A DNA stretch of 64,000 nucleotides from Neobacillus dielmonensis (GTDB taxonomy: Bacteria; Bacillota; Bacilli; Bacillales; Cytobacillaceae): contig NZ_HG942065.1 in the NCBI RefSeq assembly GCF_000612665.1, positions 1 to 64,000 of the forward strand, read 5' to 3'. Below the pieces are notes generated by a model that saw only the letters and a program-made list of their open reading frames with translations, was not told the DNA's origin and did no database searches. Positions 1 through 64,000 of this stretch are shown here, one piece after another. Numbering within the stretch: the stretch's first letter is position 1; each line of letters begins with the position of its first letter. A program made the translations under genes and the position numbers.

Positions 1-66
1 CCGGCTTCCTTTTGTCGTTATAACTTCATATTAACGAATACCTTGGTCGCAACTTATCCATGCTAG

Positions 67-100
67 CCAAAAACGAGCGGACCCCCCGTCCGCTCGTTTC
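67..100 (-). terminator. Rho-independent terminator after etfA
   Basis: An 11-bp perfect inverted repeat (arms 71-81 and 89-99, AAACGAGCGGA) is followed on the minus strand by a T-run. It lies 14 bases beyond the etfA stop codon and ends the fadR-fadB-etfB-etfA transcript. Positions 1-66 show no gene. Confidence 0.9.
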
Positions 101-113
101 TACTATCTAAATA

Positions 114-1091
114 TTATTGGTGAACCTTCAACTTCTTAAACTCTTCCGTCAGCATTGGTACAACCTCGAATAAGTCACCCACGATTCCATAGTCAGCCAC
201 TTTGAAGATGTTGGCCTCCGGATCCTTGTTAATTGCTACAATAACCTTCGAGTTGGACATACCAGCCAAATGCTGAATCGCTCCCGAAATACCACAAGCA
301 ATATATAGGTCAGGCGTTACAACCTTACCAGTTTGACCAATCTGAAGCGAGTAATCACAATACTCAGCATCACAAGCGCCACGGGATGCACCAACTGCAC
401 CGCCAAGCACTTCAGCCAATTCTTTTAAAGGCTGGAATCCATCAGAGCTTTTAACACCGCGGCCTCCGGAAACAACAACCTTGGCTTCACTTAAATCAAC
501 ACCTTCTGTTGCCTTGCGAACCACTTCTTTCACAATGGCACGCAAGTCTTTAATATCAACGGAAACAGAAGATACATCACCACTTCTAGAATCATCCTTT
601 TCGAGCGGTGCAATGTTATTTGGACGAACAGTCGCAAAAATGAGGCCATCCGTGACAATTTTCTTTTCAAAGGCCTTGCCTGAATAAATTGGGCGTGTGA
701 ACACCACATTGCCGCCAGCTGCTTCAACACCTGTTGCGTCAGAGATAAGGCCGGAACCCAATTTAGCAGCAATTCTAGGAGATAAATCTTTGCCTAGTGC
801 AGTATGACCAAAAATCAGTCCTTCCGGCTGCTCTTGTTCAATCACCGCTAAAAGCGCCTGCGAAAAACCATCCGATGTATATTGCTTTAATTTTTCATTT
901 TCCACCACTACCACACGGTCAGCCCCGTGTTTAATTAATTCAGCGCCTAAAACGCTTACAGATTCACCAAGAAGAACCCCAACTACTTCGCCGCCTTCAG
1001 AAGCGGTTTTAGCAGCTGCCACTGCCTCGAATGATACGTTCCGTAATGAGCCGTCCCGAACTTCTCCTAACACCAATACTTTTCTTGACAT
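114..1091 (-). CDS. etfA: Electron transfer flavoprotein, alpha subunit
   Basis: EtfA (325 aa) carries the FAD of the EtfAB heterodimer, which takes electrons from acyl-CoA dehydrogenases during beta-oxidation and passes them to the respiratory quinone pool. The C-terminal FAD-binding domain is clear: GASRGACDAEY around 234-244, QIGQTGKVV at 251-259, CGISGAIQHLAGM to 279, and the NKDPEANIFKVADYGIVGD stretch at 289-307. Length is normal. It is the last gene of a beta-oxidation operon, 39 bp after etfB, with a ribosome binding site (GGAGG) before the ATG. Identification is secure from the motifs and from the B. subtilis-like gene order. Confidence 0.97.
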   Translation of the reverse strand: MSRKVLVLGEVRDGSLRNVSFEAVAAAKTASEGGEVVGVLLGESVSVLGAELIKHGADRVVVVENEKLKQYTSDGFSQALLAVIEQEQPEGLIFGHTALGKDLSPRIAAKLGSGLISDATGVEAAGGNVVFTRPIYSGKAFEKKIVTDGLIFATVRPNNIAPLEKDDSRSGDVSSVSVDIKDLRAIVKEVVRKATEGVDLSEAKVVVSGGRGVKSSDGFQPLKELAEVLGGAVGASRGACDAEYCDYSLQIGQTGKVVTPDLYIACGISGAIQHLAGMSNSKVIVAINKDPEANIFKVADYGIVGDLFEVVPMLTEEFKKLKVHQ

Positions 1092-1130
1092 TCGTATTTA
1101 CCTCCTGCAAACAATTTTTAGGATAACCGA

Positions 1131-1904
1131 TTAAACTACTTTTGCTTCTGAATGGAGCAAATGTACAAGTTCTTTTACTTGATCAGCGAGCTCGCCAGAA
1201 AGAACCTTACCTGCTTCTTTTTTAGGAGGCAGATAGATTTCAATTGTTTTTGTTTTGGCTTCGACATCTTCTTCTTCAAGATCAAGATCGTCTAGCTCCA
1301 ATTCTTCCAGCGGCTTTTTCTTTGCTTTCATGATTCCTGGCAAAGATGGGTAGCGCGGCTCGTTTAGGCCTTGTTGAGCCGTTACTAATAATGGAAGACT
1401 GGTTTCAATGACTTCTGAATCCCCTTCGACGTCGCGCGTAACAGTAACAGAAGTTCCGTCAACCTCCAATTTAGTGATAGTTGTTACATAAGGGATGTCC
1501 AACAGTTCAGCCACACGAGGGCCAACCTGACCGGAACCGCCGTCAATAGCTACGTTTCCGCCTAGGATGAGGTCCGCTTCTTTATCCTTCAAATATTCAG
1601 CAATAATTTTTGCAGTAGTAAATTGGTCACCATTTTCGACATCATCTTCCGTATTGATGAGGACCGCTTTATCTGCCCCCATGGCAAGCGCTGTGCGCAA
1701 TTGCTTCTCTGCGTCTTCGTTGCCAACTGAGATGACAGTTACTTCGCCGTCATTGGCATCGCGAACTTGAATCGCTTCTTCGATCGCGTATTCATCGTAA
1801 GGGTTGATAATAAATTCAGCACCGTCTTCGTTGATTTTCCCACCGGAAATAGTGATCTTTTCTTCCGTATCAAATGTTCTTTTCATTAATACAAAAATAT
1901 TCAT
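1131..1904 (-). CDS. etfB: Electron transfer flavoprotein, beta subunit
   Basis: EtfB (257 aa) is the partner of EtfA; the family binds AMP and forms the docking surface for acyl-CoA dehydrogenases. The protein starts MNIFVLMKRTFDTEEKI and keeps the family's central region with GADKAVLINTED near residue 95 and LGGNVAIDGGSGQVGPRVAE near 115-135. A TTAGGAGGGAAACC ribosome binding site precedes the ATG. It sits between fadB (117 bp upstream) and etfA, so it should be co-transcribed with fatty-acid degradation genes and indirectly controlled by FadR. Confidence 0.97.
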   Translation of the reverse strand: MNIFVLMKRTFDTEEKITISGGKINEDGAEFIINPYDEYAIEEAIQVRDANDGEVTVISVGNEDAEKQLRTALAMGADKAVLINTEDDVENGDQFTTAKIIAEYLKDKEADLILGGNVAIDGGSGQVGPRVAELLDIPYVTTITKLEVDGTSVTVTRDVEGDSEVIETSLPLLVTAQQGLNEPRYPSLPGIMKAKKKPLEELELDDLDLEEEDVEAKTKTIEIYLPPKKEAGKVLSGELADQVKELVHLLHSEAKVV

Positions 1905-2021
1905 GGTTTCCCTCCTAAGTATTCAAACATTCCTTATGTTTGAAAGATTTAGAAAATAATGTGTAAAAAAATTTATTTAAACCCTCGTTACAAGTGCTGT
2001 CGGCACCCGGAACGAATGAGT

Positions 2022-2795
2022 TTATGCACCTTTAAAATTTGGCTCCCGCTTTTCGATAAAGGCAGAGATGCCTTCTTTTGCATCCTCAGAGGCAAAAACC
2101 TCTCCAAATAATTGGGCTTCTCTGGCAGTGCCTTCATAAAATTCTTTGGTTTTTCCATAGTTTAATAGTTCAATAGCCGCTTTGATTGCAACAGGGCTCT
2201 TCTTGGCAATTTTCTTGGCAAGCTGATAAGCCTGTTCTAAAATTTCGGCCTCAGGGTATGCGCTATTGGCCAAACCAAATTGGACAGCTTGTAAACCTGT
2301 GATTGGTTCAGAAGTAAACATCATTTCGGCCGCCCTTGCTGCACCAATATATTTTGGCAATCGCTGCGTGCCGGCAAATCCAGGGATTAAGCCCAATTGC
2401 AGTTCTGGAAGTCCCAATTTGGCATTCTCCGTTACATAACGGATATGGCAGGCCATCGCAAGTTCCAAACCTCCGCCCAATGCGGCTCCATGAATGGCTG
2501 CAATAATCGGTTTTGGAAACTTCTCCATACGGTCAAACAAATCTTGTCCAAATTTTCCAAGACTCGCAAAATCGCCTGAGGATTGGACGGTGGTGAATTC
2601 CTTGATATCGGCGCCTGCTGAGAAAAAGCGTCCATGGCCGTGAATAACAATGACTCGAATTTCGCTGTTTGACTCGATTTCATCTAAGACACTTGAAAGC
2701 TCACGCAACAGCCCCGATGACAAAGCGTTGGCTGGCGGCCTGTCTAAGGTAATCGTGGCAACCTTGTCCTCACTAGACCAATTCAAATATTCCAA
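2022..2795 (-). CDS. fadB: Enoyl-CoA hydratase
   Basis: Crotonase-fold enzyme (257 aa) that hydrates trans-2-enoyl-CoA to 3-hydroxyacyl-CoA in beta-oxidation. The oxyanion-hole segment FSAGADIKEF is at 58-67, the glycine-rich HGAALGGGLELAMA at 102-115 supplies catalytic Glu111, and the second catalytic glutamate is Glu131 in LPELQLGLIPGFAGTQRLP. Both general acid/base residues are therefore present, favouring a true hydratase. It lies 31 bp downstream of fadR and upstream of etfBA, the same order as the B. subtilis lcfA cluster. Confidence 0.93.
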   Translation of the reverse strand: MEYLNWSSEDKVATITLDRPPANALSSGLLRELSSVLDEIESNSEIRVIVIHGHGRFFSAGADIKEFTTVQSSGDFASLGKFGQDLFDRMEKFPKPIIAAIHGAALGGGLELAMACHIRYVTENAKLGLPELQLGLIPGFAGTQRLPKYIGAARAAEMMFTSEPITGLQAVQFGLANSAYPEAEILEQAYQLAKKIAKKSPVAIKAAIELLNYGKTKEFYEGTAREAQLFGEVFASEDAKEGISAFIEKREPNFKGA

Positions 2796-2826
2796 TCTAA
2801 CCCCTCCCCTTGTTCGTTTGAAAACA

Positions 2827-3411
2827 TTAATGCGCTCCGCAGCCGTTGATCAAAAGACCATGGACCTGCGGTGCAAGTGCATTCAAATCGTATTTTTCCT
2901 CATTCATTACCCAGGTCGTGACGGTTTCATCGATGGTGCCAAAGATCATTTGCCGGGCCAGCCGGACGTCCAAGTCACTGGAAAACTCTCCTGACTCCTT
3001 GCCTTCGATAAGGATTTTGTCGATCACCTGCAAATATCCCTTAAGGACATCATTTATGCGGTGCCGCAACTCTTTATTGGACTGGCGCAATTCAAGCTGG
3101 GTTACAACTGCCATGTGATGGTCGTCAGAGAGAAGCTGGAAATGAGTCTCAACCATCATTAATAATTTCTCTGCCGCTGTTTCTTTTCCTGCAATCTTTT
3201 CATCTATTTTTTCAACGAATGCTCCCATTTTCTCTTCAAAGAGAGAGATGAGGATATCTTCTTTGTTTTTAAAATAAAGATAGATGGTGCCGTCAGCTAC
3301 ACCGGCCTGTTTGGCAATCTTAGAAACTTGGGCCTGGTGATATCCATTTTCTGCAATAACAATCACAGCAGCATCAATAATTTGCATAAATTTTGGTTTA
3401 GATCTTTTCAT
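2827..3411 (-). CDS. fadR: TetR-family fatty-acid degradation repressor FadR
   Basis: TetR regulator (194 aa) with an N-terminal helix-turn-helix (AKQAGVADGTIYLYFKNKEDIL, roughly residues 31-52) and an all-helical ligand domain. In B. subtilis the orthologue represses beta-oxidation genes and is released by long-chain acyl-CoA. Here it is the first gene of fadR-fadB-etfB-etfA. A near-consensus FadR operator lies 141 bp upstream of its start, just downstream of a sigma-A promoter, so autoregulation and operon-wide repression are likely. AAGGAAGG precedes the ATG with a short AT-rich spacer. Confidence 0.93.
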   Translation of the reverse strand: MKRSKPKFMQIIDAAVIVIAENGYHQAQVSKIAKQAGVADGTIYLYFKNKEDILISLFEEKMGAFVEKIDEKIAGKETAAEKLLMMVETHFQLLSDDHHMAVVTQLELRQSNKELRHRINDVLKGYLQVIDKILIEGKESGEFSSDLDVRLARQMIFGTIDETVTTWVMNEEKYDLNALAPQVHGLLINGCGAH

Positions 3412-3433
3412 GTTAACCTTCCTTTAGGAAAAA

Positions 3434-3522
3434 TAGAAAAAGCGCAGGATACTTGATGCAGCGGACTTCGTTCCGAACACCCTTAAGATAAGCTACGCTT
3501 TTCCTTCCTTAGCTTACCTTAA
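3434..3522 (-). ncRNA. Structured 5' leader of the fadR operon (candidate)
   Basis: Between the predicted start of transcription (about 3570) and fadR the minus-strand RNA can form a 12-bp hairpin (arms 3483-3494 and 3511-3522, TTAAGATAAGCT/AGCTTACCTTAA, complete if one G-U pair is allowed). Its loop contains AAAAGCG, which is complementary to the CGCTTTTT run ending the leader at about 3434-3441. The two pairings could form a pseudoknot or compete. The second pairing plus the T-run resembles an intrinsic terminator. Whether it regulates, or is only a decayed intergenic repeat, is not known. Confidence 0.4.
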
Positions 3523-3551
3523 CGAATGGAAAAAGTAAAAAAAAGAAAATA

Positions 3552-3569
3552 TGAATGAATCATCATTCA
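3552..3569 (-). promoter_or_regulatory. FadR operator
   Basis: An 18-bp sequence TGAATGA-ATCA-TCATTCA with perfect 7-bp inverted arms. It matches the known B. subtilis FadR consensus TGAATGANTANTCATTCA at all but one defined position. It lies immediately downstream of the -10 element of the fadR promoter, a position that blocks initiation or promoter clearance. No matching box is visible upstream of lcfA. Confidence 0.85.
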
Positions 3570-3576
3570 TATTTTT

Positions 3577-3605
3577 ATGATAATTTTTAAATACCGTTCT
3601 GTCAA
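3577..3605 (-). promoter_or_regulatory. Sigma-A promoter of the fadR-fadB-etfBA operon
   Basis: On the minus strand TTGACA (3600-3605) is followed after 17 bp by TATCAT (3577-3582). The predicted start of transcription is near 3570, at the edge of the FadR operator. The 3412-3646 gap between fadR and lcfA is otherwise occupied by the operator and leader structure. Confidence 0.8.
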
Positions 3606-3646
3606 CGATTATTTGTGATATTTATCTATATGCCGGCTAGAATCAT

Positions 3647-5344
3647 TTATGCTTGTTTTTTATCTTCTTCTGCTAGTTTCTTTTTATCTTCGTCCACCAG
3701 GATTCGTCTTAGAATTTTGCCGACTGCTGTTTTCGGAAGTTCTTTTCTAAACTCATAAATTCTAGGTACTTTGTAGGCCGCTAAATATTTGCGGGCAAAT
3801 TGGTTCAGTTCATCTTCCGTAACGGTTGCCCCTTCTCTAAGAACTACATAGGCTTTAACGGTTTCACCTCTGTATGGGTGTGGCACACCTGCTGCGACCG
3901 CTTCAACAACATCAGGATGTTCATATAATACTTCTTCAATTTCCCTTGGATAAATGTTATAACCGCCAGCAATAATCATATCTTTTTTGCGGTCAACAAC
4001 ATAGAAAAATCCTTTATCATCCATATAACCAAGATCTCCGGTATAGAGCCAGCCATCTTTTAAAATTTCATCCGTCTCATGGGGACGATTCCAATAGCCC
4101 TTCATCACTTGCGGGCCTTTGACGGTGATTTCGCCAATTTCACCGGGAGGCAATGGTTCACCTGTTTCCGTAGAAATAATTTGGGCATCAGTGTCAGGAT
4201 ATGGAACCCCAATACTCCCCTTTATTCGCTGCCCCCACAAAAAGTTACAATGTGTGACCGGCGATGCTTCAGATAAGCCATAGCCTTCGACCATCTTTCC
4301 ACCAGTCACCTCTTCGAACTTCTGCTGGACCTCAATCGGAAGCGGTGCAGAACCGCTGATACAGGCCTCAATCGAAGATAAGTCATATTTGGACAATTCT
4401 GGATGGTTTAACAAACCTATATAAATCGTTGGCGCACCTGGGAAAAGCGTGGGCTTCTGTTTATGAATTGTTTTTAAGGTTTCCAGTGCATCAAATTTTG
4501 GCATCAGAATCATTTTTGCACCCATTTTAATCGATAACAGCATGCAAACGGTCATCCCATAAACGTGGAAAAATGGGACAATTCCCAAAACGACTTCTTC
4601 CCCCGGCTTAGCTTTATGAACCCAGGCCTCGCTCATGCTGGTATTGGCAATTAAATTTTTATGGGTTAACATAACGCCTTTCGGGAAACCGGTTGTGCCT
4701 CCGGTATATTGGAGCAGAGCCAATTCTTCATCAAAATCAAAATCATATTTGGTGATATTTTTGGCTGGCGTTTTGACGATTTCTGTTAATAAATGAGTAT
4801 TTCCCTCATGCTTAACCTTTACCACAATGCCATATTGCTTTTTCTGGATGGAAGGGTAAATCAGATTTTTGGGAAATGGCAAGTAGTCTTTGATAGCGGT
4901 TACGATAATATGCTGCAGATCTGTTTGTGGCATGATTTTCATTACCCTTGGGTAGAGAATGTCCATTGCCACAATTGCTTTGGCACCGGAATCCTTCATT
5001 TGGTACTCCAACTCGCGTTCGGTGTACAATGGGTTTGTTTGAACAACGATGCCGCCCGCCATTAATACCCCAAAGTAGGTGATAACGGCTTGTGGAGAAT
5101 TAGGCAGCATAATGGCGACACGGTCGCCTTTTTGAATGCCGATATGCTGCAGGTATCCGGCTACGCTCGCTGCCTCTTGATAAACCTGTTTAAATGATAA
5201 TTCTTTTCCCATAAAATGCAGGGCCGATTTATCCGGATACATTTGAGCAGAACGCTCTAAAAATTGGTAAACAGGCTCCCTTAAATAAGTTAGTGTGGCT
5301 GGAATTTCTTTTGGATATTGATTCAACCACGGTTTCTTCTCCAT
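3647..5344 (-). CDS. lcfA: Long-chain fatty-acid--CoA ligase
   Basis: ATP-dependent acyl-CoA synthetase (565 aa from the chosen start) that activates long-chain fatty acids for beta-oxidation or lipid synthesis. AMP-binding signature YTGGTTGFPKGVMLTHKN lies near residue 213, followed by VEGYGLSEASP, the YTGDLGYMD aspartate motif, the hinge VDRKKDMIIAGGYNIYP and the C-terminal catalytic lysine in KTAVGKILRR. The ATG at 5344 is chosen because AAAAGGGGG lies 6 bp before it and it aligns with family N-termini; an upstream in-frame ATG would add six residues. It has its own sigma-A promoter and is separated from fadR by a regulated promoter. Confidence 0.95.
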   Translation of the reverse strand: MEKKPWLNQYPKEIPATLTYLREPVYQFLERSAQMYPDKSALHFMGKELSFKQVYQEAASVAGYLQHIGIQKGDRVAIMLPNSPQAVITYFGVLMAGGIVVQTNPLYTERELEYQMKDSGAKAIVAMDILYPRVMKIMPQTDLQHIIVTAIKDYLPFPKNLIYPSIQKKQYGIVVKVKHEGNTHLLTEIVKTPAKNITKYDFDFDEELALLQYTGGTTGFPKGVMLTHKNLIANTSMSEAWVHKAKPGEEVVLGIVPFFHVYGMTVCMLLSIKMGAKMILMPKFDALETLKTIHKQKPTLFPGAPTIYIGLLNHPELSKYDLSSIEACISGSAPLPIEVQQKFEEVTGGKMVEGYGLSEASPVTHCNFLWGQRIKGSIGVPYPDTDAQIISTETGEPLPPGEIGEITVKGPQVMKGYWNRPHETDEILKDGWLYTGDLGYMDDKGFFYVVDRKKDMIIAGGYNIYPREIEEVLYEHPDVVEAVAAGVPHPYRGETVKAYVVLREGATVTEDELNQFARKYLAAYKVPRIYEFRKELPKTAVGKILRRILVDEDKKKLAEEDKKQA

Positions 5345-5396
5345 CGTATTCCCCCTTTTCAAGTAAATAATTTTAAAAATTCAAACTACTAAAACT

Positions 5397-5425
5397 ATTA
5401 TAGTACAGTATTTACCAATTAACAA
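5397..5425 (-). promoter_or_regulatory. Sigma-A promoter of lcfA
   Basis: Minus-strand TTGTTA (5420-5425), 17-bp spacer, TATAAT (5397-5402), 53 bp before the lcfA ATG. No TGAATGA-type FadR box is visible nearby. Confidence 0.7.
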
Positions 5426-5507
5426 TTAAACTTCCTAAATTTTGTATAACTAATATTTTGCAATCTTTTGGTATTATCATAGTATAGTGTTTCCATTTGC
5501 TGTTAAC

Positions 5508-5547
5508 AAAAAAACCGCCGGAATCGTAAATCACTCCGACGGTTTTT
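5508..5547 (-). terminator. Rho-independent terminator after yshE and the small membrane peptide gene
   Basis: Minus-strand hairpin ACCGTCGGA ... TCCGGCGGT followed by a run of seven T. It starts one base after the stop codon of the 29-codon gene at 5549-5638, which supports that gene as the last one in the mutS2-side operon. Confidence 0.9.
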
Positions 5548-5548
5548 G

Positions 5549-5638
5549 CTATGTCCAAACAACCATGTATATAATACCCACAAGTAAAAACAAACCGCAT
5601 AATACAAAAAGCACTTTTGCTAATGTTTCCAATTGCAT
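5549..5638 (-). CDS. Small single-span membrane peptide (29 aa), unrecognised
   Basis: A 29-codon reading frame, ATG at 5638 and TAG at 5549-5551. TAAGGGGAGA lies directly before the ATG and overlaps the yshE stop codon, so translation is probably coupled. The peptide begins MQLETLAKVLF and then runs as one hydrophobic helix (about residues 8-28: VLFVLCGLFLLVGIIYMVVW), with almost no extramembrane part. The intrinsic terminator begins one base beyond the stop. I do not recognise a family. It may assist YshE, the four-span membrane protein encoded directly upstream, but that is inference from position only. Confidence 0.7.
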   Translation of the reverse strand: MQLETLAKVLFVLCGLFLLVGIIYMVVWT

Positions 5639-5645
5639 TCTCCCC

Positions 5646-6053
5646 TTATGAAATACCTGCTCCAATGACATAGGACAGTCCAATTGAAATAATCATGGAT
5701 ATCAACCCTACGGCACGATTATTTTTTTGAATTTCCTCGTCAATTCTAAATTTGGGTGTAAGAAATTCAAATATGAAATACCCTGCCAATAAAAGTACAA
5801 AACCGTATACACCCCAGCCAATCATGAAGAGCAATGAATTATGCGCTTCAATCGTGTGGCGGAAAATATTGGCCACCCCAAAAATTTTGCCACCTGTTGC
5901 CATGGCAACGGCCACATTCCCGTTCTTGATTTCTTCCCAATTTTTGTACTTTGTCACGAGTTCAAAAATGGCTAAAAAAACCACCATGCATAAAATGACC
6001 ACACTGTAATAGGCCGCAATTTGAATATACTGATTTTCCCAAAACTGGTCCAT
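5646..6053 (-). CDS. yshE: DUF350-family membrane protein YshE
   Basis: Integral membrane protein of 135 aa with about four hydrophobic segments (near 14-33, 46-63 weakly, 72-96 and 113-133) and a conserved GNVAVAMATGGKIFGVANIFRHTI stretch typical of DUF350 proteins. The biochemical role is unknown. It is 19 bp downstream of mutS2 in the same order as B. subtilis mutSB-yshE-lcfA. The start has a GGGGAGAAACGAC ribosome binding site. Confidence 0.85.
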   Translation of the reverse strand: MDQFWENQYIQIAAYYSVVILCMVVFLAIFELVTKYKNWEEIKNGNVAVAMATGGKIFGVANIFRHTIEAHNSLLFMIGWGVYGFVLLLAGYFIFEFLTPKFRIDEEIQKNNRAVGLISMIISIGLSYVIGAGIS

Positions 6054-6072
6054 TGTCGTTTCTCCCCGGACT

Positions 6073-8433
6073 TTATTTAAATTCTACGACGGTCACACCG
6101 GTACCGCCCTCTCCCGCTTCACCAAAACGAATTCTTTTAACCGAACGATGATTCTTTAGATATTCTTGTACTCCCTGCCTTAACGCGCCGGTCCCTTTTC
6201 CATGGATAATGGAGACCCTCGGATAGTTGGCGAGCAGGGCATCGTCGATATATTTTTCTACCTTCATTAAGGCATCTTCATACCGTTCTCCACGCAAATC
6301 GAGTTCAAGCCTAACATTGGAATCTTCCCGGCCTTTTACCAGTGCCATAGGCCTTGTTTCCGTTTGCTTAGGGGTGCCAAGATATTCGATATCTTTTTCC
6401 TTTACCTTCATCTTTAATATCCCAATTTGCACTTGCCATTCGCTGTCGGATACCCGCTCCACCAGAGCCCCCCTTTGACCGAAGGTAAGTACCTTTACCT
6501 CATCCCCCGGCATGAGGGTATGCTGCTTGGTTTTCTTGGCAGGGAGCTTGGCTGATTTCTTGATTTCCGGCGCAGCACCTTCCAGCCTTCTTTTGGCGTC
6601 AATTAACTCATGCTCTTTAATTTCCGCATGCTTTTCAGTGCGCATTTTCCGAAGGTCGCGAATCACTTTTTCAGCTTCCTGTTTAGCATCATCCACTAAT
6701 TTTTCTGCTTCTTCTGCTGCTTTTTCCAGCATCGAATCCTTCTTCTCGTAAAACTCAATCATTTGCTTTTGCAGGTCATGATGCAATTTCTCCGCTTGTT
6801 TTAAGTAGTCACGGGCTTCTTGCATTTCCGTTTCCGCCTGCCGCTTGCTATGTTCTAATGAGGCAATCATATTGTCAATTTGGTTCGTATCCTCACTTAC
6901 ATGAGAACGTGCAGCCTGAATCACCTTATCATTTAAGCCCAACCGTTTGGAGATCTCAAATGCATTGCTTCGGCCAGGTACTCCTAAAAGGAGCTTGTAT
7001 GTCGGACTTAGCGTTTCCACATCAAATTCGACACTTGCATTTAAAACGCCTTCCCGATTATAGCCATAGGCCTTTAATTCGGGGTAGTGAGTTGTAGCGA
7101 CCACTCGTGCTCCACGATTATGGACTTCATCCAATATTGATATCGCTAAAGCTGCCCCTTCTTGCGGGTCAGTCCCGGCGCCAAGTTCGTCAAATAGCAC
7201 CAAGCTGTTATAATCTACTCTTTTTAGAATATCAACAATATTGACCATATGCGAAGAAAACGTACTTAAACTCTGTTCAATTGACTGCTCGTCGCCAATA
7301 TCCGCATAAACTTCTCCAAATACAGCCAGCTCTGATCCGTCCAAAGCCGGAACTTGAAGTCCAGCTTGCGCCATTAAGGCACATAGCCCCAAAGTTTTTA
7401 AGGTGACCGTTTTCCCCCCTGTATTTGGTCCGGTAATGACAATGGTTGTATAATCCTTTCCAATTAAGATATCATTTGGCACGACCTCATCTATTGGAAT
7501 TAATGGGTGCCTGGCTTTATACAAGCATATCCTGCCTTCGTTGTTCATCTCTGGCTTCGACGCTTTAATTTTTTTGCCGTAACGGGCTTTTGCAAAAATA
7601 AAGTCTAAATTGGCCATGATTTCCACAATTACTTTAAGCTCATTCTCATGCTCAGCTGTTTTCGCTGAAAGTTCGATCAAAATTCGCTCGATCTCTACCT
7701 GTTCTTTGACCCGAATGTCCTGCAGCTGGTTATTTAATTGAACAATCACTTGCGGTTCAATAAATAAGGTTTGCCCGGAAGCACTTTGGTCATGGATAAT
7801 TCCGCCGTAATGCCCGCGATACTCTTGTTTTACAGGAATGACAAACCGGTCGTTGCGGATGGTGATGATGGCATCCGATAACATTTTCTGGGCGCTGGAA
7901 GAGCGAATCATGCTCTCCAACTTTTCCCGGACCCGCGCTTCATTGGCACGCAGCTGATGCCTTAAGGAACGTAATAGTTCGCTAGCACCGTCTAGTACCT
8001 CTCCACTCTCATCGATTGCCATTTTTATGGTTTGTTCCAAATCGGTGAGCGGTATAATTTGGGACACTTGTTCTAGTAATATCGGCAGCTCTGTACGTTC
8101 CTCGGCAATTTCCTCAATAAACCGTTTCATTTGCCGGCTTGCATGGATTGTGCTGGCAATTTGAACGAGTTCATGCGGGCTTAGGACCCCGCCTATTACC
8201 GAACGTTTGATATGAGCCCGAATATCGTGAATACCAGCTAACGGGACATGGCCTTTGATTCGGACTACGGTCGTGGCCTCGTCGGTTTCCGCTTGCAATT
8301 TAACCACTTCCTCAAAATCAGAAGAAGGAACTAAATTTTTTATTTTTTCTCTCCCAAGTGAAGAAGCAGCATGCTCTAACACCTGTTCTCTTACTTTCGT
8401 GAATTCTAATACTTTTAAAACTCTATCTTGCAC
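6073..8433 (-). CDS. mutS2: Endonuclease MutS2
   Basis: MutS2 (786 aa) has the MutS core and clamp, an ABC-type ATPase and a C-terminal Smr nuclease domain. The Walker A motif GPNTGGKT is at 335-342, Walker [14 protein letters not shown] near 408-420, a coiled coil at about 515-630, and the Smr domain at about 708-786 with [12 protein letters not shown] and HGKGTGALR. It lacks the mismatch-recognition domain of MutS. In Bacillus the protein acts in recombination and in rescue of collided ribosomes; which role dominates here cannot be read from sequence. It is 52 bp from polX in the same operon. Confidence 0.96.
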
Positions 8434-8485
8434 GAGGATCCTCCTCCTTGATGTCGGTTAGATGCGGCTTTATAGGATAGATTGA

Positions 8486-10216
8486 TTATTGGTTCCTATT
8501 GGCCAAGTAATCCAGTAAGTCATATTTGTCTAACGCGTTAAGCACTGTGGATTTCTTGATCCAGCCTTTTTTCGCCGCTGATACCCCTATTTCCATATGC
8601 TTTAACGTATCCAATCGGTGTGCATCCGTGTTGATTAAAATTTTAACCCCTGCATCCTGAGCCTGACGCAAATACTCCGCCGCCAAATCCAGCCTATTAG
8701 GGTTGGCATTTAATTCTAATGCCGTTTTGGTTTGTTTCGCTAACTCAATCAGCATCGGGATATCCACATGATATCCTTCACGACGGCCAATTTTTCTGCC
8801 CGTCGGATGGGCAATTAAATCTACATGGGCATTTTCAAGCGCATTTTTCAACCGTTCCATAATTTTTTCTTTCGGCTGGGTAAATGCGGAATGGATCGAA
8901 GCGATCACAAAATCAAGCTCTGCTAGAAGGTCGTCTTCAAAGTCCAAGGACCCATCTGGTAAAATATCCATCTCAATGCCTGAAAGAATCACAAAATCAT
9001 GATATTTGGCATTTAATCGTTTTATTTCTTCCCGCTGCTGAAGGAGGCGTTCCCGGGTTAAACCGTTGGCCACTTTTAAATACTGCGAGTGGTCGGTAAT
9101 CGCCATATATTGGTAACCCCTTGCTCGGCACGCTTCCGCCATTTCCTCAATCGTATGGGCACCATCGCTCCAGGTGGAATGCATATGGAGATCCCCTTTA
9201 ATGTCACCGAGCTCGATTAACTCTTCGTGTTCCGAGAAAGTATCAACCTCTTTACCGTCTTCCCGCACTTCGGGTGGAATAAACGGGAGTCCAAAATGGT
9301 TAAAGAATTCCTGTTCCGAAGAAAACGTCAAAATTTCACCTGTCTCAACGTTTTCAACACCATACTCGCTGATTTTCTCGCCGCGTTCCTTGGCCAGCTG
9401 CCGCATTTTTACGTTATGATCTTTTGAGCCGGTAAAATGGTGCAGCGTGGTAATAAACTCGTTTGGTTTGACGAGCCGAAAATCGACAGAAACATCATAA
9501 TCAAAGGCAAAGGTTAAGGAGACCTTCGTATCACCAGCCCCAATTACCTCTTTTATCGAAGGCAATTGAAGCAGCTGTTCGCGGACTGATTCATAGTTAT
9601 TGGTTGCAATGATAAAATCAAGGTCTTTAATCGTTTCCCGCATTCTCCGCAAACTGCCTGCCCGAGAAAACCGCTCGATATCTTTCATTTCTGAGAGTTT
9701 TACTTCGATTTGTTCGGCAAGCGGCAGCATAAACGCCAGTGGAAGACGGTCTGGTCTTGTTCCGATATTTTCAATCGCACTTAGTATTTTCTCTTCCGTT
9801 TTTTTGCCAAAACCGGCTAAGGATTGAACCTGTTTGGCTTCACAGGCTGACTTTAAGCTTGTGACATCGACAATTCCTAACTCCTGATAGAGCTTGGCTA
9901 TCTTTTTGCCACCCAAACCGGGAATCTGTAATAACGGAATTAATCCTGGAGGCACTTCTTCCTTTAATTCCTTTAGTACGGTAGACGTCCCCTCTTTTAT
10001 GTACTCCTCAATGACTGCAGCTGTCCCTTTGCCAATCCCAGGTATGGATGTGAAATCCTCTATCTCAAATAAGCCCCGTTCATCAGCTTCCAAGGCATTG
10101 GCTGCTTTCCGAAACGCTGATATCTTGAAGGAGTTTTCTCCTTTTAATTCTAAATAAATCGCAATGGTTTCCAGTAAACGAATGATTTCCTTTTTTGTTA
10201 TCTCCACAAACTTCAC
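8486..10216 (-). CDS. polX: DNA polymerase/3'-5' exonuclease PolX
   Basis: Family X DNA polymerase (576 aa; B. subtilis 570) for gap filling in base-excision repair. N-terminal helix-hairpin-helix repeats (SIPGIGKGTAAVIEEY near 57-72 and QIPGLGGKKIAKLYQELG near 97-114) are followed by the nucleotidyl-transferase palm: GSLRR at 187-191, metal ligands Asp198 and Asp200 in KDLDF, and Asp245 in VSVDFR. The C-terminal PHP exonuclease begins with GDLHMHSTWSDG at 341-352. All catalytic motifs are intact. ATG follows AAAAGCAGGTGAAGTTTG. Confidence 0.96.
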   Translation of the reverse strand: MKFVEITKKEIIRLLETIAIYLELKGENSFKISAFRKAANALEADERGLFEIEDFTSIPGIGKGTAAVIEEYIKEGTSTVLKELKEEVPPGLIPLLQIPGLGGKKIAKLYQELGIVDVTSLKSACEAKQVQSLAGFGKKTEEKILSAIENIGTRPDRLPLAFMLPLAEQIEVKLSEMKDIERFSRAGSLRRMRETIKDLDFIIATNNYESVREQLLQLPSIKEVIGAGDTKVSLTFAFDYDVSVDFRLVKPNEFITTLHHFTGSKDHNVKMRQLAKERGEKISEYGVENVETGEILTFSSEQEFFNHFGLPFIPPEVREDGKEVDTFSEHEELIELGDIKGDLHMHSTWSDGAHTIEEMAEACRARGYQYMAITDHSQYLKVANGLTRERLLQQREEIKRLNAKYHDFVILSGIEMDILPDGSLDFEDDLLAELDFVIASIHSAFTQPKEKIMERLKNALENAHVDLIAHPTGRKIGRREGYHVDIPMLIELAKQTKTALELNANPNRLDLAAEYLRQAQDAGVKILINTDAHRLDTLKHMEIGVSAAKKGWIKKSTVLNALDKYDLLDYLANRNQ

Positions 10217-10267
10217 CTGCTTTTTAAATTCGCACCCCTATAGTTTACCCGTTTTTCGTCCATAAAG

Positions 10268-10293
10268 AAAAACTCCTCTGCTAGAGAGAAGTT
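10268..10293 (-). terminator. Terminator-like hairpin after cvpA
   Basis: Minus-strand ACTTCTCT-ctag-AGAGGAGT followed by TTTTTCTTT, abutting the cvpA stop codon. It probably reduces readthrough from zapA-cvpA into polX. Confidence 0.7.
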
Positions 10294-10835
10294 CAACCAG
10301 CTGTATGATTCATCCACCAAGTTTTGATTTGCTCAGAAAGAACTGGGGTGTAGTTGATCATTGCCTTTGAAACCATGGAACCATCCAATTGAGCTTGGAT
10401 AAATTCGATTGGAATTAAGGCGGCAATGTATAATAAAATAAATGTAATCAAATAAACTTCAGCGAATCCCAAAATGGCACCCGCCCAGCGATTCAACTGC
10501 TTCAAAATCGGTAAATGGGCAATAAAGTCAAACATGGAACCAATAATTTGCAAGACCACCTTAGCTACAAAAAAGATAATCACAAAGGCCACGGCACGAT
10601 AAAAGGCAGTTTCCATATTTGCAGAATCAGATAAGATTTTCAAAGCTGTTCCCTCACCAAAGTTTGGATATGGAATCCACAAAATCAGTTTGGGAGCGAG
10701 TTCATCATAGTATAAAAATGCTACCACATATGCGATAATAAACCCAACTAGATGAACAAGCTGAAGAATAAAGCCTCTTTTTAGCCCAATAAAAATCCCA
10801 GCGATAAGAAAAACAATAATGGCTAAATCTAACAT
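10293..10835 (-). CDS. CvpA-family membrane protein
   Basis: 180-aa membrane protein with four predicted spans (about 1-22, 26-45, 80-102 and 118-142) starting MLDLAIIVFLIAGIFIGLKRG, the signature start of the CvpA/YshB family. E. coli CvpA is linked to colicin V production and bile tolerance; the Bacillus protein's function is unknown. It begins 6 bp after the zapA stop codon, so the two are surely co-transcribed. Confidence 0.88.
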   Translation of the reverse strand: MLDLAIIVFLIAGIFIGLKRGFILQLVHLVGFIIAYVVAFLYYDELAPKLILWIPYPNFGEGTALKILSDSANMETAFYRAVAFVIIFFVAKVVLQIIGSMFDFIAHLPILKQLNRWAGAILGFAEVYLITFILLYIAALIPIEFIQAQLDGSMVSKAMINYTPVLSEQIKTWWMNHTAG

Positions 10836-10841
10836 AGTTTA

Positions 10842-11102
10842 CTAGTCCTTTTCTTTTTGGAGTTCTAATCTCACTTGTTCCAATTCATCTTTCATTTTCA
10901 GAAACTCACTGACTGCATTGACAGCAGTTAATACAGCTAGTTTATTAACATCCAGGTTCGGATTCTTTGAATTGATTTCACGCATTTTATCGTTAACTAA
11001 GGATGCAACAAGGCGGATATGGTTAGGGCTTTCACTGCCCATAATGATGTATTGCTGTCCATAAATATCTACGCTTATTCTGTTTCTATGTACATTCGTC
11101 AA
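10842..11102 (-). CDS. zapA: Cell division protein ZapA
   Basis: ZapA (86 aa) bundles FtsZ protofilaments and stabilises the Z-ring. It keeps the N-terminal beta region (RISVDIYGQQYIIMGSESPNHIR) and the C-terminal dimerising coiled coil (EFLKMKDELEQVRLELQKEKD). The TTG at 11102 is chosen: AAAGGAG lies 8 bp upstream and the length then matches B. subtilis ZapA (85 aa). A longer ATG start would add 13 residues without a ribosome binding site. A TATGAT -10 element lies near 11137-11142. Confidence 0.92.
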   Translation of the reverse strand: MTNVHRNRISVDIYGQQYIIMGSESPNHIRLVASLVNDKMREINSKNPNLDVNKLAVLTAVNAVSEFLKMKDELEQVRLELQKEKD

Positions 11103-11199
11103 CGTAAAGGCTCCTTTCAAGAGAATCCTACACTCTATCATAACACGAACAGAAAAAGTCGAAAAGTAAAAGAAATTCTAGAGAAATGTGGTGCCATTA

Positions 11200-12153
11200 T
11201 TGGGTAATGTCGTTTTACAATGTCCGATGAATCAAATAGAAAAAATGAAAAACTATTATGCTAAATATCTTAAAGAAAAGAATCCTCCAGGCAGTGTTTT
11301 TGCCGCAAAACTTCCGGCTTGCATGATTACGGCCTATAAATCGGGGAAAGTTTTGTTTCAGGGAAATGATTCTGAACAAGAGGCAGCGAGATGGGGAAGT
11401 TCCAGCCCTGGAGTGAACAAACCTGCTGCAAAAACTGGCGGACAGAAATCTGCCGCAAAAGGGAATGTCCCCCCAGGCATTGCCCAGATGTCGGTCATCG
11501 GTTCAGATGAGGTAGGCACCGGTGACTTCTTCGGCCCAATCACGGTTGTTGCCGTATATGTAAAAAAAGAGAATATCCCTTTACTGAAGGAGCTCGGGGT
11601 TCGGGATTCTAAGGAGTTAAATGACCAAAAAATCATTGAAATCGCCAAAGTCATCAAAGATGTGGTCCCCTTCAGCCTCATGACATTGAAAAATGAAAAA
11701 TATAATCAGGTGCAGAAAAAGGGCATGTCTCAAGGGAAAATGAAGGCCATTCTACATAATCAGGCCCTATTAAATGTGCTGGCGAAGATTGCTCCGGAAA
11801 AGCCTGATGCCATACTGGTTGACCAGTTTGTCCAGCCAGACACGTATTTTCAGCATTTGAGAGGGCAAAAGGCAATTGCCAATGAAAATATTTATTTTAG
11901 TACGAAAGCAGAAGGAATTCATCTGGCAGTCGCTGCAGCCAGCATTCTAGCCCGCTATGCTTTTATTCAATACATCGATAAGATGAGTGAAGCAGCTGGC
12001 TTTACAATTCCAAAGGGGGCTGGTTCACAGGTGGATGAAGCGGCAGCCAAGCTGATATTAAAAAAAGGCCGAGATGTCCTGCCTGCTTATGTGAAACTTC
12101 ATTTTGCCAATACAGAAAAAGCAATCGGGATTGCTGCAAAAAAACGAAGGTAG
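11200..12153 (+). CDS. rnhC: Ribonuclease HIII
   Basis: RNase HIII (317 aa) cleaves the RNA strand of RNA-DNA hybrids. An N-terminal TBP-like substrate-binding domain (1-80) precedes the RNase H2-like core with the catalytic Asp-Glu pair in GSDEVGTGDFFGP (about Asp103, Glu104) and RDSKELND. The start is uncertain: TTG at 11200 makes the N-terminus co-linear with B. subtilis RnhC, although its ribosome binding site is weak; GTG at 11188 would add four residues. It is transcribed divergently from zapA and leads into a pterin dehydratase gene 11 bp downstream. Confidence 0.94.
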   Translation: MGNVVLQCPMNQIEKMKNYYAKYLKEKNPPGSVFAAKLPACMITAYKSGKVLFQGNDSEQEAARWGSSSPGVNKPAAKTGGQKSAAKGNVPPGIAQMSVIGSDEVGTGDFFGPITVVAVYVKKENIPLLKELGVRDSKELNDQKIIEIAKVIKDVVPFSLMTLKNEKYNQVQKKGMSQGKMKAILHNQALLNVLAKIAPEKPDAILVDQFVQPDTYFQHLRGQKAIANENIYFSTKAEGIHLAVAAASILARYAFIQYIDKMSEAAGFTIPKGAGSQVDEAAAKLILKKGRDVLPAYVKLHFANTEKAIGIAAKKRR

Positions 12154-12164
12154 GAGGAGTTTAG

Positions 12165-12452
12165 ATGAATAAGTTAACAGAGGATGAGCGGGACCAGGCG
12201 CTGGCGGCTTTGACTGGTTGGAAACTGGACGGGAAATTCATTGTGAAGAAATACCGTTTCCAGGAGTTTATAAAAGGAATCGATTTTGTTAATGAAATTG
12301 CCCGTTTGTCTGAGGAGAAAAACCATCACCCGTTTATCTCGATTGATTATAAGTTGATCACATTAAAGTTAACTTCCTGGCACGCGGGAGGGCTAACTGC
12401 ACTGGATTTCCAGTTGGCGGAAACTTATGATTCAATTTATAAGAAATACTAA
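12165..12452 (+). CDS. 4a-hydroxytetrahydrobiopterin dehydratase (PhhB/DCoH family)
   Basis: 95-aa pterin-4a-carbinolamine dehydratase. The family dehydrates 4a-hydroxytetrahydropterin formed by aromatic amino-acid hydroxylases. The conserved histidines are in [13 protein letters not shown] (about 50-62) and TSWHAGGLT (about 70-78). GGAGGAGTTTAG gives a strong ribosome binding site and the gene directly follows rnhC. No hydroxylase is in the window, so the substrate source is unknown. Confidence 0.9.
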
Positions 12453-12459
12453 AAAAACA

Positions 12460-12497
12460 GGCTGCCCAATTGTTCTTATTACTTGGGCAGCCTTTTA
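12460..12497 (+). terminator. Rho-independent terminator after the pterin dehydratase gene
   Basis: A perfect 10-bp stem GGCTGCCCAA (12460-12469) / TTGGGCAGCC (12483-12492) with TTTT after it on the plus strand and an A-run before it, so it may work in both directions. Confidence 0.92.
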
Positions 12498-12580
12498 CAT
12501 TCCTGATTTATTATATTGGGACCACAAGACAAGTCAAAGTTCGCTTCTTTTAGTTAAGAAAATAGTAGTTTTTATTTTTA

Positions 12581-12671
12581 TTTGCGATTTTTAACGGTTT
12601 ATTTGCGATTTTTGGACTTTTATTTGCGAATTTATGGGTCCTATTTGCGAATTCCCTAATTTTTTTTGCGA
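12581..12671. repeat. 21-bp periodic TTTGCGAA array, copy 1 (five units)
   Basis: TTTGCGA cores start at 12581, 12602, 12623, 12644 and 12665, exactly 21 bp apart. Each is preceded by TA or TT and followed by an A/T-rich spacer; the fuller unit is TATTTGCGAATTT plus 8 variable bases. Four units lie inside the 3' end of the NERD gene and one beyond its stop codon. The same unit and period occur at 18806-18897. A period of 21 bp puts every core on the same face of the DNA helix. Confidence 0.93.
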
Positions 12672-13664
12672 ATTCCAAAGTAATTGCCAATACCCACTTG
12701 GAAAGTTCACTGGAGTGTAGACTCTTTGCTTTTTAGATCCGGATCCAGCCAGATGTTCAGAACGCAATAATCTTCCAGCGACATGAATAGAATCTAATCT
12801 GGCAAACATGCGAAACTTCTGGTTGCTGATTTGTGGCTCAATAAGGAGAAAATAATCCAATAAAGCAAACATATGGGCATCATTTGAATATCTAAGGCAT
12901 GAAGAGCAATACCAGCTTTGCTTTTTCCTGACGAGCGGATGAAAAAAGCAAAACGGGCAAAACACTCCTGGTAGTAGTTCTTCAAGCTTTATTCCATACT
13001 TATTCAAAATATAGATTGTCGGTAAAGTGTTCATTTTAATAAGTTGTCTACTTAACTTTCGTAATTCCTTAGAGGTAAAGCAGATTTCATGGTGCATCCT
13101 TTCAAAAAACTTCAACTTACTTTCAAAGGCATCGGACTTGCACACGCGCGGCCTAACTTTATGTGAATTTTTCCCTGTTAGTACATAATTAGAGTATCCA
13201 TTACTTAAGACAACTAAATATTCAACTGGTACTGGTGGATAACCATGCTCCTTTAAAAAGGCCATTACATATTTTTGATGTCTCTCTGCTTGGGAAATTG
13301 GGTCTGGATAACCTTTTTCAATCCCATTATTCATTTGAATAAACTGTTCATTATCAGTATCGAATATTAATTTTCCCGCCATATTTTTTGCGTCAATGAT
13401 TAGTGCGTATTGAGGTGTCAAGAGGAGAGTGTCTATTTGGCAAATATATTCGCCATCGGGAAGGTTTAAATCGTGGAGAATGAGGAATTCCTTAGGAAGA
13501 GATCGGAGGTAATAATCCAATGACTTCTCCCCCATGTAACCGGCATAACGCCTTCCAAGTTCTTCTTTAATTTGTTGGTACTTCTCATGATTGAGGGGCA
13601 AACGCCTCAACAACGCCTCTAAAATCAGGATTCTATAAGGTATAGGTCTTTCTTTTAAAATCAA
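12591..13664 (-). CDS. NERD-domain protein with zinc ribbon
   Basis: 357 aa. The NERD (nuclease-related) domain spans about residues 40-160, with the restriction-endonuclease-like core: Asp78 in CQIDTLLL and Asp91-Ala92-Lys93 in YALIIDAKN. A zinc ribbon follows with CPFC at 236-239 and CSSC at 253-256. DNA cleavage is plausible but unproven for this family. The TTG start has AAGGAGTG upstream. The last 27 residues (331-357) are a 7-residue repeat (NSQxxxx) encoded by the 21-bp DNA array, so the natural C-terminus was probably replaced. It has no matching neighbour in the B. subtilis order and is likely an accessory gene. Confidence 0.82.
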   Translation of the reverse strand: MILKERPIPYRILILEALLRRLPLNHEKYQQIKEELGRRYAGYMGEKSLDYYLRSLPKEFLILHDLNLPDGEYICQIDTLLLTPQYALIIDAKNMAGKLIFDTDNEQFIQMNNGIEKGYPDPISQAERHQKYVMAFLKEHGYPPVPVEYLVVLSNGYSNYVLTGKNSHKVRPRVCKSDAFESKLKFFERMHHEICFTSKELRKLSRQLIKMNTLPTIYILNKYGIKLEELLPGVFCPFCFFHPLVRKKQSWYCSSCLRYSNDAHMFALLDYFLLIEPQISNQKFRMFARLDSIHVAGRLLRSEHLAGSGSKKQRVYTPVNFPSGYWQLLWNSQKKLGNSQIGPINSQIKVQKSQINR

Positions 13665-13761
13665 AAATAATCACTCCTTCCTTTTTACACCAAACAATTC
13701 TAAACATAATAAAAAAATCCTTTTCATATTAATAGGTAGTTGTGAAGTTTCTTTGAATATT

Positions 13762-13797
13762 AAAAGCCGGCTCTTCTAATAAAGAGAGCCGGCTTTT
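13762..13797 (-). terminator. Rho-independent terminator after pheT
   Basis: Minus-strand hairpin AAAAGCCGGCTCT ... AGAGCCGGCTTTT just after the pheT stop codon. The stem ends in A and T tracts on both sides and could act in both directions. Confidence 0.9.
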
Positions 13798-13802
13798 GCA
13801 TT

Positions 13803-16217
13803 TTATCCCCGTAACACTGCCCCAGCTTTTTCTGCTAAAGCGTTTAGTACACGGTCATGTACTTTTGTCACTTCTTCGTCAGTCAGGGTACGTTCAGGAT
13901 CCATATATTTGAGTGAGAACGCAATCGATTTCTTGCCTGCTTCCATCTTGTCCCCTTGGTATAAGTCAAACACTTCTGCATCTTTTAGCAGCGGTGCGCC
14001 TGCTTCAAGAATAATCGATTTCAAAGAGCCAGACACTGTTTCTTTGTCTGCCACTAGAGCGATGTCTCTTGTAATCGAAGGAAACCGTGGGATTGATTGA
14101 TATTGCAGGGCGTTCGTTTCCTCATTCAATACAGCTTTTAAAGATAGTTCAAATACGTAAGTATCTTTTAAATCGAATTCCTTTTGAACACTTGGATGAA
14201 CTTGGCCGACAAAGCCGATTTTCGCGCCATTCAATCGAATCTCAGCTGTACGTCCAGGGTGCATACCTTCAACTTGCGCCTGCACATACTCCACTCTGTT
14301 TGTTAAGCCTAGTCTATCGAACAATCCTTCAAGAATCCCTTTGGCTACGAAAAAGTCAACTGGCTTTTTCTCGCCTTGCCATGAATGGTGGTGCCACAAT
14401 CCGGTAATCGCTGCGGCTAGGTGCTCGCTTTCTTCCGGCTGCACATCCGTTCCATTGGCTAAAAAGACATTGCCTGTTTCATAAACTGCCAAGCTGTCGT
14501 TTTGGCGGGCACTGTTATATTTCAATACTTCCAACAACTGCGGCAGAATGCTCAATCGAAGAACGCTGCGGTCCTCGCTCATTGGCATCGCCAAACGAAT
14601 CGTATCCCGATTTTCTAGGGCAAATTGTGCTGCTTTCTGTTCGCTAGTCAAAGAATACGTTACAGCTTGATAGAGGCCAGCACCTTCTAGAAACTGACGG
14701 ACAACCCGACGTTTCTTTTGGTATTCAGATAATTTACCTGGAGTTGTAGAGCCTATTGGCAACGTATATGGAATATTGTCATAACCGAATAGACGGGCCA
14801 CTTCCTCAATTAAATCCTCTTCAATTTTAATGTCGCCGCGGCGAGTCGGAGCGGTCACGGTAATCGTATCATCCTCAATCACTGCATCAAACTGAAGGCG
14901 GTCAAAAATGTCCTTTACCTCTTTCATTTGAATGTCGGTTCCAAGAACACGATTAATTTTTTCAAGTGTGATCGATACAACAGCTGGCTCTACTGTCAGT
15001 ACATCTACTTCTGCTGTGCCTTCTAACACTTCACCGCCGGCATATTTAGCCATTAAGTAGGCAGCACGTTCACCAGCTGGCCGAACACGATTCGGGTCAA
15101 TTCCTTTTTCATAACGGGCACTAGCCTCACTTCGTAGACCATGGTCTTTGGAAGCCTTTCTAATCGTAGCTCCATTAAAATAAGCAGACTCCAACAATAC
15201 AGTTGTAGTATCGGAAGTTACCTCAGAATTGGCACCGCCCATGACTCCAGCAAGGGCAACCGGTTCTTTTCCATTGGTGATCACGAGATGGTCAGAAGTT
15301 AAGGTACGTTCCACATCATCAAGCGTAATGAATTTCTCGCCATCGGCAGCCCGGCGGACCAGAATTTGCTTTGACCCTAAACGATCATAGTCAAAAGCGT
15401 GCAGCGGCTGGCCGTATTCCAAAAGGATATAGTTCGTGATATCAACCACGTTATTATGCGGACGGATACCCGCTGACATTAGCCGTGCTTGCATCCATAA
15501 TGGTGAATTACTAATTTTCACATTTTTAATGACTTTCGCTACATATAAAGGATTGTCTTCCTTAGCTTCCACGGTAACTGTCACGTAATCGGAAGCTTTT
15601 TCTTCAGCAGATTCTAAATTTGTTTCTGGCAGCTTCACTTCCCTGCCCAGAATTGCCGCTACTTCATAGGCCACCCCAAGCATGCTTAGGCAGTCAGCGC
15701 GGTTTGGTGTAAGTCCCAGTTCCAAAATTTGATCGTCGCGGCCCAATAAATCAAGAGCATCGGTCCCCACTTCTGCATCAGCAGGGAAAACAAAGATTCC
15801 TTCCGAGTATTCTTTTTGAATTAATTTACTTTCAATGCCTAACTCTTGAAGCGAGCAAATCATCCCATTGGATTCCTCACCACGAAGCTTGGCCCGTTTA
15901 ATTTTTACACCACCTGGGAGTCTGGCACCTACCTTGGCAACAGCCACTTTTTGGCCTTTATCGACATTGGGGGCACCACAAATGATTTGGACTGGCTCAC
16001 CTTCACCGATATCCACCAAACATTTATTTAATTTTGTAGCGTTTGGGTGTTGTTCACGTTCAACGACATAACCCACTACCACATTTTTAATTCCTTCGTT
16101 GAGGATTTCTACCCCTTCAACTTCAATACCACTTTTTGTGATTTTTTCGGCCAATTCAGCTGGAGTTACTCCGGATAAATCGACATACTCCTGAAGCCAT
16201 TTATATGAAACAAACAT
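13803..16217 (-). CDS. pheT: Phenylalanine--tRNA ligase, beta subunit
   Basis: PheT (804 aa) forms the alpha2-beta2 PheRS with PheS. An N-terminal EMAP-like tRNA-binding domain (about 40-150, [13 protein letters not shown]) is followed by the B3/B4 editing domain (about 210-385), B5 (about 405-480), and the C-terminal anticodon-binding domain (about 710-804, [12 protein letters not shown]). Length matches the family. It follows pheS by 13 bp under the same T-box leader. Confidence 0.97.
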
Positions 16218-16230
16218 TTTGGTTTACCTC

Positions 16231-17268
16231 CTATTCCTCAATTGCAAATTGATTTAAAAACCGAACATCGTTTGTATAGAAATGACGGATATCGTCAACG
16301 CCGTATTTCAGCATGGCAATCCGCTCTGGTCCCATTCCGAACGCAAATCCAGTATATTTTTTTGAATCATAGCCAGCCATTTCCAATACATTTGGATGAA
16401 CCATGCCAGCGCCAAGAATTTCAATCCAGCCTGTATGTTTGCAGACATTGCAGCCATGGCCGCCGCACATTTTACAGGAAATATCCATTTCTACTGATGG
16501 CTCCGTGAATGGGAAGAAACTTGGACGCAAACGGATTTCCCGGTCTTCACCGAACATTTTCTTAGCAAATACGTTTAGCGTACCTTTTAAGTCGCTCATG
16601 CGGATGTTTTCTCCAACGACTAACCCTTCAATCTGCATAAACTGGTGTGAGTGAGTCGCATCATCGTTATCGCGGCGGTACACCTTGCCCGGGCAGATAA
16701 TTTTGATAGGGCCTTTGCCTTGATGCTTTTCCATCGTCCGTGCTTGCACAGGCGAAGTATGAGTGCGAAGCAAAATTTCTTCGGTAATATAAAATGAGTC
16801 TTGCATATCACGTGCAGGATGACCTTTTGGCAGGTTCAATGCTTCAAAATTGTAGTAATCCTGCTCCACCTCTGGACCTTCGGCAATTTCATAACCCATA
16901 CCGATAAATAAATCTTCAATTTCTTCAATGATTTTTGTTAATGGATGATGATTGCCTGCCTTGACAGGTCGCCCTGGCAGCGTCACATCAATGCTTTCAG
17001 CAGCCAATTTTTCTTGAACGGCTGCTTCTTCAAGAGCGGATTGTTTTGCTTCAATTTTCGCAGCAATCGCTTCGCGGACTTCATTGGCAAGTGCTCCGAT
17101 TACCGGACGCTCCTCTGCCGAAAGTTTGCCCATTCCTCTTAATACCTCGGTAATCGGTCCTTTTTTACCTAAGTAAGCAACACGGATGTCATTTAATTCC
17201 TTTAAGCCGGCAGACTGATCCACTTTTTGGATTGCTTCTGCCTGAAGCTCTTTTAAACGTTCTTGCAT
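16231..17268 (-). CDS. pheS: Phenylalanine--tRNA ligase, alpha subunit
   Basis: PheS (345 aa) carries the catalytic site that activates phenylalanine. An N-terminal coiled coil (1-85) precedes the class II core: motif 2 with [10 protein letters not shown] and [20 protein letters not shown] (about 170-220), and motif 3 with [14 protein letters not shown] near 307-320. The ATG follows AAGGAGGAAATAGC. Expression is expected to rise on phenylalanine starvation through the upstream T-box. Confidence 0.97.
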
Positions 17269-17317
17269 GCTATTTCCTCCTTCTTTGTATTCAATATGTA
17301 CCTAGGCTTTAAAAAAC

Positions 17318-17596
17318 AAAAAAACCCCATCCCTGAAAAGGGACGAGGTTATCATTCGCGGTACCACCCTTGTAAACACATGCTATGTATATGTGTTCGC
17401 TTCATTCGGATAACGGCTGTGCCGGTACATCTTTACACGATAAAGCTTGCACTTTAACGTGGTCCCGATGCCAACTCTGGAGGTGAACTTCGCTTGCTTC
17501 ATCCATAAAAATGCTTTCAGTCAAGGCATTTTCTCCCTAATATGGCCGAATGACAAGTTACTTTTCTCCGTCATGGTCGATTCGTTATAACATTGT
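17318..17596 (-). ncRNA. T-box riboswitch of pheST
   Basis: On the minus strand the leader contains AGAAAAGTA in stem I, a candidate TTC (Phe) specifier at 17485-17487 followed by ACC, and the T-box GGGTGGTACCGCG (17357-17369). The terminator is AACCTCGTCCC ... GGGATGGGGTT followed by seven T (17318-17350). Uncharged tRNA-Phe would pair with TGGT of the T-box and favour the antiterminator. The whole gap between pheS and the rRNA methylase is explained by this leader and its promoter. Confidence 0.93.
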
Positions 17597-17601
17597 TCAA
17601 T

Positions 17602-17630
17602 ATTATATACCACTTTTCCCTATGTTTCAA
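17602..17630 (-). promoter_or_regulatory. Sigma-A promoter of pheST
   Basis: Minus-strand TTGAAA (17625-17630), exactly 17 bp, TATAAT (17602-17607), upstream of the T-box leader. Confidence 0.85.
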
Positions 17631-17642
17631 ACCTGTTTTCGC

Positions 17643-18398
17643 CTATTTTTTTAAATAATATAAAAGAATTCCGGCAGCAACGGCCACATTTAGAGATTCA
17701 CTCTTTCCGTAAATCGGGATATATAGGTTAGCAGTTGTTGTGGCAAGCAGTTCTTGGCTGATGCCATTTCCTTCGTTTCCGACGATGAGAGCAAAGGAAT
17801 CGCTTGGTGAAATTTCTTTATAAACAGATGCACCTTCGAGCGCTGTTCCGTAAACTGGTATGTTTCTGGCTGCAAGTTTATTGATCCATTCATTAAGGTC
17901 GTCTCTAATGATAGGCAGATGAAAATGGCTGCCCTGTGCGGACCGCAGCACCTTGGAATTGTAAACATCTACACTGCCGCGGCCAACTATGACCGCATCC
18001 ATACCTGCCGCATCAGCAGTACGAATCATCGTGCCGAGATTACCTGGGTCTTGAACGGCATCGATAAATAGAAACGTTTTGGCCTGTTCCAAGGACTTGC
18101 CAAAGTCAGGTTGACGGCACACGGCGTAAATTCCTTGCGGTGCTTCTGTATCTGTTAAAGCGTCGGATATTTCTTCAGTGACCATTACTATCGGCGTGTC
18201 GCCACTATCTAGACGCGGAGGAACACCAATTTTTTCAGAAACGATGATTTCGACAACAAGCTCGTCTTGTTTTAAGGCTTCCTCCACCAGATGAAATCCT
18301 TCTACGAGAAAGGTGCTGGAACGGTCCCGCTCTTTTTTAGTCTGCAGCTTTTTCCATTGCTTTACCTGCGGATTTTGGATGGATTGTATATACTTCAA
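17643..18398 (-). CDS. ysgA: SpoU/TrmH-family RNA 2'-O-methyltransferase (YsgA-like)
   Basis: 251-aa SPOUT methyltransferase. The N-terminal substrate-binding region starts LKYIQSIQNPQVKQWKKL, and the knotted catalytic domain has LFIDAVQDPGNLGTMIRTADAAG (motif 1), IVGNEGNGIS (motif 2) and IPIYGKSESLNVAVAAGILLY (motif 3). It methylates ribose in rRNA or tRNA; the exact site is unknown. The TTG at 18398 with AAAGGGGAAAAAGCC upstream matches family N-termini; a longer ATG form would add 22 unlike residues. Confidence 0.9.
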   Translation of the reverse strand: MKYIQSIQNPQVKQWKKLQTKKERDRSSTFLVEGFHLVEEALKQDELVVEIIVSEKIGVPPRLDSGDTPIVMVTEEISDALTDTEAPQGIYAVCRQPDFGKSLEQAKTFLFIDAVQDPGNLGTMIRTADAAGMDAVIVGRGSVDVYNSKVLRSAQGSHFHLPIIRDDLNEWINKLAARNIPVYGTALEGASVYKEISPSDSFALIVGNEGNGISQELLATTTANLYIPIYGKSESLNVAVAAGILLYYLKK

Positions 18399-18471
18399 GG
18401 CTTTTTCCCCTTTAAAATAAACTTTTGATTTTTTTATTATATCGAAAATACATATAAAATCCAAAATTAGT

Positions 18472-18478
18472 CATGCTA
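18472..18478 (+). promoter_or_regulatory. Possible sigma-G -10 element of sspI
   Basis: CATGCTA resembles the forespore sigma-G -10 consensus CATNCTA and lies 33 bp before the sspI ATG. A weak -35 (CATATA near 18451) is at about the right distance. Family members are known to be sigma-G-dependent. Confidence 0.45.
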
Positions 18479-18511
18479 ATAGGGTAAAGAGCAAAAAAAG
18501 GAGTGTGCTTC

Positions 18512-18721
18512 ATGAACTTAAATTTGCGAAAAGCTGTTATTCATAATGTAGCCAATGATACGCAAGATCAATTAGAAGATACCATTGTGGATGCTATTCA
18601 GAGCGGGGAAGAAAAAATGCTTCCTGGCTTGGGCGTTTTGTTCGAAGTCATTTGGAACAATGCTTCTGAGAATGAGAAAAAAGACATGTTGAATACGCTT
18701 GAAAACGGGTTAAAACAATAA
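18512..18721 (+). CDS. sspI: Small acid-soluble spore protein I
   Basis: SspI (69 aa) is a minor spore-core protein made in the forespore. It is nearly identical in pattern to B. subtilis SspI, with [19 protein letters not shown] and [18 protein letters not shown]. The ATG at 18512 has AAAAAAGGAG upstream. It stands alone, with its own terminator. Confidence 0.96.
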
Positions 18722-18733
18722 AAATGAATTAAA

Positions 18734-18771
18734 AGCCGGCAAAAATTTTATTACGCGCCGGCTTTTTTTTA
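18734..18771 (+). terminator. Rho-independent terminator after sspI
   Basis: Stem AGCCGGC (18734-18740) / GCCGGCT (18757-18763) followed by eight T. Confidence 0.93.
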
Positions 18772-18803
18772 TTATATAAACGTCTTCAAGGTGAGACGTG
18801 TTT

Positions 18804-18899
18804 TATTTGCGAATTTTTGCTGTTTATTTGCGAAAATTGCTATTCTATTTGCGAATTTCCTTGCTTTATTTGCGAATTTCCCATTTTTATTTGCGAATC
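18804..18899. repeat. 21-bp periodic TTTGCGAA array, copy 2 (five units)
   Basis: TTTGCGAA cores start at 18806, 18827, 18848, 18869 and 18890, again exactly 21 bp apart, in the same plus-strand orientation as the array at 12581. The array lies between the convergent sspI and M42 peptidase genes, between their two terminators. Reading frames through it encode FANK or LRIS heptads; these are by-products of the repeat and not genes. Confidence 0.95.
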
Positions 18900-18916
18900 G
18901 CCAAAACAAAACAAAA

Positions 18917-18946
18917 AAAGCCCCGGCAACAGTCTGCCGGGGTTCG
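18917..18946 (-). terminator. Rho-independent terminator after the M42 peptidase gene
   Basis: Minus-strand CCCCGGCA ... TGCCGGGG (arms 18921-18928 and 18935-18942) followed by seven T. Confidence 0.9.
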
Positions 18947-18952
18947 TTTCTT

Positions 18953-20038
18953 TTATTCAAAAATAATTTTATCAACTGTTTCGCGATCTAACCGTTTAAT
19001 CACTTCGACAATCAGCTTGACAGCATTCTCGTAATCATCACGGTGTAGGATTGCAGCATGTGAATGAATATAACGAGTGGCAATGGTGATGGCAAGTGCA
19101 GGTACCCCATTATGGGTTAAATGAATCGAACCGGCATCGGTACCACCGCCAGGGATTGATTCAAACTGATAAGGGATATTCAATTCGTCTGCTGTATCCG
19201 TAACAAAATCACGCAACCCTTTATGAGCCACCATTGAAGCATCATAAACAACGATTTGCGGGCCCTTGCCCATTTTACTCATCGCTTCTTTTTCGGTAAT
19301 TCCAGGAGTATCTCCGGCAATACCGACGTCAACCGCAAAGCCGATATCCGGCTCAATTTTATGCGTGGATGTTTTGGCACCGCGTAAGCCGACTTCCTCT
19401 TGTACGTTTCCGACACCGTATACTACGTTTGGATGGTCGACACCTTGCAGCTGCTTTAACACATCGATGGCGATGGCACAGCCGATGCGGTTATCCCAAG
19501 CTTTTGCCAGCAGCATCTTTTCATTGTTCATGACCGTAAATTCAAAGTATGGCACGACCATGTCTCCTGGACGTACTCCCCACTCTTGGGCTTCTTCGCG
19601 GCTGGACGCGCCGATATCAATAAACATGTCTTTGATATCGATTGGCTTCTTGCGTGCTTCAGCAGACAGGACGTGGGGCGGTTTGGAGCCGATAATACCC
19701 GTTACCTCTCCTTTTCTGGTTACAACTGTGACACGTTGGGCGAGCATAACCTGTCCCCACCAGCCACCGACCGTTTGAAAGCGCAGGAACCCTTTATCGT
19801 CGATTTGAGTAATCATAAAACCTACTTCGTCCATATGGCCTGCCACCATAATTTTAGGACCGTCTGCTTTTCCTACTTTTTTTGCGATTAAACTGCCAAG
19901 TCCATCGGTTGTGATTTCATCAGCATATGGAGTTATGTATTTTTTCATGACTTCGCGAACTTCGCGCTCGTTGCCAGGAATGCCTTTTGCATCCGTTAAA
20001 TCCTTCAGCATCGTTAATGTCTCATCAAGTTTAGCCAT
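18953..20038 (-). CDS. ysdC: M42 family metallo-aminopeptidase (YsdC-like)
   Basis: 361-aa dinuclear zinc aminopeptidase. Metal ligands are visible in AGHMDEVGF (His-Asp), AWDNRIG (bridging Asp), [10 protein letters not shown] (Glu-Glu), [11 protein letters not shown] (Asp) and the C-terminal IHSHAAILH (His). The ATG at 20038 is chosen for its AAGGGGG ribosome binding site and because the length then equals B. subtilis YsdC; an upstream ATG would add nine residues. Members form large dodecamers that trim peptides; the substrate here is unknown. Confidence 0.92.
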
Positions 20039-20119
20039 TTTCCGGCCCCCTTCAGGTAAAATCAAAACTACACCCTATATTATACAGAATCTTTCAAACA
20101 ACCAACAAATTTAAAACCA

Positions 20120-20611
20120 TTAATAATTGTTGGCTTGTCTCTGATAATTTACTTCATTTTTTGCAAAATATGCCTGTTCCATTTCGGTTTCACTTATTTC
20201 TAATAATGTACCTAGTTGCAAATAAGTTCCCATTACTGTTACATAGTCCTCGAAACTCTTGGATTGCTGAAAGTCATTAATCGTTTTATATAGATATAAG
20301 AATTGCTCTGTCACGTCTTTCGAAGACGCTAAAGCGTTAACTTCAAAATTCTTCCGGTCAAACCCGCATTCAATTCCAAGCGACAAAATAAAATGGACTC
20401 CATCGACAAATTCCTCTAAGATTACGTCCTTTGGGGATGATGGCTTAACGCTCCAGAATTTAAAACATTTGGTTTCATTAGCGAGTTCACCAACCTCGAC
20501 TAATAGTGCCAAAACCTTTCGGGAAAACAGATCACTTTCCTGCAATTGATGCTTTTCTTCTATATGTTGATCCAATGCTTGTTGCATGCCAAAAAGTTTT
20601 GTAAGATTCAT
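20120..20611 (-). CDS. Dimeric dUTPase (dUTPase_2, MazG-like)
   Basis: 163-aa all-alpha NTP pyrophosphohydrolase predicted to hydrolyse dUTP to dUMP and limit uracil in DNA. The metal-binding ExxE motifs are in LLVEVGELANETKCFKFW (about 36-53) and VILEEFVDGVHFILSLG (about 63-79). KFW and the following SVKPS match phage and Bacillus dUTPase_2 proteins. It lies 18 bp downstream of ysdA; B. subtilis has no such gene at this site, so it may be an insertion or a lineage trait. Confidence 0.82.
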   Translation of the reverse strand: MNLTKLFGMQQALDQHIEEKHQLQESDLFSRKVLALLVEVGELANETKCFKFWSVKPSSPKDVILEEFVDGVHFILSLGIECGFDRKNFEVNALASSKDVTEQFLYLYKTINDFQQSKSFEDYVTVMGTYLQLGTLLEISETEMEQAYFAKNEVNYQRQANNY

Positions 20612-20629
20612 GATTCATCCGCTCCCTTA

Positions 20630-20899
20630 TTAGAAAAATATTTTTAAATAAATGACCAATTCTACCAGTGCCAAGATTGGAAATCCCCATTTAAATTGAA
20701 CATGCTTGGTTTTATGGTGAAAATATCGCATTCCGGCCGTTGATCCAATTGCTCCGCCAAAAATGGCCACCAACCAGAGGGTCCGTTCACTTATACGAAA
20801 CTGGTGCCGCTTCGCCCGCTGCTTGTCCACTCCCATTATGATTATACCGATTAAGTTCATTACAGCAAAAAATAGTACCAAATATGTCCTGCCATCCAT
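20630..20899 (-). CDS. ysdA: DUF1294 membrane protein YsdA
   Basis: 89-aa membrane protein with a hydrophobic N-terminus (about 4-22), a middle span (about 42-57) and a C-terminal span (about 72-88). The DUF1294 signature DKQRAKRHQFRISERTLWL and GAIGSTAGMRYFHHKTKH is plain. Function unknown; position next to rplT is as in B. subtilis. Confidence 0.88.
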   Translation of the reverse strand: MDGRTYLVLFFAVMNLIGIIIMGVDKQRAKRHQFRISERTLWLVAIFGGAIGSTAGMRYFHHKTKHVQFKWGFPILALVELVIYLKIFF

Positions 20900-20916
20900 T
20901 GTAGTTTCCCCTTTAT

Positions 20917-20953
20917 AGCAAAAGAGCCATCCTCAGAAATCGAGAATGGCACT
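20917..20953 (-). terminator. Rho-independent terminator after rplT
   Basis: Minus-strand GCCATTCTC ... GAGGATGGC (arms 20942-20950 and 20926-20934) followed by TCTTTT. It ends the infC-rpmI-rplT operon before ysdA. Confidence 0.8.
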
Positions 20954-20960
20954 TGTTCTA

Positions 20961-21320
20961 TTATTTGCTTAATTGTTGTTTAGCAGTGTCTGCTAATTGA
21001 GTGAATGCTGCTGCATCGCTAACTGCTAATTCAGCAAGCATTTTGCGGTTTACTTCGATACCAGCAAGCTTTAAGCCATGCATTAAACGGCTGTAAGAAA
21101 GACCGTTGATGCGTGCAGCTGCATTGATACGAGTAATCCAAAGTTTGCGGAAATCGCGCTTAACCTGACGACGGTCACGGAAAGCATATTGTAATGATTT
21201 CATAACCTGTTGGTTAGCAACTTTGTATAATGTATGTTTAGAACCGTAATAACCTTTAGCTAATTTAAGAACTTTTTTACGACGTTTGCGAGTAACAGTA
21301 CCGCCTTTTACACGTGGCAT
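20961..21320 (-). CDS. rplT: 50S ribosomal protein L20
   Basis: L20 (119 aa) binds 23S rRNA early in large-subunit assembly and, in Bacillus, represses its own operon by binding the infC leader. The arginine/lysine-rich N-terminal arm ([20 protein letters not shown]) and globular C-terminus are intact. GGAGGGAAATTAC precedes the ATG. Third gene of infC-rpmI-rplT. Confidence 0.98.
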
Positions 21321-21356
21321 GTAATTTCCCTCCTATAATAAATCGATCAATCGAGA

Positions 21357-21557
21357 TTATTTAATGTTGTCAAGCATTTGGTGAATACGTTTGAAGTCGC
21401 CTTTTGAAACTAGGCCAGATTTGCGAAGCTTACGCTTTGCTTTCGTTGACTTGTTAGCAAATAAGTGGCTTGTATAAGCATGGTCACGCTTTAATTGACC
21501 AGTTCCAGTTTTTTTGAAACGCTTTGCAGCGCCGCGGTGAGTTTTCATTTTTGGCAT
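21357..21557 (-). CDS. rpmI: 50S ribosomal protein L35
   Basis: L35 (66 aa) begins [15 protein letters not shown]; the start at 21557 has AAGGAGGATATCCCA upstream. A longer in-frame ATG would overlap infC and is not used. Only 16 bp separate it from infC. Confidence 0.97.
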
Positions 21558-21573
21558 TGGGATATCCTCCTTA

Positions 21574-22089
21574 TTACTTTTCAATTTTAGGTGCTAAGAC
21601 TAGGAACATACTGCGGCCATCCATTTTAGGATGAGACTCAATTGTTGCTACTTCTTTGCACTCACTAGCAAAACGGTCCAATACTTTTTGACCGATTTCT
21701 TTATGGGTAATCGCCCGTCCTTTAAATCGGATAGAAGCTTTCACCTTGTCGCCTTTTTCCAAGAATTTAATGGCATTACGCAGCTTTGTATTAAAGTCAT
21801 GCTCATCAATGGTTGGGCTCAGGCGAACTTCTTTCGTAGTGATGATTTTTTGGTTTTTACGAGCTTCTTTGTCTTTCTTTTGCTGCTCGAATTTAAACTT
21901 ACCATAATCCATAATCCGGGCTACCGGAGGTTTTGCATTTGGTGCAACCAGCACTAAATCAAGATTCACTCGTCCGGCGATTTCCAACGCTTCGTTTTTC
22001 GATTTAATCCCTAATTGTTCCCCGTTTTGATCAATCAAGCGAACTTCACGAGCGCGAATACCCTCATTTACCAACATGTCTTTGCTAAT
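21574..22089 (-). CDS. infC: Translation initiation factor IF-3 (AUU start)
   Basis: IF-3 (171 aa) checks start-codon pairing in the 30S initiation complex. The conserved core [20 protein letters not shown] and [17 protein letters not shown] are intact. The start is an AUU codon at 22089, the only sensible start behind the strong ribosome binding site TTGGAGGTGG and aligned with SKDMLVNE of other bacilli. The use of AUU is conserved in infC and is thought to let IF-3 discriminate against its own message. A longer ATG start at 22137 lacks support. Confidence 0.95.
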
Positions 22090-22223
22090 AGTTAGCCACC
22101 TCCAAGGTTTTATCAAGAATACTTTTGCCAGGGACAAGAATCACCAATTCGCCCCTTTAAAACCTGATTCATGATACGGTTTTAGAATAACAGAATCATA
22201 AGTTCCAGCAGAGAAGCCAATTA

Positions 22224-22376
22224 AAAAAGTGCGGATGAAACCACCCACACTTTACGAAACATAGTTTAAGTAACTATTTAAGTCCACGTAATACCTGTCA
22301 ACTGCGAAACGCGTCAAATCAGGTGAGAAGCGGGTGCTTCTTCTTTCCCAAAACTTAGTATTCAGTTTTAATACCT
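22224..22376 (-). ncRNA. infC/L20 autoregulatory leader
   Basis: The 5' leader of infC-rpmI-rplT. On the minus strand a stem AAAGTGTGGGT ... ATCCGCACTTT with six T (about 22224-22257) forms an intrinsic terminator, and upstream GAAGAAGCACCCGCTTCTC (about 22326-22344) forms a hairpin like the L20-binding site of B. subtilis. In that species L20 stabilises the terminator. The remaining 22090-22223 holds further leader sequence without a gene. Confidence 0.8.
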
Positions 22377-22381
22377 TTGTA

Positions 22382-22411
22382 ACTATAACATAAGCAAAGA
22401 TAAGATGTCAA
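22382..22411 (-). promoter_or_regulatory. Sigma-A promoter of infC operon
   Basis: Minus-strand TTGACA (22406-22411), 18-bp spacer, TATAGT (22382-22387), about 300 bp before infC and just ahead of the L20 leader. Confidence 0.78.
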
Positions 22412-22483
22412 ATAAACTTTTCTTTGACGACAACGAAAATTATTGTAACAAAAAACAATCGATTATTCAATAGATTTAATTAA

Positions 22484-22515
22484 AAAACAACTGAGGGCCA
22501 CGATGAGCCCTCAGT
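22484..22515 (-). terminator. Rho-independent terminator after thrS
   Basis: Minus-strand ACTGAGGGC ... GGCCCTCAGT then TGTTTTTT. It starts three bases after the thrS stop codon. Confidence 0.92.
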
Positions 22516-22518
22516 GTT

Positions 22519-24453
22519 TTAGTTTCTTGTAACTTCCGCTTTAAGAACAGCAAGAAACTCTTCAAATGCCAGCGTTTCTGACTTTTGTTCGCCATATTTG
22601 CGGACATTAACAGCATTTTCAGCCACTTCTTTGTCACCAACAACCAGCATATATGGAATTTTTTGCATTTGTGCTTCGCGGATCTTATAGCCGATTTTTT
22701 CATCGCGGCCGTCTAATTCGACACGGAAACCAGCGGCTTTCAATTGCTCCTGAACTTTTCTCGCATAATCATAGTGTGCATCAGGAGAAACAGGAATGAC
22801 TTGAACTTGCACTGGTGCCAGCCAAGTTGGGAATGCCCCTTTGTATTCTTCAATCAGATAGGCTACAAAACGTTCCATCGTCGAAACAACGCCGCGGTGG
22901 ACAACAACCGGACGATGCTGCTTACCGTCTTCCCCAACATAAGTTAAGTCAAACCGTTCTGGCAGCAAGAAGTCTAATTGAACCGTGGACAGCGTTTCTT
23001 CTTTTCCTATTGCTGTTCTAACTTGGACATCCAGCTTTGGACCATAGAAGGCAGCTTCTCCTTCGGCTTCGAAATATTCAAGGCCAAGGTCGTCCATCGC
23101 TTCTTTTAACATGCTTTGTGCTTTTTCCCACATCGCATCATCGTCAAAATATTTTTCCTTATCCTGTGGATCACGGTAAGATAATCGGAATGAATAATCC
23201 GTAATATCAAAGTCTTTATATACATCCAAAATCAGATTGACAACACGTTGGAATTCTTCCTTAATTTGATCCGGACGGACAAAAATATGGGCATCATTCA
23301 ACGTCATTCCACGGACACGCTGCAGGCCGGATAATGCTCCAGACATTTCATAGCGGTGCATCGTTCCAAGTTCCGCAATCCTGATTGGAAGTTCACGATA
23401 GCTGTGAATAGCGTTTTTATAAACCATCATATGGTGCGGACAGTTCATCGGACGAAGCACCAATTGTTCGTTGTCCATGTCCATAACCGGGAACATATCT
23501 TCATGGTAATGATCCCAGTGACCAGAAGTTTTATATAGCTCGACATTGGCCATGATTGGTGTGTAAACATGGTCATAGCCTAAGCTGACTTCTTTATCGA
23601 CAATATAGCGCTCAATGGTGCGGCGGATGGTTGCCCCTTTTGGCAGCCACAACGGCAGGCCTTGTCCTATTTCTTTGGAATTGGTAAACAGGTTTAGCTC
23701 TTTTCCCAGCTTGCGATGGTCGCGCTCTTTGGCTTCTTCTAACATACGAAGATGTTCGGCCAAGTCCTCTTTTTTGAAAAAGGCTGTGCCGTACACGCGT
23801 TGAAGCATTTTATTATCGCTGTTCCCACGCCAATAGGCACCGGCAATGCTCAATAATTTAAATTCTTTGATTTTTCCAGTTGATGGGACATGGATACCGC
23901 GGCAAAGGTCAAAAAATTCTCCTTGCTCATAAATGGTTACCGTTTCACCTGCTGGAATCGCTTCGACAAGCTCAACCTTATAAGGGTCGCCTACCTCTTT
24001 ATATAACTGGACTGCTTCGTCCCTGCTGACTTCCTTGCGGACAATTTCAAGATTCTCATTGACGATTTTCGCCATTTCTTTTTCAATCTTCGGCAGGTCT
24101 TCTGGAGTCAACGATTCCTCGAAATCCATGTCATAGTAAAAGCCGCCTTCAATAACAGGCCCAACGCCCAATTTTGTATTAGGATATAGGCGTTTCACTG
24201 CTTGAGCCATTAAGTGGGCTGTGCTGTGGCGCAATACCTCTAATGCATCTTTAGAATCTGGTGTAACGATTTCTATTGAACCGTCTTCAAAAAGCGGACG
24301 GCGAAGGTCGACTAAACTTCCATTTAATTTGCCCGCAATGGCCTTTTTCTTTAGGCCTGGGCTAATGGATGCGGCGATATCTTCGGTTGTTGTTCCTTGT
24401 GGAAACTCCTTCACTGCTCCATCAGGAAACGTAATTTTGACAACGTCTGACAT
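22519..24453 (-). CDS. thrS: Threonine--tRNA ligase
   Basis: ThrRS (644 aa) with an N-terminal TGS domain (1-62), the SAD editing domain (about 65-225), class II catalytic core with the zinc-binding Cys/His of RPMNCPHHM (about 333-341), and the anticodon-binding domain (about 545-644). The start [12 protein letters not shown] at 24453 has AAAGGAGGAAAAAG upstream. The upstream extension to 24558 runs into a mobile element and is rejected. Expression should respond to uncharged tRNA-Thr through the T-box, now separated from the gene by a 321-bp insertion. Confidence 0.97.
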
Positions 24454-24477
24454 ATCTTTTTCCTCCTTTAATAAAAT

Positions 24478-24798
24478 GGCTGTGTTAAAGGCTATTGTTG
24501 ATTTTAACCAGTTGATTGGAGCGGAAGGCGCGAAGACTCCTCGAAAATGCTTTCGCATTTTCTTCGTGCGTGGGCCTATTCAAGGATGTAATTCAGAGTC
24601 CTGCGGGAGTACGGGGCTGGGGAGACCCCGCAGGCAATTTCATCGCCGAGGAGGCTCCCCGGCACGCCCGCGGAAAGCGAAAGGAGTACGGGGCTGGGGA
24701 GACCCCGCAGGCAATTTCATCGCCGAGGAGGCTCCCCGGCACGCCCGCGGAAAGCGAAACGCCTGGAGCGGAAATCAACAACCAAGTTTAACACAACC
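24478..24798 (-). mobile_element. MITE-like GC-rich hairpin element in the thrS leader
   Basis: A 321-bp non-coding element. Its ends are imperfect inverted repeats, GGCTGTGTTAAAG (24478-24490) and GTTTAACACAACC (24786-24798), matching at 11 of 13 positions. It is flanked by identical 8-bp AATAAAAT (24470-24477 and 24799-24806), the expected target duplication. Inside are a second inverted pair around GGAGCGGAA and a tandem duplication of 77 bp (24606-24682 and 24683-24759). It has no credible gene. Relatives are at 30885 and 44343. Confidence 0.87.
24606..24759. repeat. 77-bp tandem duplication inside the thrS-leader element
   Basis: Two adjacent, near-identical 77-bp copies, each beginning GGAGTACGGGGCTGGGGAG and ending GCGGAAAGCGAAA. 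Each copy is itself a GC-rich hairpin (GGGGAGACCCC; GGAGGCTCCCC). The duplication is specific to this copy of the element within the window. Confidence 0.92.
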
Positions 24799-24804
24799 AA
24801 TAAA

Positions 24805-25134
24805 ATAAAAAACCCGTCCCTAGAAGAAAGGGACGAGTTTGAATTAACACGTGGTTCCACCCAATTTTTCATTTTGTACACAATGGATCCAAAATGACTT
24901 TAGGTCAGATAACGGCTGCTGCCGTCAACAATTACTAACTTCCCAAAGGTAGTGTTCACTGCTGAAGTTTAAAGGCGGTAAGTATCTTTTTCGTGATAGG
25001 AAGCTTGCAGCCATGACCTCCCTCTCTATGATCCGTAAAAAAATACTGTTGTCCTTCTCATAACTTGTTATAATCATTTTTTTGTCATGCATTAGCATCC
25101 TGTTTTGCATACTGCATTTGCATTGTTGACTATG
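24805..25134 (-). ncRNA. T-box riboswitch of thrS
   Basis: On the minus strand the T-box GGGTGGAACCACG (24850-24862) is followed by the terminator AACTCGTCCC ... GGGACGGGTT with six T (24805-24840). In stem I the 3' strand reads GTGAACACTACC, so the specifier is ACT or ACC, both threonine codons. The leader is complete, but its terminator is followed by the inserted element and not directly by the thrS ribosome binding site. Confidence 0.92.
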
Positions 25135-25140
25135 TACGTT

Positions 25141-25169
25141 ATTATAATCAGTTTATTTTCAAAAATCAA
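25141..25169 (-). promoter_or_regulatory. Sigma-A promoter of thrS
   Basis: Minus-strand TTGATT (25164-25169), 17-bp spacer, TATAAT (25141-25146), just upstream of the T-box leader. Confidence 0.8.
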
Positions 25170-25201
25170 GGACCTCACGCCTAAATCGTTAGTTTATTCA
25201 T

Positions 25202-26086
25202 TCAGGAGCCGTGCTGTTCAGATTTACCGTCTATATAGCCTCCGAACTGTTCTAGATCACGAAGGGATTGATAGGGTTTAATGATGACCCGTTCCTCAAA
25301 AATATTTTGGATGGTCCTAACCAATGGGGCATCTTTGTCTTTTGTATAAATGTAAATAGTGATTGGGGCTAGCGACAACAAAGGAGCAATCGTAGCAGAA
25401 TCCACATATATCGGGTGATTAACCAGCAATTTCCGATCAATCATTTTTGTCAATTCACTTCTTTTTATCTCGTCAAATTGCTTATTATAAAACGTTATTT
25501 CTTCATCCAGCAATAAATAAAGGATGTCCGTTTTTGGCGCACGGCCCACTAAAAAATCCCTTAACATTTGCACAAACATCTGATATTCCTGCTCCATCTT
25601 ATACTCATCAATCGAAACTTCCACATACCTCTCCAGGTACTGCAGATAAGAGCGCAAGCGAAACTTAACAAACGAGTCAAAGGAAAACGACACTTGATCA
25701 TGGAATATTTGCTCAATCGCTTCTTTAATTTTTGGGTCTTCATTCGTATCCTTGATAAACACAGACAGATCCTCCCGCTGGCCTTCAAGAATGGAATAAA
25801 GGATTTCTAAGATTTGCTGCTGCTCTTCGGTATCCTTATAGTAAAATTGATTACTTAGTATTTCATGAAACCAATCATCCCGTTTCACTGTGGTAATGAA
25901 CTGATAAAATCCTACCTTTACATATTCTAGGACGTTTTCTGAAATCAGGCTATCTTGAATTTTTACTCTATATCGATCTTCTAAAAGAAGAATATTCTTC
26001 ATGTCTGGAACATGCATTAAACACTTCCATAAATGGTCATAACACTTAATTGCATCTGTTCTATTTTGGAAGATGATTTCAACCAA
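25202..26086 (-). CDS. ytxC: Sporulation-associated protein YtxC
   Basis: 294-aa soluble protein of the YtxC family, defined in B. subtilis as a putative sporulation protein of unknown biochemical role. The C-terminal region has LLSLAPITIYIYTKDKDAPL and NIFEERVIIKP, typical of the family. The TTG at 26086 is chosen because AAAGGGGGGAT lies just upstream; the longer frame from 26173 overlaps the dnaI terminator. Located between thrS and dnaI as in B. subtilis. Confidence 0.8.
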   Translation of the reverse strand: MVEIIFQNRTDAIKCYDHLWKCLMHVPDMKNILLLEDRYRVKIQDSLISENVLEYVKVGFYQFITTVKRDDWFHEILSNQFYYKDTEEQQQILEILYSILEGQREDLSVFIKDTNEDPKIKEAIEQIFHDQVSFSFDSFVKFRLRSYLQYLERYVEVSIDEYKMEQEYQMFVQMLRDFLVGRAPKTDILYLLLDEEITFYNKQFDEIKRSELTKMIDRKLLVNHPIYVDSATIAPLLSLAPITIYIYTKDKDAPLVRTIQNIFEERVIIKPYQSLRDLEQFGGYIDGKSEQHGS

Positions 26087-26172
26087 CCAAATCCCCCCTT
26101 TAACCGAGTCTCTTGTTTTAATGTATATGGGGAACTTGACCAAAATAGAAGTTGCCAGAACGGATGATTCCA

Positions 26173-26206
26173 TAAAAAAGAGGATGTTCCCACGGGAATC
26201 ATCCTG
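26173..26206 (-). terminator. Rho-independent terminator of dnaB-dnaI
   Basis: Minus-strand AGGATG(A)TTC ... GAACATCCT followed by CTTTTTT, 21 bases after the dnaI stop codon. A one-base bulge is in the stem. Confidence 0.82.
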
Positions 26207-26226
26207 AACTGATCATAAATATTCAA

Positions 26227-27156
26227 TTATCGCCTCCGGTTAGGACCAGATACTAACACAGGCTCACTTAAGGCACGGATTCGTTCCATAATCCGGCGTG
26301 CTTTGACCTTTTCCTCTTCGCCTCGCTGACTATAGGCCAAATGATGTTCCAGGCCTTGAAAGTCAAAGTTCGACGTGAAAAAGGTTGGCAGATTTTCCAG
26401 CATCCGATATTGGAGAATAGGTCCTAACACCTCATCCCTTGTCCAACTGGAAACGGCCTCAGCTCCAATGTCGTCCAACATTAAAACTGGTTCGGTTTTT
26501 AACGCTTCAATTTTTTCGCTTAATGTGGAATCGGCGATGGCGCTTTTCATTTCGCGCAGCAATTCCGGAACATACACAATCATCGATGATATTTGTTTTT
26601 TGGCCAGTCTGTTGGCAATCGCACCTAGTAGATAAGACTTTCCAACTCCAAACTTTCCATAAAAATACAATCCCTTAGTTGTTTTGCCCTGGTCATAATT
26701 ATTCAGGAAAAGCGCCGCTTTTTGCACCGCATCAATTCGCTCAGCATCATGTTCGAAGTCTTCAAACGTTGCGCTTAGAATATCTTTAGGAACATGCAGG
26801 CTTTTAATTAGTTTTTCATTTTTGCGCCGTTCGTCATCCAGTACTTTACGCGGACAGCGCTCGTAAGTTACATCAATGGCGTTTCTTGTTAAAACTAATT
26901 CCGGCTGATAGCCTTTCATCATATTGATGCAGGATTCGAGGCACTCACATTTATCACATTCCTTGCTCTGATTGATATACTCATAGAGCTTGTTTAAGCT
27001 TTTTTCAATGATTTCTTCTGTTATATTCTCTTGATTCTTTTGAATAAAAGCCTTGATGTCAGGATGTGATAAAGTTTCCTGGCGGATTCTTTCATATCGT
27101 TTTTGGAAATTTTCGCTTGAGGCTAATCGCTTTAATGTTTGGTTAATTCGTTCCAT
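26227..27156 (-). CDS. dnaI: Primosomal protein / helicase loader DnaI
   Basis: DnaI (309 aa) is the AAA+ loader of replicative helicase DnaC onto oriC and restart sites. Its N-terminal helicase-binding domain contains a cysteine cluster (Cys67, 70, 72, 76 in CDKCECLESC). The AAA+ domain has Walker A GKFGVGKS at 167-174 and Walker B VLMLDDIGAE near 227-236. The gene begins 12 bp downstream of dnaB. Confidence 0.96.
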   Translation of the reverse strand: MERINQTLKRLASSENFQKRYERIRQETLSHPDIKAFIQKNQENITEEIIEKSLNKLYEYINQSKECDKCECLESCINMMKGYQPELVLTRNAIDVTYERCPRKVLDDERRKNEKLIKSLHVPKDILSATFEDFEHDAERIDAVQKAALFLNNYDQGKTTKGLYFYGKFGVGKSYLLGAIANRLAKKQISSMIVYVPELLREMKSAIADSTLSEKIEALKTEPVLMLDDIGAEAVSSWTRDEVLGPILQYRMLENLPTFFTSNFDFQGLEHHLAYSQRGEEEKVKARRIMERIRALSEPVLVSGPNRRR

Positions 27157-27168
27157 ACCTTCACCATC

Positions 27169-28557
27169 CTAATCATCGAATGCCTTTAGCATTTCTTCAA
27201 TTTCTCGCTTTTTGGCTTCTATATCAGATGTTTTTGCCACTTCTTGATTATGATCGTCTTTTGCTGGCTGTTCATCATTAAACCAATCAGGGAGAAACTC
27301 CGTACGTGTCGGTTTCTTATTGAAAGATTTCCCTGACGTTTTCGTGGTTTTATTTTTATACTGTGTTCTGGCAAATTCCATCGATTCTTTCACCGTTCTT
27401 AATTGCTTTCTGGCCCATTGGCTGGCAATAGACTCAACATAGGCCTTCGTAAATTTCATATCGTTAATCAGCATAACATACCAAATCAGGACATTTATAA
27501 CACCCGGTAACAGCTTTTGATTAATCATCACTTCTTCGACAATTTTAATTTCGGAGGCTGACGGCTCACCACCGACGGATAAATCCCTTAACACCTTTAA
27601 GGGCGATACCGTTTCAAAGTACAGAATTAATTGTTCATCTTTTGTTTTTGGTTTTTCCCGTTGCTGTTTATGAGCCTCCGGCTGAGTGCGGTCAATTAGG
27701 CTTGGAAGCTGGTCGTAATTTTCAAATTGATACCAATTCCTTGCTGCCTTACGCAATTGCTCTACGTCAATCTCATCATGCTCATTCAGCGCATCCATAA
27801 TCAGTTTTTTCATTTGGATGGCATCAATATGATAAAGGAACGCCAATTTGCTGATAACCTCTTTTACCTTCTGATTAATGGCCTTCCTTGGCACAAGAGA
27901 TTCATGCAGCCCTGCCAACAAAAGGTCAAAATCAAAGGTATAGCCCTCGAGAGAAATTCCTTTCTGATCATGTCGACCAATGAACTGTTCACTCTCTTCG
28001 CTGTCCAGCTCTACCGATAAGTCCTGCAGATAGTGTAGATTTTCGGGTGTGCCTGAAGTAAACACATCCTGAAAAGCCTTGGTTACGTCCTGATACCCTT
28101 GATCATGGGGAAGCTGTTGGTCAGTGAAAAACCGCTTCAACCGGGCAAAATGCTTTTTGCCGATTTTGCGATATAAGTAAATGTTTAACATTCCATCTAA
28201 AAAAAACTGCTCAGGATTTAAAGGCGGCAGCAGTTCGTATATAAATGAACGTTCTCCGTCTATGACTTTGACATACGTTTTTAACAGCCCAATCCCTTCG
28301 AGCTTTAACCGCGCCTGATAGATGTCCTTCAAATTCAGATCTAACAGATTCATTAATAAATGATGGGTTGAGGATTCTGACCATAGGCGATTTTCCTCAA
28401 GTTCTGCCCAAAGAGTCATATATAAGCTGTGACAGGCAGATCCAATTAACGGCTGATATAAAAACGTCAGTACTTTACGGTCATAATCATGCAGCAGCCC
28501 ATTAGCTGTTACAATATAACGGTCGATCGGAAGAATATCCTGCCAATGCTGCGCCAT
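27169..28557 (-). CDS. dnaB: Replication initiation and membrane attachment protein DnaB
   Basis: DnaB (462 aa) works with DnaD and DnaI to load the helicase and anchors the initiation complex to the membrane. It has the DnaB/DnaD-type winged-helix N-terminal part and the DnaB_2 region (about 290-420, with YFETVSPLKVLRDLSVGGEPS). It is the Firmicute-type DnaB and is unrelated to the E. coli helicase of that name. Separated from nrdR by a terminator. Confidence 0.94.
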   Translation of the reverse strand: MAQHWQDILPIDRYIVTANGLLHDYDRKVLTFLYQPLIGSACHSLYMTLWAELEENRLWSESSTHHLLMNLLDLNLKDIYQARLKLEGIGLLKTYVKVIDGERSFIYELLPPLNPEQFFLDGMLNIYLYRKIGKKHFARLKRFFTDQQLPHDQGYQDVTKAFQDVFTSGTPENLHYLQDLSVELDSEESEQFIGRHDQKGISLEGYTFDFDLLLAGLHESLVPRKAINQKVKEVISKLAFLYHIDAIQMKKLIMDALNEHDEIDVEQLRKAARNWYQFENYDQLPSLIDRTQPEAHKQQREKPKTKDEQLILYFETVSPLKVLRDLSVGGEPSASEIKIVEEVMINQKLLPGVINVLIWYVMLINDMKFTKAYVESIASQWARKQLRTVKESMEFARTQYKNKTTKTSGKSFNKKPTRTEFLPDWFNDEQPAKDDHNQEVAKTSDIEAKKREIEEMLKAFDD

Positions 28558-28584
28558 ATGTTTTCAGACCTTTCACGATAATTG

Positions 28585-28612
28585 TAAAAAGAGCCAAAGA
28601 CCATTTGGCTCT
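28585..28612 (-). terminator. Rho-independent terminator after nrdR
   Basis: Minus-strand AGAGCCAAA ... TTTGGCTC followed by TTTTT, overlapping the nrdR stop codon. It separates nrdR from dnaB. Confidence 0.88.
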
Positions 28613-29072
28613 ATGAATTCTCTTTTTTAATCAATTCTTTTAATTCATCAATAAATACGTTAATATCCTTAAATTGACGGTAAACGGAGGCAAAACGTAC
28701 GTATGCGACTTCGTCCACTTTCGCTAGCCTGTCCATGACCATTTCACCGATGGCCTCACTTTTAATCTCAGATATCCCCTGGCTGCGCAAGTCTTTTTCG
28801 ACACCATGGGTAATATCCTCTAATTCCTTTAAAGCAACTGGCCGTTTTTCACAGGCTTTAATCAAGCCACGGAGGATTTTATCGCGACTGAATTCCTCCC
28901 TGGTTCCTTCTTTTTTAACCACTATTAAAGGAATCTCTTCAATCTTTTCAAAAGTCGTAAAGCGATATCCGCATTCTTCGCATTCACGCCTTCTTCTGGT
29001 CGCTCGTCCTTCATCTACCGGCCGGGAATCCAGTACACGTGTACCATAATGCTGACATGAAGGGCATTTCAT
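28611..29072 (-). CDS. nrdR: Transcriptional repressor NrdR
   Basis: NrdR (153 aa) represses ribonucleotide reductase genes when dATP is high. The zinc ribbon has Cys3, Cys6, Cys31 and Cys34 (MKCPSC and CEEC), followed by an ATP-cone domain (about 49-139, [19 protein letters not shown]). The ATG at 29072 gives the family length; the longer frame from 29117 adds 15 unrelated residues. Confidence 0.96.
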
Positions 29073-29169
29073 GGGCAACTCAACTCCAAATCTAAACGAA
29101 TCCGATCCACTATCCATTATCCTACTATTATCTTATATAAAAGAGATTCGATACACAAGTAGATGCTGG

Positions 29170-29559
29170 TTAGTTTTTATTGGGTTTTATTTCGGTATGT
29201 AACTTAGCCATCCTGTCATAGTAAGCGTTGATGCGCTTCTTTAAGGCAGGAAATGCACCAGTCAGGGAAATTCGCTCTGTTGAAATATGAAAATCAACGG
29301 CTGTTTCCAATGGCTTGGATTGGATAACCGTTGCTATAAGAAAGCAAGGAAAGGGTTTTTTCAATTCAACAGCAATTTCACCATGGTCCTTTGATACGGT
29401 TTTAATTTGGCAGTCCGCATCCTCTTTAAACATCTTTTCTACTGTGTCCAGCATTTGGCTGGCTCTTGTTTTATAATAATGTGTCTTTAAGGAATCATCA
29501 GATTGCCGGTCTGAGGTTTCAATCGACCTTCTATACCGGGTGAACAAATTGGCCATCAT
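29170..29559 (-). CDS. Uncharacterised conserved cytosolic protein
   Basis: 129-aa soluble protein. It resembles short Bacillus proteins annotated only as 'cytosolic protein', with YYKTRASQMLDTVEKMFKED and CFLIATVIQSKPLETAVDF. No catalytic motif is seen. GGAGGAGAT precedes two adjacent ATG codons; the first is used here. It occupies the space between gapB and nrdR where B. subtilis has speD and other genes. Confidence 0.7.
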   Translation of the reverse strand: MMANLFTRYRRSIETSDRQSDDSLKTHYYKTRASQMLDTVEKMFKEDADCQIKTVSKDHGEIAVELKKPFPCFLIATVIQSKPLETAVDFHISTERISLTGAFPALKKRINAYYDRMAKLHTEIKPNKN

Positions 29560-29612
29560 ATCTCCTCCAAAAACTATTTATTACTTTTATTCTATAACAT
29601 AATCCTCGAAAT

Positions 29613-29645
29613 ATAAAAAGAGGTGTATTGAAGATACACCTCTTA
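29613..29645 (-). terminator. Rho-independent terminator after gapB
   Basis: A perfect 11-bp stem AAGAGGTGTAT (29618-29628) / ATACACCTCTT (29634-29644), with TTTTTAT after it on the minus strand. Confidence 0.9.
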
Positions 29646-29714
29646 AATAACAATATTATATCACAGAAACTATTAAGTTAAAGAACTATTAACGATATTT
29701 GCTTTTAGAAATCC

Positions 29715-30746
29715 TTACCCAGCTTTTACTTCAGCCATTTTCGCCATTGCCTCGGCAACATGCAGACTGAGATCGACTACACGGGAAGAATATCCCCATT
29801 CATTGTCATACCAAGCTAGTACTTTTACCTTTCTGGTGCCCATCACCATAGTGGAAAGACCATCTATGATGGCCGAATGGTCATTTGTGTTAAAGTCAAC
29901 TGAAACAAGCGGTTCCAACGTAATATCCAAAATCCCTTTTAATGGTCCGTTTTTCGCCTCCATGAACGCATGATTAACTTGTTCGACTGTTACATCCTGT
30001 TTTAAATCGACGACTAAATCAACCAGCGATACATTTGGAGTTGGAACCCTTAATGAAATTCCATGCAGCTTCCCCTTCAATTGCGGGAGGACTAGCGAGA
30101 TGGCTTTTGCTGCACCTGTAGTGGTTGGAATAATCGATTGTCCGCAGGCACGCGCTCTTCGTAAATCCTTATGTGGGTTATCAATATTTTTTTGGTCATT
30201 TGTATAGGAATGGATGGTCGTCATTAGACCGCTTTCGATTCCAAATTTGTCATCTAACACCTTGGCAACTGGGGCTAGACAGTTCGTCGTACAAGATGCA
30301 TTGGAAATGATGTCATGCTGTTCAATATTCAATGTGTCTTCATTTACACCCATTACGATGGTAACATCCTCATTTTTCCCTGGTGCCGTCAGAATTACCT
30401 TTTTCGCTCCTGCTTCAAGATGCAGCATCGCTTTTTCTCTGCTATTAAATTTACCAGTTGCTTCAATTACAATATCAACACCTAGTTCCCGCCAAGGCAA
30501 CAGTTTCGGGTCACGTTCATTTAATAATTTTATTCGTCTTCCGTTTACCAGCAATTCATTATCTAATGGGATAACTTCCCCGTGGAATTTTCCATGAATC
30601 GTATCATATTTTATCAAATGAGCTAACGTTTCCGACGGATAGCTTGCATTGATGGCTATTACATCCAGCTTTTTTTCGAGTATTGCCTGCCGAAAGACCA
30701 TTCGCCCTATTCTTCCAAAACCATTTATTGCAATGCGCGCCTTCAT
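29715..30746 (-). CDS. gapB: Gluconeogenic glyceraldehyde-3-phosphate dehydrogenase GapB
   Basis: GapB (343 aa) reduces 1,3-bisphosphoglycerate during gluconeogenesis. The Rossmann motif NGFGRIGR is at 8-15 and the catalytic cysteine is Cys152 in SNASCTTNC. The position normally held by the NAD-selective aspartate of glycolytic GapA is alanine here (INASYPSE, Ala34), in keeping with the NADP preference of GapB enzymes. Two CcpN boxes frame its promoter. The partner gene speD found in B. subtilis is not present downstream. Confidence 0.95.
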   Translation of the reverse strand: MKARIAINGFGRIGRMVFRQAILEKKLDVIAINASYPSETLAHLIKYDTIHGKFHGEVIPLDNELLVNGRRIKLLNERDPKLLPWRELGVDIVIEATGKFNSREKAMLHLEAGAKKVILTAPGKNEDVTIVMGVNEDTLNIEQHDIISNASCTTNCLAPVAKVLDDKFGIESGLMTTIHSYTNDQKNIDNPHKDLRRARACGQSIIPTTTGAAKAISLVLPQLKGKLHGISLRVPTPNVSLVDLVVDLKQDVTVEQVNHAFMEAKNGPLKGILDITLEPLVSVDFNTNDHSAIIDGLSTMVMGTRKVKVLAWYDNEWGYSSRVVDLSLHVAEAMAKMAEVKAG

Positions 30747-30766
30747 TTTACAGCCCCTTCCGGATT

Positions 30767-30777
30767 AGTGTTATACT
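30767..30777 (+). promoter_or_regulatory. CcpN operator, promoter-proximal
   Basis: AGTGTTATACT matches the known CcpN box TRTGHYATAYW at ten of eleven positions. It overlaps the -10 element of the gapB promoter. Confidence 0.75.
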
Positions 30778-30797
30778 TTTAACACTCATTGTTGTAA
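30770..30797 (-). promoter_or_regulatory. Sigma-A promoter of gapB
   Basis: Minus-strand TTACAA (30792-30797), 16-bp spacer, TATAAC (30770-30775), 24 bp before the gapB ATG. Confidence 0.65.
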
Positions 30798-30799
30798 TT

Positions 30800-30810
30800 A
30801 GTATAACATA
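30800..30810 (-). promoter_or_regulatory. CcpN operator, upstream
   Basis: Minus-strand TATGTTATACT fits the CcpN consensus TRTGHYATAYW at every position and lies just upstream of the -35 element. Together with the box at 30767 it supports glucose repression of gapB by CcpN, as in B. subtilis. Confidence 0.8.
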
Positions 30811-30884
30811 TTACAAAGGAATTGTGATAAATAAAACACACATTTTAAAATTTTACTTTTTAGAATTTTATAATAAAAATCTCT

Positions 30885-30956
30885 GTAAAATTTGGCTGTT
30901 GATTTCCGCTTCAATCAACAGAGTTAATAAAATCAACATGATCGTTTAACAAATCC
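30885..30956 (+). repeat. Minimal derivative of the MITE-like element
   Basis: The sequence shares left flank AATTTGGCTGTTGATTTCCGC and right flank CAATCAACAGAGTTAA with the element at 44343, but has none of the GC-rich centre. What remains is a hairpin CTGTTGAT-TTCCGCTTCA-ATCAACAG (30896-30921). The centre is a single copy of the 10-mer that is present twice in the long form. It lies between gapB and the coaE terminator. Confidence 0.75.
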
Positions 30957-30963
30957 TAAGAAA

Positions 30964-30990
30964 TAAAAAAAAAGAGGGATGCTCCCTCTT
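30964..30990 (-). terminator. Rho-independent terminator after coaE
   Basis: Minus-strand AAGAGGGA-gca-TCCCTCTT followed by a run of T. Confidence 0.92.
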
Positions 30991-31000
30991 CATGCTCAGT

Positions 31001-31606
31001 CTATTTATCATTAACTCCCCAGTCCTGTAAAATGGCTAGTAGTTGCTGTTTGGATGAATCGATTGTGCTTGTATTGTCGATTACTGCATCGGCTAGTTTT
31101 ACTTTTTCAGACAAAGGCATTTGTGACAGGATTCTCGCTCGAGCCTCCTCCTCAGATAATTGATTTCGGTCCATCAATCGTTTTAGCTGGGTTTCCAAAT
31201 TAACATATACGAGTATGGTTTTTTCAACCATATAGGTTAATTTGCTTTCAAATAGTAACGGAATATCTAAAACAACAGCCTTTTCTTGATTCAGAGCCGC
31301 TACTTGCATTTTTTGTACCATACGCTTACGAACCTCAGGGTGGGTGATTTCATTTAGGCGCTGTCTTTTTTCGAAATCATGGAAAATAATTGACCCTAAT
31401 TTAGGTCTATCAATCTCGCCATCTGCTAATAAAATCTCTTCCCCAAATTCGGCAATAATCTGTTTGTAGGCAGGCTCCCCTTGTTGTACGGCCAGGCGCG
31501 CTTCAACATCTGCATCAATTACGGTTATTCCTATTTCTTTGAACATATTGGATACTGTACTTTTTCCACTGGCAATACCGCCTGTTAATCCGATTACAAG
31601 TGTCAT
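31001..31606 (-). CDS. coaE: Dephospho-CoA kinase
   Basis: CoaE (201 aa) performs the last step of coenzyme A synthesis, phosphorylating dephospho-CoA. The P-loop GGIASGKST is at 9-17, the DADVEAR substrate motif near 31-37, and the lid region with [16 protein letters not shown] near 148-163. The ATG follows GAAAGGAATAACAA. Same operon as ytaF and mutM. Confidence 0.96.
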
Positions 31607-31628
31607 TTGTTATTCCTTTCTTCATCCA

Positions 31629-32264
31629 TTATAGTTTCCAGATACCAATCATAATCAATAAAATTCCCGGTAGGAACGAAAAACGTTGAATCCAGTTGAA
31701 CCTATGAAAGTAACTTCCGGTTTTAATGCCAAACATAACAAATAGTGAACTCATTATCGCGGATGCTAAAGCTAAATGAACGGGAGCAAATCCCAACATG
31801 GCCGCACCAATCCCTGCCCCAAATGCATCCAGTGATAAAGCAAAGCCCAACATGAATGCCTCAATGCCAGTAATCGTGCCAGAGTGGTCAAAATCGGCAG
31901 ACATTGGTTTTTTTAATATATTGATAGCCAGCCCCAATGAACGGATTTCAAAGTTAACAATGGTTGTTTCCTGGTCAAGCTGTTCTTTTTCTTTCTCCGG
32001 CCGGAAAAATTGATACAGAACAACGGCTCCAATACAAATTAACAGAAATCCACCTAATTTGCTTGTCAGCTCCGGCGAAATCACTTTTGCCAGGCCGTGG
32101 CCGATGGATACAGCAATCAACAGCGAAATAGCTGAACAGGCAGCGATAATAAGCACGGATTTGATTGGCATGACCATTTTTCTTAACCCATAAGTGAATC
32201 CAACGCTAAAGCTATCAATACTAAGAGCAAATGCAAGTATCAGTAGTGAGAACATCTGACCCAT
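31629..32264 (-). CDS. ytaF: Sporulation membrane protein YtaF
   Basis: 211-aa membrane protein of the MntP/DUF204 fold with six predicted spans arranged as two repeats; both halves carry the internal pair FALSIDSFSVG (about 12-22) and FALSLDAFGAG (about 141-151). In B. subtilis ytaF is a sporulation gene. A metal-ion transport role is possible from the MntP resemblance but is inference. Confidence 0.88.
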   Translation of the reverse strand: MGQMFSLLILAFALSIDSFSVGFTYGLRKMVMPIKSVLIIAACSAISLLIAVSIGHGLAKVISPELTSKLGGFLLICIGAVVLYQFFRPEKEKEQLDQETTIVNFEIRSLGLAINILKKPMSADFDHSGTITGIEAFMLGFALSLDAFGAGIGAAMLGFAPVHLALASAIMSSLFVMFGIKTGSYFHRFNWIQRFSFLPGILLIMIGIWKL

Positions 32265-32377
32265 AGTCTAAAGGCTCCTTCCTCCAAAATCACTAAGATA
32301 GTATATGGCAGGAGCCCATCCTTTGTTATTCATTTGTTCTTTCACGATACTCGCTCTTTGTCTTATCACTAGAATTT

Positions 32378-33211
32378 CTATTCAGTTATTTTTTGGCAGT
32401 TAGGGCAAAAATGAGTGCCACGACCACCAACTTTGATTTTTTCAAGTGGAGTGCCGCATTTTTTGCATGCCTCGCCTTCTCGTCCATAGGCATATAGCTC
32501 AAGCTGAAACATACCGATTTCTCCTTGGGAGTTCACATAAGAGCGAATGGTACTGCCGCCTTTTTTGACCGCCTCCCCCAAAGTATCGACAATCTCTTTA
32601 TGAAGCCTGGTAATTTCTTTGTCGGTTAACGAGCTTGCTAATCGTTCTGGGTGTATCCCCGCCCGAAACAAGGCTTCGTCGACGTAAATATTGCCCAAGC
32701 CCACCAAAATAGTTTGGTCTAGCAATGCTGGTTTTATTTTTCTACTGGTTTTGGACAAACACTTTTTCAAATACTGTTTAGTAAAATTCTCGGAAAATGG
32801 TTCGGGTCCAAGATCTACTAATGGTGGCTTTACAAATTCCTCGCCTTTCTTATATAAGTGCATGGTACCAAATTTTCGTACATCCCGGTAGCGCAATTCC
32901 GTCCCATCGGTAAAGTGAAAAATCACATGTGTATGTTTATCAAATGGCTCCACGCTCGGATATAGCCCGTACCTGCCTTCCATGCGCAAGTGGGAGACCA
33001 ATGCATACTGGTCAGTATAGATAATTAAAAATTTTCCTCTTCTGCCAACATCGAGGATGGTTTCCCCTTTCAGGGCATCAATAAACTGCTCGACTTCTGC
33101 TGGATTTTTAATAATTTTTGGCCAATAAACGGTTATATGTTCAATTTGTTTCGATTGAACGAGATTAATGAGCGTTTTCCGTACTGTTTCTACTTCGGGA
33201 AGTTCCGGCAT
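32378..33211 (-). CDS. mutM: Formamidopyrimidine-DNA glycosylase
   Basis: MutM/Fpg (277 aa) excises 8-oxoguanine and nicks the abasic site. The catalytic N-terminus MPELPEVETV (Pro2, Glu3), Lys at GRRGKFL, the helix-two-turn-helix GLGNIYVDEALFRAGIHP, and a C-terminal zinc finger (CKKCG and CPNC, about 248-272) are all intact. It follows polA by 52 bp, forming a repair cluster. Confidence 0.97.
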   Translation of the reverse strand: MPELPEVETVRKTLINLVQSKQIEHITVYWPKIIKNPAEVEQFIDALKGETILDVGRRGKFLIIYTDQYALVSHLRMEGRYGLYPSVEPFDKHTHVIFHFTDGTELRYRDVRKFGTMHLYKKGEEFVKPPLVDLGPEPFSENFTKQYLKKCLSKTSRKIKPALLDQTILVGLGNIYVDEALFRAGIHPERLASSLTDKEITRLHKEIVDTLGEAVKKGGSTIRSYVNSQGEIGMFQLELYAYGREGEACKKCGTPLEKIKVGGRGTHFCPNCQKITE

Positions 33212-33263
33212 GGTATCCCTCCTTTCAAGCTACTAACAGTGCCGACCAGTGATTCCGCTTCTC

Positions 33264-35900
33264 TTATTTTGCATCAAACCATGTCGGGCCGTAGGCATAA
33301 TCGACTTTTAAAGGCACTTTTAACTCAAGAGCATTTTCCATGACAAGCGGAACTAAACTTTTTAGTGTTTCCACTTCTTCTTCAGGTGCTTCAAAGATCA
33401 ATTCGTCATGAACTTGTAATAACAATCTTGATTGCAAACCCTTGTCCTTTAGTGCTTCATCCATATCAATCATAGCTTTTTTGATAATATCGGCCGCACT
33501 TCCCTGAATGGGGGTATTCATCGCTGTACGCTCAGCAAAGCTTCTTAGGTTGAAGTTTCGTGCCGTAATATCTGGCAAGTACCTGCGCCGATTCATCAAG
33601 GTGGTTACATATCCTTTTTGTTTGGCCAGATGTATAATATCATCCATGTATGTCCTAACACCTGGATAGCTATCAAGGTAACGCTCAATAAATTGCCCTG
33701 CCTCTTTCCTTGAAATACCAAGCGATTGCGAAAGACCGTAATCACTAATTCCATATACAATACCAAAATTAACAGCCTTTGCGTGCCGTCTCATGTTGGA
33801 GGTCACATCCTCTTTGTCAACATGGAAAACTTCCATCGCTGTCTTGGTGTGAATATCCATGTCCTCTTGGAATGCTTGAATCAGCTTTTCGTCTTCAGAA
33901 ATATGGGCTAGGACGCGCAGTTCAATCTGAGAATAATCCGCAGCAAAAATGACCCAGCCCGGTTCAGACGGCACAAACGCCTGGCGAATTTTCCGGCCTT
34001 CCTCCAGGCGAATCGGAATGTTTTGCAGATTAGGATCAATTGAGCTTAATCTGCCTGTTGCCGTTAGGGTCTGTTGGAACCTCGTATGAACCTTGTCTGT
34101 TTTTGAATCAATTACCTTAAGCAGTCCTTCAATATAGGTAGATTGCAGTTTACCTAACTGGCGATAGAGAAGAATGTGCTCGATAATTTCATGATGCGGT
34201 GCCAATTTTTCTAGGACATCTGCTGAAGTTGAATAACCCGTTTTCGTTTTTTTGATGGCAGGAAGCTGCATTTTTTCAAAAAGAATCACCCCAAGCTGTT
34301 TCGGCGAGTTGATATTAAACTTCTCGCCCGCCAGTTCACAGATCCTTTCTTCAATTTGCACGAGCCGTTCACTCAGTTCTCTGCCCATTGCCTGCAGTCG
34401 GTCCCGTTCTACTTTGATTCCTGTCGACTCCATATCGGCTAAAATCAATGACAACGGCATTTCAAGTTCCTTAAATAACTCGTATTGTTCATTTGTCTTT
34501 AATTCATCTTCGAGCTTTTCTTTTAAATCGAACATGATTTGCCCTTTTCTCACCAGATGACCGGCAAGGTCTGAGGTCTCAGGAACTTTTCGCTTTGCCC
34601 CTTTCCCATAGAACGCTTCATCTGACTGAATATTTGTTAAGCCGTACGTTTTAGCGATGGACGCCAGATCTTCAAAATTCTCGGTCGGATTGAGTAAATA
34701 AGAAGCGATTAAAATATCAAACTTCACACCTGTTAAATGGATGCCAAATCGCCTTAATGACACCTCTGATCGTTTTGCATCGTATACAATCTTGGTTCTC
34801 TGCGGATCCTCAGCCCAAGTTTTAAATGCTTTAGAAGCTAATGCCTGCTCAGTCGGCAAAAAGTAACGACCGGTTTCATTAACAAGGGAAAAACCGATAA
34901 TGTCAGCGTGATGGTAATTGTCATCCAGCATTTCAACATAAAAATAGTTTATATTAGAAAAAATTCCATCTGTTATTTCTTCAGAAATAATAAATTCAAG
35001 CTCTTCTAATTCCACTTGTTCCGTTTCTGCTGCGGTTTCTCCCAGTCTATCCAACAAAGAAGAGAAACCTAGTTCTTTAAATAACTGGATAATTTTTTCT
35101 CGAGAATAGCCTTCATAAGAAATATCATTAAAGTCAACTTCAATAGGAGCCTGCCTTTCAATCGTCGCAAGCTTTTTACTCATCATAGCTTGATCCTTAA
35201 ATTCCTCAAGCTTTTCCTTTAGTTTTCCACTCACTTGCGAAAGGGATTGAAGCAATTCTTCGACTGTTGAAAATTCCTTTAACAGCTTAATAGCCGTTTT
35301 TTCACCTACTCCAGGTACACCTGGAATATTGTCGGAAGGGTCCCCCATCAGTCCTTTCATGTCGATAATTTGCTCTGGAGTTAGCCCATACTTCTCTCTT
35401 ACGTGTTCCGGAGTGTATATTTCAATATCGGTAATTCCTTTTCTAGTGATACCAACCGTTGTATGGGGTGATGTGAGCTGGGTTAAGTCTTTATCCCCCG
35501 AAATAACCTTGACGTCATAGCCTTCTTTTTCAGCTCTCAAAGAAAGCGTTCCAATAATATCATCCGCTTCGTAATTTTCGAGCTCGTACCTAGAGATCTT
35601 GTATGCGTCCAAAAGCTCCCGAATAAATGGAAATTGTTCCGATAACTCAGGCGGCGTTTTTTGTCTGCCTCCTTTGTATTCAGAAAAAGTTTGATGCCGA
35701 AAAGTCGTTTTACCGGCATCAAATGCCACCAGAATATGGGTCGGCTTTTCGTCTTCGAGAATTTTCATTAGCATCATCGTAAAGCCGTACACCGCGTTTG
35801 TATGTATACCTTTATCATTATTCAGCAAAGGAAGGGCAAAAAACGCACGGTAAGCAATACTATTCCCGTCAATCAGTACTAGTTTCTTTGTATCCACCAA
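33264..35900 (-). CDS. polA: DNA polymerase I
   Basis: PolA (878 aa) fills gaps and removes primers. Domains in order: 5' nuclease (1-290; YEADDIIGT, GDPSDNIPGVPGVGEKTA), an exonuclease-like domain that lacks the acidic catalytic motifs, as in other Bacillus PolA, so proofreading is not expected, and the polymerase domain with DYSQIELRVLAH, RRHAKAVNFGIVYGIS and QVHDELIFE. It lies 24 bp downstream of phoR. TTG or ATG start choice is not in doubt: GGAAGGTGAGATTTGGTGG leads into the start codon. Confidence 0.96.
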   Translation of the reverse strand: MVDTKKLVLIDGNSIAYRAFFALPLLNNDKGIHTNAVYGFTMMLMKILEDEKPTHILVAFDAGKTTFRHQTFSEYKGGRQKTPPELSEQFPFIRELLDAYKISRYELENYEADDIIGTLSLRAEKEGYDVKVISGDKDLTQLTSPHTTVGITRKGITDIEIYTPEHVREKYGLTPEQIIDMKGLMGDPSDNIPGVPGVGEKTAIKLLKEFSTVEELLQSLSQVSGKLKEKLEEFKDQAMMSKKLATIERQAPIEVDFNDISYEGYSREKIIQLFKELGFSSLLDRLGETAAETEQVELEELEFIISEEITDGIFSNINYFYVEMLDDNYHHADIIGFSLVNETGRYFLPTEQALASKAFKTWAEDPQRTKIVYDAKRSEVSLRRFGIHLTGVKFDILIASYLLNPTENFEDLASIAKTYGLTNIQSDEAFYGKGAKRKVPETSDLAGHLVRKGQIMFDLKEKLEDELKTNEQYELFKELEMPLSLILADMESTGIKVERDRLQAMGRELSERLVQIEERICELAGEKFNINSPKQLGVILFEKMQLPAIKKTKTGYSTSADVLEKLAPHHEIIEHILLYRQLGKLQSTYIEGLLKVIDSKTDKVHTRFQQTLTATGRLSSIDPNLQNIPIRLEEGRKIRQAFVPSEPGWVIFAADYSQIELRVLAHISEDEKLIQAFQEDMDIHTKTAMEVFHVDKEDVTSNMRRHAKAVNFGIVYGISDYGLSQSLGISRKEAGQFIERYLDSYPGVRTYMDDIIHLAKQKGYVTTLMNRRRYLPDITARNFNLRSFAERTAMNTPIQGSAADIIKKAMIDMDEALKDKGLQSRLLLQVHDELIFEAPEEEVETLKSLVPLVMENALELKVPLKVDYAYGPTWFDAK

Positions 35901-35924
35901 ATCTCACCTTCCATCTTTTTTATC

Positions 35925-37679
35925 TTAATTATGTAATTCCACCTTAAATACACTGCCTTTCCCCACTTCACTCTCCACACTGAGATTTCCATGGTGGGCC
36001 TCAACAATATGTTTAACAATGGCAAGTCCTAACCCTGTGCCTCCGGAGTTCCGACTTCTGGCACGGTCAACTCGGTAAAATCGTTCGAAAATTCTCGGTA
36101 TTTCCTTCTCTTCGATTCCTATCCCGGTGTCTTTAACCATCACCACCACAGAATTCTTATGTTCTACTAATTTTACGGTCACAACTCCGTGAGATGGTGT
36201 GTATGTAATAGCATTGGCAATTAAATTAATGAACACTTGCTTTAGACGGTCCACGTCCCCTCTAATAGCGACTGGACTTATTGGGCAAATCAAATCAAGA
36301 GAAATATTTTTTGTCTTTGCCTTTCCAGAAAGCAAGGTTACCACTTCTTCTAAAAGCTGGTGTAAGTTTAATTCCTGCTTGTTTAAGGTAAAGCTATGGG
36401 ACTCCAGTTTAGAAAGTTCCAATAAATCCTGGATGAGTGATTGAAGCCGGTCGCTTTCTTTTAAAATAATCGAAAGAAACGATTCCAGTGTCTCCTGGTT
36501 ATTCATTGCCCCGTCTAAGAGGGTCTCTGAGAACCCTTTAATTGAAGTAACAGGAGTCTTGAGTTCATGAGAAACATTTGCTACAAAATCCTTCCTCATG
36601 AGTTCCAAGTTTTTGAGTTCTGTGATATCGTGAAAAACCACTAAAACACCTTTCCAAACATTGTTTTTACCCATGATGGGAACTCCGTAAACATCGAAAT
36701 ATTTTCTTTGTATACCTAATGGAACATGTAATTGCTTGCTCACTTTGTGTTCTGTCCGGAATACTTCTGCAACGATTTGGCAAACTTCTACTTGGTCAAT
36801 GACTTCATAATAAAGTTTTTGTAAATAATCCGCAGATTGGACATGAAATAATTCGATATAGCCCTTATTGATCAGGTTAATATAGCCTCGACTGTCAATC
36901 AGAACTAGTCCTGCCCCGATATTTTCAATTAATGCCCTTAACCGGTCTTGCTGGATTTCCTGGTTTCTTTTCAGTTCTTGCAGGCCTTCCGCCAGCATAT
37001 TAATGGAGGATGCCAGTATTCCGGTTTCGTCTAACCTAACCGAGGAAGCGCGCGCTCGGTAATTTCCCTTTGCAAGTTCCTGTGCGGTTTTGGCAGCCTC
37101 TTCAATTGGCCTAGTATAGGATGAAGTAATACGATGTCCTAGATAAACGATCACAATTAACGCTAGTCCTAAACTAATGGAAAGAATCCACCAAATTTGC
37201 CCGTATGCCTGTTTAAGCTCATTTGTTTTAATGCTAAGAAAAATATAACCTTCCGTTAGTTCATCTTTCTTGATTGGTTCCCAATAATAATGAAAATCAA
37301 AGCCATCGCCCTCTTCAAACTTTTCATCCTGCTTCGGGCTTTTTTTGATTACTTCAGGAATAATTTCGCTTAAACCAGAATCAGCATTATTTTTCACCTT
37401 ACCAGTGTCATATAATATATTTCCCTCCGTATCGGTGACAGTTGCGCGAACGTGAAGAATATCACTGATGTCAAAAACAGCTTGTTGATTAAACGAATTT
37501 ATACCGCCATTTTCTTGAATATAAAAGCTAAGAAGGTTGTTATCAATTTTCAGCCTTTCATTGAATGATTGCAAATAATAACTCTTAAATAATTGGCCAA
37601 GCAATATTCCTAATCCAATTAAAACTGCAATAATCAGAGTAATTAAAGCAATAAAAAGCTTTGTTCGATATTTGGTCAT
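35925..37679 (-). CDS. phoR: Phosphate-sensing histidine kinase PhoR
   Basis: PhoR (584 aa) phosphorylates PhoP under phosphate starvation. Two membrane spans (about 8-30 and 160-182) enclose an extracytoplasmic sensor; then HAMP (about 183-235), PAS (about 245-355), the H-box DFVANVSHELKTPVTS with phospho-acceptor His371, and a C-terminal ATPase with N-box NLIANAITYTP and G-boxes VKDTGIGIEE and GGTGLGLAIVKH. The start codon overlaps the phoP stop by four bases. Confidence 0.96.
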   Translation of the reverse strand: MTKYRTKLFIALITLIIAVLIGLGILLGQLFKSYYLQSFNERLKIDNNLLSFYIQENGGINSFNQQAVFDISDILHVRATVTDTEGNILYDTGKVKNNADSGLSEIIPEVIKKSPKQDEKFEEGDGFDFHYYWEPIKKDELTEGYIFLSIKTNELKQAYGQIWWILSISLGLALIVIVYLGHRITSSYTRPIEEAAKTAQELAKGNYRARASSVRLDETGILASSINMLAEGLQELKRNQEIQQDRLRALIENIGAGLVLIDSRGYINLINKGYIELFHVQSADYLQKLYYEVIDQVEVCQIVAEVFRTEHKVSKQLHVPLGIQRKYFDVYGVPIMGKNNVWKGVLVVFHDITELKNLELMRKDFVANVSHELKTPVTSIKGFSETLLDGAMNNQETLESFLSIILKESDRLQSLIQDLLELSKLESHSFTLNKQELNLHQLLEEVVTLLSGKAKTKNISLDLICPISPVAIRGDVDRLKQVFINLIANAITYTPSHGVVTVKLVEHKNSVVVMVKDTGIGIEEKEIPRIFERFYRVDRARSRNSGGTGLGLAIVKHIVEAHHGNLSVESEVGKGSVFKVELHN

Positions 37680-38392
37680 TCTTCTCTTGGCTCCTCCAGC
37701 TTATAACCAAGACCGCGAATCGTCTTTATATAAGCAGGCTTTTTGGTGTCCTCCTCTATTTTTTCCCTTAAGTGTGAAATATGGACATCAACGATTCTAG
37801 TATCGCCAGCAAAGTCGTAATTCCAAACAGCACTTAGCAATTGGTCCCTCGTTAGTACTCTTCCTTTGTTTTGGGCAAGATAATGCAACAGTTCAAACTC
37901 CTTTAAGGTCAGCTCAAGCAGTCCGCCTTTAAAATATGCCTCATATTTGACTGGAAAAATCGTTAACTCTCCAATGACCAATTTACTGTCTTCCCTATCA
38001 TCATCCCCGGAAGCTTCGATTTGCACATTCGTTCTTCTAAGAATAGCCTTTACCCTGGCTATGACTTCTCTTGGACTAAAGGGTTTTACCATGTAATCAT
38101 CGGCACCTAACTCTAAGCCTAATATTTTATCGAGTTCGTCATCTTTAGCTGTTAACATTAATATAGGAGTCATAACTTTCTCTTGACGCAGTTGCTTGCA
38201 AACCTCTATTCCATCCATTTTCGGAAGCATGAGGTCCAAGATTATAATATCGGGTGTTTCCTGTTCTGCTAATTTCTTGCCGACTTCCCCATCCATTGCT
38301 GTTATGACATCATACCCAGCTTGTTCCAAATTGTATTGAAGTAACGTTACAATCGACTGTTCATCATCAACAACCAGCACCTTTGTACTCAT
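37676..38392 (-). CDS. phoP: Phosphate response regulator PhoP
   Basis: OmpR-type response regulator (238 aa). Receiver domain with Asp9/Asp10 and phospho-acceptor Asp53 (ILDLMLPKMDG), Lys of PFSPRE, and a C-terminal winged helix with VDVHISHLREKIEED and TIRGLGYKLE. It activates phosphate-scavenging and teichuronic acid genes in B. subtilis. A TATAAT box lies at about 38432-38437; a convincing -35 is not seen. Confidence 0.96.
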   Translation of the reverse strand: MSTKVLVVDDEQSIVTLLQYNLEQAGYDVITAMDGEVGKKLAEQETPDIIILDLMLPKMDGIEVCKQLRQEKVMTPILMLTAKDDELDKILGLELGADDYMVKPFSPREVIARVKAILRRTNVQIEASGDDDREDSKLVIGELTIFPVKYEAYFKGGLLELTLKEFELLHYLAQNKGRVLTRDQLLSAVWNYDFAGDTRIVDVHISHLREKIEEDTKKPAYIKTIRGLGYKLEEPREE

Positions 38393-38493
38393 CCAATCCC
38401 CGCCTTTGAAAGGTTATAACTTTTAGTTTCATTATAATATAAAACGCAGAAGTTTACTCGTACGCAAGTTTTTGTCATGCTGCTCCCAACCCG

Positions 38494-38531
38494 CAAAAAA
38501 AATTCGGGAGCTGAGCCCCCGAATTTTTTGG
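38494..38531 (-). terminator. Rho-independent terminator after mdh
   Basis: Minus-strand AATTCGGGGGC ... GCTCCCGAATT followed by eight T, immediately after the mdh stop codon. Confidence 0.92.
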
Positions 38532-38532
38532 C

Positions 38533-39471
38533 TTATACTAACACTTTCATGACATTCTTTACAGAATCTACAGACTTATCAAGTGCGGCCTTCTCTTCAG
38601 CCGTAAGCTCCAATTCGATTACTTTTTCGATGCCATTAGCACCAAGGATTGTTGGAACGCCAAGATAGATACCTTCATAGCCATACTCTCCTTCGAGGTA
38701 TGCGATGGAAGGAAGTACCCGACGCTGATTTTTTAGGATGGCTTCACACATTTCCACTAATGAAGCTGCCGGTGCGTAGTAGGCGCTGCCATTTCCAAGC
38801 AGGTTTACAATTTCACCGCCGCCTTTTCTTGTTCGCTCAACAATAGCATCTAGGCGATCTTTTGAGATTAATGTCTCTAACGGGATTCCGCCAGCATAAG
38901 AATAACGGACAAGCGGTACCATATCATCACCGTGTCCTCCTAATACAAAACCGGTAATGTCTTTTACTGATAGGTTCAATTCCTGTGCTACAAAGGTGCG
39001 GAAACGAGCGGTGTCAAGTACGCCAGACTGGCCAATTACTCGATTTTTAGGGAAGCCAGATTCTGCAAAAACAGTATATGTCATAGCATCCACAGGGTTT
39101 GTCAAAACGACGATGATACAATTCGGAGAATATTGAGCGATCTCTTTCGTTACACTTTTCATGATTTTTTGATTCGTCTGAACTAAGTCATCACGGCTCA
39201 TTCCAGGCTTGCGGGCAATACCTGCTGTAATGACAACAATATCTGAATCCTTTGTATCTTCATAATTGGAGGTGCCGACGATATTGGCATCAAAACCTTG
39301 AACCGGGCTTGCTTCAAGCATATCTAACGCTTTCCCTTTTGTAGGGTTTTCCATTTGCGGAATATCGACTAACACGACATCTCCCAGTTCTTTTTGAGCA
39401 AGTAAAAACGCTGTTGTAGCCCCTGTAAAACCGCCGCCAATCACAGAAATCTTTTTACGTTTCAATGACAT
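38533..39471 (-). CDS. mdh: Malate dehydrogenase
   Basis: LDH-like malate dehydrogenase (312 aa) of the TCA cycle. The nucleotide-binding motif [10 protein letters not shown] is at 12-21, NAD-selective Asp in VVLVDI, substrate arginines in [10 protein letters not shown], and the catalytic His in [11 protein letters not shown] near 177. Last gene of the citZ-icd-mdh cluster. It is separated from icd by a 231-bp structured spacer, so separate control or processing is possible. Confidence 0.97.
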
Positions 39472-39524
39472 TATAGCTCATCCCCTTTGTTCGTATTAAA
39501 GATAGATAAAGCAGTAATCAAATT

Positions 39525-39695
39525 AGAAAAAGCGCCCGCAATTTAGTCCTTTTCACTCAGCAAGATATTTAAAAACAGCTCCCCTTTAAGTTGTTTTCTA
39601 TTTGCTGCCGTCAAAGTCTAATACGGGCGCTTTCGCATTTCTTACGGATTAGTCACCTTCGCTCTGGTTGCTCTTTAGGGCTCTCCAGTCAGCGA
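39525..39695 (-). ncRNA. Structured intergenic RNA or repeat between icd and mdh
   Basis: On the minus strand a 10-bp perfect outer stem AAAGCGCCCG (39624-39633) / CGGGCGCTTT (39529-39538) encloses nested pairings CAGCAA/TTGCTG (39602-39607 with 39558-39563) and AAAACA/TGTTTT. It ends CGGGCGCTTTTTC, like a terminator. A second hairpin CGCT..CTGG/CCAG..AGCG lies nearer icd. GCGCTTTTTCTA at its end is also found in the fadR leader (about 3428-3439). It may be an attenuator for mdh or a dispersed repeat. Confidence 0.5.
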
Positions 39696-39702
39696 GTGTG
39701 CA

Positions 39703-40971
39703 TTATTCCATATTTTTAATTAATTCATCGCCAAATTCAGAAGTTTTTACTTCTGTTGCTCCATCCATTAAGCGGGCAAAGTCGTAAGTAACCACTTTAG
39801 ATGCAATGGTTTTTTCCATGGATTTAACAATCATTTTAGCTGCTTCATTCCAGCCTAAGTGCTCAAGCATAAGAACACCGGATAAAATGACAGATGAAGG
39901 ATTCACTTTGTCTAATCCTGCATATTTAGGTGCAGTACCATGGGTTGCTTCAAAGATCGCATGTCCAGTTTCGTAGTTAATGTTAGCACCTGGTGCAATA
40001 CCGATACCACCTACTTGTGCAGCAAGTGCATCAGAGATATAGTCACCGTTTAGGTTCATAGTAGCTACTACATCAAACTCACGAGGACGTGTTAAGATTT
40101 GTTGTAGGAAGATATCTGCAATGGCATCTTTAACGATGATTTTGCCAGCTGCTTCAGCTTCTGCTTGAGCTTTATTTGCAGCTTCTGTACCTTGTTCAGC
40201 TTTGATGCGGTCATATTGAGCCCAAGTGAATACTTTATCACCGAATTCTTTTTCAGCAAGCTCGTAACCCCAGTTTTTAAATGCACCCTCAGTAAACTTC
40301 ATGATGTTACCCTTATGTACAAGAGTCAGGGATTTACGACCTTCTTTAATAGCGTAGTTTAGAGCGGCACGGACAAGACGGTTTGTGCCTTCCTCTGAAA
40401 CTGGTTTAATGCCAATTCCTGAAGTTTCTGGGAATCTAATTTTTTTGACACCCATTTCGTTCTGTAAGAAGTCTATTACTTTTCTTACCGCTTCAGAACC
40501 TTTTTCATATTCAATACCTGCATAAATATCTTCCGTATTTTCACGGAAAATGACCATATCCGTATCCTGAGGGCGTTTAACCGGTGAAGGCACTCCTTCA
40601 AACCATCTAACTGGACGCAAGCAAACGAAAAGATCTAGTTCTTGCCTTAATGCTACGTTAAGTGAACGGATACCGCCGCCTACAGGTGTCGTTAATGGAC
40701 CTTTGATGGCAATTAAATACTCATTAATCACATCAAGTGTTTCTTTAGGAAGCCATTCACCTGTTTGGTTGAAGGCTTTTTCTCCAGCCAAGACTTCTTT
40801 CCAAACTAATTTACGTTCGCCTTTATAGGCTTTTTCGACAGCAGCATCTAATACTCTGTATGAAGCTGCCCAAATATCTGGACCTGTACCGTCACCTTCG
40901 ATAAATGGAATAATTGGATTGTTAGGAACGTTTAATACCCCGTTTGTAACCGTAATTTTTTCGCCTTGCAT
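39703..40971 (-). CDS. icd: Isocitrate dehydrogenase (NADP+)
   Basis: Icd (422 aa) makes 2-oxoglutarate and [32 protein letters not shown] (about 105-131) contains the isocitrate-binding serine and arginines; [14 protein letters not shown], the Lys of [15 protein letters not shown], and [10 protein letters not shown]-type metal aspartates ([14 protein letters not shown]) are present. GGAGGGAGAACAACT precedes the ATG. Follows citZ by 136 bp. Confidence 0.97.
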
Positions 40972-41107
40972 AGTTGTTCTCCCTCCTAGTTATGTATAAA
41001 GCTTATAGACTTAATCAAAGGTTAGAGGGCTGCATACCCTCTAACCTTTGCAGTCAATCCTATTACACCAATTTTTTGACAAAAAGTAAAATGGAATCTT
41101 AAAAAAA

Positions 41108-42226
41108 TTAATCTCTTTGCTCAATTGGAACGTATTTTTGCATGCCAGGCCCAGTGTATTCCGCACGAGGACGGATTAACCGGTTGTTTGCGTATTGTTC
41201 CAAAATATGAGCCAGCCAGCCTGATACACGACTAACCGCAAAGATTGGTGTCATCAAATCATGATCGATTCCTAAACTGTGATAAACAGATGCTGAATAG
41301 AAGTCGACATTTGGCGGTAATTTCTTTTCGCCTGTGACAATGCTCTCAATTTTAACAGACATATCATACCAGTGCGGTTCACCAGTAAGTTCCGTTAATT
41401 TTTGGGACATTAGTTTTAAGTGTTTGGCACGAGGGTCACCATTCCGGTATACCCTGTGTCCAAAACCCATGATTTTCTCTTTGTTTGCCAATTTACCGCG
41501 AATATACGGCTCCACATTTTCTAAAGTTCCGATTTCTTTTAGCATCTTCATAACCGCTTCATTTGCACCGCCATGAAGTGGCCCTTTCAGTGCACCAATT
41601 GCGGACGTAATACCGGAATATACATCAGAAAGTGTTGCTACACATACACGAGCAGTAAAGGTAGAGGCATTTAATTCATGGTCTGCATGCAGGACAAGTG
41701 CTTTATCAATCGCTTCCACTGCAATTGGTTCAGGGTCATTGCCTGTCAGCATATAAAGGAAGTTAGCTGCAAAGCTTAAATCCTTTTTAGGTGCTATTGG
41801 CTCAAGCCCTTTTCTTACCCGAGCAAAGGCAGCCACAATGGAAGGCATTTTTGCCTGAAGACGGATGGCTTTACGGTAATTCGCATCTTCCTCCATAATA
41901 TCAGCCTCATCGTCATATAAACCTAGCAAGGACACAGCCGAACGAAGCGCTGCCATTGGATGGACCTTTTGAATTGGATACGTTTTAAAATGATTAATGA
42001 CTTCTTGAGGAAGTTCAGCGTTTTCGGAAAGCTGCTTTTTTAATTCAGCTAATTCTTCAACATTTGGCAGTTTAAGATGCCACAATAAATAAATAATTTC
42101 TTCAAAGCTAGCATTTTCAGCTAAATCATCAATGTTGTAGCCAACATAGGTTAGCGTGTCATCAATGATTGAACTAATTGATGATGTTGTGGCTACTACC
42201 CCTTCAAGACCGCGTGTTACTGTCAT
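41108..42226 (-). CDS. citZ: Citrate synthase
   Basis: CitZ (372 aa with the ATG at 42226, equal to B. subtilis) condenses oxaloacetate and acetyl-CoA. Catalytic histidines lie in ADHELNASTF and GFGHRVYRNGDPRAK, with the catalytic Asp in PNVDFYSASVYHSLG. A GGAGAGATATGG ribosome binding site precedes the ATG; a longer frame to 42268 is rejected. The 363-bp upstream gap is AT-rich, with TATAAG and TTGTAA elements near 42485-42505 that may be the promoter; no clear CcpC box could be assigned. Confidence 0.96.
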   Translation of the reverse strand: MTVTRGLEGVVATTSSISSIIDDTLTYVGYNIDDLAENASFEEIIYLLWHLKLPNVEELAELKKQLSENAELPQEVINHFKTYPIQKVHPMAALRSAVSLLGLYDDEADIMEEDANYRKAIRLQAKMPSIVAAFARVRKGLEPIAPKKDLSFAANFLYMLTGNDPEPIAVEAIDKALVLHADHELNASTFTARVCVATLSDVYSGITSAIGALKGPLHGGANEAVMKMLKEIGTLENVEPYIRGKLANKEKIMGFGHRVYRNGDPRAKHLKLMSQKLTELTGEPHWYDMSVKIESIVTGEKKLPPNVDFYSASVYHSLGIDHDLMTPIFAVSRVSGWLAHILEQYANNRLIRPRAEYTGPGMQKYVPIEQRD

Positions 42227-42588
42227 CCATATCTCTCCTTCACCTTTAAATTTCCCCTTACCCATCATAAAGACTTAAACCTTAGAACCCTTAGAGGATT
42301 CTAGTCAGGTTTGAAAGAAATAGCATAAGTAAGAATAAAAGCAGCTAATCTTAAAAAATATTTATCACTTTTATAGCCCTCAAATTTGACTGAGCGATTG
42401 CTCGCCCAAGCTGCAAAACCATGTATGCCCTTTCATTCAAGTAAATAATTCATTTGTGTAAATAAACAGTATTCCTATATAACTTATATAATAAAGGAAA
42501 CACTTACAAGCCTATTATAAACAATAATCAGACTTTTGTGAATGAAAAGCAATTGAAAACATTAAAAAATTATTATTTTAAAAAATAT

Positions 42589-43050
42589 CTAATGGAATAG
42601 TTCAAAAAATTTCATAGCTGAATAAGCAATTCCCGCGCCTATTAGCGGACCCACGGCAACACCTTTAAACAGGGAAACCGATAGAATTGTTCCTAGTACA
42701 AGTGCGGTTGTGATATGGGGATCATCTGCCAGCAGCTTGACACCGCCTTTTGCCAGGAGCGCCACAGCAATCCCGGAAAGAAGCGCAATCCACGCATAAA
42801 ACGATTTAAAGGCCCCGCTCAAATCTTTAAATCCAATATCCCCGCTGGCAATAGGCGCCAAAACAGCGATTGTTATAATGGTGACACCCCAGTTGATTCC
42901 TTTGGACTGGAGAATGGGGAACACCTTATCACCGACTCCTCCCGTCTTAATTAACAAAAGGATTAAAATCGCAATCATTAAGGAACTGTTTTTCGCAATA
43001 TACCCGATAACCAATAATAACATAAGAAATAATATTGATTCACTTACCAT
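42589..43050 (-). CDS. ytwI: DUF441 membrane protein YtwI
   Basis: 153-aa membrane protein with four or five spans and the DUF441 hallmarks KTGGVGDKVFPILQSKGINWGV and LLADDPHITTALVLGTILSVS. Function unknown. Placed between citZ and ytvI as in B. subtilis. Confidence 0.88.
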   Translation of the reverse strand: MVSESILFLMLLLVIGYIAKNSSLMIAILILLLIKTGGVGDKVFPILQSKGINWGVTIITIAVLAPIASGDIGFKDLSGAFKSFYAWIALLSGIAVALLAKGGVKLLADDPHITTALVLGTILSVSLFKGVAVGPLIGAGIAYSAMKFFELFH

Positions 43051-43189
43051 TAATAAACACCCATCCTTTCAGCAAAATTTTAAAGAACAAAGACTATAGT
43101 CTTCATTTTTCCCCTTTGGTAATTCATGCAGTTTTTCTCAAAAAGTGGTAAACTAAAGTTATCACCTTTCCAAAGAAAGGAGGAATAAT

Positions 43190-44299
43190 TTGAACCCAGC
43201 GTACATCAATAGAACAATCCGATTTCTTATTGTTATTGGCACGATTATAGTAGGAATTTTTTCATTGTATTATTTATCAAAGATAACCTACCCTTTTCTA
43301 ATTGGTTTAATCATTGCGCTGATGATTAATCCTCTTGTCAATTTCTTGGAAAGAAAGGCTAGAATGCCGAGGGCCCTTGCTGTATTAATCAGCCTTATCA
43401 TAATATTTGCAGTCTTCGCTGGGTTAATCACCCTTTTGGTTGCGGAACTTGTATCCGGAGCAGCTTATTTGTCAAAGGTCGTTCCTGAACATCTGGTTAA
43501 ATTCATCACATTTATAGAAGATTACTTTACCGCACAAATTATCCCTTTATATAATGATTTAACCAGGATGTTTAATAAATTGGACGCCGGACAGAAAGAT
43601 ACTATTATTGAAAACATCCAAAATGTCGGCACAAAAATCGGAAATACAGTAGGATCATTTATTCAAAACCTATTCGGCAATATTCCAAATATCTTGTCGT
43701 GGTTTCCAAATGCAGCCACCGTTCTGATTTTTTCATTATTAGCCACCTTTTTTATCAGCAAGGATTGGGGTCGGCTGAGAGCGGGAGCCAGTAAGCTGTT
43801 GCCGCAAAAAGCTAAAATGAGCTTTCACACCGTGTTTTCGGATTTAAAAATGGCTTTGTTTGGATTTATCAAAGCCCAATTGACCCTTATTTCAATCACT
43901 ACGGTGATTATTTTAATTGGTCTGTTAATCCTTCGCATCGATTACGCAATTACTATTGCTCTAATAGCAGGAATTGTTGATATTCTTCCTTATTTAGGGA
44001 CTGGTATTATTTTTGTCCCGTGGATCATCTACATGGCAATCAGTGGTAATATTGGTCTTGCCATTGGTCTAGGAGTGCTTTATTTAGTGGTCCTTGTGCA
44101 AAGACAAATTATGGAACCAAAAATTTTGTCTTCCAATATCGGCATGGATCCACTCGCAACACTTATTGCCTTATTTGCTGGCTTTAAACTGATTGGCTTT
44201 TTAGGGTTGATTGTCGGTCCGGTTAGTCTTGTTATACTTACTACACTTTATCGCGCTCGAGTTTTTCATGATCTATGGGCATATATCAAGGGTGATTAA
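43190..44299 (+). CDS. ytvI: AI-2E family transporter, sporulation protein YtvI
   Basis: 369-aa membrane protein with about eight spans (YtvI/PerM family). Pairs of N-terminal spans (11-33, 35-50, 62-85) are followed by a hydrophilic segment (about 95-165), and the C-terminal half holds the GIVDILPYLGTGIIFVPW signature near 260. B. subtilis YtvI is sporulation-associated; the transported substrate is unknown. The TTG start has AAAGGAGGAATAA upstream. A strong terminator follows. Confidence 0.9.
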   Translation: MNPAYINRTIRFLIVIGTIIVGIFSLYYLSKITYPFLIGLIIALMINPLVNFLERKARMPRALAVLISLIIIFAVFAGLITLLVAELVSGAAYLSKVVPEHLVKFITFIEDYFTAQIIPLYNDLTRMFNKLDAGQKDTIIENIQNVGTKIGNTVGSFIQNLFGNIPNILSWFPNAATVLIFSLLATFFISKDWGRLRAGASKLLPQKAKMSFHTVFSDLKMALFGFIKAQLTLISITTVIILIGLLILRIDYAITIALIAGIVDILPYLGTGIIFVPWIIYMAISGNIGLAIGLGVLYLVVLVQRQIMEPKILSSNIGMDPLATLIALFAGFKLIGFLGLIVGPVSLVILTTLYRARVFHDLWAYIKGD

Positions 44300-44303
44300 A
44301 AAA

Positions 44304-44338
44304 ACGTCAGCTCCCTTTTTGGAGCTGACGTTTTTTTA
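44304..44338 (+). terminator. Rho-independent terminator after ytvI
   Basis: Stem ACGTCAGCTCC (44304-44314) / GGAGCTGACG (44321-44330) followed by seven T. Confidence 0.93.
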
Positions 44339-44342
44339 TTAT

Positions 44343-44496
44343 GTCAAATTTGGCTGTTGATTTCCGCTCCAGTCGCTTAAGCGTTCCCGCGGGCAGTGCC
44401 GGTGAGACTCCTCGGCCCCGTACTCCCGCGAGAGTCGAGCGCCTTCCGCTCCAATCAACAGAGTTAAAAAAATCAAGATTATCGTTTAATAGAGCC
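44343..44496 (+). mobile_element. MITE-like GC-rich hairpin element between ytvI and pyk
   Basis: A 154-bp relative of the thrS-leader element, in the opposite orientation. Left part AATTTGGCTGTTGATTTCCG, GC-rich hairpin centre, and right part CGCTCCAATCAACAGAG then TTTAATAGAGCC, which aligns with the right end TTTAACACAGCC of the thrS copy. Identical 8-mers TTTATTAT flank it (44335-44342 and 44497-44504), although both are AT-rich and one includes the pyk stop codon. It fills the place of fxsA in other bacilli. Confidence 0.75.
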
Positions 44497-44500
44497 TTTA

Positions 44501-46264
44501 TTATAGTACACTTGCATGTCCGTTATAAACAATACCTCTTGTTGAATCCACTGTTACTTCTTGACCTTCTCTGAATAGGCTTAATGCCCCTTCTACACCA
44601 ACAATAACAGGGATGCCTAAGTTTAGGCCTACGACAGCCGCATGACTAGTAAGGCCGCCTTCCTCGGTGATCAGCGCACTGCACTTTTCAAGGGCAGGTA
44701 CCATCTCCCGGTCAGAACCGATCGTAACCAGAACAGAACCCGGTTTCACTTTTTCCAAAGCTTCACTGGAATTATGGGCAATCACTACTTTACCAAAAGC
44801 AGATTTTCTGCCAATTCCTTGTGCCTTTGCCAAAATATCTCCAACTACATGAATTTTCATCAGGTTTGTAGTGCCAGTCTCCCCTACCGGTACACCTCCA
44901 GTAATGACAACTAGGTCACCATGCTTAACAATACCGCTGTTTATGCTCTCTTCAACAGCTATATCCAACATTTCATCTGTTGTCGTTGCAACTCTCCCCA
45001 ACTGTGGAACAACGCCCCACACAAGAGCTAGCCGGCGGTATACTGGCTCATTTGCTGTCACAGCAACAATAGTAGATTCTGGACGATATTTCGCAATCAT
45101 TCTAGCTGTATGGCCACTTTCGGTAGAAGTAATAATAGCTTCAACATCTAAATTTAGAGCTGTATGTGCTACAGATTGAGCAACTGCATCGGTAAGATTA
45201 TGGTCGGTATTCTTACTGCGATTGGATAGAATTTCTTTATGATCTAGTGCCTGTTCCGCTCTCATAGCAATATTATGCATGGTTTGCACGGCTTCAACTG
45301 GATAAAGTCCTGCTGCTGTTTCGCCGGATAACATGATTGCATCAGTACCATCAAAGATAGCATTCGCAACATCACTTGCTTCGGCACGTGTCGGACGAGG
45401 ATTTCTTTGCATTGAGTCAAGCATTTGAGTAGCCGTAATAACCGGTTTTCCTAACGCATTACACTTTTTAATAAGTAATTTTTGAACAAGCGGAACCTCT
45501 TCAGCAGGTATTTCTACACCAAGATCGCCACGGGCTACCATCAAGCCGTCGGATACTTCCAAAATTTCATCAATGTTATCCACACCTTCCTGGTTTTCAA
45601 TTTTAGGAATGATGTGGATATGACCTGCATTGTTTTCTTCGAGTAATTGACGGATTTCTAATACATCTTTGGCTCGGCGGACAAATGAGGCTGCAATAAA
45701 GTCAATCCCTTGTTCAATACCGAAGAGAATATCATTTTTATCCTTTTCCGTAATTCCCGGCAAATTTACAGAAACCCCAGGAACATTCACACCTTTTTTA
45801 TTTTTTAATGTACCGCTATTAAGGATGCTAGTGTGAATTTCCCCCGCATCAGCATCAATTTTGGTTACTTCAAGACCAATTAATCCATCGTCTAAGAGAA
45901 TTTTAGAACCAACCTGAACATCATTAATTAAACCAGGATATGTAATAGAGAATTTCTCAAGCGTACCCTCAACTTCCGTCATTGAAACAATAATGGACTC
46001 TCCAGACTTCAGTTCAAGAGCTCCGTTTTGCATATTATGCGTCCTTATTTCAGGACCTTTTGTATCAAGTAAAATCGCTATATTTTTTCCGTTTGCACTG
46101 GCTGCTTCACGGATATTTTTAATTCGGCTGCCATGTTCTTCAAAGTCCCCATGGGAAAAATTTAACCGGGCAACGTTCATTCCGGCATTCATTAATTGTG
46201 TTAGTTTGTCTACTGTTTCACTTGCAGGACCAATTGTACAAACAATCTTTGTTTTGCGTAACAT
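44501..46264 (-). CDS. pyk: Pyruvate kinase with C-terminal PEP-utiliser domain
   Basis: Pyruvate kinase (587 aa) of the Bacillus type. The core (1-475) has the active-site segment [19 protein letters not shown] and [12 protein letters not shown]. The extra C-terminal domain (about 476-587) is homologous to phosphohistidine domains of PEP-utilising enzymes, with the Thr-Ser-His motif in [15 protein letters not shown]. It makes ATP and pyruvate at the end of glycolysis. Downstream of pfkA by 93 bp; a GGGCGCT/AGCGCC hairpin (about 46289-46322) lies in that gap. Confidence 0.97.
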
Positions 46265-46357
46265 TCAGTTTGCCTCCTATATTAAAGTGCCAAGCGCCCG
46301 TGAATGACATTCCCAAGGCGCTGTTAACTATTGATATTTAGTATATACAATCAACTA

Positions 46358-47347
<990 letters not shown>

Positions 47348-47585
47348 TTATGTAAAAATGCTCGTAGTAAATAATTAGTTTTTCTAGATTCAATACCTTT
47401 TTCTATTATTTACATAAAACCCTTGAATAATTATAAAATAACATGAAGAAATGCCTATAACAACTGATTTTCAATAGACGGAATAGTATGTTAACTGAAA
47501 GCGATTGATATTGTGTTTGTAAACGAAATCATTAGCTATTCAGTGAATTTTTTTCAACAATTTCATGAACAAGGTATAGAACAAG

Positions 47586-47618
47586 GAAAAACGTGCTCAG
47601 CTTCGGAGCACGTTTTTT
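47586..47618 (-). terminator. Rho-independent terminator after accA
   Basis: Minus-strand AAAACGTGCTC ... GAGCACGTTTTT, 21 bases after the accA stop codon. Confidence 0.92.
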
Positions 47619-47638
47619 CAGGTGGTGGCTGAGTCCTA

Positions 47639-48616
47639 TTATTTTACTCCAATATACTCATCAACAAAGCCAACCTCACCAATACTTCTAAATCGGTTAT
47701 AGCGGTCGGCAATTAATTCAGCTTCAGAAAGAGCTAGCAGCTGCTTTAAAGATTGCAGCAACGTTTTCTCGATTTCCTCTGCCTGTTTCTTGGCATCCTT
47801 ATGCGCCCCACCTTTAATCTCAGGGATAATCCCATCGATCACTCCCAATTCTTTTAAGTCAGGAGCAGTTATTTTCATAGACTCTGCTGCTCTTTGGGCA
47901 AAGGCAGCATCTTTCCATAATATAGCTGCAGCACCCTCTGGTGAAATGACGGAATACGTGGAGTTTTCCAGCATATATATTCGATTGCCTACACCAAGTC
48001 CCAATGCACCACCGCTGCCGCCTTCTCCAATAACAATACAAATAACCGGTACCTTTAAACCAGCCATCTCAAACAGATTACGGGCAATCGCTTCGCTTTG
48101 GCCCCGTTCCTCTGCTGCTTTTCCCGGATATGCCCCTTTAGTATCAATAAAGCAAATAATCGGGCGGTTGAATTTGTCGGCCTGTTTCATTAGCCTAAGA
48201 GCTTTCCTGTATCCTTCTGGATGAGGCATTCCAAAATTCCTGCGAATATTTTCTTTGGTATCTTTTCCTCTCTGATGGCCAATAACCGTAACAGGCAGAC
48301 CTTTAAACTTGGCAATACCGCCTACAATTGCTTCATCATCCCCAAAGGTACGGTCACCATGGCATTCAAAAAAGTCATCAAATAGATAAGAAATATAATC
48401 AAGGGACGTCGGTCTGTTTGGATGTCTCGCAATTTGAACCCGGTCCCATGGTTTTATATTTTCATAAATATCTTGTTCCAATTTTTCCAGACGTACCTCT
48501 AATTTTCGAATCTCTGCCGTCAAATCCACATCGGCAGTTTTAGTAAACTCTTTTAACTCTGCAATCTTTTTCCTTAGCTCCAGAACTGGACGCTCAAATT
48601 CAAGTTCTCCTACCAT
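47639..48616 (-). CDS. accA: Acetyl-CoA carboxylase carboxyltransferase, alpha subunit
   Basis: AccA (325 aa, same as B. subtilis) with AccD transfers carboxyl from biotin to acetyl-CoA to give malonyl-CoA. The crotonase-like core shows [49 protein letters not shown] and [17 protein letters not shown]. The start overlaps the end of accD by seven bases, so translation is coupled and subunits are made in equal amounts. Confidence 0.97.
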
Positions 48617-49488
48617 TCAAGTTTACCTCCTGGTTGATGGATATCAAGAATGTTTGCGATCGTTTCAACCATTTCCAAACGCGAAATTATCGCATCCAAT
48701 TGGCCATGTTTTAAAAGAAACTCGGCGGTTTGAAAATCTTCGGGTAGATTTTCTCGAATAGATTGTTCGATTACCCTGCGGCCTGCGAAACCAATGAGGG
48801 CACCGGGTTCAGCAAAATTATAATCCCCCAGCGATGCAAAACTTGCAGAGACCCCACCAGTAGTCGGATGAGTCATGATGGAAATGATTAAACCTCCATG
48901 GTCACTGAAACGCTTTAGCGCCACGCTTGTTTTGGCCATTTGCATTAAACTTAGGGCCCCTTCTTGCATTCTGGCACCACCTGAGGCGGTATAAATAATA
49001 AATGGAACAGCTAATTCATCAGCCTTTTCAACCGCCATGGTTATTTTCTCGCCGACAACTGAGCCCATACTGCCCATCCTGAACGATGAATCCATAATAG
49101 CCACTACAATTTTGTGGCCGTTCACTGTGCCAATCCCCGTTACTACGGCCTCGTTTAATTTCGTCTTAGCCCTGTCCTTTTCCAATTTTTCTATATAATC
49201 TGGAAACTGTAACGGATTTTTTGAGATCATCTCTTTATTAATCTCCTCAAAACTTCCCGCATCAATAAAACTATTAATCCTCTCCTTTGAATTCATTGGA
49301 AAATGATATCCACAGTGGAGACAAACTTTTTCGTTTTTTAATAATTCTTTTGTATACATAATTTTTTTACAAGAAGGGCATTTGGTCATAATTCCTTCAG
49401 GAACATCACTTTTTACCGCTTCTGTTGGAATGGCTGCATACTTTTTCTTTTTTGTCTGAGGTTTGGTAAATAAATCTTTAAGCGCCAA
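48610..49488 (-). CDS. accD: Acetyl-CoA carboxylase carboxyltransferase, beta subunit
   Basis: AccD (292 aa) with an N-terminal zinc ribbon (CPSCKKIMY and CLHCG, about 38-60) and the crotonase core with [20 protein letters not shown] and [21 protein letters not shown]. In some bacteria the zinc ribbon binds mRNA. GGAGG precedes the ATG. A 17-bp palindrome 103 bp upstream suggests control by the GntR regulator encoded just upstream. Confidence 0.97.
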
Positions 49489-49590
49489 AATGAATCCTCC
49501 CTTGTAAACAAGCCTGCCATAGGAGATTTTTTTCTTATCCTAAAAGCAGTCTTTCTATCTACATTCAATCTCATACCTTGCATTTTCAAT

Positions 49591-49607
49591 TAGTGGTCAG
49601 ACCACTA
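49591..49607. promoter_or_regulatory. GntR/FadR-type operator upstream of accD
   Basis: A perfect 17-bp palindrome TAGTGGTCAGACCACTA centred on 49599. The core TGGTCAGACCA fits the FadR-subfamily GntR operator pattern TNGTNNNACNA and recurs before the malic enzyme gene. It lies between the gntR stop codon and accD. Confidence 0.8.
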
Positions 49608-49691
49608 GAAGATGAAAAAAACCCTATCCCCAGGGCATGTCCAACTCTCACTATAAAACAAAGATCGTATAAAATTTGTTAGTATTTGTCG

Positions 49692-50318
49692 TCACTTGAA
49701 AGACAAATTTCGTAATTGCCGATAAGCACTCAGCGTCTTGGCTTCATCCCGTTTAGCAAGTGCCTCTGCTAATGATAAATAATCCTCTCGGCTATATTGA
49801 GCAGGTTCAGGAACCAACGATTCATAATATTCTTTCAATATAACCCATATCCGAAATAATAGGTAATTGTCTGCATACCTAATGATTCGATAAAAGAAAT
49901 CACTATGGCGAACGACGTCAACGGTTCTAATCCAATTCAACAGCTCTTCATGATCCTTTGATTTCATTTTTCGAAGCGCTAATTGGAGCCCGTCAATTTC
50001 AATTAACTCCACTGTTTCAAATACATCTGTTTTGGCTTTTTCATCCTGAAGGATAAACGTACTTAGGAGTTGAACCAGCCGATGATCACGAAAGTCCCGG
50101 ATAAATGTTCCTTCCCCTCTTCGTGTTTCGATTAATCCCAGCATTTCCAATGCCCGAAGAGCTTCTCTAACAGAAGAGCGCCCGAAATTCAGGCGCTCGG
50201 ACAGTTCACGTTCAGAAGGAATTTTGTCTCCCGGCTTAAGTCCATCATCCGTAATCATTTCTCTTAGTTGTTTGATAATCTCTAAGTAAACTTTTGTAGT
50301 TGACACTAATGATATCAC
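49692..50318 (-). CDS. FadR-subfamily GntR transcriptional regulator
   Basis: 208 aa. A GntR winged helix (about 10-75, GDKIPSERELSERLNFGRSSVREALRALEMLGL and TRRGEGTFI) is joined to an all-helical C-terminal domain shorter than a standard FCD ligand domain. The metal-binding histidines of FCD are not obvious. Its start overlaps the malic enzyme stop by four bases (ATGA). Two matching palindromes, before the malic enzyme gene and before accD, are its probable targets. It is absent at this site in B. subtilis. Confidence 0.88.
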   Translation of the reverse strand: MISLVSTTKVYLEIIKQLREMITDDGLKPGDKIPSERELSERLNFGRSSVREALRALEMLGLIETRRGEGTFIRDFRDHRLVQLLSTFILQDEKAKTDVFETVELIEIDGLQLALRKMKSKDHEELLNWIRTVDVVRHSDFFYRIIRYADNYLLFRIWVILKEYYESLVPEPAQYSREDYLSLAEALAKRDEAKTLSAYRQLRNLSFK

Positions 50319-51553
50319 TCACTTTTGCCTATTAGAGCGAGTCTTTTGGTTTTTTCTTTTACATCTTCAGGGTCCACTTTAATCCGGGCAACACCCGTTT
50401 CCATAGCAGCTTTTGCAACAGCCGCTGCTACATTAGGAGCAACTCTCGGGTCAAACGGACCAGGAATAACGTAATCTGGCTGGAGCTCATCTTCACTGAT
50501 TAAGTTAGCAATGGCTTCAACTGCTGCAATTTTCATTTCTTCATTGATATGAGTGGCCCTTACATCAAGTGCTCCTCGGAAAATGCCCGGAAAGGCTAAA
50601 ACATTATTCACCTGATTTGGAAAATCAGATCGGCCTGTCCCGATCACAATGGCTCCAGCTTCCTTTGCTTCATCGGGCATAATTTCTGGAACTGGATTGG
50701 CCATCGCAAAAATAATTGCATCAGAGTTCATGGAGGCCACCATTTCCTTTGTCAGTGCCCCCGCAACCGATACACCTATAAATACATCCGCGCCTTTGAT
50801 TACATCCTCTAGACTGCCAGAGAGGTTATCCCGGTTGGTAAACTTCGCCACTTCCGCTTTGACCGTGTTCATTCCCTGCGGCCGTCCTTCGTATATGGCT
50901 CCTTTTGTATCACACATGATAATATCTCTAACACCATAATGATATAACAATTTTATAATAGCAATGCCGGCAGCTCCTGCGCCGCTGGCCACCACTTTTA
51001 TTTCAGTCATTTTTTTACCGATTAATTTTAATGCATTAACCAAGCCCGCTGCTGTTACAATTGCGGTCCCATGCTGATCATCGTGGAATACAGGAATATT
51101 GGTTTCTTTTTTCAGTCTTTCTTCAATGACAAAGCAATTAGGTGCTGCAATATCCTCGAGATTAACGCCGCCAAAGGTTGGCTCCAATATTTTAACAGTC
51201 TCAATAATTTTGTCAACCTCAGTGGTATTTAAACAAATCGGAAATGCATCCACACCAGCAAAGCTTTTAAATAAAACCGCTTTGCCTTCCATTACGGGTA
51301 GTGCTGCCTCTGGTCCTATATTCCCCAGTCCTAATACAGCCGTTCCATCAGAGACGACAGCAACCATATTCCCTTTCATGGTGTAATCATATACTGTTTC
51401 TGGTTTTTCATAGATGTCCTTGCATGGCTCTGCCACACCAGGTGAATACGCTAAGCTTAAATCATGCGCATTCCTGACTGGCACCTTAGATTTCGACTCT
51501 AACTTTCCCTTATTAATTCGATGCATATGTAATGCTTCTTCTCTTAAAGTCAA
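50315..51553 (-). CDS. ytsJ: Malic enzyme (YtsJ-like)
   Basis: Short bacterial malic enzyme (412 aa) that decarboxylates malate to pyruvate with NAD(P)H formation. N-terminal AYSPGVAEPCKDI, metal-binding EDIAAPNCFVIEERL and HDDQHGTAIV, Rossmann motif ASGAGAAGIAI near 190, and ANPVPEIMPDEA. B. subtilis YtsJ prefers NADP; cofactor choice here is inferred from that. It heads an operon with gntR, with a matching operator just downstream of its promoter. Confidence 0.93.
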   Translation of the reverse strand: MTLREEALHMHRINKGKLESKSKVPVRNAHDLSLAYSPGVAEPCKDIYEKPETVYDYTMKGNMVAVVSDGTAVLGLGNIGPEAALPVMEGKAVLFKSFAGVDAFPICLNTTEVDKIIETVKILEPTFGGVNLEDIAAPNCFVIEERLKKETNIPVFHDDQHGTAIVTAAGLVNALKLIGKKMTEIKVVASGAGAAGIAIIKLLYHYGVRDIIMCDTKGAIYEGRPQGMNTVKAEVAKFTNRDNLSGSLEDVIKGADVFIGVSVAGALTKEMVASMNSDAIIFAMANPVPEIMPDEAKEAGAIVIGTGRSDFPNQVNNVLAFPGIFRGALDVRATHINEEMKIAAVEAIANLISEDELQPDYVIPGPFDPRVAPNVAAAVAKAAMETGVARIKVDPEDVKEKTKRLALIGKSE

Positions 51554-51621
51554 GAAATGTCACCCCTCTACCCTTACCAAAAAAATGATACACCCTTCTA
51601 AATCAGCTTCATTCCGCAATG

Positions 51622-51634
51622 GTGGTCAGACCAC
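51622..51634. promoter_or_regulatory. GntR/FadR-type operator upstream of malic enzyme
   Basis: GTGGTCAGACCAC, a perfect 13-bp palindrome identical to the core of the accD box. It lies 16-28 bp downstream of the promoter -10 element, a position suited to repression. Confidence 0.8.
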
Positions 51635-51649
51635 ACATGTCTCTTTTCA

Positions 51650-51677
51650 ACTATAACATATCTTTAGTACTTGTAAA
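51650..51677 (-). promoter_or_regulatory. Sigma-A promoter of malic enzyme-gntR
   Basis: Minus-strand TTTACA (51672-51677), 16-bp spacer, TATAGT (51650-51655), about 97 bp upstream of the malic enzyme ATG. Confidence 0.65.
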
Positions 51678-51680
51678 GAA

Positions 51681-54600
51681 TTATTCTTTTAAAACGACAC
51701 TGTCAGAACCAAGTAAATCCTTTAGATTTTCTAGTAATTTTGCGGTTGGATTCACATTTTTTGTATCTGATAAGGCAACGGTTTTCTTGGTTACTTCGTA
51801 GTGTAGAACCACTTTGGCATTTCCCTTATTTTTCTCTAAAATATGATTAATTTGGTTCAGCAAACTTTCATGTTGCTTGTCTTTGCTAATTTTTAAATAC
51901 AGTACAGACTTTCTGACTATTTTTGTCTGTATCCATTGGTCTATATCATATGCCTGCTGAATAATCATTTGCAGTTTGCTTTCACGTTGTTCTACTTTAC
52001 CTTCAATTACCGCAAACTTTCCCTCTTGCAACAATGATGAAAATCTTCTGTAAGCCTCTGGAAAAGCTACAGCCTCCATCTCTCCACTGGAATCACTAAC
52101 AGTTAAAAAGGCCATTGATTCGCCTTTTTTTGTACGAATTGGTTTCTTGGAGGCTATATATACCCCTGTAGCCGTTCGGCCTAGTTTTGCCGATATTTCG
52201 AATAGAGATTTGGCACTAGTCTGCTTTAGGGATTTTTCATATAGGGAAATAGGATGATCTGATAGATAAATTCCTAAGACCTCTTTTTCAAACAAAAGCT
52301 TATTAGCCTGGCTGATTGGGTCCATTTGAACATATTTTGGCTTTGGTATTAATTCTTGTTCAAATAAATCAATTTGGTCCGTGTCTGCAGGTTTAAATAT
52401 TTGCGCATGCTCGATGGCGACATCCAAACTAGCTAAAAGGACCGCGCGATCCTGTCCAAATTCATCAAAGCTTCCCGAATGGACCAAACTTTCCAATGTT
52501 TTTCGATTAATGGCCTTCAAGGATATTCTTATACAAAAATCGAACAAATCAGTGAAAACCTTCTTCTTTCTAGCGTGAAGGATCTCTTTTAGAGCGGCCA
52601 TCCCCACTCCCTTTATTGCAGCAAGGCTGTAACGGATCTGGTCGTGTTCAACTTGGAAGAAAAAGTGGCTTGAGTTAATCGAGGGAGGCAAAACCGCTAT
52701 ACCCATTTGTTTTGCTTCCATTACATATTGGGCTATTTTTGATTCGTTTCCAATTGCTGATGTCAAAAGACCAGCCATAAAATAGACAGGATAGTTGGCT
52801 TTCAAATAAGCAAGCTGGCAGGCAATCATACTATAGGCTACAGCATGACTTCTATTAAAGCCGTAATTGGCAAAGCGGACAATTAAATCATAGATTTGGT
52901 CTGCCATTGACTGACTATATCCCTTTTTCAAAGCGCCCTGAACGAAATGGTTCCGCTCACGGTCAAGCACTTCTTTTTGTTTTTTTCCTACAGCCCGCCG
53001 CAGCAAGTCTGCTTCACCGAGTGAAAAACCGGCCATCCTGGATGCAATCTGCATGATTTGCTCTTGATAGACAATAACTCCATAGGTATTTTCCAAGATT
53101 GGCTCGAGGTCAGGATGCGGATAAGCAACCGCTTGTCTTCCATGCTTTCGGTCGATAAACAGCGGTATATTTTCCATTGGGCCTGGACGATATAAGGCAT
53201 TTACCGCAACGATATCTTCAAAACGGGTCGGTTTTAACCGGGTTAATACCTTGCGCATCCCTTCTGATTCCAGCTGAAATATACCTGTTGTTTCCCCTCT
53301 TGCCAATAAGTCAAAGGTTTTGGCATCATCAAGGGGTATCGACCTTAATTCGAGTTTTTTTCCTGTATGGAAATAAATCGATGACAAAATGGAATCAAGG
53401 AGCGTTAAATTCCTGAGTCCCAGAAAGTCCATTTTTAATAGTCCAAGCTCTTCTAAGTGCTCCATGGAATATTGGGTCAAGTATACATGGCCTGACCCCT
53501 GTTGGATGGGGACTAACTCTGTAAGCGGCTTTTCGCTGAGAACAACCCCCGCAGCATGTGTGGAAGTATGGCGCGGCAGCCCTTCCAATTTTTGCGCGGT
53601 ATCAAACAGTCTCCGATGAAGGGGAGATTCTTGGACAAACCTTCGCAACCCTTCTGATTCTTTATAGGCGTCCGCTAACGTGCCTCCCATCCTTGGCGGC
53701 ACCAGTCTAGCCATATAGTCCAATTCTTTCGTATTCAAACCGAAAGCCCTGCCCACATCCCGTAATACAGCCTTAGATGCAAGTGTTCCAAAGGTGACGA
53801 TTTGAGCTACATGGAGCTCGCCATATTTATGGGCCACATATTCAATGACTTCATCCCGCCGGTTATCGGGAAAATCAATATCAATATCCGGCATCGATAT
53901 CCGTTCTGGATTTAAGAACCGCTCAAATAAGAGATGATGTTGAATTGGATCCACATCGGTAATATAAAGGGTATAGGCTACTAAGGAACCTGCTGCCGAA
54001 CCCCTGCCAGGTCCAGTTAAAATCCTCTTATCGCGAGCATACTTCATAAAGTCCCAAACAATTAAAAAATAGTCGCTGAATTTCATACGTTTGATGACAT
54101 CTAATTCGTAGTTCAACCGGTCATAATACTCACTTCCCGGCGGTGAGGAAAAACGTTCTTTTAGTCCTTGTAAACATAATTTTTCGAGATAAACATCAGA
54201 TGGAATATCATCCTCGGTTGGATATGATGGCAAGAACGTTTTACCCAGGTCAATGTTAACATTGCATCTCTCCCCAATGTTGAGGGTATTCTCTAAAGCC
54301 TCAGGCAAGTCAGAGAAGTCCTCCACCATTTCCCCTGCTGTTTTTAAATAGAATTCATCGCTCCCTAGTTTCTCTCTCTGTTCATCTTGGAGCTTATCGC
54401 CATTTTTAATGGCCAAGAGGCATTCATGGGCAAAGGTATCTTCCTTTTCTAAATAATGAACGCAGTTTGTGGCTGCTAGGGGGATATTTAACAGTTGTGA
54501 CAGTTTTTGCAGCGGATTACTAATAGCTCTCTCTGAAGCGAGTCTATGATTTTGGATGGATAGATAAAGATTGCCTTGTCCAAAAATCGCTACATATTCC

Positions 54601-55046
54601 TTCGCAACCTTTTCAGCTGCAGCAACATCATGGTTTAGAAGGGCTTGTTCAATTTCTCCCTCGATACCAGGTGAAATTGCGATCACTCCCTCTGAGTAGT
54701 GCTTCAACCACCTGATTGGAATTCCATTCTCTGTTTTTGTTTGCAGAGAGCTTGATATTTTGATCAAATTTTTAAAGCCCTCATTATTTTCCGCTAGCAA
54801 TACTAACGGAAATGCCTCATTTTCCTTATAAATGCTTTCGATATCTGCCGTTAATCCGATTATCGGTTTGATTTGGTGCTGTTTACATAATTTATAAAAC
54901 TCAATTGCGCCGTACATAACATTCCGATCCGTTAAAGCCAGTGCATGATACCCTTTCTTTTGGGCATTTTCTACTAATTTTGGAACAGAAGCTGTACTTG
55001 ACAGCAAACTATATGCGCTATAAACATGCAGGTGAATAAAAGACAT
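51681..55046 (-). CDS. dnaE: DNA polymerase III subunit alpha (DnaE)
   Basis: Replicative polymerase DnaE (1121 aa), which in Gram-positives extends RNA primers before handing over to PolC. N-terminal PHP domain (1-75 and onward, FIHLHVYSAYSLLSS), palm with catalytic acids in PDIDIDFPDNRRDEV (near 385-399) and GPGRGSAAGSLVAYTL, finger region with RPGPMENIPLFI, helix-hairpin-helix, and C-terminal OB fold (about 975-1045). The PHP metal ligands look partly degenerate, as usual for this class. Confidence 0.96.
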   Translation of the reverse strand: MSFIHLHVYSAYSLLSSTASVPKLVENAQKKGYHALALTDRNVMYGAIEFYKLCKQHQIKPIIGLTADIESIYKENEAFPLVLLAENNEGFKNLIKISSSLQTKTENGIPIRWLKHYSEGVIAISPGIEGEIEQALLNHDVAAAEKVAKEYVAIFGQGNLYLSIQNHRLASERAISNPLQKLSQLLNIPLAATNCVHYLEKEDTFAHECLLAIKNGDKLQDEQREKLGSDEFYLKTAGEMVEDFSDLPEALENTLNIGERCNVNIDLGKTFLPSYPTEDDIPSDVYLEKLCLQGLKERFSSPPGSEYYDRLNYELDVIKRMKFSDYFLIVWDFMKYARDKRILTGPGRGSAAGSLVAYTLYITDVDPIQHHLLFERFLNPERISMPDIDIDFPDNRRDEVIEYVAHKYGELHVAQIVTFGTLASKAVLRDVGRAFGLNTKELDYMARLVPPRMGGTLADAYKESEGLRRFVQESPLHRRLFDTAQKLEGLPRHTSTHAAGVVLSEKPLTELVPIQQGSGHVYLTQYSMEHLEELGLLKMDFLGLRNLTLLDSILSSIYFHTGKKLELRSIPLDDAKTFDLLARGETTGIFQLESEGMRKVLTRLKPTRFEDIVAVNALYRPGPMENIPLFIDRKHGRQAVAYPHPDLEPILENTYGVIVYQEQIMQIASRMAGFSLGEADLLRRAVGKKQKEVLDRERNHFVQGALKKGYSQSMADQIYDLIVRFANYGFNRSHAVAYSMIACQLAYLKANYPVYFMAGLLTSAIGNESKIAQYVMEAKQMGIAVLPPSINSSHFFFQVEHDQIRYSLAAIKGVGMAALKEILHARKKKVFTDLFDFCIRISLKAINRKTLESLVHSGSFDEFGQDRAVLLASLDVAIEHAQIFKPADTDQIDLFEQELIPKPKYVQMDPISQANKLLFEKEVLGIYLSDHPISLYEKSLKQTSAKSLFEISAKLGRTATGVYIASKKPIRTKKGESMAFLTVSDSSGEMEAVAFPEAYRRFSSLLQEGKFAVIEGKVEQRESKLQMIIQQAYDIDQWIQTKIVRKSVLYLKISKDKQHESLLNQINHILEKNKGNAKVVLHYEVTKKTVALSDTKNVNPTAKLLENLKDLLGSDSVVLKE

Positions 55047-55127
55047 GATTTGTCACACCCTTACTTACTCATTCTCAGTTCCTATTATAAACATTGCAGA
55101 AAAAAAAGAAAATATGTTCTCATTTTA

Positions 55128-55231
55128 AGAAGAGCGGAAGCGCCCTTGTCAGTACCGTATTGCCTCTCGAAAAAACGATTGCTTTTCTTCGTGTGCTGGC
55201 TATGCTGCTGAAACTTTCCTTGTGGTGCTGG
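55128..55231. repeat. Possible decayed dispersed repeat between dnaE and ytrH
   Basis: AGAGCGGAAGCGCCCTTGTC at the left and GGTGCTGGACAA at the right can pair (TTGTC-AG-ACC) as ends of a long hairpin. The left part resembles the GAAGCGCCTTGGTCAG end of dispersed repeats I have seen in Bacillus intergenic regions; this is recall and not a search. Nothing else in 55047-55290 looks like a gene. Confidence 0.35.
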
Positions 55232-55292
55232 ACAATTCTCAAAGACAAGATTTACTCTCCGAACTATCAAAATCATAATCCATGCTACTTGT

Positions 55293-55321
55293 CCATATAC
55301 ATGATAGAGAGAGGATACTTA
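55293..55321 (+). promoter_or_regulatory. Possible sigma-E promoter of ytrHI
   Basis: CCATATA (55293-55299), 14-bp spacer, GATACTTA (55314-55321) resembles the mother-cell sigma-E pattern (KMATATT, 14-15 bp, CATACANT). ytrH and ytrI are sigma-E dependent in B. subtilis. Confidence 0.55.
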
Positions 55322-55334
55322 TCGTAAAAGGCGG

Positions 55335-55682
55335 TTGGAATGGATGAAAGAAATCGGCTTTTTTCCAGCATTTATTGAAAGCTACTTTATTGCTCTGGGA
55401 GTCGTGCTTGGCGGCTCTTTAATCGGGGGAATTGCCTCATTTTTAACAGGCCAGCCACCGTTAACTACCGTATATCGCTTATCATCCGCATTGCGGATCT
55501 GGGGAATCGTCGCCGCCATTGGCGGTACATTCGATGCCGTTTATACGTTTGAACGGGGATTATTTAATGCGGATACAAAAGATTTATTTAAGCAATTTTT
55601 ATTGATTCTATCTGCTTTAGGAGGCGCACAGACCGGCGCACTGATCATAAACTGGCTGACACAGGAGCATATCTCATCATGA
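55335..55682 (+). CDS. ytrH: Sporulation membrane protein YtrH
   Basis: 115-aa membrane protein with spans at about 12-38, 53-70 and 85-105, and the family core GGSLIGGIASFLTGQPPL and AAIGGTFDAVYTFERG. B. subtilis YtrH is required for efficient sporulation. TTG at 55335 (AAAAGGCGG upstream) or ATG at 55344 could be the start. The ytrI start overlaps its stop by four bases. Confidence 0.9.
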   Translation: MEWMKEIGFFPAFIESYFIALGVVLGGSLIGGIASFLTGQPPLTTVYRLSSALRIWGIVAAIGGTFDAVYTFERGLFNADTKDLFKQFLLILSALGGAQTGALIINWLTQEHISS

Positions 55683-56182
55683 GGATACCGCCTTATTATC
55701 GGAAGCCGTCCTGGCAGCGTTTTTTTGCTGGTATGGGGATTGGCGGAGCCATTAGCTGGTGTATTTTTTTATATATTTTCGGTGTCTGGCAGGAGGAGAA
55801 TTCCAAGTTAATTCAAACACAGCAGAATGAAATTGAAGAATTAAAGAATGATATAAAAATTTGGCAAGCCGACTATGAAGAGTTAAATCAACGCAATTTA
55901 GATAAAATTACAGTACAAAAGATTAACATAAAGATTATCAATGGAGAGAGATATCGGCTTGACGATCTTAGTGTATTCCAAACCGAAGAAGCTGTCCGGG
56001 ATGATATAAAAATGGTGCTGGCTAAAGACCTGGAAACAGTGGCAAAGAGTAAAGAATTAATTAAGAAAATCATAGAAAATGAACCGGTAAAATTAAATGA
56101 AAAACGATATAAGCTTAAAGTTAGGGAAATGGTCATCTATACAACATTATCTATCCAGCTCGAACTCCAGTTTGATGAATAA
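55679..56182 (+). CDS. ytrI: Sporulation membrane protein YtrI
   Basis: 167 aa. One N-terminal membrane anchor (about 18-36, FFAGMGIGGAISWCIFLYIF), a coiled coil (about 40-78) and a C-terminal alpha/beta part (INIKIINGERYRLDDLSVF onward), as in YtrI. It probably acts with YtrH at the forespore or mother-cell membrane; coupled translation supports this. Confidence 0.88.
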   Translation: MRIPPYYRKPSWQRFFAGMGIGGAISWCIFLYIFGVWQEENSKLIQTQQNEIEELKNDIKIWQADYEELNQRNLDKITVQKINIKIINGERYRLDDLSVFQTEEAVRDDIKMVLAKDLETVAKSKELIKKIIENEPVKLNEKRYKLKVREMVIYTTLSIQLELQFDE

Positions 56183-56183
56183 G

Positions 56184-56214
56184 GACGGCAAACCCCAGCC
56201 GCCCTATTTATCGT
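56184..56214 (-). terminator. Convergent terminator between ytrI and nrnA
   Basis: GGACGGC ... GCCGCCC hairpin between the two converging stop codons, with a T-rich tail on the minus strand and shorter T tracts on the plus strand. Confidence 0.6.
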
Positions 56215-56225
56215 TCAATACTTAT

Positions 56226-57158
56226 CTATTTACATACTTCGTTTAGTTCTTTTAGGACGTCTGCTGTTTGATCCCATGAGTAAATGGATGCTCCTGCTGC
56301 GAGTGGATGGCCGCCGCCATTAAATTTTCTCGCCACGCCATTAATGACTGGCCCCTTGGACCGAAGCCGGACCCTTATTTGGTCGCTTTCTTCAATGAAA
56401 AAGACCCATGCTTTAATACCTTTGACATCACCCAATGTGCTGACAAGCAGCGACGCCTCAGACGGCTTGGCCTTGTATTCCTCCATTAGTTCTTTTGTCA
56501 ACTTTACACAAGCAACCCCATTTTCCTGCCATTCAAAATTTTGCAGGATATATCCATTTAATTTAATAATGTTTGGCTCTAGTTCATACATCTTGTCAAA
56601 CAATTCAGTCCGGGAAAAATTGTAATGAATCAACTCTCCAGCATAGGCAAATGTTTTCTCGGTTGTGCTTGGATAAATAAACCGTCCCGTATCACCGACA
56701 ATACCAGCAAATAAGAGCCGTGCCCCTTTATCATTTAGTTTAAGGCCTTGTTCCTTACCAGAGAGATAAAACTCATAAATCATTTCACTGCAGGAACTTG
56801 CAGTGGTATCTACCCATAACAAATCTCCATATGGATCTTCGTTCGGGTGATGGTCGATTTTAATTAATTTATCCCCCAAAGTGTATCGCTTATCGTCTAC
56901 CCTTTCTTGATTAGCGGTATCACAGACAATGACTAACGCCCCTTTATACACATCATCGGAAATCGTATCCAGTCTGCGCAAATAGTTTAGGCTTGGTTCT
57001 TCCTGCCCGACGGCATAAATTTTTTTATTGGGATAGGATTCTTGCAAAATAGCAGCCAGTCCTCCTTGCGACCCATAAGCATCCGGGTCTGGCCGGACAT
57101 GGCGGTGAATGATAATTGTTTCATATTGTTCAATGGCTTCCAAAATTTTCTCTTTCAT
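56226..57158 (-). CDS. nrnA: NanoRNase / pAp phosphatase NrnA
   Basis: DHH-DHHA1 phosphoesterase (310 aa) that degrades 2-5 nt RNAs and dephosphorylates pAp. Metal motifs: HRHVRPDPDAYGS (about 19-31), VCDTANQ, the DHH signature IDHHPNEDPYGD, and VGDTGRF; the DHHA1 substrate motif GGGHPLAAGA is near the C-terminus. The ATG at 57158 has AAAGGAGTGCCT upstream; an in-frame ATG at 57212 would add 18 residues not seen in the family. Confidence 0.95.
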   Translation of the reverse strand: MKEKILEAIEQYETIIIHRHVRPDPDAYGSQGGLAAILQESYPNKKIYAVGQEEPSLNYLRRLDTISDDVYKGALVIVCDTANQERVDDKRYTLGDKLIKIDHHPNEDPYGDLLWVDTTASSCSEMIYEFYLSGKEQGLKLNDKGARLLFAGIVGDTGRFIYPSTTEKTFAYAGELIHYNFSRTELFDKMYELEPNIIKLNGYILQNFEWQENGVACVKLTKELMEEYKAKPSEASLLVSTLGDVKGIKAWVFFIEESDQIRVRLRSKGPVINGVARKFNGGGHPLAAGASIYSWDQTADVLKELNEVCK

Positions 57159-57258
57159 AGGCACTCCTTTAACCGGATTATTTAGGTACCAATTCTGGTA
57201 ATTTTCCTTCATTAACGATACAATAAAGATGATTTTTCAAAACTTGGAGGAACGGGAC

Positions 57259-57573
57259 ATGTTTGTATTCGTATTACTGATCGCTATTTCCTTTGCTTTC
57301 TATATATTTTATAAAACCAAATACTTCCGAAGCAATCGTCCGGTTGAAAAGAAATGGCTTTCAGCTAAAGGCAATATTGCTTTAGGGCTGTTTGTCTGCT
57401 TATTCGGAGTTAACCATTTGGTGTTTATTTCCGAAACAGCTGTCAGCTATCTTGTCGCTGCCATTTTCACCCTATATGGCGCTTATTTCAGCTGGGTTGG
57501 GGTGAAAAAGTATAAACACTACCTTCCTTTTGCAATAGAGGAAGCAAAGATGACCGATGATGCTTCGGTATAA
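57259..57573 (+). CDS. ytpI: YtpI-family membrane protein
   Basis: 104-aa membrane protein with three spans (about 1-17, 38-58, 62-82). The ATG at 57259 has TTGGAGGAACGGGAC upstream. RPVEKKWLSAKGNIALGLF and GAYFSWVGVKKYKHYLP match YtpI. Function unknown; divergent from nrnA, convergent with ytoI. Confidence 0.87.
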   Translation: MFVFVLLIAISFAFYIFYKTKYFRSNRPVEKKWLSAKGNIALGLFVCLFGVNHLVFISETAVSYLVAAIFTLYGAYFSWVGVKKYKHYLPFAIEEAKMTDDASV

Positions 57574-57609
57574 TCGATCAGCCTTACCTAATTCTAGCAT
57601 AAATATTCT

Positions 57610-57645
57610 AGCCGCTCCTCATTCGAGAAGCGGCTTTTTATTTTT
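57610..57645 (+). terminator. Rho-independent terminator after ytpI
   Basis: Stem AGCCGCT ... AGCGGCT followed by TTTTATTTTT. Confidence 0.85.
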
Positions 57646-57681
57646 CCTCTGCAAATCTGTTATGGAGCCAGCCGTACCGTT

Positions 57682-58998
57682 CTACCTGTCAATCAACTGG
57701 CAGGTCATCATGGCCTTCCCAACCAGTAATCCATCATTGAATACTTCCACGTCTACCTTTCCGAACTTCCTGCCTACTTCAAGGATACGCGGAACAATCT
57801 CAATGGTCGTTTCCATCTGGACCGGTTTAATAAAGTAAATGGACATGCTTTCTACTACAAGGTCACCCTTTTTATAGCTCCGCAAGACCCGATTTGCCGC
57901 CTCAGAGACAATCGTGGTAAAAACCCCATAAGAAATAGTTCCGAGATGGTTCGTCATTTGTGGAGTGACTTCTAGGGTAAAGACATCTTCCCCTTTTGGT
58001 TTGCCCTGAAGCAATGTCATTTGATTGGTAACAATATCATCTAACGTTTCGCCTACCTGCGGCTGTCTTTGGTTCATTTGCAGCGCTTTTAATACATCCT
58101 GACGGCTGATGATCCCTTCTAACCGATTGGAGTCGTCAGCGACGGGAAGTACTTCAATCCCTTCCCAAACCATCATATGGGCAGTGGAAGCAACACTGGT
58201 TTTTCCTGTGACAGTCATTGGCTGTTTGGTCATAATTTTATCTATGGATGTATTAGGGTCCTGTCCCAAGACATCTTTACTCGTCACAATCCCTTGAATT
58301 TTCATATTTTGGTCAACAACCGGGTACCGACTGTGTCCCGTTTGCTCATTGTATTCATGCCAGGTCGATAGTTTGTCAGTCGTTTTCAGGTAATAAGTCT
58401 CTTGGATTGGCGTCAAGATATCTTCCACCAAGATGATTTCCTTTTTAATTAACTGATCGTAAATCGCCCGATTAATCATGGTTGCAACCGTAAACGTATC
58501 ATAACTGGAGGATATGATTGGCAGTTCTAATTGGTCCGCCAATTTTTTCACTTGGTCATCTGTATCAAAACCCCCAGTTATGAGAACCGCTGCCCCGGCT
58601 TTTAAGGCAAGTTCATGTGCCTGTGTCCGGTTACCGACAATCAGCAGGCTACCTGCATCCGTATAGCGCATCATTGCCTCTAATTTCATGGCACCAATGA
58701 CAAATTTATTTAACGTCTTATGAAGTCCCGTTCTTCCGCCTAAAACCTGGCCATCCACAATATTGACCACTTCTGCAAATGTAAGCTTTTCGATGTTTTC
58801 CTTTTTCTTACGCTCAATCCGAATGGTTCCTACCCGTTCTATGGTGCTGACATAGCCCTTATTTTCCGCTTCTTTAATGGCACGATAAGCTGTGCCTTCA
58901 CTAACGTTCATCGCCTTGGCGATTTGCCTTACCGAAATTTTTTCTCCTATCGGCAGGCCATCAATATATTGCAAAATTTGTTCATGTTTCGTTGCCAA
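57682..58998 (-). CDS. ytoI: Four-domain regulator YtoI (HTH-DRTGG-CBS-CBS-hotdog)
   Basis: 438 aa. An N-terminal winged helix (about 1-65, SVRQIAKAMNVSEGTAYRAIKEAE), a DRTGG domain (about 70-180, VDGQVLGGRTGL), two CBS domains (about 190-310) and a C-terminal hotdog thioesterase-like domain (about 325-438, NHLGTISYGVFTTIVSEAANR). The mix suggests a transcription factor sensing adenine nucleotides and perhaps acyl-CoA. Start: TTG at 58998 aligned with B. subtilis YtoI and following AAAGGGTGAAGG; GTG at 59007 is possible. Confidence 0.9.
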   Translation of the reverse strand: MATKHEQILQYIDGLPIGEKISVRQIAKAMNVSEGTAYRAIKEAENKGYVSTIERVGTIRIERKKKENIEKLTFAEVVNIVDGQVLGGRTGLHKTLNKFVIGAMKLEAMMRYTDAGSLLIVGNRTQAHELALKAGAAVLITGGFDTDDQVKKLADQLELPIISSSYDTFTVATMINRAIYDQLIKKEIILVEDILTPIQETYYLKTTDKLSTWHEYNEQTGHSRYPVVDQNMKIQGIVTSKDVLGQDPNTSIDKIMTKQPMTVTGKTSVASTAHMMVWEGIEVLPVADDSNRLEGIISRQDVLKALQMNQRQPQVGETLDDIVTNQMTLLQGKPKGEDVFTLEVTPQMTNHLGTISYGVFTTIVSEAANRVLRSYKKGDLVVESMSIYFIKPVQMETTIEIVPRILEVGRKFGKVDVEVFNDGLLVGKAMMTCQLIDR

Positions 58999-59114
58999 GA
59001 CCTTCACCCTTTATAAAATGACTTCCAATCTTTCCAGTCTAAGATTGGACCTTACTGTTATTATAAAGTGTTGAAAGCCTTGATTCAATTAAGTTTGTCA
59101 CATATTGCAGCCAT

Positions 59115-59351
59115 TTAGTGCAGCGAACGGGCTCTTTTTCTTAATTTTTCCGTTCTTGGCTTCTGGTTTTTCTGCTTTGGGGAATAAAGCAAAGCAGTGA
59201 GGTTGCCTGCAACCACAATCAGCGCAAAGGCAAGCCACGATAATGAAAAGACCCCCTGCATCCCTTCAGCCGCAACTGATAATCTCGGCACAGCCAAGTA
59301 GAGCAGAAAGCCGCTAAGTAAAAGACAAAGTAAATATCGGTTTTTTTTCAA
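59115..59351 (-). CDS. Small membrane protein, two spans (YtkK-position)
   Basis: 78 aa with two hydrophobic spans (about 5-27 and 34-56) and a basic C-terminal tail (KQKNQKPRTEKLRKRARS). TTG start with AAGGGAGGAAAATTAG upstream. The N-terminus could also be read as a signal peptide, but the second span argues for a membrane protein. No family recognised. Confidence 0.72.
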   Translation of the reverse strand: MKKNRYLLCLLLSGFLLYLAVPRLSVAAEGMQGVFSLSWLAFALIVVAGNLTALLYSPKQKNQKPRTEKLRKRARSLH

Positions 59352-59430
59352 CTAATTTTCCTCCCTTATAAACCTGCTTGTTTCATTTCTATGCATAATG
59401 GGAGAAAAAAAGCATGTCTAAATGGAAAAA

Positions 59431-60108
59431 TTACAGTTCGATACTTTCCCCTGGCTCTAAAACTCTACCATTATTGGCCGCCAGCATTTCCACAAATCGG
59501 TGAGGGTCCTGTTTAATTGGTGGGAACGTATTGTAATGGATCGGAACAACCGTTTTGGCCTGCAATAATTCGGCGGCATAGGCGGCATCTTCAGGCCCCA
59601 TTGTAAAGTTATCGCCAATTGGCAGGAATGCCAAATCAATCGGATGGCGATCACCAATCAATTTCATATCGGAGAAAAGACCTGTATCACCAGCATGATA
59701 GACGGTTTTTCCTTCATTCATCAACAGGATTCCTGCAGGCATGCCGCAATAAATGATTTGGTCTCCTTCCACATACCCTGAACCGTGAAAGGCTTGGGTC
59801 AATTTCACCCTGCCAAACTCAAATTGATAAGAGCCGCCGATATGCATAGCATGGGTTTTGACTCCCTTAAAACTTAAGAAGGCACATAAATCAGCATTGG
59901 CAATCACCAAGGAATCATTGCGCTTTGCTAATTCAACCGTATCACCGACATGATCCCCATGTCCATGTGTTAATATAATCACATCTGGTTTAACGTCCTC
60001 TGTCTTTAAATCCGTTAATCCATTGCCTGTAATAAATGGGTCAATGATAATTGTTTTTCCTCCAGTAAAAATTTGCACAACAGAATGTCCATGATAAGAA
60101 ATTCGCAT
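59431..60108 (-). CDS. ytkL: UPF0173 metal-dependent hydrolase YtkL
   Basis: 225-aa metallo-beta-lactamase-fold protein. Zinc ligands in [10 protein letters not shown] (about 48-57), [17 protein letters not shown] (about 139-149) and VPIHYNTFP (about 193-201). The family's natural substrate is unknown. GGAAAGGGGAGTAACAAG precedes the ATG. Confidence 0.92.
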
Positions 60109-60279
60109 CTTGTTACTCCCCTTTCCTCAAATATCTTACTATTTCCATAAAAACTTTAGTTTTCCTTCCCATTTATACCCATAACATTAAAGTTTTAGCA
60201 CATGATAATCGAGATAGTTTACATCACAAAATAATATTGCTACTCTCAAATAAGAGATTGATTTTTAGGAGGAACGAAC

Positions 60280-61380
60280 ATGAATCAGCGTATTGAAAAA
60301 CTACAAACATGGATGAGGGATCATGATGTAGAGGTAAGCTTTGTTACTTCTTCAGAAAATGTCTTTTATTTAAGCGGTTATTATACGGACCCTCATGAAC
60401 GATTGCTAGCCCTTGCTGTATTTCAAGAGCAGGAACCCTTTCTAGTGTTGCCTTCGATGGAAGTGCATGATGCTAAGAATTCCGGTTGGGAACATGAAAT
60501 TATCGGCTTTAGTGATATTGATAACCCTTGGGACTTAGTGGAAAAGGCGATTCAGCAAAGAATAAAGAAGGTTTCTAAAGCAGCCATTGAAAAAGAGCAC
60601 ATGAATGTTGAGCGATACGAACAGTTATTAGGCCTATTTCCTCATGCTGTTTTCGTTTCGGCAGAAGAAAAATTAAGAATGCTTCGGATGATCAAGGATG
60701 AAAAAGAAATAGCTACCATCCAAGAGGCATGTGCCTTAGCCGATTATGCAATAGAGTTTGGGGCCAGCGAACTGAAGGAAGGAAAGACCGAATTGGAGGT
60801 TCTCAATGCTTTGGAATATGCCCTTAAGCAAAAAGGAGTAACCGAAATGTCTTTTTCCACCATGGTGTTGTCCGGAGCGAATGCCGCATCTCCGCATGGC
60901 AATCCTGGTACGACTAGAATTCAAAAGGGCGATTTGGTTTTATTCGACTTAGGGGTGGTTGTGGACCGTTATTGTTCCGACATCACCAGAACGGTGGCTT
61001 TTGGAGATATTAATGACAAGCAGAAAGAGATCTATGATACGGTATTAAAAGCGCAATTAGCTGCATTAGAGGCTAGCAAACCTGGTGTTACGGCTGCAGA
61101 AATTGACCTTACCGCCCGTAGAATAATTGCGGATGCCGGATACGGTGAATATTTCCCGCATCGTTTGGGTCACGGTCTGGGAATCAGTATCCATGAGTAC
61201 CCATCCTTAACTGAAACAAACCCCCTTGTGATGGAAACGGGAATGGTGTTCACTATCGAACCGGGCATATACGTCCCTAATGTAGCAGGTGTACGGATTG
61301 AAGATGATGTACTGATTACATCAGACGGTGCTGTGGCACTAACCAAGTATCCAAAAGAACTGCAGATCATAAAGAATTAA
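60280..61380 (+). CDS. M24 family Xaa-Pro dipeptidase/aminopeptidase
   Basis: 366 aa. Creatinase-like N-terminal domain (1-125) and pita-bread catalytic domain. Five metal ligands are visible: Asp in LFDLGVVVD, Asp in YCSDITRTVAFG, His in GHGLGISIHEYPS, Glu in TIEPGIYVP and Glu in GVRIEDDVLIT. It removes or splits N-terminal X-Pro bonds; peptidase versus dipeptidase use cannot be fixed from sequence. TTAGGAGGAACGAAC precedes the ATG. Monocistronic, followed by a structured region. Confidence 0.92.
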   Translation: MNQRIEKLQTWMRDHDVEVSFVTSSENVFYLSGYYTDPHERLLALAVFQEQEPFLVLPSMEVHDAKNSGWEHEIIGFSDIDNPWDLVEKAIQQRIKKVSKAAIEKEHMNVERYEQLLGLFPHAVFVSAEEKLRMLRMIKDEKEIATIQEACALADYAIEFGASELKEGKTELEVLNALEYALKQKGVTEMSFSTMVLSGANAASPHGNPGTTRIQKGDLVLFDLGVVVDRYCSDITRTVAFGDINDKQKEIYDTVLKAQLAALEASKPGVTAAEIDLTARRIIADAGYGEYFPHRLGHGLGISIHEYPSLTETNPLVMETGMVFTIEPGIYVPNVAGVRIEDDVLITSDGAVALTKYPKELQIIKN

Positions 61381-61488
61381 ACAGGAAATTATTCACATTG
61401 AATTATTGAGACAGATGCGATATTATAATTCTACAAGCTGCATTGTTCGTAACCATAATAAAGTTTTAACCTTTAGACTGTAATAGGG

Positions 61489-61670
61489 AGTTTTAATTGA
61501 AGCAGGAATGACAGGCCTCTGTCTATACGACATGGAGGACACGCAGGAGAGCTTCTGCGAACACCCACTTTGAGGAGTGGTGGTTTAAAACTTTCTTATA
61601 TTAAATTACGGCAATTGCGGCTGTACATAAAGAAAACACCAGCACCCTAGTAAGGGGCTGGTGTTTTTTT
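61489..61670 (+). ncRNA. Candidate structured non-coding RNA
   Basis: An 8-bp closing stem AGTTTTAA (61489-61496) / TTAAAACT (61585-61592) encloses three hairpins: CCTCTGTC/GACA-GAGG (61516-61538), CGCAG/CTGCG (61542-61559) and CACC(C)ACT/AGTGGTG (61562-61582). A strong terminator follows at 61635-61670. No reading frame with a ribosome binding site fits. A TATAAT-like box is near 61424-61431. I cannot match it to a known riboswitch or to 6S RNA. It could be an independent sRNA or the 3' region of the peptidase transcript. Confidence 0.55.
61635..61670 (+). terminator. Rho-independent terminator after the peptidase/RNA region
   Basis: ACACCAGC ... GCTGGTGT (61636-61643 and 61657-61664) followed by seven T. 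Confidence 0.92.
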
Positions 61671-61678
61671 GCCTTCAT

Positions 61679-61747
61679 GGTTGTTTGGAGCCTTTCTAAC
61701 TCCCCTAACTGTTCCTTTTCTGCTTCCTCGGTCGTTTGGGGCTTTCA
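61679..61747. repeat. 51-bp direct repeat, partial second copy
   Basis: GGTTGTTTGGAGCCTTTC at 61679 recurs as GGTCGTTTGGGGCTTTC at 61730, 51 bp later (17 codons). On the minus strand one frame reads a Lys/Arg/Pro-rich peptide with two KAPN motifs and ends inside the terminator, but without a ribosome binding site. It may be a remnant of a longer tandem array. Confidence 0.5.
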
Positions 61748-61756
61748 CCAATTTAA

Positions 61757-61797
61757 CTCAACAAAAGAACAACCTTGCCATTTAAACGACAAGGCTG
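61757..61797 (-). terminator. Terminator-like hairpin downstream of the Gly/Phe-rich protein gene
   Basis: Minus-strand CAGCCTTG ... CAAGGTTG (61790-61797 and 61770-61777) followed by TTCTTTTGTT, 95 bases after the stop codon of the gene at 61892. Confidence 0.65.
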
Positions 61798-61891
61798 CTG
61801 TTCGGTTTTAGTATTAAAGGGATTTCCATAATAACAGTACCCACTTGAAATTCTGGATTCACAACTCTCTCCTACATTACAAATTTACTTT

Positions 61892-62113
61892 TTAATAGAA
61901 GAAAGGGAAGCCGCCAAAGAACGGGTAGCCAAATCCAAAGCCAAATGGCACTCCGAAGCCAAAGCCCCACGGACGGAAGCCAAAGCCACCAAATCCCCAC
62001 AATCTGGAGTCATTTCCTACATATGGGTTAGATTGTTCATAGGGCACATATCCCGGATTATACATGGATGGATCATAGGACACATATCCTGGGTTATACA
62101 TGTTATAGTTCAT
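61892..62113 (-). CDS. Tyr/Gly/Phe-rich repeat protein, possibly spore coat
   Basis: 73 aa of strongly biased composition. The N-terminal half is a duplication: MYNPGYVSYDPS and MYNPGYVPYEQS. The C-terminal half (about 38-73) is a Gly-Phe-Pro-rich run (GFGGFGFRPWGFGFG). GAGGAGGAAAAGAG gives a strong ribosome binding site before the ATG. The composition resembles small tyrosine- and glycine-rich spore coat or exosporium proteins, but I recognise no named family. No clear sporulation promoter could be fixed. Confidence 0.72.
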   Translation of the reverse strand: MNYNMYNPGYVSYDPSMYNPGYVPYEQSNPYVGNDSRLWGFGGFGFRPWGFGFGVPFGFGFGYPFFGGFPFFY

Positions 62114-62214
62114 CTCTTTTCCTCCTCAAACATGATTCTTAATCACTAAAGAATATGCATCACAGTTATGAAACTCTTGGGTATATGCCCTTCAATGATA
62201 GATATCCAATAAAC

Positions 62215-62247
62215 AAAAAAAGAACTGCCCATAAAAGACAGTCCATT
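62215..62247 (-). terminator. Rho-independent terminator after the 54-aa gene
   Basis: Minus-strand GGACTGTC ... GGGCAGTTC followed by seven T, just downstream of the stop codon at 62268. Confidence 0.75.
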
Positions 62248-62267
62248 GTGATATAAGCATTACCTTG

Positions 62268-62432
62268 TCAATCGGCTCCGTCAGCAGTTGCTTCAATCCC
62301 TCCCTGGAGTTGGGGCGCCGTACCCTGGTCAATGAATCCAAGATTATAGGAATTCATAATTTGGTCACTCACTTCTTTTGTACCCCTTTCATCAAAATCA
62401 AACGTATACTTCCGTTTCGGGTCATCCATCAT
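62268..62432 (-). CDS. Small acidic protein (54 aa), unrecognised
   Basis: A 54-codon frame with ATG at 62432 (a second ATG follows at 62429) and TGA at 62268. TTAAAAGGAGAAGAT is a strong ribosome binding site. The product starts MMDDPKRKYTFDFDERG, then EVSDQIMNSYNLGFIDQG, and ends acidic (TADGAD). It is soluble and probably partly helical. It faintly recalls short Bacillus DUF4025/YozQ-type proteins, but I am not sure. A terminator follows the stop codon. Confidence 0.7.
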   Translation of the reverse strand: MMDDPKRKYTFDFDERGTKEVSDQIMNSYNLGFIDQGTAPQLQGGIEATADGAD

Positions 62433-62533
62433 ATCTTCTCCTTTTAATGTATGTCTACCCCCTTATTGTTCGAAAAGTTGCAACATCCATACACTGTTAA
62501 ATATTGTATAATCAAAGTGAGGAGATGATAATC

Positions 62534-62986
62534 ATGGGACTTAAATATCAAAATATTTTAGTCGCTATTGATGGTTCCAAAGAAGCAGATTGGGCATTTA
62601 AGAAGGCAATTGAAGTAGCTAAAAGGAACAATTCCAAAATGCTGTTAGTACATGTTGTTGATACCCGTTCCTTCGCATTAATTGAAGCATATGACACAGT
62701 AATTGGTGATAGGGCAGAAAAACTTGCAAAAGATATGCTAGAAGGGTACGTTAAACAAGCGGTTGAAGCAGGCTTACCGAATGTACAATACGAAATCGAG
62801 TTTGGCTCTCCGAAAATTAAGATACCTAGAGAAATAGCAAAAAAACATCACGTTGATTTAATTATTTGCGGAGCAACTGGCATGAATGCTGTAGAACGGT
62901 TCTTTATCGGCAGTGTCTCCGAGCATATTGTCCGCTACGCTCCTTGTGATGTTTTAGTCATCCGAACAGAAAAAGATTTATCATAA
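62534..62986 (+). CDS. Universal stress protein (UspA family)
   Basis: 150 aa, single Usp domain. N-terminal ILVAIDGSKEADWAFKKAI and the C-terminal ATP-binding loop GATGMNAVERFFIGSVSEHIVRYAPCDVLVIR (G-2x-G-9x-G-S pattern) indicate an ATP-binding member. The ATG at 62534 has GAGGAGATGATAATC upstream; a longer frame from 62504 is rejected. A TATAAT box is at about 62507-62512. Role in stress survival is inferred from the family. Confidence 0.92.
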   Translation: MGLKYQNILVAIDGSKEADWAFKKAIEVAKRNNSKMLLVHVVDTRSFALIEAYDTVIGDRAEKLAKDMLEGYVKQAVEAGLPNVQYEIEFGSPKIKIPREIAKKHHVDLIICGATGMNAVERFFIGSVSEHIVRYAPCDVLVIRTEKDLS

Positions 62987-62998
62987 TTCAAATGGTTA

Positions 62999-63030
62999 AA
63001 GCGCGAATCCTTAAAAGGAATCGCGCTTCT
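62999..63030 (+). terminator. Rho-independent terminator after usp
   Basis: AAGCGCGA ... TCGCGCTT with a T-rich tail (TCTTATTTT). Confidence 0.8.
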
Positions 63031-63105
63031 TATTTTGGTCAAATTACTTGTCGTGAATAATAGGTCGTTGTATAGTAAATGAAAGTATTACCCTTGGAGG
63101 TTGCC

Positions 63106-63423
63106 ATGAAAGAGAATTTTGTTTTTGATCAGCGGCTGGGCATTTATATACCCGATTTAATAAAAGTTTGGGATGATTATACAAAAGAAGACCAAGAAGA
63201 AATTCTTTATCAGTGGGAAAAAGTCCGCGGTTCCATCCCCGACCGGATCATCGATCTAGAACGAGAAATAAATCATAAACAGGCAGCGCTTTCCAACGAA
63301 GGGAATTTTGAACGTTCCTGTCAGTTAAACAGTGAGATTGCAGACTTAGCCTCGATCATCAATGATTTGTGGCTTTGGTATCGAGCAGACCAAAGCCTTT
63401 CAACATCCAAAACCCACCATTAG
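63106..63423 (+). CDS. Uncharacterised protein with UVR-like helical motif
   Basis: 105-aa soluble, mostly helical protein. The ATG at 63106 follows TTGGAGGTTGCC; an earlier ATG at 63079 has no ribosome binding site. The segment KQAALSNEGNFERSCQLN then SEIADLASIIND resembles the UvrB/UvrC-type coiled hairpin, suggesting a protein-interaction helix pair. I do not recognise the family. A short hairpin (GGGCTG...CAGCCC) follows and may terminate it and moaB. Confidence 0.75.
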   Translation: MKENFVFDQRLGIYIPDLIKVWDDYTKEDQEEILYQWEKVRGSIPDRIIDLEREINHKQAALSNEGNFERSCQLNSEIADLASIINDLWLWYRADQSLSTSKTHH

Positions 63424-63452
63424 AAAAGGGCTGCTAGACAGCCCTTCCCAGC

Positions 63453-63968
63453 TTATAAATCTTTTTTTAATTCCCTAACGACATGTCCCAACTCCGGCAA
63501 AATAATCTTCGTCATCGCCAGCCTCACAGCGCCTGAAGAGCCAGGAGTTGAAAATACAGCTTTATTGTTTACCACTCCAGCAATCGCTCTAGACAATATG
63601 GCAGCAGAACCGATATCCTCTTGATAGCTTAGGATTCGGAATATTTCCCCGAACCCAGGCATTTCCTTATCCAGTAGGCTTTGTACTGTCTCGATAGTCA
63701 CATCGCGTTTAGCAATACCAGTTCCGCCATTAGTTAGGATAATATCAATATCCTCACATTCGGTCCCTTTTACTATTTCCGCTTTAATGGGGGCGGCTTC
63801 ATCCTTCACAATGCAATAGTCAACAACCCGGTGTCCGGCCTGTGTTAACAGCTCTATCATCAGTTGTCCACTTTTGTCAGTGCTTTTATCTCTTGTATCA
63901 CTGACCGTAATCACTTTGCAATTTACTGCCTTAGGGGCTTGCATTTTATGCTCCGTTGTACTCATCAT
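63453..63968 (-). CDS. moaB: Molybdenum cofactor biosynthesis protein MoaB
   Basis: MoaB/MogA-type protein (171 aa) of molybdopterin synthesis, which adenylylates molybdopterin in related enzymes. Motifs VITVSDTRDKSTDKSG, IILTNGGTGIAKRDVTIE and FSTPGSSGAVRLAMTKII are intact. GAGGAGTAACATG precedes the ATG. In B. subtilis it neighbours argG, which would lie just outside the window. Confidence 0.93.
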   Translation of the reverse strand: MMSTTEHKMQAPKAVNCKVITVSDTRDKSTDKSGQLMIELLTQAGHRVVDYCIVKDEAAPIKAEIVKGTECEDIDIILTNGGTGIAKRDVTIETVQSLLDKEMPGFGEIFRILSYQEDIGSAAILSRAIAGVVNNKAVFSTPGSSGAVRLAMTKIILPELGHVVRELKKDL

Positions 63969-64000
63969 GTTACTCCTCTTTTGCTTTTAGATAACGCAGT

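Follow-up and report, generated by a model that had tools for sequence, protein, structure and literature searches.

Dispersed 21-bp-phased arrays in Neobacillus as candidate cognate sites of a NERD-domain, nuclease-like protein

The array of short direct repeats at positions 18804 to 18898 of the window (the whole 64,000-nucleotide stretch of Neobacillus dielmonensis DNA that was analysed) belongs to a group of dispersed arrays that are associated with genes for NERD-domain, nuclease-like proteins. The arrays have a regular anatomy and fall into classes by two variable core bases (NN), these bases covary with a predicted helix of the neighboring protein, and one chromosomal site is found in different states in different genomes. 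From the covariation, it is very likely that the NERD protein binds the arrays. On balance, we favor a system of a chromosomal nuclease-like protein and its cognate arrays, which would resemble the RAYT/REP 'REPtron' in its working and be made of unrelated parts.

The array is a solo five-unit array of class TT on the + strand, with TATTTGCGAA cores at 18804, 18825, 18846, 18867, and 18888 (step 21). A direct pattern search found TTTGCGAA on the + strand at 18806, 18827, 18848, 18869, and 18890, in steps of exactly 21 bp, which confirmed the five evenly spaced cores described in an earlier note on this DNA. The Pfam and gene annotation step placed sspI at 18503-18721 (+) and an M42 peptidase gene at 18953-20065 (-), and the two genes converge on the array. 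The terminator-like stem and T run of sspI (18735-18770, +) were recognized by eye; the stem is GCCGGC, and the loop is too long for the terminator scan. The scan reported a terminator-like stem on the peptidase side (18919-18944, no strand assigned) and a small one directly 5' of the array.

Array 1 (12579-12672, +), also of class TT, is the 3' array of the NERD gene. It likewise has five units at step 21, and the identical geometry claimed for the two window arrays therefore holds. Its first two cores read TTTGCGAT, and the A that opens TATTTGCG is absent from its last core. The NERD ORF runs into array 1, which is read as its tail; the translation of 12591-12674 gives NSQI-type heptapeptides, and homologues stop before the array. 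Elsewhere in the window, a perfect 77-bp tandem duplication was seen at 24606-24759, and Rfam matched two T-box leaders (17336-17583 and 24826-25070), an L20 leader (22217-22351), and a 6S RNA (61432-61627).

The 8-mer alone was mildly enriched, with 10 matches in the window against a shuffle mean of 5.35, and 10 was reached in 2 of 100 shuffles. The paired pattern, two cores at the array spacing, gave 13 matches in the 4.56-Mb genome versus none for the reversed pattern, and de novo array scoring at two sites in relatives brought 0 of 336 mononucleotide shuffles to the threshold. The array is not a chance occurrence because the spacing, unlike the 8-mer alone, is absent from the controls.

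Five arrays were found in the genome, all of class TT, together with one NERD-A gene of the TT type. Two are in the window, and one each lies at leuB/leuC, at hisD/hisB, and between moaD and a moeB- or thiF-like gene, these names having been read from translated gene ends. The last three sit between co-directional genes. The reported placement between convergent genes and terminators thus applies to both window arrays, which have terminator-like stems, but not to the leu, his, and moa arrays. The exact TATTTGCGAAT occurs 20 times in the genome, 16 of them inside arrays, and its reversed control five times. Solitary exact cores are therefore at the control level, and the array, rather than the single site, seems to be the unit. 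No spacers are common to the solo arrays of this genome, and recent copying was therefore not seen.

In relatives, the core is TATNNGCGAA and the period stays near 21 bp, with NN fairly uniform within and different between arrays. The classes seen were TT, TA, TG, CA, CG, CC, CT, GA, and others, and some arrays are inverted. Several NN classes coexist in one genome, which rules out one genome-wide core drifting per species. For example, NN uniformity in G041 was 0.95 inside arrays versus 0.42 between them, and the values for spacers were 0.50 versus 0.36. Five units were the mode (42 of the 78 arrays fetched from nine same-genus genomes, G026 excluded). The array caller took steps of 19-23 bp only; 339 of 356 steps within the genus were 21 bp, and 208 of 220 in other genera were 20 bp. 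The gradual drift from 21 bp that would have meant no selection on phase was hence not seen inside the genus, and other genera use 20 bp.

Orthologous sites were compared between related genomes, a comparison that the earlier note had proposed for strains, and both array presence and unit number varied. An array was present at the sspI-peptidase site in 22 of 56 genomes, and a NERD gene was found there in none of the 56. In G015, the closest relative, the leu and moa arrays have orthologues for which 3 and 4 units were called instead of 5, and two recognizable cores remain at its his site. The five arrays of the genome and those at orthologous sites in relatives support the earlier description of a dispersed, functional element. 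Functionless tandem repeats that slip and drift would fit the differing unit numbers of orthologous arrays and the long arrays with repeated spacers in other genera. However, most core positions of class TT hold 1.6-1.9 bits versus about 0.1 bits in mid-spacer, and the cores covary with a protein. Core identity between orthologous arrays was 726/767 versus 409/646 for spacers, a difference that arises partly by construction because units were called by their cores. We consider this explanation highly improbable.

Several other features were seen in the array loci. At the sspI-peptidase site, G007, G018, G021, G034, and G049 (L359, L336, L361, L366, and L344) carry inverted ATCCGC(C/A)AGT-type arrays of 9-18 units, mostly at 20 bp. 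Higher-order repeats of about 102-103 bp occur in Ureibacillus acetophenoni (L079, L137, L169, and L186), where a 102-bp repeat is built from five units, and in G026 (L280). A palindrome, TGTAA(W1-3)TTACA, was found 7 times in the array loci searched, always 16-59 bp 5' of the array (L266, L285, L419, L428, L435, L438, and L445), and a similar leader comes after it in G036 and G041. The array strand relative to the replichores was mixed by eye in the G036 and G041 listings. No description of these arrays was found in the titles and abstract starts listed from the open-access literature.

When the neighbors of arrays at unrelated loci were compared, NERD-domain proteins emerged as a recurring gene family. 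The window member lies at 12591-13664 (-), a 357-aa ORF whose homologous part is about 12675-13664 and which ends inside array 1. As in other NERD-domain proteins (PF08378), the protein carries a NERD domain (residues 41-154; 13203-13544, -), matched at 75.9 bits against a cut-off of 22.1 (E 4.4e-21) and harboring a D..(D/E)xK motif. NERD was the sole Pfam match at E<=0.001, and there was no HuH/Y1 transposase match. The motif, which is that of PD-(D/E)XK nucleases, is kept in 51 of 53 NERD-A proteins (47 by pattern and 4 more by eye) and in 23 of 23 NERD-B proteins. A fold search gave weak matches, with R2 endonuclease-bearing protein, Bax1, McrBC, and Can2 on top, which we take to be PD-(D/E)XK enzymes; the best E was 2.9e-3, and none was <=0.001.

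Three C-terminal helices were predicted, at residues 264-274, 281-288, and 293-301. In the best of five structure models, they form part of a winged helix (residues 264-317; 12714-12875, -), whose third helix is the predicted recognition helix (residues 293-301; 12762-12788, -). The models were built on an alignment of three sequences; the best had a mean pLDDT of 72 (81-91 over residues 261-310), and the other four had 47-49. Defense searches gave no PADLOC match, and the NCBIfam match to MADS6 (29.6 bits) was far below its cut-off of 460. Relatives of the protein were absent from both the plasmid and the phage collections at E 1e-5. Among the matches listed, NERD relatives were present in 58 of 61 genomes of the genus, and the titles and abstract starts listed from the open-access literature nowhere tied NERD proteins to repeat arrays.

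For the association between genes and arrays, we used 79 non-redundant NERD loci (two from another genus), divided into NERD-A (at least 45% identity, n=56) and the more distant NERD-B (n=23); a partial NERD-A match in G013 (54%) was not among the loci counted. At least one array of 20-21 bp period was found within 450 bp of every one of the 56 NERD-A genes; 47 genes have one upstream, 50 have one downstream, and 41 have both. The window gene has no array on its 5' side. Additionally, 92 of the 95 NERD-A flanking arrays with readable orientation run opposite to the gene. Two of the 23 NERD-B loci have a downstream array, and 16 have an upstream one. By comparison, among ordinary genes of the pheT-sspI region, an array was present in 2 of 269 flanks on the upstream side and in none of 228 on the downstream side (2/497 in total). 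In other genera, 27 of 30 NERD loci had an array; these loci were obtained from 42 listed matches in 14 genomes of nine genera of the family, most of which were picked for having arrays. The upstream arrays of NERD-B (L505-L524) have mostly other cores, such as GATTGGCTCATTTTT, ATTCCGCCAAC, TTACTCGTC, or TATCAGGAAAAA, and the stretch between an upstream array and the NERD gene looks conserved and promoter-like by eye.

Some arrays are orphans. G036, assembled as one contig, contains 15 GA/GG arrays, yet its one NERD-A gene is of the TG type, and the draft genome G022 contains 10 TT arrays, whereas a TT-type NERD-A gene was not found. At the genome level, TT arrays occur in all 10 genomes that encode a TT-type helix and in 12 that do not (p 7e-6), a test that is partly circular because the gene's own flanking arrays were counted.

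Of the 56 NERD-A genes, 53 had sufficient length; genes lacking a classed 3' array or an alignable end were dropped, which left 46 for the covariation set. For the 3' array, the highest mutual information with the first N was that of residue 293 (1.37 of 1.49 bits), whereas 200 shuffles reached at most 0.77. With the second N it was that of residue 297 (1.15 of 1.92 bits), against shuffles of at most 0.99. In the predicted winged helix, both residues fall where the third helix begins. Columns 301, 303, 306, and 313 of the same domain were also above the shuffles, which ignore relatedness. In the 5' array, residues 293 and 310 led jointly for the first N at a modest 0.86 (shuffles 0.78), and no column passed for the second N, the best reaching 0.88 where shuffles went up to 0.93.

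The relation can be written as a simple rule. Isoleucine or valine at 293 goes with T as the first N (20/21), R with G (8/8), and P, H, D, E, or S with C (17/17), whereas at 297, K goes with A or G as the second N (25/25) and G with T (13/15). The residue-293 rule, which was formed on the same data, correctly assigns 45 of 46 genes their first N in the 3' array; leave-genome-out prediction was correct for 42 of 46, versus 20 of 46 for the majority class. As a partial control for relatedness, we took close pairs with a different first N, and all 15 disjoint pairs differ at 293. The G036/G035 pair is 97% identical over residues 1-274, yet differs at 293 and at the first N. In other genera, the residue-293 rule was not upheld throughout.

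An RNA element, either hairpins or an RNA-protein site, in place of a DNA site was also considered. Folding of the window arrays was slightly better than that of shuffled sequences (z -0.4 to -2.0), the adjacent spacers of the present genome gave z -2.4 on one strand, and a few adjacent spacers are complementary. However, the 11 other genomes gave no z below -1.8, and the covarying domain is a predicted winged helix, which makes an RNA element very hard to credit. Rfam had no match over the arrays. Hairpins with the core as loop, hinted at by complementary neighbors in two genomes, were rejected, as in 11 of 12 genomes the complementarity of adjacent spacers did not exceed that of reshuffled ones.

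The phhB-pheT site was surveyed in 59 genomes, with rnhC or a fixed 1.9-kb stretch used where phhB was unmatched (for example, G036). Of these, 19 genomes had the NERD gene, 12 had an array without that gene, and 28 had neither, so that an array or a NERD gene was present in 31 of 59. These states are to be read with three details: the NERD loci of the present genome, G052, and G054 were scored array-less but have 3' arrays; among the solo sites, the array in G034 stands next to an inverted NERD-B gene, and that in G012 is of the same type and orientation as the one in G034; and among the empty sites, G017 holds an inverted NERD-B gene. LTR-like pairs were also found, as 13 of 31 same-class 5'/3' array pairs exceeded the 95th percentile of pairs from different elements, and the best pairs are nearly identical, spacers included. 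Among the 40 genes flanked by two classed arrays, the classes differed in 10. When solo sites were compared with full elements, the right outer flanks matched in 8 of 8 but contain the host pheT terminator, and the left flanks were clearly above shuffles in 3 of 8; solo arrays as collapsed full elements are compatible with these results, not proven. Loss of the NERD gene was not shown to erode arrays, with exact cores in 9 of 11 units in G015, which is without NERD-A, and 20 of 25 in the present genome. The suggestion of a self-propagating element is plausible because the arrays flank a nuclease-like gene and one site has gene-bearing, solo, and empty forms.

Homing endonuclease genes are nuclease genes that lie inside their own recognition sequence. 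The NERD genes are similar in that a nuclease-like gene lies in its own putative recognition sequence and one site has forms with and without the gene, but the arrays here occur at many loci. An insertion that interrupts the site was not found in NERD-A; the 41 genes with arrays on both sides often have five units in each. As both flanking arrays are whole, the gene does not destroy its site, unlike homing endonuclease genes.

The setting of the arrays was counted with one array per intergenic region (104 of 119). Convergent regions numbered 30 of 104 versus 16 of 128 in the background, divergent regions were under-represented (10/104 versus 37/128), and 64 of 104 were co-directional, the leu, his, and moa genes among them. 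In 75 of the 104 regions, the gene on the 3' side of the array runs toward it, and the NERD gene likewise runs toward its 3' array. The earlier view of a chromosome-organising or transcription-insulating site draws on the phased sites, the convergent genes and terminator-like stems of both window arrays, and the excess of convergent regions. As a general role it was not supported, since most of the regions are co-directional and three of the five arrays of the genome lie between co-directional genes, so that an insulator between convergent genes is not general. Many genomes, moreover, have no arrays at these sites, and several private classes coexist in one genome. We regard this role as improbable.

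The main rival is that NERD is a sequence-specific regulator with a nuclease-derived domain, and that the arrays are operators or elongation roadblocks. The array before the NERD gene would then serve self-control, and the others, at gene 3' ends or within operons, would damp read-through, as stoperators do. The 5' arrays of NERD-A lie near the gene start (median 104 bp), only upstream arrays occur in 16 of 23 NERD-B loci, and the orientation bias points the same way, also among co-directional regions (45 versus 19, p 0.0016, orthologues uncorrected). Mycobacteriophage stoperators, as outlined in PMC6550527, likewise face one way with respect to transcription, and their motifs are specific to the phage. 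The regulator reading leaves unexplained the downstream arrays of 50 of 56 NERD-A genes, the LTR-like pairs, and the gene, solo, and empty states; we hold it to be a serious but rather unlikely alternative.

The putative nuclease-plus-array system was also compared with other known systems. Plasmid iterons are direct repeats, about 20-22 bp long and about five to a set, that adjoin the gene for the protein binding them. The arrays share this repeat length, number, and place, but they have no Rep protein and occupy many chromosomal loci; iterons were ruled out by the lack of any match in the plasmid collection and by the protein being NERD, not Rep. According to PMC6550527, stoperators are asymmetric sites across the phage genome with one prevailing orientation and a motif that changes with the repressor. 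The arrays resemble them as asymmetric, dispersed sites with a prevailing orientation and a motif varying with the protein, and differ in being chromosomal, in sets of about five, and paired with a nuclease-like protein without a phage match. A phage origin was rejected, as triple TT units and pairs of GA or CA units occurred in no viral contig and no phage record matched the protein; the TT pairs in 8 viral contigs inspected by eye were put down to chance. The TAACTGA direct repeats of Beggiatoaceae (abstract of PMC4679880) are likewise short, stand in sets of 2-6 in many intergenic regions, and have a proposed binder. They differ in motif, in lying mostly just upstream of start codons with a proposed translational role, and in that the abstract reports no cognate gene beside the repeats.

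The closest likeness is to REPtrons, outlined in PMC8266576 and PMC8049555 as a RAYT/TnpA-REP gene with REP/REPIN repeats. In both, a chromosomal gene lies beside its own repeats, further copies are dispersed between genes, and each protein has its own repeat class; the NERD arrays are chromosomal, and the NERD protein had no match in the plasmid collection. However, RAYTs are HuH transposases, and a NERD domain is found here; the REP repeats are palindromes with GTAG, whereas the cores are direct repeats in phased arrays. Several NERD genes per genome also distinguish the present system.

We propose that the tandem units of each array serve as cognate binding sites of the NERD-domain, nuclease-like protein. 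Covariation and geometry suggest one NERD molecule, or dimer, per 21 bp. As 21 bp corresponds to two helical turns, the sites would lie on one face of the DNA. The C-terminal winged helix would bind the core TATNNGCGAA, with residues 293 and 297 reading the two N bases, and about five sites may be the working unit. As an array lies just upstream of many NERD genes, the protein probably controls itself. Gene and arrays together may form a small chromosomal element in which the NERD domain would nick or cut at arrays, and recombination between arrays would gain or lose the gene and rarely seed new arrays. Solo arrays such as 18804-18898 would be the dispersed non-coding members of this element. 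More tentatively, it is possible, though we would not presume it, that this is a new self-propagating system: a winged-helix nuclease that cuts or nicks five-unit arrays and drives the exchange of a gene-plus-array cassette and solo arrays, with lineages splitting when 293/297 and NN change together.

If this is true, a single genome could accommodate several such 'languages', each private to one protein and its arrays. The dispersed repeat, of which the literature searches turned up no description, gains a candidate reader protein and a directly testable function. The matched pairs TT, TA, TC, TG, CA, CG, CT, and GA/GG form a natural series for studying how a DNA-binding protein may shift its site and keep its partner, and the relation of two residues to two bases might help to program a compact, nuclease-like DNA-binding protein. 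The system would be a second, independently built case beside RAYT/REP, and would bear on why chromosomes keep nuclease-plus-repeat populations.
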